In this document: piece after piece, positions 1-29,921 of the stretch
How positions within the stretch are numbered: position 1 is the stretch's first letter
Layout of the letters: each line of letters starts with the position of its first letter
Virus record (IMG/VR): IMGVR_UViG_3300004457_000309
Span: 1 to 29,921 of that record
From: a virus
Strand: one strand, 5' to 3'
Length of the DNA: 29,921 bases
The notes under the pieces: generated by a model
Databases searched by the model: none
What the model saw: the letters and a program-made list of their open reading frames with translations, nothing else
Told to the model about the DNA's origin: nothing
Program-made: the position numbers and the translations under genes

Positions 1-10
1 GTACACGCAG
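1..10. repeat. 10-bp terminal direct repeat, left copy
   Basis: GTACACGCAG is repeated exactly at the right end of the window. The next base differs (T here, G at the right end), so this is not a simple longer assembly overlap. An eight-G tract follows at 14-21. If the molecule closes, the junction sits between the end of the basic 135-residue gene and TerS, which is where a cos or pac site is usually found. A cohesive end is plausible but not shown. Confidence 0.6.
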
Positions 11-38
11 TGCGGGGGGGGTAGCCCTAGACACATGG

Positions 39-446
39 CTATATCTGTCTGCGTCTGAGCCTCTCGACTGTCCTTGCGATCGGCTCTGTGCGTAGCCTTG
101 ACGCGAGTTCTTCTGCTGTCTCTGGTTGTCCTGTCCTCTTGGCTTTGAGTCTCGCTCGACGTGCAAGGATCTCCGCTCTCTGCATCCTCTTCTTGTCTTG
201 CTGTGCTTGCTGTCGGATCTTTGTTGCTGCTGCAATGACTGCCTTCTCGATCGCTACTTCTTGAGCAGACTTCTTTCCTTGAGCTCTTACGTTGTCGATC
301 TTCACTGTCAGCTCTCCGTCTTTGAACATTCGGAACGCAGCTGCTGTCGCTCGCTCCTTGTTGAGTCCTTGCATCCTGAGCTGATCAATCCTTTGACTGA
401 TCGCTCTGTTCTCGTCGATGCTCCGATTCTTCTTTGCTCTGCTCAT
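39..446 (-). CDS. Highly basic helical protein of unknown function
   Basis: The protein has 135 residues, is rich in Arg, Lys and Ala, and has no recognisable catalytic motif. The repeated Arg/Lys/Ala/Gln pattern over residues 60-110 predicts a long charged helix. The start ATG overlaps the stop of the upstream 41-residue gene (ATGA), so the two are probably translated together. On a circular or concatemeric molecule it is the last gene before TerS, across the terminal repeat. A DNA-binding role in packaging or genome-end handling is possible from position and charge, but this is inference. I do not recognise the family. Confidence 0.75.
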   Translation of the reverse strand: MSRAKKNRSIDENRAISQRIDQLRMQGLNKERATAAAFRMFKDGELTVKIDNVRAQGKKSAQEVAIEKAVIAAATKIRQQAQQDKKRMQRAEILARRARLKAKRTGQPETAEELASRLRTEPIARTVERLRRRQI

Positions 447-568
447 CGCTTGCTCTGCTTCTTCTTGTTCGTAGCAGTCCGGGCTCCTCTCTTTGGCTTG
501 CTCGGCTTCTTCTTCTTTGGATTATTGACGATCTTCTTGACGATCTTCTTTCGTGTAGTTTTGTGCAT
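443..568 (-). CDS. 41-residue Lys/Arg-rich protein
   Basis: The ORF starts at ATG 568 with a GGGA ribosome site five bases upstream and stops inside the start of the next gene (ATGA overlap at 443-446). The product begins MHKTTRKKIVKKIVNN and is about half Lys and Arg, with no acidic residue. Such composition suits nucleic-acid binding. It is the first gene after a minus-strand promoter at 592-620. The coupling and ribosome site argue that it is real although it is short. Function unknown. Confidence 0.6.
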   Translation of the reverse strand: MHKTTRKKIVKKIVNNPKKKKPSKPKRGARTATNKKKQSKR

Positions 569-587
569 AATGTTCCCTATCTCGTAG

Positions 588-593
588 TATAAT
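588..593 (+). promoter_or_regulatory. Plus-strand -10 element overlapping the divergent promoter
   Basis: A consensus TATAAT lies 43 bases before the plus-strand start at 636. No good -35 is present at 16-18 bases. Because it shares the palindrome 587-598 with the minus-strand -10, the two promoters could not be opened at the same time. Confidence 0.4.
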
Positions 594-620
594 TATACTG
601 ATATGATATACATTGTGCAA
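592..620 (-). promoter_or_regulatory. Minus-strand promoter for the 41- and 135-residue genes
   Basis: On the minus strand, TTGCAC (615-620), 17 bases and a consensus TATAAT (592-597) precede the gene starting at 568. The -35 lies inside TTTTGTTGCAC, similar to the TTTTGTTGNCAC found at the promoters near 2421 and 7495. The -10 is half of the palindrome GTATAATTATAC (587-598), whose other half gives TATAAT on the plus strand. Confidence 0.55.
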
Positions 621-635
621 CAAAAGGAGCAAAAA

Positions 636-1004
636 ATGCCAAAGTACAAAGTACCACAGAACATAGTCAAGATTGCACAGCGAGCGATTGACTACAATCT
701 ATCCTTTCCATTGGCACAAAGAGCAGCATACAAAGAGGAAGGAGGCAAGAAAGTTCCCGGCACAGGAATGAGGACAGCGAGAAGGATTGCAAGCGGCTCC
801 GTCGATGAACCGCAGATGATTCTTATGCGAGCATGGTTTGCTCGTCATGCTGAGTCTCCCGGAGAGAAGGAAGCAAGAAGAGATCGTACGAGCAAGGCTG
901 CACGATCTTGGGCTCTGTGGGGAGGATCACCCGGTCAACGTTGGGTCAAGTCTCGAGTCAGAGAGATCGAGCGTGCAAGAGAAAAGAAGAAGAGCCGAGA
1001 ATAG
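636..1004 (+). CDS. Small basic phage protein with WGGxxGxxW motif
   Basis: The 122-residue protein starts at ATG 636, five bases after AAAAGGAGC; an in-frame ATG at 603 lacks a ribosome site. Residues 42-75 contain GTGMRTARRIASGSV and an Arg/His-rich helix, and residues 94-104 read LWGGSPGQRWV. I recall this pattern (lysine-rich N-terminus, phage-type WGGxxGxxW near the C-terminus) from uncharacterised phage proteins, but cannot name the family. The high Arg/Lys content suggests DNA or nucleoprotein contact. It is one of only three plus-strand genes, is divergent from the 41-residue gene and converges on the 134-residue gene across a shared terminator. Confidence 0.7.
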   Translation: MPKYKVPQNIVKIAQRAIDYNLSFPLAQRAAYKEEGGKKVPGTGMRTARRIASGSVDEPQMILMRAWFARHAESPGEKEARRDRTSKAARSWALWGGSPGQRWVKSRVREIERAREKKKSRE

Positions 1005-1013
1005 TCTCGGCTC
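992..1013. terminator. Bidirectional terminator between convergent genes
   Basis: The arms GAGCCGAG (992-999) and CTCGGCTC (1006-1013) form an 8-bp stem with a 6-nt loop. T-rich sequence follows on both strands, so it can end both the plus-strand gene (whose last codon lies in the loop) and the minus-strand 134-residue gene. Confidence 0.8.
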
Positions 1014-1036
1014 TTTGCTCTTCTTGGTTGTTGTTA

Positions 1037-1441
1037 TTATGCTGTGACTCCGAGGACTGCATTGCGGATAAGGTTTGCAAGGAGAGCAGCTTGATGTCCT
1101 TTGAGAGTGCTGCTCTTGCTAGGACGGAAGCAGTCAAGACGAGGAGTCTTCTGTGTGTAGTATACGAGATCCTCAGAAGCAAGTACAACATTGAAAAGGT
1201 TATTGAGTACTTCTTCTGTGTTGTCAATGTCTTCGTCGATTAGGAGAGCTCTGAGTGCTCCAGAGATTGCAGTCTTTGCGATTCCTGCCTCTGTAAAATA
1301 AGCGATTACTTCTTGTGAAGGATACCAAGTAGCAAAGTCTGCAAGAGTGAAAAGAGTAGCTGTTTCGATTGTTTCTTCTTCCTCTTCTACAATTACTGCT
1401 GAGAAGTCAAAGTCTGTATCAAGGTCAAAAAAGTTTTTCAT
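1037..1441 (-). CDS. Hypothetical acidic protein
   Basis: The 134-residue protein has an acidic N-terminal third (including a run of five Glu near residue 20) and a more basic C-terminal third with a hydrophobic helix. I do not recognise the family. Start ATG 1441 is preceded by GGAGACAAC at good spacing and by a strong promoter at 1472-1500; longer readings have no ribosome site. It stands alone, ended by the shared terminator at 992-1013. Its own early-type promoter suggests expression soon after infection. A host-takeover or DNA-mimic role is only a guess from charge and context. Confidence 0.75.
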   Translation of the reverse strand: MKNFFDLDTDFDFSAVIVEEEEETIETATLFTLADFATWYPSQEVIAYFTEAGIAKTAISGALRALLIDEDIDNTEEVLNNLFNVVLASEDLVYYTQKTPRLDCFRPSKSSTLKGHQAALLANLIRNAVLGVTA

Positions 1442-1471
1442 GTTGTCTCCGGTTGTTGTCATCATGTAAAC

Positions 1472-1500
1472 AATATGACATGTTCTATATTTGTTGTCAA
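1472..1500 (-). promoter_or_regulatory. Sigma70-type promoter with AT-rich upstream element
   Basis: On the minus strand: perfect TTGACA (1495-1500), a 17-base spacer, CATATT (1472-1477). Directly upstream is an AT-rich inverted repeat, AAATAAAT/ATTTATTT (1513-1529), resembling an UP element. The segment TGTTTTCAGGTTGACAACAA resembles the sequences at the 2366 and 7431 promoters, so a shared regulator may act here. Confidence 0.7.
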
Positions 1501-1574
1501 CCTGAAAACACAAAATAAATAATTTATTTTTGCACACATTAACTATCACTTGATTTCAGAGCAGAGAATAGTCT

Positions 1575-1745
1575 CTACTCAGAGCCTGGAGTCTCCAGTG
1601 CTTGTACCAAGAGATCGACGAGCTCGACATATATCTCTATGACTGCGAGCTTGCGTCTGTCGATGATGCCGAGTCTCTCCTGACGTTTGACCGCAGCAGT
1701 CAGAGCAAGCAGTCTCCTCGTCAGTATGTGCAGCTCTGCTCTCAT
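1575..1745 (-). CDS. 56-residue helical protein, unknown
   Basis: ATG 1745 is preceded by GAGGAGAGACG and by the extended -10 element at 1766-1774, giving a short leader. The product (MRAELHILTRRLLALTAAVK..., ending ETPGSE) is predicted to be mostly amphipathic helix with basic and leucine-rich faces. No family recognised. A clear ribosome site, its own promoter and position between two terminator regions support a real small gene. Confidence 0.6.
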   Translation of the reverse strand: MRAELHILTRRLLALTAAVKRQERLGIIDRRKLAVIEIYVELVDLLVQALETPGSE

Positions 1746-1765
1746 CGTCTCTCCTCAGTGCTGAG

Positions 1766-1774
1766 AATATAGCA
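1766..1774 (-). promoter_or_regulatory. Extended -10 promoter directly after a terminator
   Basis: The minus strand reads TGC TATATT right after the T tract of the terminator at 1776-1802. The TGn extension can compensate for lack of a -35. The 14-mer TTTTTTATGCTATA is shared with 21348-21361 and 21598-21611, indicating a reused terminator-promoter unit. Confidence 0.5.
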
Positions 1775-1775
1775 T

Positions 1776-1802
1776 AAAAAAAGCCCCGACAATGTCGGAG
1801 CT
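1776..1802 (-). terminator. Intrinsic terminator of the small-gene operon 2366-1837
   Basis: On the minus strand AGCTCCGACA/TGTCGGGGCT form a GC-rich stem with a very short loop, followed by seven T. It lies about 35 bases after the stop of the 40-residue membrane protein gene. Confidence 0.85.
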
Positions 1803-1836
1803 ATGGAGAGAAGTGTGTCAAAATCTCATAGACTAT

Positions 1837-1959
1837 TTAATCACGTTTGTTATCATCGGCAAGAGATAAAAGGACAGGAAGTGAAAAGATTGTCCCGATT
1901 GTCATTCCGATGATAATGATCGGTCTTGCTATCTGGCCGAGCTCGATTATTGTCTGCAT
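1837..1959 (-). CDS. 40-residue single-span membrane protein
   Basis: The product MQTIIELGQIARPIIIIGMT... continues hydrophobic to about residue 33 and ends with the polar tail ADDNKRD. One membrane helix covers residues 13-33. ATG 1959 has GGGAGC upstream, inside the end of the preceding 44-residue gene, and the reading frames overlap by 13 bases. Small one-helix phage proteins can be holins, antiholins, superinfection-exclusion factors or lysis regulators; nothing here decides between them. It is the last gene before a terminator. Confidence 0.6.
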   Translation of the reverse strand: MQTIIELGQIARPIIIIGMTIGTIFSLPVLLSLADDNKRD

Positions 1960-2081
1960 GTCTTGCTCCCTGCCTTGAGTAGCTCTGCTGTCGTTACCTT
2001 TCCATATCTGCGTACAAGATTGCGATATGCTCTCTCGTCTCCGCTCAGTGCTTTGTATACTAGTTGTTTCACGTTGATCAT
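1947..2081 (-). CDS. 44-residue basic protein, unknown
   Basis: ATG 2081 follows CAGGAGACAATC, a good ribosome site. The product begins MINVKQLVYKALSGDERAYR, is basic and helical, and ends with Cys-Arg-Gln. Its end overlaps the membrane protein gene start. No family recognised. It belongs to a three-gene operon with the 89- and 40-residue proteins. Confidence 0.6.
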   Translation of the reverse strand: MINVKQLVYKALSGDERAYRNLVRRYGKVTTAELLKAGSKTCRQ

Positions 2082-2096
2082 GATTGTCTCCTGTTG

Positions 2097-2366
2097 TTAT
2101 TTCAAGATTGAAAGGAATGTTCCGATATATCCGTCTGTGGGGCAGATATAAACGTCTATATCGTTTGTTATTGTAGCGCCCAAGTTTACAAAGTAGCTCT
2201 TGATCTTGACGATTGTATTCATATCTTGCTCTTGGTTCTCTTCTGTAAAAAGCGTAACATTGAAAGATCCGTCTGACATGAATGTAATGTCAAAGTCGTC
2301 CGCCTGCACTTTGAGTTCTTTTGTTATTAGTGCGATCATTTTGTTTTGTATTTGGTTGATTGTCAT
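2097..2366 (-). CDS. Hypothetical 89-residue protein
   Basis: The start ATG 2366 is preceded by CAGGAGAACATC; an in-frame ATG 21 bases upstream lacks a site. The protein (MTINQIQNKMIALITKELKV...) alternates a helix with strands and looks like a small soluble alpha/beta protein, moderately acidic. No family recognised. First gene of a short operon driven by the promoter at 2397-2426. Confidence 0.7.
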   Translation of the reverse strand: MTINQIQNKMIALITKELKVQADDFDITFMSDGSFNVTLFTEENQEQDMNTIVKIKSYFVNLGATITNDIDVYICPTDGYIGTFLSILK

Positions 2367-2396
2367 GATGTTCTCCTGTGTTGTCATGATGTAAAC

Positions 2397-2426
2397 ATAT
2401 TAACACGTTTGTTTTCAAAGTGGCAA
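2397..2426 (-). promoter_or_regulatory. Early-type promoter with operator-like dyad
   Basis: On the minus strand: TTGCCA (2421-2426), an 18-base spacer, TAATAT (2397-2402). The plus strand across it reads TTGTTTTCAAAGTGGCAA, a 14/18 match to TTGTTCACATAGTGACAA at the 7431/7528 divergent promoter. This shared imperfect dyad is a candidate operator. Confidence 0.5.
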
Positions 2427-2462
2427 CAAAAAAACGCTCTTTTTCGTGTTTTTCTGTTCTTT

Positions 2463-2707
2463 GGGCCAAAAAGCCCACCCTTGGCCCACCTTTGGCCCAC
2501 CTTCCTGACCTTCGATAATATAGGTTGATACTTGCTTTTCGTAGGTGGGCCACCAAGTCCACCTTTTTTCTTCAAAACTTTCTGAGAAAAAGTAATTATA
2601 AAGTTTATACAAAATAGGTGGGCTTTCTGGCCCACCATAAAAAAAGCTAGGAAGATCCCAGCTTATAGACGATTTAGTTAGTGGGCCAGTTAGTGGCCCG
2701 GCCCACC
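2463..2707. repeat. GGCCCACC repeat zone, candidate replication origin
   Basis: This stretch fills most of the 323 bases between the genes ending at 2690 and starting at 2366. GCCCACC occurs three times with an exact 11-bp period (2473, 2484, 2495). Further copies or inverted copies lie at 2544-2551, 2556-2562 (one mismatch), 2617-2623, 2629-2636, 2681-2687 and 2700-2707. An AT-rich segment (2567-2616) separates the groups and contains TTATACAAA, one base off a DnaA box. Tandem iterons plus AT-rich DNA next to primase and helicase genes is a typical origin layout. The overlapping open frames here look like by-products of repeat composition. Function is inferred. Confidence 0.5.
2637..2664 (-). 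terminator. Intrinsic terminator of the early operon
   Basis: Minus-strand arms AAGCTGGGA and TCCTAGCTT form a 9-bp stem (one G-T pair) with a 3-nt loop, followed by a run of T. It lies 26 bases after the stop of the 127-residue gene and inside the GGCCCACC repeat zone. Confidence 0.8.
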
Positions 2708-3073
2708 TTCTGTCTCGGGCATATACCAACCTCGCAAGCGTCGTCCGGAGTGCGTCGCTCTCTTGCGTCCGTAGACATAGCCATGAGAGAGTAATATGTC
2801 ATTGATGATGTTTTGATTCTGACGTGTAGACTTCTCAAGATGCTTGTTCGTCTCCTTCGTCAAGTCTGGACTGCTGTACATGTCCGCGATGATCTGTGCT
2901 GTGGTTACTGGAGATGGGAGTCGCTCTGCAATCTCAAGGACTGCGTCTGTCAGAGGATGCGGATCGGTGAAGTCTTGAGCTGACAGCATGCGGAGCTTCT
3001 CCTCTTCGTCTGTCAGATACCATTGACCGAGCTCGATAATTTCTTGTAGCTGTTTAATAGATAAATGTTTCAT
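2690..3073 (-). CDS. Small basic protein at the end of the replication operon, possible winged helix
   Basis: The 127-residue protein starts at ATG 3073 (AGGA six bases upstream), 8 bases after the helicase stop. The middle (residues 47-95) is helical; the C-terminal part contains INDILLSHGYVYGRKRATHS followed by GRRLRGWYMPE, which resembles a winged-helix hairpin ending in a basic wing. Its last codons (GGPGH) are encoded by a GGTGGGCC repeat of the origin-like zone. Known phage operons often have a small DNA-binding or helicase-loading protein here, so an initiator or loader role is reasonable but unproved. Confidence 0.6.
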   Translation of the reverse strand: MKHLSIKQLQEIIELGQWYLTDEEEKLRMLSAQDFTDPHPLTDAVLEIAERLPSPVTTAQIIADMYSSPDLTKETNKHLEKSTRQNQNIINDILLSHGYVYGRKRATHSGRRLRGWYMPETEGGPGH

Positions 3074-3081
3074 GTGTTTTC

Positions 3082-4101
3082 CTATTTGCGAGAGTGTAGT
3101 TCTTTTTGTGCGAGTTTTGCTTGATCGTAGTAGTGCAAGACCTCCGACCATATGAGATCAGCATCCTCTCGGATCTTCTTGATGTCGATCTTCTGCTTTC
3201 CCAAGTCAACACACCAAAACCTCCGGGAGCCTGTCGCATCGTGCAAGACGTTCTTCTTGTTCGTGGTTGCTACGAATACAGTACGACGAGGAAATTTCTC
3301 GTTGCTCCTCTTGTATGGGAGTCTGACATCGTCGATCTTTCTTGTGAGAAAAGCTTTCTCTACCTCAACAGACTTTGATCGTCTTGCTAGCTCTTGGATC
3401 TCATAGATCAGTTTGCCTTGTATACTCTGCACTGCTTCCTTATACTTGTCCATGTTGATCTCTGAGTCTCCGAAGTACCGAGATCCAAAGATCAAGAAGA
3501 AGCAAAGAGCCTCAAGTGCTGTGCTCTTTCCGATACCTTGGCCTCCGTACAAGACAAGCGTCGTATCGACCTTGACCGGCCTATGTACTGTTGCATGTGC
3601 TCGAGCTACTACAGACAGCAGGAAGCGAAGAGAATAGGCTCTATTGATCGGTGTGTCCTCTGCTCCCATGTAGTCAATGAGGAATCGATGTGCTCGCTCT
3701 TTGTCCCCCTTCCTCCATTTGTACCGTATATTCTCGAAGTGCTCAAGAATAGGATTGACGCGATTCTCTTTTGCTACGAGCTCGACCGCAGACCATACCT
3801 TATCCGCAGTGAAAGCTACCCCCCATCGATCCTCACACTCGAGCCGGATCATGTCGATGTGATAGTCTGCAACAGTCTCGACTTGGTTATGCTCATTCCT
3901 CCACATAACGAGCTGAGCAAAGTCGTCATACTGTGCTCTCTCTCGGAAGCTAGGATAATGTCTCAGGAGTTGCGTCACGTTGAAAAGCGAGCCAAGTACT
4001 CTGTCTCCTGAGTCTGTTCTCCGGACTCGTATCTCAAAGCCGAGATTCTGCAATGCGACGATTCTTGCATCCTGATTGTGTAGTCTTTGTGTGTTAGTCA
4101 T
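3082..4101 (-). CDS. VapE/VirE-type P-loop ATPase, probable replicative helicase
   Basis: The 339-residue protein matches the virulence-associated E (VapE) family of phage and island helicase-like ATPases. Walker A is GGQGIGKST (186-194); LIYEIQELA (231-239) carries the acidic Walker B region; VFVATTNKK (275-283) is the sensor strand; GSRRFWCVDL (291-300) is the arginine-finger region typical of the family. It is shorter than primase-helicase fusions because the primase is encoded separately by the upstream gene. Start ATG 4101 follows CAGGAGACAAC. The expected role is DNA unwinding at the phage origin, working with the primase and the small gene downstream. Confidence 0.85.
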   Translation of the reverse strand: MTNTQRLHNQDARIVALQNLGFEIRVRRTDSGDRVLGSLFNVTQLLRHYPSFRERAQYDDFAQLVMWRNEHNQVETVADYHIDMIRLECEDRWGVAFTADKVWSAVELVAKENRVNPILEHFENIRYKWRKGDKERAHRFLIDYMGAEDTPINRAYSLRFLLSVVARAHATVHRPVKVDTTLVLYGGQGIGKSTALEALCFFLIFGSRYFGDSEINMDKYKEAVQSIQGKLIYEIQELARRSKSVEVEKAFLTRKIDDVRLPYKRSNEKFPRRTVFVATTNKKNVLHDATGSRRFWCVDLGKQKIDIKKIREDADLIWSEVLHYYDQAKLAQKELHSRK

Positions 4102-4118
4102 GTTGTCTCCTGTGTTGT

Positions 4119-5039
4119 TTATAGTGTGTATCCGCTTATCTCTGCAAGATAGCCCACAGATTCTTTCCAGTTGCAATTGTTGCGATGATTGCAGTATGCA
4201 GATGGATAACGAGTCGGATCGATATAGAAGAATGTACAGTCATTCTTTGCACATCGAGGACAAGACCAGAGTACAGCTCTCATTCCATTCTTTCCTCCTT
4301 TGAGCGTTGCACCGAGCCAGACAGCAAAGTCTCTCCGGGCTCCTGTATCATTGCGAAGCATCTCATACATGTATCGTCTCTTGTCGCTGTATGATGCTTG
4401 ACGACCTACCTTTTTTCTATTGGCTTCTGCTTGCTTTCGTCTCTCCTCCTGCTCTCTCTTTCGCTGTCGCAGCTCTGCTTCGTACTTGACAGCCTCGTCT
4501 CTTGCTCTCCCTTCCCAGTCTAAGACTTTTCCTGTTGTGTGATTCTCATACCATTCTTTTGTATGGTATCCGACATAGTACGCTCGAGCCGGATCTTTTG
4601 TGCTCTCGTCGAATCCTCTGTCTGCTCCAAAGACTTCTGTCCACCAAGTCCGCAGAGCTCGGAAATAATATGGCCATTGATCCAAAGGAGCATCATGTGC
4701 AAGAGGAAGGACGATGCGAAAACGCTCATTCTTTCCTGTGACATGAGAGACTGAGCTGTGCATGTAGCTCTTGACATCTCTCACCATTAAATTCGCTCCT
4801 GCTTCGTACATATCGACATGAGAGTCGATGTCCAAGACGAGGCAGGATAGCTTTGTCACGTTCTCATTGAGTCTCTTCCCATTGAAGGAAGCCGGGCTCC
4901 AAGCTCCCTGCTTGATCTTTGATACTGGCTCTCTTTCTTTCCCAAGGAATCGACAGAGATTAGTCCAGCTGTACGCGAGTTTTATTTGTCTGTCAGGTTG
5001 TCGAATGTTGGGAAATGCTGTTATACTATAGATACGCAT
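4119..5039 (-). CDS. Primase of the archaeo-eukaryotic (AEP/PrimPol-like) type with C-terminal zinc knuckle
   Basis: In this 306-residue protein, CLVLDIDSH (66-74) gives the DxD metal site (D70, D72), SSVSH (95-99) fits the second AEP motif, RFRIVLPL (106-113) the central strand, and STKDPARAYYV (146-156) the third motif around D149. A long charged coiled coil (178-215) follows. The C-terminal part has CPRC at 260-263, C268, and C283-x-H285-x3-C289, a zinc-binding cluster. The expected activity is primer synthesis on phage DNA together with the separate VapE-type ATPase. Start ATG 5039 is preceded by AAGGAGATATC. Family assignment rests on motifs only. Confidence 0.75.
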   Translation of the reverse strand: MRIYSITAFPNIRQPDRQIKLAYSWTNLCRFLGKEREPVSKIKQGAWSPASFNGKRLNENVTKLSCLVLDIDSHVDMYEAGANLMVRDVKSYMHSSVSHVTGKNERFRIVLPLAHDAPLDQWPYYFRALRTWWTEVFGADRGFDESTKDPARAYYVGYHTKEWYENHTTGKVLDWEGRARDEAVKYEAELRQRKREQEERRKQAEANRKKVGRQASYSDKRRYMYEMLRNDTGARRDFAVWLGATLKGGKNGMRAVLWSCPRCAKNDCTFFYIDPTRYPSAYCNHRNNCNWKESVGYLAEISGYTL

Positions 5040-5084
5040 GATATCTCCTTCTTTTTGTTGTGCGTTATTATTCTTGTGTTGTTG

Positions 5085-5121
5085 AGTCTCGGATAGTTAC
5101 TGCTATTCGAGACTTTTTTTT
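5085..5121 (+). terminator. Terminator-like hairpin facing the wrong way
   Basis: AGTCTCGGATAG (5085-5096) pairs with CTATTCGAGACT (5103-5114), with one G-T pair, around a 6-nt loop. It is followed by eight T on the plus strand only. The surrounding genes are on the minus strand and the RusA stop codon lies inside the stem. It would stop antisense transcription. On the sense strand it is just a hairpin, perhaps protecting mRNA or dampening read-through into the primase gene. Confidence 0.5.
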
Positions 5122-5489
5122 GTGCTCTCTGCGGATGAAATAATCATCTCTATCTTTGGATCTTCGTCTGTGGCTCCGTAATACTTCCGGGCTGTGATGC
5201 TACAAACGACAGCATCGTCTGGTATCGGCAGAGCGTCAAGTACAGACTTGATCATGTTGTCCAAGTCCGGACGCTTGCTGTGGATCACTCTGTCACCTTT
5301 GCGTAGTCTCTGCGGACGCTTGACAATAAATGTCAGATCGACATGTAGAGCTCCGTCAGGGATACTCATATCCTTGAGACGCTCTCTCATATCCTTGATC
5401 CATACCTTGTAATTCATCGGATAATATACGCGTCCTTGCCTTGTCACTCTTGGACGAGGACAAGCGATTGGTTTGATGTCTATTATCAT
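5103..5489 (-). CDS. rusA: RusA-type Holliday junction resolvase
   Basis: The protein has 128 residues, the usual RusA length. It cleaves branched DNA, as needed to resolve recombination or replication intermediates before packaging. The signature KRPDLDNMIKSVLDAL (72-87) has the metal-binding D75 and D77 and the conserved lysine K81; D91 or D92 supplies the third acidic residue. The N-terminal KPIACPRPRV (6-15) is the usual basic strand. Start ATG 5489 overlaps the upstream SWIM protein stop (ATGA) and follows AAAGGAGACAGT. The last codons run into a strong hairpin at 5085-5121. Confidence 0.92.
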   Translation of the reverse strand: MIIDIKPIACPRPRVTRQGRVYYPMNYKVWIKDMRERLKDMSIPDGALHVDLTFIVKRPQRLRKGDRVIHSKRPDLDNMIKSVLDALPIPDDAVVCSITARKYYGATDEDPKIEMIISSAESTKKSLE

Positions 5490-5761
5490 ACTGTCTCCTT
5501 TGTTGACTTGCAAAGGACAGCGACAATATGCTTGCATATTCCATGAAAGAAAGCACCTTTACAAAGACACACAGCGAAGCATCGAAGCTCAAGCGGCTCT
5601 GTGTATGTAGTCACACGATAGACAGTATCACGCGAGGACAGCACATCAGCAATCGATACTCTATATTCAATCCCTGCGATTGTCTGCTGCTCTGTCTTCA
5701 TGTGAATAATGCCAACATCAAGAGCTCCTGTCTTGATTGAGTCTGAGATTATTGGGATCAT
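5486..5761 (-). CDS. Small SWIM-type zinc-finger protein
   Basis: The 91-residue protein has a beta-rich N-terminal part and the motif C65-L-C67, eight residues, C76-K-H78 followed by IVAVL. This is the CxC...CxH pattern of SWIM zinc fingers, including the typical GICKHIxAVL ending. SWIM domains bind DNA or partner proteins and occur in recombination-associated proteins. Here the finger is nearly the whole C-terminal half. Start ATG 5761 has AAGGAGACAAG upstream, overlaps the previous stop by ATGA and in turn overlaps the rusA start, so it is tightly coupled to the resolvase. A role in guiding or regulating RusA is inference. Confidence 0.75.
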   Translation of the reverse strand: MIPIISDSIKTGALDVGIIHMKTEQQTIAGIEYRVSIADVLSSRDTVYRVTTYTEPLELRCFAVCLCKGAFFHGICKHIVAVLCKSTKETV

Positions 5762-6102
5762 CTTGTCTCCTTGTGTGCTTCTAGTCTTGCCTCTTCGAGT
5801 TGTCTGCGGAGCTCCGGAAGAGGAATCATTACGAGAGGAGCGAAGTATCTCGCGATACAGTTGACCGCATACTCTCCGTATGGTCTGCCATAAAACCAAA
5901 GTTGAGCACTGCCGACCTTGACATGACATGCTGCTGCAAACTCTTTTACACAATACTCGTCTCTTGCTTCGCTCTTGAGTCTGAGCAAAATCTTTGTAAT
6001 CGCCTTGGCTCTCCTGTTGTTGTTCGGCCTCTTGGGTAGCTTGTTGTATTTGACCGGAGGCTTGTCAGGGAGTATCTTCTGATTGAATTGTCTGCGGCTC
6101 AT
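5758..6102 (-). CDS. Basic protein with possible helix-turn-helix
   Basis: The 114-residue protein has a Lys/Arg/Pro/Asn-rich N-terminal tail (1-35). Two helices follow, with VKEFAAACHVKVGSAQLWFY (52-71) reading like a helix-turn-helix: AAACHVK as the first helix and turn, SAQLWFYG as the recognition helix. A charged helix closes the protein. It lies between an XRE-type regulator and the SWIM protein, with 4-base overlaps on both sides. It may be a second DNA-binding regulator, but no family is recognised. Confidence 0.65.
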   Translation of the reverse strand: MSRRQFNQKILPDKPPVKYNKLPKRPNNNRRAKAITKILLRLKSEARDEYCVKEFAAACHVKVGSAQLWFYGRPYGEYAVNCIARYFAPLVMIPLPELRRQLEEARLEAHKETR

Positions 6103-6389
6103 TGTCCTCTCCATTCGCTGACGTGTACCCTCCAAAGGATTTCTCTTATCAAAGCATTGTATCCATCGATCCCAACAGAAGAGAGATGCTCTGCGAGCTT
6201 GACACGCAGCTCGCAGCTCGGAAGCCTCTCTCCGGATCTCCAATTAGAGATCGTACTTCGATTGACGATTCTGTCTTCTGTCGAGATTGCTCGAGCAAGT
6301 TGCGATCCTTTGATCTCGTTGTCTGTCATGATCTGTATGAGCCAGTCTGCGAAGCAGAGCTCTCTTGTGTGTACGTAATAATCACTCAT
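6099..6389 (-). CDS. XRE/Cro-type helix-turn-helix regulator
   Basis: The 96-residue protein has a classic HTH: IKGSQLARAI (26-35) as helix 2, then RSTISNWRSGERLP (44-57) with the recognition helix and the usual SxWxxGxxxP pattern, and ELRVKLAEHLSS closing the fold. It should bind operator DNA as a dimer. The dyads shared by promoters near 2397-2426, 1472-1500 and 7472-7500 are candidate targets; the last drives its own operon, which would give autoregulation. Start ATG 6389 is preceded by GGAGACAAAGAA and overlaps the upstream stop. Confidence 0.8.
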   Translation of the reverse strand: MSDYYVHTRELCFADWLIQIMTDNEIKGSQLARAISTEDRIVNRSTISNWRSGERLPSCELRVKLAEHLSSVGIDGYNALIREILWRVHVSEWRGQ

Positions 6390-6613
6390 TTCTTTGTCTC
6401 CTCATTCTTTGTGTATGCTGTGCATGTAGGCTCTTCTTTTTTGTATATCCATTCTTTCGGATACTCTGGCTCATCTGTATCGTGGAGCATTGTCATCATG
6501 ATAATCTCGCAAGGATTCTCTTCTGTATCATGCTTGCAATTTACGCAATGTTTCTCGAAAAACCACATTCCCTCTGTTCCGCTTGACGGTCTATATTTCT
6601 TTTGTTCACTCAT
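6386..6613 (-). CDS. Small cysteine-rich (probable zinc-binding) protein
   Basis: The 75-residue protein contains CVNCKHDTEENPCEI (23-37) and a single late Cys in PTCTAYT. Four Cys in a CxxC...C...C arrangement suggest one structural zinc, a pattern common in small phage proteins of unknown function. Both ends overlap neighbours by ATGA, and GGAGACAAAGAA precedes the start at 6613. It probably acts early with the other small genes of the operon. Confidence 0.7.
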   Translation of the reverse strand: MSEQKKYRPSSGTEGMWFFEKHCVNCKHDTEENPCEIIMMTMLHDTDEPEYPKEWIYKKEEPTCTAYTKNEETKK

Positions 6614-6876
6614 TTCTTTGTCTCCTGTTTTATTTTTATTGCTCCATTAAAATCCCCTTTGAGATACTCTTCCCAAGGATCTTTTGTTTGTATACTTATT
6701 TGTTCTTGTTGTTGGTTCTCTTCTCTGATCTTCTTGATCTTCTGCTCGAGTATCCATCCGAGTTGATACGGATGTGCTGACTCTTTGACGAGATCATGCA
6801 CTGCTTGGATCTCTTCGCTCGTCTTGGCGTTCTGTACCATGAGAGCGATCATCTTCGGGCTGATGTGTATTTTCAT
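6610..6876 (-). CDS. Hypothetical helical protein
   Basis: The 88-residue protein is nearly all helix, with a Gln/Glu/Lys-rich centre (residues 45-62) likely to form a coiled coil. No family recognised. Start ATG 6876 uses the recurrent leader GGAGACTACA-ATG, shared with five other genes, and its stop overlaps the next gene. Confidence 0.65.
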   Translation of the reverse strand: MKIHISPKMIALMVQNAKTSEEIQAVHDLVKESAHPYQLGWILEQKIKKIREENQQQEQISIQTKDPWEEYLKGDFNGAIKIKQETKK

Positions 6877-6885
6877 TGTAGTCTC

Positions 6886-7431
6886 CTATGCTGCTATTTT
6901 TGTTTGAAAGACATACTCTGAGCAATGCTTCATGCAGATGTCTTTTGCTTGTTCGATTGTGAGAGATCCGTCTGCTATCATCTTCTTGATGTTGGGATAT
7001 ACATCATCACAATCAAATTGATCTCCGAGAGGCTTCTTGTATTGTGAGCTATAGTGCACAGTGAAGAGAAACTCAATGATCGACTTTGCTTCTTTGAGAG
7101 ATACTTTGCTCCCGAAGTATTCGAGCACAGTCTTTCTCTCTGGCTTGACGACGAGAGTATAACAGACATGCTTAGGAAGAGAGAGAGCCTTCTGCTTCTT
7201 CTTTGGCTTTGGCTCTGCACTGAGCATTTGATTAAGTATCTCTTGATTGCTGATGATAAAGTCTGAGTGCTCAATCGCGTCTGTCATTGCTTCATAAAGT
7301 GTATCATACACTCCTGAAACCTCTCCTTTGCATACAAGAGAGACTCCTGTCTCTGTTCCGATTGTATGAAAGTCCTCGAGCATGTCGAAAGCAATAACTG
7401 CATTATTAAATTGGTGTACTGTGTATTTCAT
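6886..7431 (-). CDS. Hypothetical protein, first gene of the early operon
   Basis: The 181-residue protein starts at ATG 7431 after GGAGACTACA; the longer in-frame reading crosses the promoter and has no ribosome site. It has an alpha/beta N-terminal half, a Lys-rich linker near residues 88-100 (PKPKKKQKALSLPKH) and a mostly helical C-terminal half. No motif recognised. As the first gene behind the early promoter it will be among the first proteins made. Confidence 0.7.
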   Translation of the reverse strand: MKYTVHQFNNAVIAFDMLEDFHTIGTETGVSLVCKGEVSGVYDTLYEAMTDAIEHSDFIISNQEILNQMLSAEPKPKKKQKALSLPKHVCYTLVVKPERKTVLEYFGSKVSLKEAKSIIEFLFTVHYSSQYKKPLGDQFDCDDVYPNIKKMIADGSLTIEQAKDICMKHCSEYVFQTKIAA

Positions 7432-7471
7432 TGTAGTCTCCTTTTTGTGTCCTTTCTTTGTCTCTCTCCTT

Positions 7472-7500
7472 ATGTTAATATATTGTTCACATAGTGACAA
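7472..7500 (-). promoter_or_regulatory. Early operon promoter and divergent operator region
   Basis: On the minus strand: TTGTCA (7495-7500), 17 bases, TAACAT (7472-7477), with AT-rich ATATTTATTTTG directly upstream. The plus strand reads TTGTTCACATAGTGACAA, an imperfect dyad that also lies just before the plus-strand exonuclease gene (ribosome site TTAGGAG, ATG 7528). One protein bound here could control both directions. Confidence 0.6.
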
Positions 7501-7527
7501 CAAAATAAATATATTTAGGAGATAATA

Positions 7528-8094
7528 ATGCAAAAACCGCTCGCATTTGTAGACGTAGAAACGACAGGACTCAACTCTGCAATCCATGAAGTGATAGAAA
7601 TATCGATCATCAAAGTCTGTCCGCAGAAAGGTGAGACGACATTCACCAGCAAGATCGCTCCCCTACATATTGAACATGCAAGTGACAGAGCTCTCGAGAT
7701 CAACGGATACAATCCAAAGGAATGGAGAAATGCACCAGCTCCTGACGTTGTCTTTGCTCGAGTTGCTGATCTGCTGTCTGGCTGTATCCTCGTCGGACAT
7801 AACGTTCGATTTGACGAGGAGTTTATCTCTGAGTCTTGTCACCGGTTCGGAATCCGATGCCGACATGATCGCAGAATGATCGACACAGTGACGCTTGCTT
7901 TTGAGCATCTGCATCATCTGGAGTCTGTATCTTTGGATTCGATTCGTCAGTATTTCGGATGGTGTTCAGGACACAGAGCACAGATTGACGTACAGCAAAC
8001 AAGACGACTGTATAACAAGCTGATAAGAGCGTCTGTCATGCGTCGTCTGTACTGGAGAGCATCGTATTATCTACGCTCTTTCTTTCGGAGATAG
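7528..8094 (+). CDS. DnaQ-like 3'-5' exonuclease (DEDDh family)
   Basis: The 188-residue protein has all three exonuclease motifs: FVDVETTG (7-14) with D9 and E11; VGHNVRFDEEF (89-99) with D96; and HRAQIDVQQT (149-158) with H149 and D154. The DEDDh set is complete, so an active nuclease on DNA or RNA 3' ends is expected. No polymerase gene is present, so it may assist host polymerase proofreading, degrade host nucleic acid or process RNA. ATG 7528 follows TTAGGAGATAAT. It is divergent from the early operon, and its end overlaps the end of the holin gene by 24 bases tail to tail. Confidence 0.88.
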   Translation: MQKPLAFVDVETTGLNSAIHEVIEISIIKVCPQKGETTFTSKIAPLHIEHASDRALEINGYNPKEWRNAPAPDVVFARVADLLSGCILVGHNVRFDEEFISESCHRFGIRCRHDRRMIDTVTLAFEHLHHLESVSLDSIRQYFGWCSGHRAQIDVQQTRRLYNKLIRASVMRRLYWRASYYLRSFFRR

Positions 8095-8448
8095 CTCTTT
8101 CTTGAGTTTCTCCTTGAGCTTGATTTCGTGGATCTGCTCCTTCATTGGCTCGAGTAGAGCAAAGAGCTTCCTCTGTCCTCTCTCGAGAGAGTCAATGCGT
8201 CCGGAGAATCCTTCGACGAGCTTTGTCCGGTCTTTGTTGAGATCAGCAATCACAGACTCAAAACGTGCTCTGATCTCCTGCTCCTCTTGCCGGGCCTCTG
8301 CTCGTATCTCTTTTGACTCTTGCCGGCCGTGCTCTCTTGTCTCTTTGAGATCCTTCTGCGTCTGTACATAGCTGTAGATCATCCAAGCAAGGAAAGGACT
8401 ATTTGTGGCTATGTTGACCCATAGATCGTGGTAAGTTGATGCATCCAT
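8071..8448 (-). CDS. Probable holin of the UviB/BhlA type
   Basis: The 125-residue protein has a single hydrophobic N-terminal helix around NSPFLAWMIYSYVQTQ (16-31) followed by a long highly charged coiled coil (32-118) rich in Arg, Glu and Lys. This one-helix plus coiled-coil layout matches BhlA/UviB holin-like proteins, which form lesions in the cytoplasmic membrane. It starts at 8448 within TAATG, coupled to the stop of the lysin gene, completing a lysis pair. The coiled coil is longer than in many such holins, so a membrane-anchored spanin-like function is an alternative. Confidence 0.65.
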   Translation of the reverse strand: MDASTYHDLWVNIATNSPFLAWMIYSYVQTQKDLKETREHGRQESKEIRAEARQEEQEIRARFESVIADLNKDRTKLVEGFSGRIDSLERGQRKLFALLEPMKEQIHEIKLKEKLKKELSPKERA

Positions 8449-9056
8449 TATTCAAGATCCTCGTCTGTAGCCTCGATTAGTGTATATGTAAAACTTTTAT
8501 AACCTATCCCGACTTGCAATTGTGCGAGTCCCATCAAACGAGCAAAGTCTGCCGGGTTCTGGATCACTTGGCAGCCATGACTATAGTATCGTGTGGAGTA
8601 TACAATCTTCGAGCTGTGGGCTCTGTGCAGATTGATTCCGAAGTATCCAGACTCTTCGTTGATATAGTCTGTGTGATCGTCTCTGTTGTTGTCTCGGTAG
8701 ACAGTGACCTCTCCGAGCCTCTGACATAGAGCGTAATACTTGCCTTGATGCTTGTCGATGCAGTATGCTCCTCTGTATTGTCCGGGCTTCAAGACTGCGA
8801 CTCCTTTCGGGTTGTTCGGATCTCTGTGCTGCTCGATACTTGGATCTGTTGTTGCTCTGTATCTCTCTTCGACCCAATCAAAACCATCTTTGTAACATAC
8901 TCGAATCTCGTCATCAAAGAGTCCGGGCCTCCTGATCGGAGAGCGTAGTCCGATTATATTGAGATCGAATTCTTGTTGCGTAAAAATCTTGTATCCCATC
9001 GATTCGAGACGATTGAGGATTCTCGGCTGATTCATTCCCCAGTTTATATATTTCAT
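8448..9056 (-). CDS. L,D-transpeptidase-like (YkuD-type) cell-wall enzyme, probable endolysin
   Basis: In this 202-residue protein, GINLHRA (140-146) supplies His144 and SHGCQV (159-164) supplies His160 and Cys162. The H...(S/T)xGC arrangement is that of L,D-transpeptidase catalytic sites, with Gln where many cell enzymes have Ile-Arg. Upstream blocks (GLRSPIRRPGLFDDE at 36-50, KPGQYRGAY at 90-98, CQRLGEVTVYRDNN at 111-124) recall a conserved family of phage wall enzymes. No signal peptide is present. The holin gene follows directly (TAATG), and the tail hub gene overlaps by ATGA, so lysin or tail-borne wall cleavage are both possible; lysin seems likelier. Confidence 0.7.
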   Translation of the reverse strand: MKYINWGMNQPRILNRLESMGYKIFTQQEFDLNIIGLRSPIRRPGLFDDEIRVCYKDGFDWVEERYRATTDPSIEQHRDPNNPKGVAVLKPGQYRGAYCIDKHQGKYYALCQRLGEVTVYRDNNRDDHTDYINEESGYFGINLHRAHSSKIVYSTRYYSHGCQVIQNPADFARLMGLAQLQVGIGYKSFTYTLIEATDEDLE

Positions 9057-10846
9057 GTTGCGTCTCTTGTATTATCGATCGGGTTCTCTTGAAACATTAT
9101 ATCATATAACCAGCTCGCTCCGTCGTATCTCTTGCCGACAATCTGGACTCTGCTCTGTGACAATCCGATGTCTGAGTCTGTGAGCTCAATCACGTCTCCA
9201 ATAGACAGATAACCGAAGGAGAACGCTGCTCTGTATGTGCATACTTTCTCCGGAAGAGACTTGCGTCTGATGATGTCAAGACCGATCTTGATCGCTGTAT
9301 CTCTGTCATGAACATAATCAATTTCGATTGTGGAGCTCTGCACCCCGTATCTCTGCTGTGAGATAATGCAGTAAGGAGATACAACCTCATACGGAGTCTC
9401 GATTCCTTCCTGTCTCCTTGCTCGGATGTAGATCATCCCTTTGTATTCTGTGCCTCCGACAGACTCATATGCTCCGACATTCCCACCAAAAAAATTCGTA
9501 CTGATCTTTGTTGTTGATTCGAATCCGCTCGCATACTTGACGAGTAGATCATTGATGATCTCGCTCTGTCTCGGAGTTACTGGTGAGATACGCTCAAAGG
9601 TTGCATTTGTTTCAATGCTCGTCCTTGGTGACAAAAATAACTCTGTATTTCGATGATCGATAACAGGATAGATTCCTCCTGCTCCTGTCGTCAATGTAAC
9701 AGGTAAAAATGGAATGATATATTTCTGTAGAAACTCGTATATCTTGATCCCTGAATCGTTGATGTATCCTGCGAATTTGTACTCGTTGAGAATCGGCCTG
9801 ACTGCTTCGAAAGCCGAGCGATCAAAGTCTATCTTGAGAGACTCGAGCGACCATGCAATCAAGTCTCCTCCTCTTGATAGCTCTCCTCCTGTGTAGGGAG
9901 ATACTGCTCCTCCTCCGTCTGTCCATCGGACATAATACTCATACTGTCGATCATCGACTAGATTAGTGAATGACAGTTCATTTTGATCGAAGATTGCATA
10001 TGCGTAGACTTGGCCGCTTGCTCCTGTGCTGTTGTATACTGCTTTCGAGCTGACGAGATTGCCGTCGTTATCTTGGAGTGTGACTGTCGATGCTGTGCAG
10101 TAATGTCCTGCAATGAGCAAGAAGAAGATCGTCGGGTTCGGTATATCAACATATGTCCCGATCTTATAGGCAGGAGTCGCAGCATATTCCAGAGAGTCGC
10201 CATTGATGAGCGTTGTTTCGCCCGGAGCTCCGATAATTGCAGGGACAGTCTTGCCGAGAGAAAACTTGACTTGATTCGTGATGTACTCCGTCTCTATATT
10301 CAGAATGTCTCCTGCTCCTTGAAATTGTCCTGTGGAGAAAGGGAAGTTATCGAAGACAACCAAGTCTCCATTGATCGCCTTTAGTAGACTCGTATCATTG
10401 ACGTATATCTCATTCTCTACTGTGAATTCTACGTAGCCGGGCTCTGCGTCTGGATGTCCATAGACCGGCTCTCTAATAACGCCTTGAAAGAAATTGATGA
10501 TCTCTTCGTATGTCTGCTCAACCTGTCCTCTCTTGACTGTCACATATGAGATTGTAACCTTTGCATTGTCGATTCCTGTGCCGAGCATCTGACGCTGTGA
10601 GATGTTGAACGGAAAGACGAGAGCCATCGACATAGTATTGCTTGATAGCTTGATCTGTCCTACTTCGACAATCTCTTGCGAGAAGTCAGGATCGGACAGC
10701 AGGCCCGGATAGAATACAATACCGCCTCCGTCAAGATCGATCTCAATCGGAAAGGAAGAGAATCGATATACGGTTCCTCTGATATCTACTTCTGCGAGGA
10801 AGCATATCTCAGTCTCAAGGAAGTCTGTAACTGCATAGACTCTCAT
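9053..10846 (-). CDS. Tail tip hub-like protein
   Basis: The 597-residue protein is beta-rich. Its first third (YRFSSFPIEIDLDGG, then a long strand-rich part) and its last part (SIGDVIELTDSDIGLSQSR near residues 550-570, then a strand ending YDIMFQEN) match the pattern of siphophage central tail or hub proteins, where this phrase closes the hub domain. An insertion around residues 245-330 looks like a beta-sandwich. It lies after the large receptor-binding gene and before the lysin, with ATGA overlaps both sides. It probably forms the ring or cone that plugs the tail tube. Assignment is by pattern and position. Confidence 0.6.
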   Translation of the reverse strand: MRVYAVTDFLETEICFLAEVDIRGTVYRFSSFPIEIDLDGGGIVFYPGLLSDPDFSQEIVEVGQIKLSSNTMSMALVFPFNISQRQMLGTGIDNAKVTISYVTVKRGQVEQTYEEIINFFQGVIREPVYGHPDAEPGYVEFTVENEIYVNDTSLLKAINGDLVVFDNFPFSTGQFQGAGDILNIETEYITNQVKFSLGKTVPAIIGAPGETTLINGDSLEYAATPAYKIGTYVDIPNPTIFFLLIAGHYCTASTVTLQDNDGNLVSSKAVYNSTGASGQVYAYAIFDQNELSFTNLVDDRQYEYYVRWTDGGGAVSPYTGGELSRGGDLIAWSLESLKIDFDRSAFEAVRPILNEYKFAGYINDSGIKIYEFLQKYIIPFLPVTLTTGAGGIYPVIDHRNTELFLSPRTSIETNATFERISPVTPRQSEIINDLLVKYASGFESTTKISTNFFGGNVGAYESVGGTEYKGMIYIRARRQEGIETPYEVVSPYCIISQQRYGVQSSTIEIDYVHDRDTAIKIGLDIIRRKSLPEKVCTYRAAFSFGYLSIGDVIELTDSDIGLSQSRVQIVGKRYDGASWLYDIMFQENPIDNTRDAT

Positions 10847-13800
10847 ATGATCTCCTGTAATGTCAATGTAGCGATTCGCATGAGCTCGCCTCCTGACGTG
10901 ACAAGTTCATCTCCGAGCACATTCTCAACTTGTACATCTCCGGTCAGCATGACGAGAGCCTGCTCATTCTCTCTCAAGAGCTCTCTTGGATCGTCTGTCT
11001 GTGTTATCAAGGGAAGATATACAAGAGGAGTCTTCTCACCTTGGAGATAGTCGAGCAATCCTTGCAACAGGTCAGGGACATCATTTGCAATCGCGACAGG
11101 TTGACCGCTTGCTACGTCTGCGATCCAATAGTCAGGATCAGGATTATCGCCTTGTAGCTCGGAGATGTCGATCCCTTCCGTCCATGCGATGCGGAAGATT
11201 CGACGAGAAGGACGATAATTGCGAGCATAGATAACTCCTGACTGTGTCTCTGTTGTCTCTGTGCCTGACGATATACTGATCGTGCGTCCTCTTTGATACT
11301 GCTTACCGGGGATCACTGCTGCACCGAGATGCAACAATCCAATTCGAAAATCATTCTCAAGCGTTGTCTGTGCTGTGATACGCAATCCTAGAGCCTCGAC
11401 TTTCTGACCTTCAAGATTGAGCAGCAGCGTCATACTCTTCGGGATGATCTCAATGTCTGCATTTGCTCCTGTGATTGTGACATCTTCATCCAATAAAAGA
11501 ACCGCCTGCTTTGTCCCTGTCGGAGTGCCTCCAAAGACTCCTTCTGAGTTGCTCAAGACTTTACGGAAGACAAAGTCCTCGGCTCCTGTCTGTATCCTGA
11601 CTGTATATCCTGCACATTCATTATATCGAAAATACGGTTGATTGCTCGCAGAGCTCTCTCCTGTGAGTGTGCGTCCGTCTACGTTTGCGGCTGTCTGTAT
11701 GCAAGTGCTGAATGTGTCGAGGACAGTCCATGATCCCGAAGAATAATACTCAATCTTTGCAGATCGGAAGTTATACCCGGAGAGATGCAACCCAAGTATA
11801 TCATTGGGGAGAGCTTCGTCTTTGTGGACTGTGGTGTCCGGATTGAGCTTGAGTGCAATAAAGTTCTCTGGGACATTCCCGGATACTACTGCTTGACTTT
11901 TCCATGTTACTCTCGGAGTCGGAGAGTTTGCATAGAATACATTATTGATCGAGAAGTTGCTATCTGGTGTGATTGTATATTCGTCTCCGAGATATGTCTG
12001 TCCGTCTGCTGTGCTGATTGAGACGTTGTCTGCAACAAAAGCGAATCTATTGATTGTTGGATATGCTCGCTGCATAAGATCGGCAGGATTCGCGAATGTG
12101 TGGATCTGCTCTGATATTTGGAATCCTTGAGAGATCGATATGCTCGACCATGTAGTATCCAAAGAGCCGGGCCCAGCATATGCAAGATGTCCCCATCGGA
12201 CGCGATGCAAAGCCGACGAGCCTCCTCCGTCTGACAAGCTGCTGTATGTTCCTGCATCGATCCATGTCTTGCGATTGTTCTCGCTGTCTACGTCTCGATA
12301 GTATACGGAGACGGAAGTATTCGACAATGCGATCAAGAGCTCGACATCATTGAGAGATAGAGAGCCGACTGTAATAACGCTTGAGCTCGCATTGTTGTCT
12401 CGCACGATGATCTCTGTTGCATTGACTCTGACCTCAATCTCATAGTCTTGTGATCCATCATCGATACGCAGCAGTATTCCTCTGACTCTTGTTGTGTTGT
12501 TGCCGCCTGTCATTCTTGAGATGCGAGCATGTACAATCAAACCTTTGCGGATTATGTCTGCGGTAGGTAGACCGAGCGTGCTCGGGTTTGTTGTCCAGTA
12601 TTCAGAGTTAGAATTTTCGACTCCCAAAGCTCCAAGAGCTTCGCCTCCTGACACTGCAACCTTTGACACATTCGCATAATTAGAGAAGAGATCAAGTCCG
12701 GGATAGTTGTACGCGTATGACAAGCGATTCCATTCTGCAATAGCTGACTGTGCAAGAGCAGACGCAGGGAGAGTCACAGAGCTATATCCTCCCATTGATA
12801 ATCTCATGATACTATTATTGACAGCAGTCGTCACAGGTTCGCAGACGATCACAGTCTTTCCTGTCCATGTGATCGCTTTTATATTCTCGACTTGACTACT
12901 TGCGTCTCCGGTTCGCAGAGCTCGCCCGGCTCCGTTGATGTCTTGGCCCATCTTTCGCCATTCGAGAGTATCTTGACTCCAATAGACCCGGAAGTCTCCG
13001 ACAGAGAGCGAGGATGCTCGAGCGATAAGATGATGACTCGCTCCTTCATCTGTCCATACTGACAGCTCTCCGTCTGTCATGAAATCATCTGTACCATTGC
13101 AAGAGATAGAACCATCGACGATTATATAGGCCCCGGCAGTTCGCAGAGCGTGAGCACTGGTAAAAGCTGAAGGGAGAGTCATATAGCTCGGATCTTTGTC
13201 TGCGTAAAACCCAAGACGAAAGAGTCCGCCTTCTGTGTATAGATCGATACTATGGAATGAGTGATCTTCGATCTCTGTGTCTGTGGTGATCTTTCGAAAG
13301 GTTCCACCGAGATCAGTCGAGGCATATTGCAAGAGTCTATTTCTCTTTGTTGCACTTGTATTGTTCCATATAGATTCCAAGAGCAGCAAGACGACTCCGT
13401 TTGATTGTGCAATCCTCAGTCTTTGGAGATTGTGATTCTCAAAGGATGCTCCGCTCCCTGTTGTTGTGCCGACAAGAATCTCGTCTTGGACTGCTTTGTC
13501 TGCTCTCTTTGTCCATGTAGATCCGTCTGTGCTGACGAATGTTTTGATGTTGACGCTCTCCGAGTCTCCCGACAGGAAGCAGATCAGATATGATCCATCT
13601 GGGAGGATGCACATGTCAGACAACAGATTATATCCTGACGTTGAGCTGTCTTCTGTGTATATCGTTGTATTTGAGACTGTGTCTCCGACATCCCATGTAT
13701 CGACTTCTAGAGTCCTGTATGGAGAGAGTTTCTTTTGATAGCTCACCAAGAGATCACCGTCTCCCATATCAAGAGCCGACGGATGTTTGTATATCGTGAG

Positions 13801-14127
13801 AGCCGATGACGAAAATCTCAGATTCTGAAATCGGGAAAGACTATTTTGTGGATCTCGCCCGAAGGTTACTCCTGCATTGTTGTCTGTGAAGACAAAGCCA
13901 GCTCCATATCCTGCAAAGCCGGGACTCTTCGTCTCAATCGTCAGATTCGAATTTCCTGACTGCTGTCCTTTGGCTACAAGTTGCATCGGACTATTTTGAG
14001 CAGGTACTGGATCGCCTGCTCTCTCGTCTGCTGTGGAGTATGTGCTCTGTGCTTTCCATACATTGTCAGAGCCAAGATCCAAAGGAACGAGAAAGCCTCT
14101 CATGTATGTCGGTGTAACGTTTGACAT
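10843..14127 (-). CDS. Large tail-tip / receptor-binding protein with Asp-box (sialidase-like) repeats
   Basis: At 1094 residues this is the longest gene. Asp-box motifs STDGSTW (199-205), STDLGGTF (270-277) and SQDTLEW (384-390) in a strand-rich region of about residues 100-470 indicate a BNR-type beta-propeller. Residues about 530-690 look like a concanavalin/LamG-type jelly roll, ending at TTWSSISIS. Further beta domains follow, and the last 100 residues (PLITQTDDPRELL onward) probably anchor to the hub. Such proteins bind cell-surface glycans. No sialidase catalytic set was located, so binding rather than cleavage is the safer call. Coupled to the tape measure gene by TAATG and to the hub gene by ATGA. 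Confidence 0.7.
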   Translation of the reverse strand: MSNVTPTYMRGFLVPLDLGSDNVWKAQSTYSTADERAGDPVPAQNSPMQLVAKGQQSGNSNLTIETKSPGFAGYGAGFVFTDNNAGVTFGRDPQNSLSRFQNLRFSSSALTIYKHPSALDMGDGDLLVSYQKKLSPYRTLEVDTWDVGDTVSNTTIYTEDSSTSGYNLLSDMCILPDGSYLICFLSGDSESVNIKTFVSTDGSTWTKRADKAVQDEILVGTTTGSGASFENHNLQRLRIAQSNGVVLLLLESIWNNTSATKRNRLLQYASTDLGGTFRKITTDTEIEDHSFHSIDLYTEGGLFRLGFYADKDPSYMTLPSAFTSAHALRTAGAYIIVDGSISCNGTDDFMTDGELSVWTDEGASHHLIARASSLSVGDFRVYWSQDTLEWRKMGQDINGAGRALRTGDASSQVENIKAITWTGKTVIVCEPVTTAVNNSIMRLSMGGYSSVTLPASALAQSAIAEWNRLSYAYNYPGLDLFSNYANVSKVAVSGGEALGALGVENSNSEYWTTNPSTLGLPTADIIRKGLIVHARISRMTGGNNTTRVRGILLRIDDGSQDYEIEVRVNATEIIVRDNNASSSVITVGSLSLNDVELLIALSNTSVSVYYRDVDSENNRKTWIDAGTYSSLSDGGGSSALHRVRWGHLAYAGPGSLDTTWSSISISQGFQISEQIHTFANPADLMQRAYPTINRFAFVADNVSISTADGQTYLGDEYTITPDSNFSINNVFYANSPTPRVTWKSQAVVSGNVPENFIALKLNPDTTVHKDEALPNDILGLHLSGYNFRSAKIEYYSSGSWTVLDTFSTCIQTAANVDGRTLTGESSASNQPYFRYNECAGYTVRIQTGAEDFVFRKVLSNSEGVFGGTPTGTKQAVLLLDEDVTITGANADIEIIPKSMTLLLNLEGQKVEALGLRITAQTTLENDFRIGLLHLGAAVIPGKQYQRGRTISISSGTETTETQSGVIYARNYRPSRRIFRIAWTEGIDISELQGDNPDPDYWIADVASGQPVAIANDVPDLLQGLLDYLQGEKTPLVYLPLITQTDDPRELLRENEQALVMLTGDVQVENVLGDELVTSGGELMRIATLTLQEII

Positions 14128-16205
14128 TAGTATCCCCTTCTTGCTGTTCGAGCGGATAGACCTGCTCTTTGTCTGTCTGTTATGTATCGATCAAAGTGTT
14201 TATACGGATTCATGACTATAACCTCCGGAGATCCTCCTTGTCCATTCTGTAGTCGATTGACTCCCTGCTCTCCTCCGAGTCTGTCAACGGTTGATCTGTC
14301 GAGCACTGCCTCTCCTGCCTTGACGACTGCAATGCTTTCGTCTGGAGTCATACCTCCCATGTGAAAAGTCGGAGCCTGCTGTGCGAAGATGCTCGCCATC
14401 TGTGCACCACTTGCAGCGACTGCGGAGGCTATCATAAGACCGTTGAAGGGAGGAGGATATGCTTGAGCTGCTGTGATCGCTTTCGCTGTGTTGAAAGCAA
14501 CCTCTCCGACAGCTGCGACTCGTTGAGCAACAAAGAGAGCCTTGATTATTGCTTTGTTTTTGTTGCCTGCTGCTTCTGCAATCGTTGTCATTGTCTGGAT
14601 TGAGTTGGAGAATGTGCCGACGATACCCTGCTGCATAAGATTGAGAGTCTCAATGTCCTCTTGCATTGCTTCTCTTCTGAGCTCAGATTCAGATTTGATT
14701 CTCTCTTTTGTCTTGTCGCTGTTCTCTTGTCGAAGCTCATCAAGTTTTAGCTCTCCTTCTTCTTCTATGACTTGACGCTCTTCAAGGAGAGCCCGGATTG
14801 TCTTCTCCCCCTCTGCTTTGACTTCTGCTGCTGCTGCTCTGTCTTTGTCCGTCTTTGCAAGTGCTGCTGCACCTTCGATCTCTTGATTGATCTGCTCTTG
14901 GAGGAGATCATTTTGTCTGACTCTCTCCTTTGTCTGCTCGATGATTTGCTGCTGTGGATCAAGTGTAGAAATGAAGATTTGACGAGCTCTGTCCTCTGCT
15001 GCGATTCTCTTATCTGAGAGTGATTGTCCTATCGCTTGGATCTCTTGGAGTCGTTGCTGTTGCTCGAGTCTCCTCTGCTCCATTTTTGCAAGTCTCTCCT
15101 GCCTCTTCTCTTCTTCTTCCGATTCCTTATTATATTCTGCTTTTGCTTTGATAAGCTTTTGTTCTTGCTCAAGAGTCTCGTTTCTACGTCTGACGATTGC
15201 ATTTGCAAAGTCTCTCTCTTTCTGTAGTCTCTGGAGTGCTTCTGTTCGAAAACCGATTAATTTCGCTTGATCTGTTATTTCACTATTTACGAGTCCGGCA
15301 GCTGTCTCTTTGAATTTACTTGTAGACATTGCAGAGTTGAGTATTTCTTTCTCCTGCTCCGATAATAAGGTTGTTGACTTTCTGCCTTTGTCAATAATCT
15401 TGAGGAGTCTCTCCTGCTCTTTGATTCGCTTGTCTTGTATCTTGAGCTCTTGATTTGCTTTCTCTGTAGAGAGGTCTCGAGCGGATGACAGATCGAATTC
15501 GAGCTGTGTGATCTGTCCTGTCAGTAGTTGATACTCTCTATTCGCATCTTTAAAATCTCCTGTGATGCCTTGGACGATGTTGAATTGCTCGTCAAGTTTC
15601 TCGTTCGCTTGCTTCTGTGCTTCTGCGAGTCTCTTCTGCTGTGCTGCTGCGAGTCTCGTTGACTTTGTATAGAGATGATATGCTGCTGTACCTGCGACGA
15701 CTGCGGCAGTCAGTGCCATTGTTGCCGGGCCTCCTTTGATCGCTTGCTCTGCTGCTGTGGCGACACCGTCAGCCATCTCCAGAGCTTTCTTTGCTCCTGA
15801 GTCTAGTCCGGGAATCAATCTGCTGATGGCAAGATCCGCAGCTCCCATCGATGTTCCTATCGTCTCGGCTCCTTCTGCGAGTTGATTCGATCCTGTCGCT
15901 GCATCCTCAAAGCTTATCTTGACTTCTTGTGCTGCTGACTTTGCATCTTGAGCGACTTTGTCAAACGATGCTCCGACCTTCTTCCCGCTCTGCTCATATG
16001 CTGCACTTGTCGCCTTTGCTGCTTTCTTGCTTTCCTCTGAGGCTTTCTTTGCTGCTTTCTGTGCCTTGTTGAATTCAGAAGAAAGAGCACGCGTCATCGC
16101 TTTCGCTTCCTTCTTCGTCATATTCGGAATGTTCTTGAGTCCTTCCTCGAGTTGCTTGAGATTTGCACGTAGCGTTATTTCTACGCTCTTATTCACGTCA
16201 GCCAT
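14127..16205 (-). CDS. Tape measure protein
   Basis: The 692-residue protein is mostly helical. Residues 1-130 are Ala/Lys/Glu-rich coiled coil; residues 159-183 (GPATMALTAAVVAGTAAYHL) form a membrane-like helix; about 190-520 is charged coiled coil with many Gln, Glu and Arg; about 570-630 is a second hydrophobic region with AYPPPFNGLMIASAVAASGA; and the C-terminal MGGMTPDESIAVVKAGEAV is the usual tape-measure ending. It sets tail length and enters the envelope at injection. Its size suggests a tail of about 100 nm if the usual relation holds. It follows the chaperone and tail completion genes, as expected. Confidence 0.9.
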   Translation of the reverse strand: MADVNKSVEITLRANLKQLEEGLKNIPNMTKKEAKAMTRALSSEFNKAQKAAKKASEESKKAAKATSAAYEQSGKKVGASFDKVAQDAKSAAQEVKISFEDAATGSNQLAEGAETIGTSMGAADLAISRLIPGLDSGAKKALEMADGVATAAEQAIKGGPATMALTAAVVAGTAAYHLYTKSTRLAAAQQKRLAEAQKQANEKLDEQFNIVQGITGDFKDANREYQLLTGQITQLEFDLSSARDLSTEKANQELKIQDKRIKEQERLLKIIDKGRKSTTLLSEQEKEILNSAMSTSKFKETAAGLVNSEITDQAKLIGFRTEALQRLQKERDFANAIVRRRNETLEQEQKLIKAKAEYNKESEEEEKRQERLAKMEQRRLEQQQRLQEIQAIGQSLSDKRIAAEDRARQIFISTLDPQQQIIEQTKERVRQNDLLQEQINQEIEGAAALAKTDKDRAAAAEVKAEGEKTIRALLEERQVIEEEGELKLDELRQENSDKTKERIKSESELRREAMQEDIETLNLMQQGIVGTFSNSIQTMTTIAEAAGNKNKAIIKALFVAQRVAAVGEVAFNTAKAITAAQAYPPPFNGLMIASAVAASGAQMASIFAQQAPTFHMGGMTPDESIAVVKAGEAVLDRSTVDRLGGEQGVNRLQNGQGGSPEVIVMNPYKHFDRYITDRQRAGLSARTARRGY

Positions 16206-16207
16206 AA

Positions 16208-16777
16208 TTACACCTTTTTCGCTTGGTTGATGAGATCGTCTGCGAGTACATCGACAAGCTGATCTCCTGCTTTCCTCATTGGACTCCAGAGAAGCTCATT
16301 GCTTGTCCGAGTACCATATGCGAGATCGTTGAGAGTATACTGTCCGGTCTTGATTGCCCAAGCGTAGGGACTCGTATTGCGGACGAAAGCAACGAGATCG
16401 GGCCCGTCAATCATGACTCCTCTCTCTAGCTTATTCTTTGAGTCTTGGCTCTTGTCAGATACCTTTGCTTCTGACGCGTCTCCTGGCACAAACTTTCCTC
16501 TGTCCTCCATACTCTTTGCGATTGCGTATGCTTGACTTGAGCTCTTGCCGGACTTCTTGAGTCTTGACATCTCTGTCATCATCTTTCCTTTGATACCCTT
16601 AGGAGGATCGACTCTGACAGGCCATTCTCGATATGCGTCTTGATATATCTCTTCAACAGCATCGGACATCGTTCGCTTGATGATAGGATTTGCGTCCAAT
16701 AGCTGATTAACAAGTCTCTCGAGCTCGTCAGATACTCCGACCGCAGCATTGCCATGCTTGTAGAATACTTTAGCCAT
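16208..16777 (-). CDS. Minor tail or tail-completion protein (hypothetical)
   Basis: The 189-residue protein has an N-terminal helix pair, then YREWPVRVDPPKG, a basic linker rich in Lys and Ser (residues 65-115), and a C-terminal part with NTSPYAWAIKTGQ. That last phrase and the overall shape resemble HK97 gp10-type tail completion proteins, though the position between chaperones and tape measure is unusual for them. The stop of the frameshifted chaperone lies inside its first codons, so translation is coupled. Precise function uncertain. Confidence 0.55.
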   Translation of the reverse strand: MAKVFYKHGNAAVGVSDELERLVNQLLDANPIIKRTMSDAVEEIYQDAYREWPVRVDPPKGIKGKMMTEMSRLKKSGKSSSQAYAIAKSMEDRGKFVPGDASEAKVSDKSQDSKNKLERGVMIDGPDLVAFVRNTSPYAWAIKTGQYTLNDLAYGTRTSNELLWSPMRKAGDQLVDVLADDLINQAKKV

Positions 16778-17335
16778 CTTTCATCCTCTCCTTGATACGT
16801 CTCGCTTGCTGTATATTATACTTCTTTTTCCGCTCGTCTCTGTCTTTTTGTGATTCGTGCTCAAGAATATAATCTGCAATCAAGTCTGTCTGTGTCTGTG
16901 GATCAAGAGATGCGAACCATCCTGGAGGCTGTCCCCAAAAACGACACAGTCGGAGAGCTAATCTGTCGAGATGTCCGGCTCTTGAGTAGAGGAAAAATTT
17001 GCCCTTTCATCGACCTCTCTCTCTGTCGGGATCTTCTGCGACATAAAAGACAAGCACTTGACTCCTTCCTCGTATATCACAGACGCAGTTACTCCCAGTC
17101 CGAGCAGACGATCAAGACAAGTATGACCATAATCAGAAGCACGATGCTTAACTGGGCGGTATTTTGGTAATCTAGCAGTATGATCAAGACATACTCCGAT
17201 TGAGCCTGCACAAAGACGAGCAAGCATCGCATTGTCTGTCTCAGCAGACCAGAGCGATACAAACTCAAAGCAGGTAGCAAGAGACGGAGAGGAGATGTCT
17301 ATCTCCCCCCCGAACTTTTGAATGTTAATTTTCAT
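16770..17335 (-). CDS. Frameshifted tail assembly chaperone (gpGT-type fusion, 188 aa)
   Basis: Reading the 17335 gene through codon 114 and slipping back one base at AAATTTT (16994-17000) gives a second open frame of 74 codons ending at 16770. The added part includes FWGQPPGWFASLDPQTQTDL and a charged helix ending RIKERMKDG. The phrase WGxPPxxF..L is typical of the T part of siphophage G/GT chaperone pairs. The -1 frame has a TGA just upstream of the slip site and the 0 frame stops 12 codons after it, leaving a narrow window where slipping works. The fusion is expected to load tape measure protein and recruit tail tube subunits. Confidence 0.85.
16958..17335 (-). CDS. Tail assembly chaperone, unshifted product (gpG-type, 125 aa)
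   Basis: ATG 17335 is preceded by the recurrent leader GGAGACTACA; an upstream in-frame ATG overlaps the tail tube gene and lacks a site. The protein is alpha/beta with KFGGEIDISSP near the start and LGVTASVIYEEGVKCL near residue 90, then a short tail after the slip site that ends at TAG 16958. It lies between tail tube and tape measure genes, the conserved place for G/GT chaperones. The unshifted form is normally the abundant one. A seven-G tract near codons 8-10 is a potential slippage-prone stretch. Confidence 0.8.
   Translation of the reverse strand: MKINIQKFGGEIDISSPSLATCFEFVSLWSAETDNAMLARLCAGSIGVCLDHTARLPKYRPVKHRASDYGHTCLDRLLGLGVTASVIYEEGVKCLSFMSQKIPTEREVDERANFSSTQEPDISTD
16994..17000 (-). 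promoter_or_regulatory. -1 ribosomal frameshift slippery heptamer
   Basis: The minus strand reads GC A AAT TTT TCC in the frame of the 17335 gene, a canonical X XXY YYZ heptamer (A AAT TTT). Both tRNAs can re-pair as AAA and TTT after slipping back one base, and the new frame continues with TTC CTC TAC into the conserved T domain. Confidence 0.85.
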
Positions 17336-17354
17336 TGTAGTCTCCGATGTATAT

Positions 17355-17855
17355 CTATGTGTATGCAATAGCGCCATAGCTAGTAAAGTTCAATGTGAAG
17401 CTTGACGGATCTCCTTCGGTGAAAGAAGCAGTACAAACACACTTGGAGAGAGTTGCTGTTGTTGGTGCGTCGTCTCCGAGAGCTGTCGCATCGATTGCAT
17501 ACTCTATATCTATGCAGTAAAACTCTACGAATGGAGTCCCAGCTGTACCTGTTGAGATGTTGCTCGCATAGTTCCCGGTCTTGTTGATAAAGTCAAGGAT
17601 TGAGCCGGCCTCTGCTCCGTCTGTAAACTGTCGGAAGTATGCAGAGAATGATCCGCTTGCTACTGGCTCGTCGTCTCCCTTGCGTACTGTGCTGATTGTT
17701 CCGCGATCTCGGATAACAGTCTGTGCAGCCTTGGGAGTGTCGAATGTGAGATTCCCTTCCTCATATGCGATTATGAGTTCGACTGGTGTCCCTGTTGCGT
17801 CTTTCAAGGTGATAACACCATCTCGACGAGTCTTTGGTAATGTAGAGTAGGCCAT
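17355..17855 (-). CDS. Major tail (tube) protein
   Basis: The 166-residue protein is beta-rich: MAYSTLPKTRRDGVITLKDA at the N-terminus, a central part with SGSFSAYFRQF, and a C-terminal strand series ending in SFTLNFTSYGAIAY. Size, fold pattern and position directly before the chaperones fit the hexameric tail tube subunit of siphophages. Start ATG 17855 follows CAGGAGCTAAATC. Confidence 0.75.
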   Translation of the reverse strand: MAYSTLPKTRRDGVITLKDATGTPVELIIAYEEGNLTFDTPKAAQTVIRDRGTISTVRKGDDEPVASGSFSAYFRQFTDGAEAGSILDFINKTGNYASNISTGTAGTPFVEFYCIDIEYAIDATALGDDAPTTATLSKCVCTASFTEGDPSSFTLNFTSYGAIAYT

Positions 17856-17868
17856 GATTTAGCTCCTG

Positions 17869-18300
17869 TTATGTTAGTTCGATTGTGTGCAGAGCTTGGA
17901 GCTCTATTTCTGAAATTAAGTATTCTTGTGAGTCTGGAGTCCTGCGAGAAGCCCGAAGGAATCTGACCTCGATACCCTTTGCAAAGTTGCGATTCATGAC
18001 TGACTGAATCACCTCTTGCTCTTTGTCGAGTGCATTGCCATAGTCTAGCACAAGATCATGCGGACGGAGTCGATATGCAAGCTTGACTCTCACTGTTGTA
18101 TCAACATAGAGCCCGACTGCAATCCTTTGTCTCTCGTTCGATTGCTGAGAGCTCGATACTTCGACCGAAAAACCAAGATGTGCAAGAGTGTTCTGTGTGC
18201 GTCCGAACATCTCCGGAAGCTGTCGGACTTCTCGGAATCCTGACAAGTCTCCTATCTTGATTGCGATTGCTCGCTGTACTTCTTTCACAGACACAGACAT
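17869..18300 (-). CDS. Probable tail terminator / neck protein
   Basis: The 143-residue protein has an N-terminal helix (SVSVKEVQRAIAIKIGDL), strands in the middle and the ending EYLISEIELQALHTIEL. This arrangement, and the place just upstream of the tail tube gene, match tail terminator proteins that cap the tube and join it to the head. Coupled to the preceding gene by TAATG. No direct signature; assignment mainly by order. Confidence 0.55.
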   Translation of the reverse strand: MSVSVKEVQRAIAIKIGDLSGFREVRQLPEMFGRTQNTLAHLGFSVEVSSSQQSNERQRIAVGLYVDTTVRVKLAYRLRPHDLVLDYGNALDKEQEVIQSVMNRNFAKGIEVRFLRASRRTPDSQEYLISEIELQALHTIELT

Positions 18301-19067
18301 TAGTATCTCCGTCTCCGATAGTATTGACCGGGGCGATTGAGGAAGATTGTCGGCTGTCCTCTTGTTCGCTTGTTGGGATCGTCTGCTTCTCCGTCATGGT
18401 CTTCGTCATAAATGAAGTTTATAGAGTCAAACTCGTCTCTGTATAGCCTGTAATGCTCATTTGCAAGATCCAAGTACCGACCATTTGATTGACCGAGAGA
18501 AGAATGAAAGTCTCGGAAGATCAGATACAAAGAGAGATGTCTGTGAGATTCAAAGAAGGACTCTGCTGACATCATGAGATACTCATATCCCATTCCCCGG
18601 TTCCTTATTCGTCTCAAAATCTGATACCAAGCGTCATCAATATACTGTTGATAGCTTGTCAATGAGCTCGGTCGCACATTCTCCAGATCGGAATATGTTG
18701 CTGTCAGATCAATGTCTGAAACAACAGGATACAATCTGCGTCTGACGAGTGCAGCCATGCGACGGAAGAGATAATCGTCTCCGTCAATCGTGACTGTCCA
18801 TTCCTGCACATATCCCTCTCCGAGCGTCTCAGTGTCTGCGAGTTGCTCTGCTGTGTGAGCATAGGACACAGTGCCAGCGACCGAGATCGCTGCTGTTGCT
18901 CCTGTGAGCAAGTCCGATCCTGTCGGCTTTATGAGAGTATATGTTGCAGCAGTAGGAACGAGCTGCAAACCATCACGATAGAATTTGAGCTCTGTTGTCT
19001 GAGCTTTGCTTCTCTCGAGTAGTTCGATCGCTCGAATCTGTGCTGCGTATGGAGTAGACGAAGACAT
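18300..19067 (-). CDS. Head-tail connector candidate
   Basis: The 255-residue protein has an N-terminal beta part with a TYTLIKPTGSDLL strand, then a helical region (residues 130-220) with SLTSYQQYIDDAWYQILRRI, and an Arg/Tyr-rich C-terminal tail ending GQYYRRRRY. A helical domain and an extended basic tail are often seen in adaptor proteins that attach to the portal. It is flanked by capsid-region and tail-terminator genes. No family recognised with certainty. Confidence 0.5.
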   Translation of the reverse strand: MSSSTPYAAQIRAIELLERSKAQTTELKFYRDGLQLVPTAATYTLIKPTGSDLLTGATAAISVAGTVSYAHTAEQLADTETLGEGYVQEWTVTIDGDDYLFRRMAALVRRRLYPVVSDIDLTATYSDLENVRPSSLTSYQQYIDDAWYQILRRIRNRGMGYEYLMMSAESFFESHRHLSLYLIFRDFHSSLGQSNGRYLDLANEHYRLYRDEFDSINFIYDEDHDGEADDPNKRTRGQPTIFLNRPGQYYRRRRY

Positions 19068-19073
19068 CGATTA

Positions 19074-19400
19074 TTATCCTTTTATTACGTCCCACCAAGC
19101 TGTGGTATTAGAAACACAGAGTACTCCCTCACCAGCTCCGAGCGTTGCGATTGTATTTGCGTCTACATCTTTGACTACGATGTTGTGAGTCGAAGAAGCT
19201 CGATTCTTGATCCAGAAAGAAGCTCCGTCTTTGTACGCAGGGAGGATACAATCAAGAGATCCTGTGACATTTTTGAGGAGCTGATATTGTGCATCCTTAT
19301 ATGTCAGAGTCTTGTTGACTGTGATTGTCTCAGGATTGACAGATCCGGGTTGGACTATGTGACGAGGAATCTTGAATTCTTGCTTATCTGTAAAAGACAT
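19074..19400 (-). CDS. Small beta-rich structural protein
   Basis: The 108-residue protein reads like a single beta domain: LTYKDAQYQLLKN, then SFWIKNRASSTHNIVV and GEGVLCVSNTTAWWDVI. This strand pattern is common in phage decoration and fiber domains. Start ATG 19400 lies in TAATG, coupled to the 46-residue gene, with AGGAGCTCATA as ribosome site. It is probably a minor virion component such as head decoration or fiber attachment. Confidence 0.5.
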   Translation of the reverse strand: MSFTDKQEFKIPRHIVQPGSVNPETITVNKTLTYKDAQYQLLKNVTGSLDCILPAYKDGASFWIKNRASSTHNIVVKDVDANTIATLGAGEGVLCVSNTTAWWDVIKG

Positions 19401-19540
19401 TATGAGCTCCTTTTCTTGTTGTCTGCTCGAGTCAAGTGCTTGACTACTATCTCTCGAGCTTTGGTATGTGAAATGTTAGATTGTTTGGATACACGTTGAG
19501 CCATGCGATCGATCGCTGCTCTTTTATTATCGGAGCTCAT
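19400..19540 (-). CDS. 46-residue basic helical protein
   Basis: ATG 19540 lies inside the end of the 220-residue gene, after an excellent ribosome site GGAGGAGCAGC, and its TAA overlaps the next start (TAATG). The product begins MSSDNKRAAIDRMAQRVSKQ and continues with a second helix and a Lys/Arg-rich end. The two short helices around SNISHTKAR could be a mini helix-turn-helix. Function unknown. Coupling on both sides makes it convincing despite its length. Confidence 0.65.
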   Translation of the reverse strand: MSSDNKRAAIDRMAQRVSKQSNISHTKAREIVVKHLTRADNKKRSS

Positions 19541-20189
19541 ATGCTGCTCCTCCGAGCTCTTCGACTCGCTTGATTGCTTTCTTCGTCAGTCTCAGCTCTT
19601 CCTGCTTTGACTTGAGTCTGTTCGCTACCTCTGGGATATGTTGATCTCTCTCGAGTCTGCTCATTGCTCTATTCATGGAGATCAATCTCAAAGAAGCAAT
19701 TTGCGGATGAGGAGGATTGAGTGCTCCGCTTGTCATGAGCTCAAGTCTCCACTGATCGAATCCGTCCTGATCGAAGTGCTCGATAACTCTGCGTCCGACC
19801 TTCTCGAGACGTATCCATTTAGATGTATGATAGTTTCCTTTGTGAGCCGGGTATACTCTCATGTAGTCATGCTTCGCAGGATCGAGCAGAGTCCATCCTT
19901 TGTCTTGCATCATTGTCCGCATGATTGAGGAGTCGATTCTGTTGCCGACTGCTCGAGTACCATTGACTCCGGGAGTCTCTCCGACAGACGACAACACCGG
20001 AAGCAGAAGAGGAATCTTTTCTTTCTTCCGCTTTCCTTCGCTATTTGTTGTGTATGTGTCTATCACTTTGAGCTCCCAGTTCTCCGGATTGTGTGCAAAC
20101 AGAAATCGGCTGTTTGCTTTCTTGGGTATTCTGGTTTGTACTTGGGCTTTCTGTTCCCAAGGTTGAGAAAATTTACTGTAGTCTGTCAT
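19527..20189 (-). CDS. Hypothetical protein downstream of the capsid gene
   Basis: The 220-residue protein starts at ATG 20189 after GGAGACTACA. The N-terminal half is strand-rich and basic (SRFLFAHNPENWELKVID, then GKRKKEKIPLLLPVLSSVG); the C-terminal 60 residues form a charged coiled coil with RLKSKQEELRLTKKAIKRV. No enzyme motif seen. It may be a head-completion or internal virion protein. Its ribosome site is perfectly complementary to the loop of the upstream terminator hairpin, so read-through mRNA could hide its own start. Confidence 0.55.
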   Translation of the reverse strand: MTDYSKFSQPWEQKAQVQTRIPKKANSRFLFAHNPENWELKVIDTYTTNSEGKRKKEKIPLLLPVLSSVGETPGVNGTRAVGNRIDSSIMRTMMQDKGWTLLDPAKHDYMRVYPAHKGNYHTSKWIRLEKVGRRVIEHFDQDGFDQWRLELMTSGALNPPHPQIASLRLISMNRAMSRLERDQHIPEVANRLKSKQEELRLTKKAIKRVEELGGAAYELR

Positions 20190-20204
20190 TGTAGTCTCCA
20201 TAAC

Positions 20205-20268
20205 AAAAAAGAGTTGGGAGATCGCAGAGCCCGGAGACTACAGGATTTGAACCCTGCAACCTCCCAAC
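20205..20268 (-). terminator. Capsid-gene terminator with large loop carrying an anti-Shine-Dalgarno sequence
   Basis: On the minus strand, 15-base arms at 20254-20268 and 20213-20227 pair without gaps (13 Watson-Crick and 2 G-T pairs) around a 26-nt loop, followed by TC and six T. It lies 13 bases after the capsid stop. The loop centre is TGTAGTCTCC (20233-20242), the exact complement of GGAGACTACA, the leader before the genes at 29857, 25005, 20189, 17335, 7431 and 6876. The long 3' hairpin is therefore both a terminator and a possible source of a regulatory RNA; the second role is inference. Confidence 0.75.
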
Positions 20269-20280
20269 AAAACGATCAGA

Positions 20281-21255
20281 TTAACGCTTGCTTAGCAATT
20301 TTACTCCGCGAGCGTCTTCGATGATTCCAAGTCCGAGATAAGCGTGACCTACGATGAAGGTACTTGCTGACATAGGACGACGATCAAACTCGACAACAAC
20401 CTTACCCATAGACATAAGATCAGCAGATCCCTGTACACCGGAAGGAATACCATCGACAAAGCCGAGAGCCATCGGAGAAATCATAAAGTTGTCGAATCCG
20501 GAAGAAGCATTTTCGTTCACGTGAGCCGAGCGATAGACATCACAACCGAATAAATTTCCTGCGAAGTTTTCGCCTTTGGCCTGCAACATGTCCATTGAGG
20601 ACTGCATACGAGATACTGCGTTTCCAGTCTCATTGCGCAAAGAATCTTGAAGCTCGGTTAATGCTTTTGGCGCGAGTACACATGCGTATGGGCCGGGAGC
20701 ACCAGCACCAGAAGAAGCTTGCTCAAGCTCAAAGATAGCGTCAAAGAAGTCGTCTACTGAGAGAGTAGTTGTGTTTGCTCCCGCTGTAGTTGTGAAAGAC
20801 GCTGCTGCTGCTCCTGTGAGCTCTGCAAAACGAGTCTCGTAACTTCCTGCAATGCTTTGAGCGATGCGGAAAGGATCGATATCAGATCCACCGAATCCTG
20901 TCATTGATGCGAGATCGTCCATTTCATAAATAATGAATTGTCGAGCGGCTACAAGATCAGCACTGTTAATTGTTAGTGCTGTAGTATTTGCGGATTCGTC
21001 TGAGTTTTCAGAAGTTGCTGCGGACATGCTATCATATCCATCGAGCCCGGCCAATCTAACTCGTACGGTATCACTACCACTAGAATTTATTGATCCTTGG
21101 TAGCTCAATAAAGGAGTATTTCGAAGGTTTGTATTGTCTTTTAACAGGAGATTGATCTCTTGAGAAATCATCGCTGCGAGTCTTAATTTGTCTACAAGTC
21201 CACCAGATAAGGGACTTCCTACGCTATCAAACGTAATAGGCTTTGTTGTTGCCAT
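20281..21255 (-). CDS. Major capsid protein (HK97-like)
   Basis: The 324-residue protein starts at ATG 21255 (GGAGCCTATC upstream). It has an N-terminal helical arm (MATTKPITFDSVGSPLSGGL, then LRLAAMISQEINLLL), a segment compatible with the HK97 spine helix and P-domain around ARQFIIYEMDDLASMTG, and a late FAGNLFGCDVYRSAHVNENA with FDNFMISPMALGFVDG, typical of capsid A domains. Gene order (scaffold and accessory genes upstream, connectors downstream) fits. It has its own promoter, an 80-90 base leader with a small hairpin (21308-21325) and a dedicated terminator, consistent with high separate expression. Confidence 0.8.
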   Translation of the reverse strand: MATTKPITFDSVGSPLSGGLVDKLRLAAMISQEINLLLKDNTNLRNTPLLSYQGSINSSGSDTVRVRLAGLDGYDSMSAATSENSDESANTTALTINSADLVAARQFIIYEMDDLASMTGFGGSDIDPFRIAQSIAGSYETRFAELTGAAAASFTTTAGANTTTLSVDDFFDAIFELEQASSGAGAPGPYACVLAPKALTELQDSLRNETGNAVSRMQSSMDMLQAKGENFAGNLFGCDVYRSAHVNENASSGFDNFMISPMALGFVDGIPSGVQGSADLMSMGKVVVEFDRRPMSASTFIVGHAYLGLGIIEDARGVKLLSKR

Positions 21256-21345
21256 GATAGGCTCCATTCGTTAGGGTTATATTGAGAGTGCGTCTGGGCT
21301 TCTCTGCTGTTACCGGTGCGACCGTACCCTGCTGTATTCTTTCCT

Positions 21346-21354
21346 AGTATAGCA
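21346..21354 (-). promoter_or_regulatory. Extended -10 promoter of the capsid gene
   Basis: The minus strand reads TGC TATACT (TGn plus 5 of 6 bases of TATAAT), preceded by a T tract and, 18 bases upstream, TTGTTG. It would give an mRNA with a leader of about 85 bases before ATG 21255. The same 14-mer TTTTTTATGCTATA occurs after two terminators elsewhere. Confidence 0.55.
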
Positions 21355-21374
21355 TAAAAAAGGAGTATGCAACA

Positions 21375-21560
21375 ATGATCGATATTTTTGCTCGATATAT
21401 TGATAACAAGATTGTCTTTGAGCCAAGGAAGAGACGAGGAATGACGAAAGGAGAATACTTGAGAGCTATCTCTGCATGTAATAGACTTAACGGAAAAAAG
21501 GAGACAACAGCAGATCCAAAGACACAGAAAAAGTCTGTGCAGATCGATCTCCCTTTTTAG
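21375..21560 (+). CDS. 61-residue basic protein ending in a clamp-binding-like hexapeptide
   Basis: This isolated plus-strand gene sits inside the minus-strand structural region, with AAAAAAGGAG nine bases before ATG 21375. The protein is basic (EPRKRRGMTKGEYLRAI in residues 16-32), then a Lys/Thr-rich linker and the C-terminus SVQIDLPF. QIDLPF fits the Q-x-x-L-x-F/L sliding-clamp binding hexapeptide and is close to QLSLPL of Hda; it also recalls the acidic-hydrophobic tip of SSB. A partner on the host replisome is suggested, by inference. Two DnaA boxes lie directly behind the stop. Its insulated, opposite-strand position is that of a moron-type gene. Confidence 0.7.
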   Translation: MIDIFARYIDNKIVFEPRKRRGMTKGEYLRAISACNRLNGKKETTADPKTQKKSVQIDLPF

Positions 21561-21572
21561 TTATTCATAGGC

Positions 21573-21592
21573 TGTGTATAACTTGTGTATAA
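21573..21592 (-). promoter_or_regulatory. Two tandem DnaA boxes
   Basis: The minus strand carries TTATACACA twice (21584-21592 and 21573-21581), each matching the TTATNCACA DnaA box, within a perfect 11-bp tandem repeat GTGTATAACTT on the plus strand. They lie 13 bases after the stop of the 61-residue gene and before a terminator. Binding of host DnaA for origin, regulation or titration purposes is inferred. Confidence 0.6.
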
Positions 21593-21595
21593 CTT

Positions 21596-21604
21596 TGTAT
21601 AGCA
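21596..21604 (-). promoter_or_regulatory. Possible extended -10 after the fiber terminator
   Basis: The minus strand reads TGC TATACA directly after the T tract of the terminator at 21606-21635. It matches the TGC TATA units at 1766 and 21346, but the hexamer is weaker. A transcript from here would run over the DnaA boxes and antisense to the 61-residue gene toward the capsid gene. Confidence 0.35.
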
Positions 21605-21605
21605 T

Positions 21606-21635
21606 AAAAAAAGCCCGGCCATATAGACCGGGCTT
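21606..21635 (-). terminator. Intrinsic terminator of the upstream head operon
   Basis: Minus-strand AAGCCCGG and CCGGGCTT form an 8-bp stem with a 9-nt loop followed by seven T. It lies 22 bases after the fiber gene stop. It separates the terminase-to-fiber transcript from the capsid transcript. Confidence 0.9.
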
Positions 21636-21656
21636 GACATTACGTAAGATTAAATA

Positions 21657-23366
21657 CTAGTACCAATACCATATAAGAACACCGTCACCATTAGAGAGAT
21701 TACCTCCGAATGTCACAGTAGATCCTGAGATACTGAATTCGTCTTCGTCAGCAGGAGTGTCCCCGAGAGCTGTCATGTTGCGGAGAGACAGACCGTTCTT
21801 AAATACAAGTACAGAGTTGATGCTGTTACTTGTCAATGATTGACCTAGAGTGAGAGTTGATGTGCTCCCTCCTGATACTTGGAATCCTTCCTGTGCGAAA
21901 GTGATTCCGAGTTTTGCAGCAGTCACAGAAGAAGATCCGAGCTTGTCAGAAGTTACAGAACCACTAGCGAGAGCAGTCGTTCCAACAGCACCGGAGGCAA
22001 TCTTTGCAGATGTCACAGAAGCAGCGGCAATCTTTCCGGAAGAGATAGCAGAGTCTGCGATCTTTGCGGTTGATACAGCAGCGTCAACGATCTCTGCAGT
22101 GTCTACAGCGTTGTCGTCGAGCTTTGCATTTGTGACTGCATTGTCTGCGATCTTGCTTGCGTCGATAGCAGTCGATGCGATCTTGGCTGTAGTTACAGCA
22201 CCGTCAGCGAGCTTTGCAGTCGCAACAGCATTGTCAGCAAGTTTTGCTTCAAGTACAGAAGCAGAACCAAGAGCAGCAGATCCGACAGATCCGTCGATGA
22301 GCTCGTTTGCTCCCACAGAATCGTCAGCCATTTTTGCATTAGAGATTGAAGAGTCTGCGATCTTTGCACTGGTGACATTAGCGTCGATAATCTTGGCAGT
22401 CGATACAGAACCGTCAGCAAGCTTTGCAGTTGTGACTCCTCCGTTTGAGATGCTGATATCATCGCCATTTTTCTCGAGTCCACCTGAGACTGTGACTGAG
22501 CCGAGCCCGGTGAATCTTTGGAATTCGATGTTATCATTTCCAAGATTCGGAGCTGTGTCGTTTATACAGACAAAGCCTTGATTGTCGAAAGTGTTACCTT
22601 CAAGAGCAAAGAGAAAAGCTCCGGGAAAGTCATCACCTGCATCCATGTCTGTAGTACGAGACATTGCATTGTTAGAACCCGCGAAAGAATAAACTCCGTT
22701 ATCCTCTTGGTCTGTCTGGCCGAATAACAATACACGATCACCGTTAGACAAAGTGACTCCGTCAATGCTCGCAGGAGCAGAAGTCAGATCGACATTGCTA
22801 TCGCTAGCGACTCGGACGTTTTCTTTAACAGAGAGTCCAGCTGCGACAGAATCGACGTAGCTCTTATTCGGAACATCGTTGCCATTGCTCGGAGTGCTTA
22901 CTTGAAGAGTGCCGCCTGTGAAATCATAAGTGTCTGTCAAGTCAAGTTTTGAAGCGTCAACAGCATCGGCAGCGATCTTCGCTGTTGTTACTGCTGCGTC
23001 GTTGATCTTGGCTGTCTCGACTGCGGAGCTTGCGAGTTTGGCCGCTGAGATAGCAGAGTCTGCGAGCTTGGCTGTTGATACGGCAAGAGACGCAATCTTT
23101 GCTGTGTCTACTGCGTCGTCAGCAAGTTTTGCTGTCAATACTGCTCCGTCAGCAATCTTTGCAGATTCGACAGAAGAAGCACCGAGCTTTCCTGCTGTGA
23201 CAGCTCCGTCGTTGAGTGCTGCGGTCAATACTGCGGATGAACCGAGTTTGCCTGATGTGATTGCTCCTGATGCGATCTTGACTGATGTCACTGCATCGCT
23301 TGCGATTTTTGCTGCCACGATTGCCGAATCGACTATCTGACCGCCTTTAATTTGTACTGATCCCAT
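21657..23366 (-). CDS. Fiber-like protein with two blocks of decapeptide repeats
   Basis: The 569-residue protein has an exact 10-residue period (type ADxAVTTAKI) over residues 11-140 (13 units) and again over about 307-488 (18 units). Between them residues 165-310 form a domain with AAGLSVKENVRVAS, GDRVLLFGQTDQEDNGVYSF and a strand series ending FQRFTGLGSVTVSGG, which occurs in many phage fibers. The C-terminal 65 residues (LTLGQSLTSNSINS onward, ending VLIWYWY) are a small beta cap resembling the product of 23748-23966. It lies among head genes ahead of the capsid gene, so a head fiber is as likely as a tail fiber. ATG 23366 follows TAGGAGTATCTCTC. Confidence 0.75.
   Translation of the reverse strand: MGSVQIKGGQIVDSAIVAAKIASDAVTSVKIASGAITSGKLGSSAVLTAALNDGAVTAGKLGASSVESAKIADGAVLTAKLADDAVDTAKIASLAVSTAKLADSAISAAKLASSAVETAKINDAAVTTAKIAADAVDASKLDLTDTYDFTGGTLQVSTPSNGNDVPNKSYVDSVAAGLSVKENVRVASDSNVDLTSAPASIDGVTLSNGDRVLLFGQTDQEDNGVYSFAGSNNAMSRTTDMDAGDDFPGAFLFALEGNTFDNQGFVCINDTAPNLGNDNIEFQRFTGLGSVTVSGGLEKNGDDISISNGGVTTAKLADGSVSTAKIIDANVTSAKIADSSISNAKMADDSVGANELIDGSVGSAALGSASVLEAKLADNAVATAKLADGAVTTAKIASTAIDASKIADNAVTNAKLDDNAVDTAEIVDAAVSTAKIADSAISSGKIAAASVTSAKIASGAVGTTALASGSVTSDKLGSSSVTAAKLGITFAQEGFQVSGGSTSTLTLGQSLTSNSINSVLVFKNGLSLRNMTALGDTPADEDEFSISGSTVTFGGNLSNGDGVLIWYWY
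21903..22448 (-). repeat. 30-bp coding repeats, block 2
   Basis: About eighteen units of the same decapeptide type lie after the globular domain. A few units lose the Lys (GSAALGSA, DTAEIVDA, TTALASGS), suggesting either breaks in the fiber or older copies. Confidence 0.8.
22947..23336 (-). repeat. 30-bp coding repeats, block 1
   Basis: Thirteen 30-bp units encode decapeptides of the type (I/L)ADxAVxTAK, with Lys at every tenth residue through most of the block. The DNA copies are imperfect, so the array is kept by protein selection as well as duplication. Copy number could change by recombination. Confidence 0.8.
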
Positions 23367-23424
23367 GAGAGATACTCCTATATAGGTTTAATGTTATACA
23401 CGTGTTGTAGTCCCCGGGTAAAAC

Positions 23425-23739
23425 TTATATGACCTCTTCCATCACAATAGCAAGAGTATCTGATGAGGAGTTGCTTTCAAAAAAAAGCGATCGTGCTCTG
23501 TTGCGTCCTTTGCCGATCTTGAATGTCTTCTTTTCGTTCTGAGCAACAAAATATTTGTCTGCTGTCAGAGCTTGTCCGTCTGTCTGTCCTTGCTGTCCAA
23601 CATAAAACTTATGAGATTCGCTTCCGACTGTGACCTGATTGCAGTCGTTGGGAATAAAAACCTCTACGCAGGTCGTTCCATTGATCGCGAATGTTTTGAT
23701 TGCTGGGAAAGTATCGAGTGATCTATAATCTTGAGCCAT
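23425..23739 (-). CDS. Small structural protein, paralogue of 24023-24334
   Basis: The 104-residue protein shares with the 103-residue product of 24023-24334 the order LRSL-like start, TFPA/TYPA, a V-x-I-x-x-P strand, YV...G-TDG, a KIGKGRNR/KLGRGINR turn and an IV-EE ending. One gene separates them, so one is a duplicate of the other. The beta pattern suggests a virion surface or fiber-base protein. ATG 23739 follows AGGATTTCTC. Confidence 0.6.
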   Translation of the reverse strand: MAQDYRSLDTFPAIKTFAINGTTCVEVFIPNDCNQVTVGSESHKFYVGQQGQTDGQALTADKYFVAQNEKKTFKIGKGRNRARSLFFESNSSSDTLAIVMEEVI

Positions 23740-23747
23740 GAGAAATC

Positions 23748-23966
23748 CTATGATGAAGCAATATAATCGACAGTAAGATAATCTTCTGTCGATGGAGTGA
23801 AATCGGTTGTTGTGAAGGTTGTAGTATCATGCTCACTGAACGTTTCTCCTTCCACTTGTCGGACTCCATTATAGTAGACTCGTAGAGATCCTGCCTGATA
23901 TTCTTCGGGAATTGTGAAGGACGTATTTGAGCCGTTACACTGCGAGGAGAGATCCGCTTGTTTCAT
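23748..23966 (-). CDS. 72-residue fiber-cap-like protein
   Basis: ATG 23966 follows AGGAGGTGACGAG, the best ribosome site in the region; an upstream GTG reading is less likely. NGSNTSFTIPEEYQAG, then SLRVYYNGVRQ and a closing DYLTVDYIAS form a small beta-sandwich seen at the ends of many phage fibers and in the C-terminal cap of the 569-residue protein next to it. It may be a detached cap or attachment module for head fibers. Confidence 0.65.
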   Translation of the reverse strand: MKQADLSSQCNGSNTSFTIPEEYQAGSLRVYYNGVRQVEGETFSEHDTTTFTTTDFTPSTEDYLTVDYIASS

Positions 23967-24022
23967 CTCGTCACCTCCTGCTCCGCCTGATTGATTGATA
24001 AAAAATGCAAAACGAAACACAC

Positions 24023-24334
24023 CTATAACTCCTCGAGCACGACAGAAATCTCGGCATTGCCTGACTTCGATGCGACGAAGATTGACTGCGGTCGATTGAT
24101 TCCTCGTCCTAACTTGAGCACGATATAATTGCTGGATGGGACTGTCATCTTATTCGCAGGAATTGCTCCTCCGTCTGTGGCTCCATTGCGACAGACATAT
24201 ATCTCTTTCCCTACAGATCCGAGACTGATCTGTGTAGCCGGAGAAGGGAGAAGAATCTCTACTGTTGCAGAATCTCCGGCAGTAAAATTATAGAAAGCCG
24301 GGTATGTATTCAGAGATCGAAGATCCTCGCTCAT
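24023..24334 (-). CDS. Small structural protein, paralogue of 23425-23739
   Basis: The 103-residue protein starts at ATG 24334, overlapping the scaffold stop by ATGA and following CAGGAGACAGTC. It is beta-rich, with SLNTYPAFYNFTAGDSATVE near the start and KLGRGINRPQSIF near residue 75. It is similar along its length to the 104-residue protein two genes downstream. Its place between scaffold and fiber suggests a capsid decoration or fiber-attachment protein. Confidence 0.6.
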   Translation of the reverse strand: MSEDLRSLNTYPAFYNFTAGDSATVEILLPSPATQISLGSVGKEIYVCRNGATDGGAIPANKMTVPSSNYIVLKLGRGINRPQSIFVASKSGNAEISVVLEEL

Positions 24335-25005
24335 GACTGTCTCCTGTTGCGACTCTTCCAAGCTTGCATAACCTTGTCTCTGTTCGCTGCGTAAAACTCG
24401 GGATCTTTGAGAGCACGATCAAGAAAGCCCGGACTATCTGGAGCAGGGATTGCTCCGACGTTTGCTCTCGGAGCTGCTGCCTGCTCTCTTGGCTCCAGTG
24501 ATTCACCGAGAGATTGTAGCTGTGACGCTGTCGATGCTTCCTGCATTGGAGATCCTTCTGCTGCATCCTCTCCGATCATCTTGAGAGCTTGCAAGTGTGG
24601 ACGGATTGTGATCGGTGCTGTGTCCGGGCTGTCTACTTGTTGATCTAGCCATTCGGATAGAGTCTGTCGCTCTTTGTCGCTCTTGTTCTTTTGTGCTCGC
24701 TCAAAGCTCCATTCTATCGCCTCAACAAGATCCGGATCTGTCAGTCCATGCTTTGAGATCGACTGATATCTTTCGAATCGTTGCTCTGATCCTTGTAGCT
24801 TTGTCTGCATGTCGGATAGCTGTTGATTGAGTATATCGACGGAGCTCATTGCTTTCTCTGCTTTCGCAAGTCTGCTCTGTGCTTCCTCGAGAGATCGCTC
24901 TGCTGCTGTCGCTCGACTTGCAACCTTGCCGATTCTCTCTTTGATGATGCTTTCCATTTCTGATTTGAGGACGTATGTGCGGCCCTCGTTTTCGATTTCT
25001 GTCAT
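24331..25005 (-). CDS. Capsid scaffolding protein
   Basis: The 224-residue protein has a charged, mainly helical pattern: a coiled coil over residues 15-85, a helical middle, then a Pro/Ala/Gln-rich stretch (about 150-195) and a helical basic C-terminus (DRALKDPEFYAANRDKVMQA onward) suited to binding capsid protein. Size, charge and position between portal and head proteins match scaffolds. ATG 25005 uses the GGAGACTACA leader, so its translation is one predicted target of the anti-Shine-Dalgarno loop at 20233-20242. Confidence 0.75.
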   Translation of the reverse strand: MTEIENEGRTYVLKSEMESIIKERIGKVASRATAAERSLEEAQSRLAKAEKAMSSVDILNQQLSDMQTKLQGSEQRFERYQSISKHGLTDPDLVEAIEWSFERAQKNKSDKERQTLSEWLDQQVDSPDTAPITIRPHLQALKMIGEDAAEGSPMQEASTASQLQSLGESLEPREQAAAPRANVGAIPAPDSPGFLDRALKDPEFYAANRDKVMQAWKSRNRRQS

Positions 25006-25021
25006 TGTAGTCTCCTATTGG

Positions 25022-26482
25022 TTAGATTGAGTATTGAGCTCTTTCAGCTCGGATTCTCTCTAGTTCTTGCTTTGCTTCGATGGGATCAAGATCGGGATTC
25101 ATGATCTGCATTGCATCGACGGGAGAGATGAGTCCTGCTGATAATTTCTGAATGATGTCTTCTCGTTGTGCTCGCATCTCCTCTGGAGATAGTCCGAGCG
25201 GAGTATAAACAACTCTGTATCCTGTCTCGGGTAGTGATGCACCAAGAAAACGATTCGACAGCATTGCACACTTTGAGAGCATTTCTTCGTCTGCTCGTCG
25301 AAATACAGGAGCATATCTTCGCTGTGCTTCTCGTTGTCCGTCTCGAGAGATTGACAGTGCATATCCTGATCTTGGATCTCCGCTCTGTCTCAATACTTCC
25401 GACGAGATTCCTGCTGCTGTTGCGACTCGATACTCGTACTTGCTTATTGATTCCAGAAGCTTCTCGGGATCGGCATATGTGAAGGAGCCGATCAAGGGTT
25501 GTCCTTGCATGTCTGGGTCTGTCTGAAACATGAGGATGCTGCTCGGATCGGTAGAGATTGCAGAGCGTCGTCCTGTCAAGTCTCCTTCTAGCTGCGAGAG
25601 TCCTGCGAGATGCAACCCGGCTACATACTTCTGAGGCCATGAATTATCGCGCACACAATGTACATAGAAGGAAAAAAGTACTGCCGCTACGAGGCTCCCA
25701 TAACATAATTGTGAAGCGTCAAAAGCATTAAATAACTGACCGGTTTTCTCGGCATGATACAAAACGACAGGAAGAAACGGTACTCCTTCCTTGCTTCGAT
25801 ACGGATATGATTCTCCTCTCATTGCTGGATGTCCCATGTACATTTCAGACATATCCTCTCCGATTCCTCCTGCGGGTGTTGCTTTGTACATTCCGAATAG
25901 CGGCTCGTTCGGATTGCGTATATCGAGGATGTCCCAAACCCAAACGGCCTCTCCTGTCTCTGCGTGCATCCTGAGTCTGAGCTCTTGATAATACAAAGGT
26001 ATATCGGGAGCATCTTCGGAAGCAGCACAGATCACAAAGTCAGGAGAGACAGAGCGAAAGGATAGACCGGGGACTCTTGCAACATCTCCTGGGATATGAG
26101 GAGCAACATCAACACGTACAAACATCTCGCGGATTCCGAGTGTCATCTGCTGCACTTTCTGCATGAGCTGAAAAAACCCGGCTTTGGTTACATATCCATC
26201 TCGTCCGACAAGTGCAGAGATGTCTCCTTCTCCTGTCACGTTTGGCTCTGAATGGTAGAGCATTGCTAGCTGTCTTGTAACTTGCTCGATTGCACAGCTC
26301 GACATGTCTGACGGCCCGAGAGCTTCGCGTCTGTCTGTGGGCAGATGTCGCAGGAGCTCATTCTCGAGATCTTGCTCCCACAGTCCGGTCAAGAGTCGTC
26401 TGCGGAGTGCAGAGTGCTCCCATCGTCTTTCGTCTGTGTTGCTCGGGGCCTGAGGCTTTGGCGGTACGTTGTTAATATTCAT
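25022..26482 (-). CDS. Portal protein
   Basis: The 486-residue protein fits phage portals in length and in order directly after TerL. It starts with an amphipathic arm (RRLLTGLWEQDLENELLRHL), has a wing region with GVPFLPVVLYHAEKTGQLF, a central crown and stem helix pair (SGDPRSGYALSISRDGQREA and following), and a C-terminal acidic helix (DPIEAKQELERIRAERAQYS). It forms the ring for DNA entry and exit and docks TerL and connectors. Coupled to TerL by TAATG. Confidence 0.85.
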   Translation of the reverse strand: MNINNVPPKPQAPSNTDERRWEHSALRRRLLTGLWEQDLENELLRHLPTDRREALGPSDMSSCAIEQVTRQLAMLYHSEPNVTGEGDISALVGRDGYVTKAGFFQLMQKVQQMTLGIREMFVRVDVAPHIPGDVARVPGLSFRSVSPDFVICAASEDAPDIPLYYQELRLRMHAETGEAVWVWDILDIRNPNEPLFGMYKATPAGGIGEDMSEMYMGHPAMRGESYPYRSKEGVPFLPVVLYHAEKTGQLFNAFDASQLCYGSLVAAVLFSFYVHCVRDNSWPQKYVAGLHLAGLSQLEGDLTGRRSAISTDPSSILMFQTDPDMQGQPLIGSFTYADPEKLLESISKYEYRVATAAGISSEVLRQSGDPRSGYALSISRDGQREAQRRYAPVFRRADEEMLSKCAMLSNRFLGASLPETGYRVVYTPLGLSPEEMRAQREDIIQKLSAGLISPVDAMQIMNPDLDPIEAKQELERIRAERAQYSI

Positions 26483-27903
26483 TAGTACACCTTGATCTTT
26501 TGTGGAATAATCGGCTTATAGTCTAGGATCGGAAGGAGTCCATAACGCAAAGCATCGATCGCATGTTGATCTGCATCTCTCGACCTTGCTGATTGTGTTC
26601 TCTTCATTGTCCATCTCTGTATAGATTTGATTGTCTGCTCACATTCTGGACGAATCCAAAAGTGTTTTCTTGACATGATTGCATGCAGTATACTAGCACC
26701 AAAATAGACGGAGTGCCGCCCTTTTCTAGCTCTGCGTACTGTGAACGGTAGACCGCGAGGAGGATAACCGAGGATGCTCTCGAAAGCTCTCATAAGCATA
26801 ATGTTACTCATACGATACTGATCGCGTCCTCTGTGCTCTCCGTCTCCTGTCCATAGTGCAAGATTTGGATCGACTCCGTACTTTTTGAGCATCTCGAGAA
26901 TCGCTTGTGCATGATGCTCGGGAGGAGCTTGTCCTGACGTGTACTCTCCGAGCACGAAGATTCTCGGGTTCTGTTGATCTCTCATGTCTACGCAAGACAA
27001 GACCGCAACCTGTGAGCCAGGATTCGATCCGTGATCGATGCCAATACAGAAGCGATAGTCTCCTCCTCTCGGCACAGGTTGAGAAGAAATCATATCTTGC
27101 TCGAAGTTCTCAAAGACGACTCCGATCGGAGCAACATCAAAAGAGCCATTGATTCGAGCTTCTCGATCATAAGGGAGATACGCCTCTGTGATCTTGTCGA
27201 TCTGCTCTTGATTCAAGAGGAATCCTTTCGGCAGTCCGATCGGTGTTGTTGCCTCGACAGTTAGAGGAGCTCTGTGACAAGAGATCAATCCTCTCTGTAT
27301 CATCTCCTTAATGTATGTCACGTCTACGCCTCCGACCGGAGTCAAAGAGATCGCTACTGTACCTCTCTTTCCTCCTGCTCCTCCTCGAGATGTACGAGCA
27401 ACAAGCTCATTAAAAGTCGATTGATCGACCGGCTCATCGATGCAGACAAGATTCGCTGTTGCACTGGCAAGACCTAGCCCTTGACCTGCTGTTTTTATGC
27501 GGATCAGAGATCCGTTGCGGAATTTACAGAGCGGCGCTAATCCTCGGAAGCCTTTGCCCCGGACAAACTCGCAAGAAGGATCAAGTTCTTCTTTCGGAAT
27601 CATGTCATAGAGCTTCTGTTGTATCGTCCGAGATTGTTCGTGACTGTGCGTTATGAGCCATGCTTCGATCGGAGGAGGATCTGTCTTATAGTGAGGATGT
27701 CTGCCGAGGCAGTGATATAGCAAGAGTGCACATGTTGCAAGTGTCTTGCCTACTTGGTTGCCACCTATCAAGGCTTTGATCGGTGCTTTGTCAGCAAGAT
27801 ATTTTTGTTGCGGAGGAGTCGGAGAGAAGTATCTCAAGGGATCATTCTCTGCTCTCTTTCGTAGCCATGTCAGACGCTGGGCCATTCCTCCAAGACTATT
27901 CAT
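26482..27903 (-). CDS. terL: Terminase large subunit
   Basis: The 473-residue protein has both catalytic halves. ATPase: Walker A GGNQVGKT (47-54), Walker B LVCIDE (152-157), and a coupling segment TVAISLTPVGG (182-192). Nuclease: CIGIDHGS (286-293) with D290, WTGDGEH (351-357) with D354, and DQHAIDALRYG (445-455) with D450, an RNase H-like set. It packages DNA into proheads through the portal and cuts concatemers. Start ATG 27903 follows TTGGAGACGAAA and overlaps the upstream stop by ATGA; an ATG four codons earlier lacks a site. Confidence 0.93.
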   Translation of the reverse strand: MNSLGGMAQRLTWLRKRAENDPLRYFSPTPPQQKYLADKAPIKALIGGNQVGKTLATCALLLYHCLGRHPHYKTDPPPIEAWLITHSHEQSRTIQQKLYDMIPKEELDPSCEFVRGKGFRGLAPLCKFRNGSLIRIKTAGQGLGLASATANLVCIDEPVDQSTFNELVARTSRGGAGGKRGTVAISLTPVGGVDVTYIKEMIQRGLISCHRAPLTVEATTPIGLPKGFLLNQEQIDKITEAYLPYDREARINGSFDVAPIGVVFENFEQDMISSQPVPRGGDYRFCIGIDHGSNPGSQVAVLSCVDMRDQQNPRIFVLGEYTSGQAPPEHHAQAILEMLKKYGVDPNLALWTGDGEHRGRDQYRMSNIMLMRAFESILGYPPRGLPFTVRRARKGRHSVYFGASILHAIMSRKHFWIRPECEQTIKSIQRWTMKRTQSARSRDADQHAIDALRYGLLPILDYKPIIPQKIKVY

Positions 27904-28265
27904 TTTCGTCTCCAAAATAGATCGGTGCAGAGACTTCCGTCTCCTTGCTCATTGCAGTATTCAATCATTGACATTGTATTCTGTATGTTGCTGATCTCTT
28001 CGCACTGTTTCCCGGATGTCTGCGAGTCGATTCCTCTCGAGTAGACGAGGCACGTCATCTCGCGACAGAGCAGGAGTCCGTCCTGTGTCTGAGTCTGCTC
28101 AGGATTGCAGAGCTCTTTTATCACGTCTAAGTCTGTGAGCTGGTGTATCACTTCTTGCTGTTTTGTTGCTGTGGTGTCTTGGACTGGTTTCTTTGTCTCG
28201 AGTGCTTTCGCTCCTCCGACTCCGATGAGCAGACCGATCAATCCTGCGAGTATTATCTCTGTCAT
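27900..28265 (-). CDS. Membrane-anchored cysteine-rich protein
   Basis: The 121-residue protein starts MTEIILAGLIGLLIGVGGAK, an N-terminal membrane helix, followed by a polar linker and a domain with six Cys (CNPEQ..., CREMTC, QCEEI, YCNEQ, LCTD). The Cys-rich part is presumably periplasmic or extracellular and disulfide-linked. It resembles small envelope proteins of uncertain role between terminase genes in some phages; a spanin-like or exclusion function is possible. ATGA overlaps at both ends tie it to TerL. Confidence 0.6.
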   Translation of the reverse strand: MTEIILAGLIGLLIGVGGAKALETKKPVQDTTATKQQEVIHQLTDLDVIKELCNPEQTQTQDGLLLCREMTCLVYSRGIDSQTSGKQCEEISNIQNTMSMIEYCNEQGDGSLCTDLFWRRK

Positions 28266-28573
28266 AGCTTGCTCTCGTTTCTTTGGTTGATTCTCTGGAT
28301 GCAGTCTGTCCATTGTGAGCCGTCCATGTCAAACACGAATTGTATATCTGACTCTTGCAATAACATGTCTTTGATTATTGCCGCAATTAGATCGTCAACC
28401 TGTGGAGCTGTGACTGCTTGACTGTATATGTGCAGATAGTTTCTGAGCGTGATCTTTTCTTTGTCCATCTCCATAGTTAGAGCGGACATCTCTGCATTTT
28501 TGCGAGCGACACGATCGAGCATATACAAGATTTGTCCTTCAAGTGTCGTAACGTCAAGATCACATATTAGCAT
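28262..28573 (-). CDS. Hypothetical helical protein
   Basis: The 103-residue protein is helical and acidic, beginning MLICDLDVTTLEGQILYMLD and ending with a Gln/Arg-rich helix. No motif recognised. ATG 28573 lies within the end of the methyltransferase gene (7-base overlap, GAGGATGCAGT as ribosome site), and its stop overlaps the next start by ATGA. Confidence 0.65.
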   Translation of the reverse strand: MLICDLDVTTLEGQILYMLDRVARKNAEMSALTMEMDKEKITLRNYLHIYSQAVTAPQVDDLIAAIIKDMLLQESDIQFVFDMDGSQWTDCIQRINQRNESKL

Positions 28574-29196
28574 ACTGCATCCTCAAAGAGAGAGAGTTGT
28601 CTTTGATGCTGTCTCAGTCTCTCTTGTGCTTTGTCATAGTATTCTTTATCAAGCTCATAGCCGACAAAGTCGAATCCTAAGTCATGAGCTGCGAGAGCCG
28701 AAGAGCCAGAGCCTAGATGCGTGTCGAGTATCTTGTCTCCGGGCTGTGCGTATTTTTGCAAGAGCCAAAGATAGAGAGCGACCGGTTTCTGTGTAGGATG
28801 AAATCTGTCTTTTTGTGTGCTGCTTATTTTGACAAGTCTCGCAGGTTTGTCGAAGCTAGTCACAGCGAGCTCAACTTGTGACATTGTCGGCAGATGGTTT
28901 TCTTTGTCCCATACTATAAAAGTCCTATAGCAAGATAAAGGAAAGTAGTTGCCTCCCCAAACGATATAGTTTTTGCAGACTCTTTTGAGCTGATCAAAGT
29001 ACTCGTCAGGAGGAATCTCATCGTCCCAATTGGATCTCCTAATGTCATCCATGAATCTAATTTGAGAATTGACTCCTCCTCCGTCTGTTGTTCTTTTTCC
29101 GAGTCCATAAGGAGGATCGACGATTGCAAGATCAAACTCGTTGTCTCTCATCTCTCGCATAGCCTCAAGACAATCTTGATTATAGAGTCGTATCAT
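28567..29196 (-). CDS. DNA methyltransferase (N6-adenine or N4-cytosine type)
   Basis: The 209-residue protein has DPPY (27-30) as catalytic motif IV, HPTQKP (133-138) and the AdoMet site LDTHLGSGSSALAA (157-170) at the C-terminal side. This order, catalytic motif before the cofactor motif, is the beta class. DPPYGLGKR fits adenine methyltransferases well. No restriction enzyme gene is adjacent, so it is an orphan, likely protecting phage DNA from host enzymes or marking DNA for packaging. The start at 29196 is 2 bases after the TerS stop. Target sequence cannot be read from the gene. Confidence 0.88.
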   Translation of the reverse strand: MIRLYNQDCLEAMREMRDNEFDLAIVDPPYGLGKRTTDGGGVNSQIRFMDDIRRSNWDDEIPPDEYFDQLKRVCKNYIVWGGNYFPLSCYRTFIVWDKENHLPTMSQVELAVTSFDKPARLVKISSTQKDRFHPTQKPVALYLWLLQKYAQPGDKILDTHLGSGSSALAAHDLGFDFVGYELDKEYYDKAQERLRQHQRQLSLFEDAVC

Positions 29197-29197
29197 A

Positions 29198-29857
29198 TCA
29201 TGCCTTCTTGAGTGCGACGACATTGGAGCCGACAAGACTATGCAGATCCGCTTGGACTCTTTGTCTCAGGATCGGAGGCAGTGCAATAATCGTGTTGACG
29301 ATCTCGGACATGAGCTGCTCGTCTGTCATTCTCTCATGTGCGTCGATTGCTCCCTCTTCTGCATCGTATGTTTTGAGAGCTTGCATCATTGTTATCAGCT
29401 GTCTCTGCAAGGCTGCGTATGCTTGCCATGATCCGGAGTCTTTTGCTTTCGTCATCGATTGCTTGAGCTCTGATATTTGGATTGTCAGCATCGTCCGATA
29501 ATCAAGAGTGTCTGTGCTCTTGTGTGTCTCTTCTTCTGCTTCTGGGATTGCGTGCTGTGCATCGTTCTTGTATCCATGTCTCCGAGACAGGAGCCACATT
29601 GCAGACTTGACATCTCCTTCCTGTATGGAATGTGTGATCGTCTCGAGTGCTGTCATTGCAGCATGAGCATCCGCAGCTCGGACACGTTCTGCAAAGTTTT
29701 TAAAAATCTTCTGTGCTCGAGGCTGCTCTCCTTTGGCAATCCATTTGTAAATCGTTGACCGGCCGACTCCGGCCACGTCAGACGCAATCTGCATTGTCGC
29801 GCCAGTCCTCAAAGCTTGGATTATTTTTTCTTGGCTCTCTTGTAATTTTTTGCTCAT
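29198..29857 (-). CDS. terS: Terminase small subunit
   Basis: The 219-residue protein has an N-terminal helix-turn-helix (MQIASDVAGVGRSTIYKWIA, 22-41) for binding the packaging site, a central oligomerisation part (KSAMWLLSRRHGYK near residues 84-97) typical of small terminases, and a helical C-terminal part for TerL contact. ATG 29857 is preceded by TTAGGAGACTAC, the recurrent leader whose last base here is the A of the start codon. It is the first gene of the late transcript and lies beside the terminal repeat, as expected for a cos-flanking gene. Confidence 0.85.
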   Translation of the reverse strand: MSKKLQESQEKIIQALRTGATMQIASDVAGVGRSTIYKWIAKGEQPRAQKIFKNFAERVRAADAHAAMTALETITHSIQEGDVKSAMWLLSRRHGYKNDAQHAIPEAEEETHKSTDTLDYRTMLTIQISELKQSMTKAKDSGSWQAYAALQRQLITMMQALKTYDAEEGAIDAHERMTDEQLMSEIVNTIIALPPILRQRVQADLHSLVGSNVVALKKA

Positions 29858-29910
29858 GTAGTCTCCTAATATTTTTGAAAAAAATCTGTACGTTTCTTTA
29901 AAAGCTCGCG

Positions 29911-29920
29911 GTACACGCAG
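29911..29920. repeat. 10-bp terminal direct repeat, right copy
   Basis: This is the second exact copy of GTACACGCAG, one base from the end of the window and about 55 bases upstream of the TerS start. Together with the left copy it suggests cohesive ends, or an assembly cut inside a terminal repeat. Confidence 0.6.
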
Positions 29921-29921
29921 G

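Follow-up and report, generated by a model that had tools for sequence, protein, structure and literature searches.

A predicted bistable RNA at the 3′ end of a phage capsid message is a candidate base-pairing regulator of late genes

The window analyzed here, the whole stretch of DNA under study, is a 29.9-kb record from an uncultured tailed phage in which almost all genes lie on the minus strand, as do all window features given below. The major capsid gene (HK97 fold) occupies 20281–21255, with its stop codon at 20283–20281, and its message is the source of the RNA described in this work. An earlier note, made from the sequence alone, had named this gene and several of its neighbors, and the names fared unequally. 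The capsid assignment held: 14 of 36 family members match the PHROG major head protein, an encapsulin match was found as well, and an AlphaFold model with 36 sequences as input has moderate confidence and matches HK97-fold capsids. TerS held too, and the TerS-family protein contains a helix-turn-helix (HTH). The names "scaffold" and "tail chaperone" have less behind them. The former was given only from position and a coiled-coil look, and the latter (g17335) only from position, with one weak match in a family search; function searches found no convincing family for g17335 or for g20189, the gene after the capsid gene. A gene at 21657–23366, placed between head genes and capsid gene, encodes a fibre-like protein with many imperfect AVTTAKIADGAV-type repeats.

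Downstream of the capsid stop codon, we distinguish four segments and a U-run. Segment x (GATCGT, 20272–20277) sits 4 nt past the stop codon and is followed by segment a, the 5′ arm of a hairpin (20249–20268), segment b, the anti-leader TGTAGTCTCC (20233–20242), and segment c, the 3′ arm (20213–20232). When a pairs with c, b lies in the loop, and the U-run (20205–20210) follows 2 nt past the stem in the layout of an intrinsic terminator. The region from 20268 to 20205 folds with z = −4.1. The hairpin had been reported at these coordinates with a 15-bp stem and a 26-nt loop; its position and loop sequence were reproduced, while the best fold has a 20-bp stem and a 16-nt loop. Rfam covariance models gave no match to the window at the gathering threshold, and no sigma-70-like site that could serve as an independent promoter for the RNA was found close upstream on the minus strand. 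We also considered a tRNA or attP site, as GGTTCAAATCC (20240–20254, GGGTTCAAATCC) resembles a tRNA T-arm. ARAGORN detected no tRNA and relatives do not keep the likeness, which is probably a coincidence.

The complement of the loop, GGAGACTACA, had been proposed as the leader of six genes, and all six copies proved exact and directly 5′ of the starts at 29857, 25005, 20189, 17335, 7431 and 6876. They precede the TerS gene (29857–29866, the last A being part of the ATG), the putative scaffold gene (25006–25015), the gene after the capsid gene (20190–20199), the tail-region gene g17335 (17336–17345), and two early genes at 7431–6886 (leader 7432–7441) and 6876–6610 (leader 6877–6886). Apart from these, the window contains one more exact copy, which is the loop itself on the opposite strand. 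Allowing one mismatch yields 15 matches against 1.97 expected, a count that 0 of 100 shuffles reach. The early leaders at 6613, 6389, 4101 and 1441 carry the partial forms GGAGACAAAGAA and GGAGACAAC, which pair with the loop over about 6–8 nt.

To compare the element between phages, we gathered relatives by capsid searches, which returned about 80 uncultured phages, mostly genome fragments, and set gene starts in all loci by a simple Shine-Dalgarno (SD) rule. A capsid search for cultured relatives found none; cultured relatives identified by terminase are distant, at 25% identity or less among the matches listed, and a search of a genome collection surfaced one distant MAG contig (L088) from which the loop is absent. 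In clade A, to which the window belongs, every relative with a complete region has a hairpin 3′ of the capsid gene. Its stems vary; what stays constant is the core of the loop, TAGTCT(C/T)C, together with the leader downstream. Across 67 clade-A loci, 149 of 158 coding-strand copies of the leader motif GGAGACTAC lie no more than 8 nt from a start codon, and the opposite strand holds 63 copies, roughly one per locus, as the loop predicts. The U-run is present in 34 of 37 unique clade-A sequences (absent in L057, L059 and L061) and is not obvious in clade C. Given these gaps, termination cannot be essential everywhere.

Four of the six window leaders are conserved as targets in clade A: those of the post-capsid gene (55/58), g17335 (30/33), the putative scaffold gene (23/33, the other 10 pairing weakly) and TerS (11/16, the other 5 pairing weakly). 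About 20 other late gene families lack the leader motif, and among the other late families of clade A one leader overall pairs strongly (g19540, 1/52). The shorter GGAGAC is common to many other leaders, which pair at about −10 kcal/mol. Control of early genes, which the earlier note had also put forward, was not supported: neither the leader at 7431 nor that at 6876 is conserved as a target, and in the two relatives carrying these genes neither counts as a strong one. Anti-loop leaders, complete or almost so, do occur at differing small early genes elsewhere, at 10616 in L102 and 8778 in L105 (both on the reverse strand) and at 3350 and 4309 in L107, all positions being given in coding-strand orientation. 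Early targets look as if they were gained independently in different genomes.

Loop and leaders change together between clades. We found matched loop/leader pairs in four clades, GTAGTCTCC/GGAGACTAC in clade A, CATGTCGGTTCC/GGAACCGACATG in clade B, GTTCTCC/GGAGAAC in clade C, and TATCCTGTTTT/AAAACAGGATA in L084, and the co-change falls on the same orthologues. In clade B, whose capsid is about 55% identical, the loop is CATGTCGGTTCC and leaders include AGGAACCGACATG, AGGATACCGACATG and AGGAATCGACATG; what is conserved there is ACCGAC, the spacer that separates SD and AUG, while SD distance varies, a pattern that ordinary SD conservation does not explain. Clade-B leaders tolerate G-U-compatible and bulged forms. 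Strong pairing in this clade involves g17335 (8/9), the post-capsid gene (7/12), scaffold (2/6) and TerS (2/5), with extra strong matches at one MTase and two g23966 leaders. The GC-rich clade C has leaders GGAGAACA and pairs strongly at the post-capsid gene (4/4) and scaffold (1/4). L084, with leaders AAACAGGAAA and AAAACAGGATA, carries less weight, being represented by one genome whose sequence is U-rich and A-rich. In the distant relatives L085–L088, L093 and L094, hairpins are present and no matching loop was found.

Each clade's motif is linked to starts in its own clade and is rare or not start-linked in the others. In a matrix of predicted duplexes, each loop pairs best with the leaders of its own clade, although a shuffled version of the clade-B loop reached 42 leaders of clade A and the clade-C loop scores 25 on clade A, the motif being partly shared. 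Because shuffled loops sometimes score well, we place the weight on orthologue specificity. Relatives that keep the stem and lose the match would have spoken against a function of the loop; within the family, the match is kept and leaders follow loop changes, and only the distant relatives lack the loop. The predicted loop–leader pairing and its target set are borne out by this comparison, and the co-change supports the proposal of a regulatory RNA at the 3′ end of the capsid message that is aimed, by base pairing, at several translation starts.

Clade B carries a further leader-like copy (for example AGGAATCGACATA or GGGACCGACTAA) 36–46 nt before the post-capsid start, in 12 of 12 loci (L066, L069–L078 and L083). 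It lies between the U-run and the real leader, has no start codon, and can pair with b and partly with arm c. It is possibly a local decoy.

Close inspection of the same region revealed a second fold, absent from the earlier note, that is mutually exclusive with the terminator hairpin. In prediction the RNA is bistable: in state 1, a pairs with c and b is exposed, and in state 2, a pairs with b while x pairs with c, hiding b. When the folded RNA stops at the last base of b, clade-A sequences form an a:b hairpin of about 8–15 pairs, and once c is added most relatives fold x:c around a:b as a long alternative. The x/c pairs of relatives differ in sequence (AGATCGC/GCGGTCT, AGACTG/CAGTCT, GATTCGC/GCGAGTC, GACTTG/CAAGTC, GATCATGA/TCATGATC and ATTGATA/TATCAGT), x and c co-varying. 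We compared own with permuted partners rather than counting pairs by column, because the aligner misplaces x; for x:c, a:c and a:b alike, own partners did better than permuted ones (0 of 2000 each) in this partner permutation, which ignores kinship. State 1 mostly places the stem 2 nt from the U-run, and state 2 mostly 8 nt.

Segment x governs which fold is predicted. With its own x, b is hidden in 85% of sequences, compared with 2% with a shuffled x and 35% with a foreign x. Masking x exposes b in 35 of 35 sequences, with a predicted exposure of 0.63–0.97, and flips the predicted fold in 30 of 35. State 1 is preferred even with x free in the window and four other sequences; in the window the states are 1.3 kcal/mol apart, with state 1 slightly favored. 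Throughout clade A, L061 aside, x starts between 2 nt before and 4 nt after the last base of the stop codon, and arm a starts 8–15 nt downstream of the stop codon. Clade B has its stop codon farther upstream, with x not at the stop, so a trigger set by the stop codon does not transfer directly to that clade. Comparison between relatives upholds the two predicted folds and the x–c pairing.

Taken together, we favor, at a probability of about 0.65, a reading in which the capsid mRNA ends in an RNA switch with two states that represses the translation of a few late genes by base pairing. Repression, action in trans and the trigger are what we infer from this arrangement. In state 1, the intrinsic-terminator hairpin would hold the anti-leader b in its loop, where it could pair with the SD and spacer of the TerS, putative scaffold, post-capsid and tail-region messages, and in clade B with their AUG as well. 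Such pairing would block initiation, acting in trans from a 3′ end released by termination or processing and acting locally on read-through transcripts. In state 2, b would be hidden and the stem would stand about 8 nt from the U-run, permitting read-through with the repressor off. A ribosome with a stop codon in its A site covers about 9–10 nt beyond it, so a ribosome terminating at the capsid stop would mask the greater part of x, with most of a left accessible. Either that ribosome, or cleavage in the U-rich linker between x and a, would remove x and shift the RNA to state 1.

Abundant capsid synthesis would then favor state 1 and lower the output of assembly factors needed in small amounts. 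Position and partial annotation suggest that three of the four targets, TerS, scaffold and a tail-assembly protein, are needed in small or transient amounts, if they are correctly named. The virus probably turns down its assembly helpers through production of its shell, as judged from sequence comparison. We advance more tentatively, and with greater doubt than conviction, the complete circuit, in which ribosomes that complete capsid translation refold the 3′ end of the message into a terminator, the loop exposed by it acts in trans to shut off TerS, scaffold and other assembly factors, and virion stoichiometry is set by RNA alone.

The strongest alternative, though an unlikely one, confines the element to cis: b would have a single partner, the leader of the following gene (20189), and would set that gene's translation relative to capsid, while the TerS, scaffold and g17335 leaders would share a strong ribosome-binding site. 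The post-capsid leader is indeed the most conserved partner and lies about 35 nt downstream of b, and the three clade-A sequences without a U-run would not need a free RNA. Yet the other three leaders follow loop changes, spacer included (ACCGACATG in clade B and AAAACAGGATA before g17335 in L084), while some 20 other late families are without the motif, and a cis-only element offers no reason for this pattern.

Less probable still is a reversal of direction, in which the leaders of TerS, scaffold or g17335, when no ribosome occupies them, capture b, prevent a:b and force the terminator fold, so that the switch senses their translation and controls downstream read-through. Arm a resembles the leader (GGGAGACTGC and GGAGACTAC), meaning that leader and a would compete for b, and the two states do differ in terminator layout. 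However, leader RNA would have to reach b within the brief interval that polymerase needs to clear the U-run. Nor do all relatives have a U-run, and for the most part the leaders would be acting over long range from within a single long mRNA.

We consider it very improbable that loop and leaders are sites for a single DNA- or RNA-binding protein, with complementarity a by-product of inverse orientation. A double-stranded DNA site would also give inverse-orientation copies, and the TerS-family protein does contain an HTH, but the motif keeps one orientation and a fixed place at start codons, occupies the loop of a hairpin that is conserved, accepts G-U-compatible and bulged leader forms in clade B, and is specifically hidden by the second fold. 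Finally, an ordinary terminator next to ordinary strong SDs, with incidental complementarity, can be set aside: SDs are purine-rich, terminator loops may be CU-rich by chance and GGAGAC is frequent among leaders of the window phage, but the 0/100 shuffles, the motifs linked to starts clade by clade and the own-clade pairing reject a chance match, and co-change in several clades, extension past the SD and orthologue specificity argue further against it.

The favored reading, a two-state repressor at the capsid 3′ end, combines features of several known systems. Bacterial small RNAs derived from 3′-UTRs are made from mRNA 3′ ends and keep the terminator. The CcsR or "cuckoo"-type small RNAs of alphaproteobacteria carry CU-rich anti-SD hairpin loops with a generic CCUCC-type motif; the placement of an anti-SD sequence in a hairpin loop is similar, whereas the specificity here runs through the spacer and differs between clades. 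Attenuators of the trp-leader type have mutually exclusive hairpins, one of them a terminator, and a gating segment that a ribosome can cover. The present element shares the exclusive hairpins, in prediction, and has a candidate gating segment, but is sited past the stop of a structural gene, and its alternative fold also hides the antisense seed.

Among phage RNAs, the c4 antisense RNA of P1 and P7, which has related RNAs in N15, P4 and PhiR73, blocks a ribosome-binding site through target-complementary loop segments and acts on an antirepressor operon in immunity (PMC12197685). Both are phage RNAs that present a target-complementary segment in a loop against a ribosome-binding site; here the source is the 3′ end of a capsid mRNA, several late genes are targets, and a second fold hides the seed. 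We recognized no antirepressor-like gene beside the element, whose neighbors are the capsid gene and a gene without a convincing PHROG match. The nearest precedent for targeting multiple leaders is the IIR transcript of PLE, the phage satellites of Vibrio cholerae, a non-coding RNA antisense to the leaders of several ORFs of its own element; its authors also cite P1, P7, N15, P4 and PhiR73 (PMC7567579). IIR lies between inverted repeats; a capsid 3′-UTR source, a bistable fold and loop–leader co-variation are features of the present element that the available text of that paper does not describe for IIR. Phage PhiKZ makes an RNA of about 100 nt from the PHIKZ298 3′-UTR, terminator kept, and the available text of that study reports no targets (PMC8545117), whereas here the candidate targets are conserved late genes of the phage itself. 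Phage RNAs complementary to leaders are thus already known; in the open-licence literature, we came across no account of a capsid 3′ end alternating between an exposed, multi-target antisense terminator and a hidden form.

Ribosome-site strength, translational coupling and frameshifting are the usual explanations for how tailed phages balance shell protein against transient helpers of assembly in a late operon. Comparison among the relatives points here to an RNA circuit by which the capsid message would exert control over other late genes, through an element that is widespread in a phage family known solely from metagenomes. The loop–leader pairs of several clades are natural orthogonal variants for reporter work. 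If the complete circuit advanced above more tentatively is true, virion stoichiometry would be set by RNA alone, through a structural-gene mRNA that senses its own translation.

Follow-up and report, generated by a model that had tools for sequence, protein, structure and literature searches.

Several bacterial proteins bind the sliding clamp through a clamp-binding motif (CBM), published in two forms as Q-phi-x-[L/M]-[F/L] or Q-phi-x-[L/M]-x-[F/L]. The consensus among bacterial CBM proteins is QL[S/D]LF, and the motif is found at the C-terminus of Pol II and Pol IV and at the N-terminus of Hda (PMC11139829). Gp168 of Staphylococcus phage Twort is described in the same source as occupying the DNA channel of the clamp, and SocB of Caulobacter is a toxin that uses the usual CBM (PMC9690074). 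Within the sections available, the literature on clamp-binding motifs in phage proteins yielded Gp168 and SocB and nothing recognised as the 61 amino acid (aa) protein described here.

The gene of this protein lies in a viral record 29,921 bases long, the whole of which is referred to as the window, and is divergent from a putative capsid gene. The locus is made up as follows:

20281..21267, - strand: putative major capsid gene, assigned by position only, with no firm family match
21360..21365, + strand: ribosome site AAGGAG, 9 nt ahead of the ATG of the 61-aa gene
21375..21560 (stop included), + strand: 61-aa gene, recognised from its ORF, its homologues and pN/pS
21375..21491, + strand: conserved N-terminal domain, residues 1-39, with a beta-hairpin, a helix and a basic KRRG loop (alignments and AlphaFold)
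21492..21557, + strand: variable tail, residues 40-61, predicted to be disordered from low pLDDT and differing among relatives
21540..21557, + strand: codons of QIDLPF, a hexameric clamp-binding motif by sequence match, at the extreme C-terminus (residues 56-61)
21657..23366, - strand: fibre- or decoration-like structural gene (PHROG matches)

The product, MIDIFARYIDNKIVFEPRKRRGMTKGEYLRAISACNRLNGKKETTADPKTQKKSVQIDLPF*, is net basic since it contains 14 K/R against 7 D/E. The open reading frame is real and coding, with the + frame under purifying selection and showing the lowest pN/pS of the six frames (pooled value 0.286 against 0.52-1.47 in the other five, over the N-terminal 39 codons of 15 sequences). 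The first-pass annotation had called an ORF with its own ribosome site and a basic product at this position, both of which are borne out, and had placed the gene alone on the opposite strand within the head gene cluster. This is true of its head and tail gene neighbours, all of which are on the - strand (those flanking it encode the terminase small and large subunits, portal, fibre-like protein and tape measure), and does not extend to the window as a whole, where a DnaQ-like exonuclease gene is also on the + strand. The AlphaFold model consists of two strands (residues 5-9 and 12-16) and a helix (residues 25-39) with a pLDDT of about 80, followed by residues 42-61 with a pLDDT below 50, so that the clamp-type motif sits in a stretch predicted to be disordered and accessible. 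Neither PHROG, Pfam nor PDB sequence searches with the protein matched a family or solved structure, a PDB sequence search with the profile of its family gave no match at all, and Foldseek comparison of the model with PDB and BFVD found nothing at or below an E-value of 0.001.

QIDLPF matches the hexameric form of the published motif (PMC11139829), as had been proposed from the sequence at the outset. Shuffles of the window tail composition produce an F-ended motif in 0.06% of cases, and the window's remaining 38 genes, 9305 residues in all, contain two F- or L-ended motifs, QLAML (portal) and QLSLF (a methyltransferase). On this basis the 61-aa protein looks like a CBM protein, and its motif would dock on DnaN. 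Like Pol II and Pol IV, it carries Q-phi-x-L-(x)-F in a tail, here predicted to be flexible, but the attached domain, a very small beta-beta-alpha unit, has no recognised relatives and corresponds to no known enzyme, and unlike those proteins it has a tail that is exchanged as a cassette. The hexameric motif is of the same kind as QLSLPL of Hda. However, the earlier description of the C-terminus as Hda-type does not stand and membership of the Hda family is rejected, as the motif of Hda is N-terminal whereas that of the 61-aa protein occupies residues 56-61, and the latter has no AAA+ domain according to both the absence of a Pfam match and the beta-beta-alpha model. With Twort Gp168 it shares small size and phage origin, and the host clamp as target, which for the 61-aa protein would follow from its motif; the two differ in that a CBM would fill the canonical clamp pocket and not the DNA channel. 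SocB likewise carries the usual CBM but is the toxin of a toxin-antitoxin pair, and no antitoxin gene was identified beside the 61-aa gene.

The gene is conserved within a group of uncultured phages. Scans of viral contigs identified 23 relatives in a first scan and 41 in a profile scan, and the putative capsid protein served as query in two scans that supplied the neighbourhoods. Among the 73 loci with enough sequence the gene is present in 52, divergent from the capsid gene, and absent in 21. The distant versions (L063, L105, L106, L107, L184 and L186) share 24-39% identity with the window protein and keep its hairpin-helix pattern. On genome contigs, the homologue search for the 61-aa protein gave 10 pattern matches and no relatives and the capsid search 85 pattern matches and no relatives, while the capsid search of phage records gave no match. 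A moron is a separate transcription unit, oriented opposite to the flanking late genes and sporadic in its presence. The label moron-like, attached to the gene in the first-pass annotation, agrees with its strand and ribosome site but sits less well with its occurrence in the same slot of 52 out of 73 capsid loci, and no clear + strand promoter was found for it in the sequence.

The tail of the protein is exchangeable between relatives and occurs in three arrangements. In the first, the protein is 60-61 aa long and ends with QIDLPF (window) or QMSLPF (L002 and L003), followed by a terminator. The second has a tail which stops at or just within a convergent fibre-like gene; L052/L053 have QLWLEF and L107/L108 have QLTLNFD, each encoded ahead of the overlap with that gene, and no motif is present in L017/L021, L022/L023, L039-L044, L046-L048, L050 and L100. 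The tail-less 45-aa proteins of L106/L109-L111 also belong here. In the third, the gene encodes around 100-104 aa and roughly its final 200 nt run antisense to a DUF5824 gene (PF19141); the motif then reads QL[ST]LF or QL[PH]LF. The third arrangement comes and goes as a cassette because L100 and L101 are near-identical (96% and 95% identity) on the two sides of a segment of about 520 nt containing DUF5824 in L101, in place of which L100 has 36 nt. As a separate observation, this DUF5824 cassette, present or absent among nearly identical phages, overwrites the 3' end of its neighbour gene.

One F-ended motif is present in 19 of 24 representative tails, as QIDLPF, QMSLPF, QLWLEF, QLTLNF, QL[ST]LF or QL[PH]LF, and none in the other five, which belong to four lineages. 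Shuffles of the 19 motif-bearing tails contain such a motif in 0.04-1.1% of cases. Four of the motif-bearing tails (QIDLPF, QMSLPF, QLWLEF and QLTLNF) are not antisense to another gene. The first-pass annotation had considered a replication take-over plausible and had named homologues without the motif as a refuting observation. The loci go some way towards it: an F-ended motif is found in 32 of the 52 gene-bearing loci and is missing from 20, among them L077, which is truncated where its contig stops, and ten that form one group with near-identical capsid proteins.

The tails opposite DUF5824 allow selection on the motif to be assessed, as they can be compared with loci that have DUF5824 and lack the gene. 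A scan for DUF5824 collected 47 loci, in 27 of which the + strand gene reads through and in 20 of which it is absent; a literature search found no paper naming DUF5824. QL[ST]LF lies opposite the '(K/Q)(K/R)G(L/R)AAW' of DUF5824 in 10 of the 27 read-through loci, and the other 17 have QL[PH]LF, located 29 codons upstream (position checked in 6 of the 17). At the QL[ST]LF site, QLxLF occurs in none of the 20 gene-less loci. In six lineages, every third base on which the motif depends is fixed (AAA or CAA, AAA or AGA, TTA or AGA, GCT), whereas for the second Ala codon of the same site, which the motif does not need, all four codons are used; over the whole gene the third base is identical across all six lineages in 29 of 156 columns. 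The motif is the sole fully conserved window out of 136 in the + frame of the QL[ST]LF set, with position 3 free (S/T), and one of two fully conserved windows out of 145 in the QL[PH]LF set, the other lying beyond the end of the + ORF. Synonymous codon draws that keep the DUF5824 protein gave QLxLF in 0.06-1.9% per representative (15 representatives) and, when only the exact site is counted, in 1.8-5.1%, with 0 of 20,000 draws giving it in all six lineages jointly, a figure that overstates independence because the six antisense lineages are related and could share one cassette of common origin. Judged by the control loci, the fixed third bases, the rank of the motif window and the codon draws, the + frame is under selection for the clamp-type motif. 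The idea that the 104-aa antisense tails are simple run-off is rejected on the strength of the control loci and codon tests. The sliding-clamp reading of the first-pass annotation is thus strengthened by the recurrence of a canonical motif in unrelated tails and by antisense codon choices that show selection. The antisense relatives represent an uncommon natural experiment, in which a five-residue motif is selected opposite a conserved gene and the gene-less loci serve as controls.

Further genes of the window bear on how the phage replicates. Those of replication type encode primase/helicase-like proteins, a RusA-like resolvase and the DnaQ-like exonuclease, and two genes are of note:

7528-8094, + strand: DnaQ-like 3'-5' exonuclease
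28567..29235, - strand: phage N6/N4 DNA methyltransferase, QLSLF close to the C-terminus (codons 28585-28599), identified by sequence and family matches

Family searches found no DNA polymerase among the searched genes of the 29,921-base window, and therefore the phage probably replicates with the host Pol III and replisome. The methyltransferase ends RQLSLFEDAVC, and a Q-x-x-[LMI]-F-like motif ends 74 of its 80 viral homologues (L252-L331), which makes this a likely clamp-docking methyltransferase family.

It is proposed that the 61-aa protein is a two-part molecule in which a small basic beta-hairpin-helix domain is joined to a flexible tail, whose end would dock into the hydrophobic pocket of the host sliding clamp DnaN. 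Once docked, the protein would do one of two things: keep its basic N-terminal domain at the replication forks of the phage, or compete for the clamp with host partners such as polymerases, repair proteins and Hda. Which of these effects docking would have is the least certain part of the explanation, and the role of the N-terminal domain is a guess, as the domain is without a recognised relative. That the protein acts as an adaptor or competitor through its tail motif in the DnaN pocket is considered somewhat probable from the sequences; the second clamp-type motif in the same phage, QLSLF of the methyltransferase, counts in favour of docking, and the motif-less relatives (5 of 24 representatives and 20 of 52 loci) count against it. 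If docking is true, the phage would reach the host replisome by the same short motif as host polymerases and Hda, unlike Gp168 with its block of the DNA channel.

A small protein with a clamp motif could also be a replication poison that, in the manner of Caulobacter SocB, blocks the clamp pocket and stops elongation of host replication, and SocB itself is reported to halt elongation through its CBM (PMC9690074). Such a function appears improbable for the 61-aa protein, the gene of which sits in a structural-gene region and whose conserved N-terminal domain would then be superfluous. Family searches of the window revealed no DNA polymerase, so the phage apparently depends on the replisome of its host; an adaptor or competitor is favoured over a general clamp poison because a phage on the host replisome would halt its own replication. 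The last residues can be read in yet another way. The C-terminal tip of SSB is acidic with a Phe at the very C-terminus, and SSB has an OB-fold domain. The proteins of the window and L002/L003 do end in PF, and a similarity to this tip had been raised as a second reading of the same residues, by which the terminal Phe of LPF would bind SSB partners (RecO, PriA). This is very improbable: the window tail is basic and not acidic, Q and L are retained, the motif is internal in most relatives (L052, L054, L063, L101, L107, L184 and L186, with ends such as QLSLFYIPPR, QLWLEFMNTSASTRQ and QLTLNFD), and the model consists of one hairpin and one helix with no OB-fold. The SSB-tip reading is rejected on these grounds.

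The motif could, finally, be a by-product: beyond a conserved N-terminal domain, translation would simply run off into a tail, and either terminators or the gene on the other strand would dictate the sequence of that tail. The tails are indeed short-lived and different, several are without a motif, and the 'KKGLAAW' of DUF5824 yields QLxLF on the opposite strand at the 1.8-5.1% per site given above from codon choice alone. In the window itself the motif is spelled CAG ATC GAT CTC CCT TTT, followed by TAG, and the LPF codons coincide with CTCCCTTTTTAG, which lies at the base of what may be a hairpin (-14.6 kcal/mol against -10.1 +/- 2.8 in shuffles), so the LPF may have been shaped by a terminator. 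The fold of L002 is weaker (-11.5 against -10.3 +/- 2.7 kcal/mol), yet Q..LPF is retained. As a general account this is unlikely, though its probability is not negligible, in view of the third bases fixed in six lineages, the 0 of 20 control loci and the first rank of the motif among 136 windows, and in three more lineages the motif does not lie opposite DUF5824.

The intergenic sequences on both sides of the 61-aa gene contain additional elements:

21346..21354, - strand: TGCTATACT, extended -10-like element facing into the putative capsid gene
21347..21361, no strand: direct repeat GTATAGCATAAAAAA, copy 1, ahead of the 61-aa gene (repeat search)
21573..21592, - strand: two TTATACACA boxes (DnaA-box-like, TTATNCACA), 11 bp apart, directly behind the gene
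21597..21611, no strand: direct repeat GTATAGCATAAAAAA, copy 2, behind the 61-aa gene (repeat search)
21611..21635, - strand: intrinsic-terminator-like hairpin of the upstream - strand gene

We take TGCTATACT to be extended -10-like, and several relatives have TGCTATAAT at this element; TTATNCACA is presumably DnaA-box-like. Across 69 related loci, TTATNCACA occurs 82 times in 58,978 nt of capsid-upstream region versus 7 times in 344,784 nt elsewhere, counts that are not independent as the loci are related. Arrays of TTATNCACA phased at 11 bp are clearest in L106 (2604-2762) and L185 (2271-2381). The sequence suggests that the DnaA-box-like array is an origin or a DnaA sink adjoining a clamp-binding peptide, and if it is an origin, clamp competition would be linked to DnaA control in phage replication. 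Because the array adjoins the clamp-type peptide, the whole intergenic slot can be pictured as a replication-control module, a speculative idea to which little probability is attached. Here the array would be a DnaA-dependent phage origin or DnaA sink, and the tail would fill the clamp pocket that Hda uses, so that clamp-dependent inactivation of DnaA could be switched off and DnaA-ATP kept for the phage origin. The tail would stem from an exchangeable two-strand cassette, with DUF5824 on one strand and the clamp-binding C-terminus of its neighbour on the other, and its motif would be kept by selection opposite an unrelated conserved gene.

The slot upstream of the capsid gene is occupied in the distant relatives L114-L125 by a different small divergent gene, whose product ends ..ITDDEQ or ..ITEEEQ and is without the clamp motif. 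An Rfam search of positions 20200-22200 produced matches, none of which reached the gathering score. The capsid gene leader contains a CTGCTGTTACCGGTGCGACC-like stretch (21304-21323 in the window) that recurs at the same spot in L114-L125, is kept even at about 55% capsid identity and is possibly a leader RNA element.
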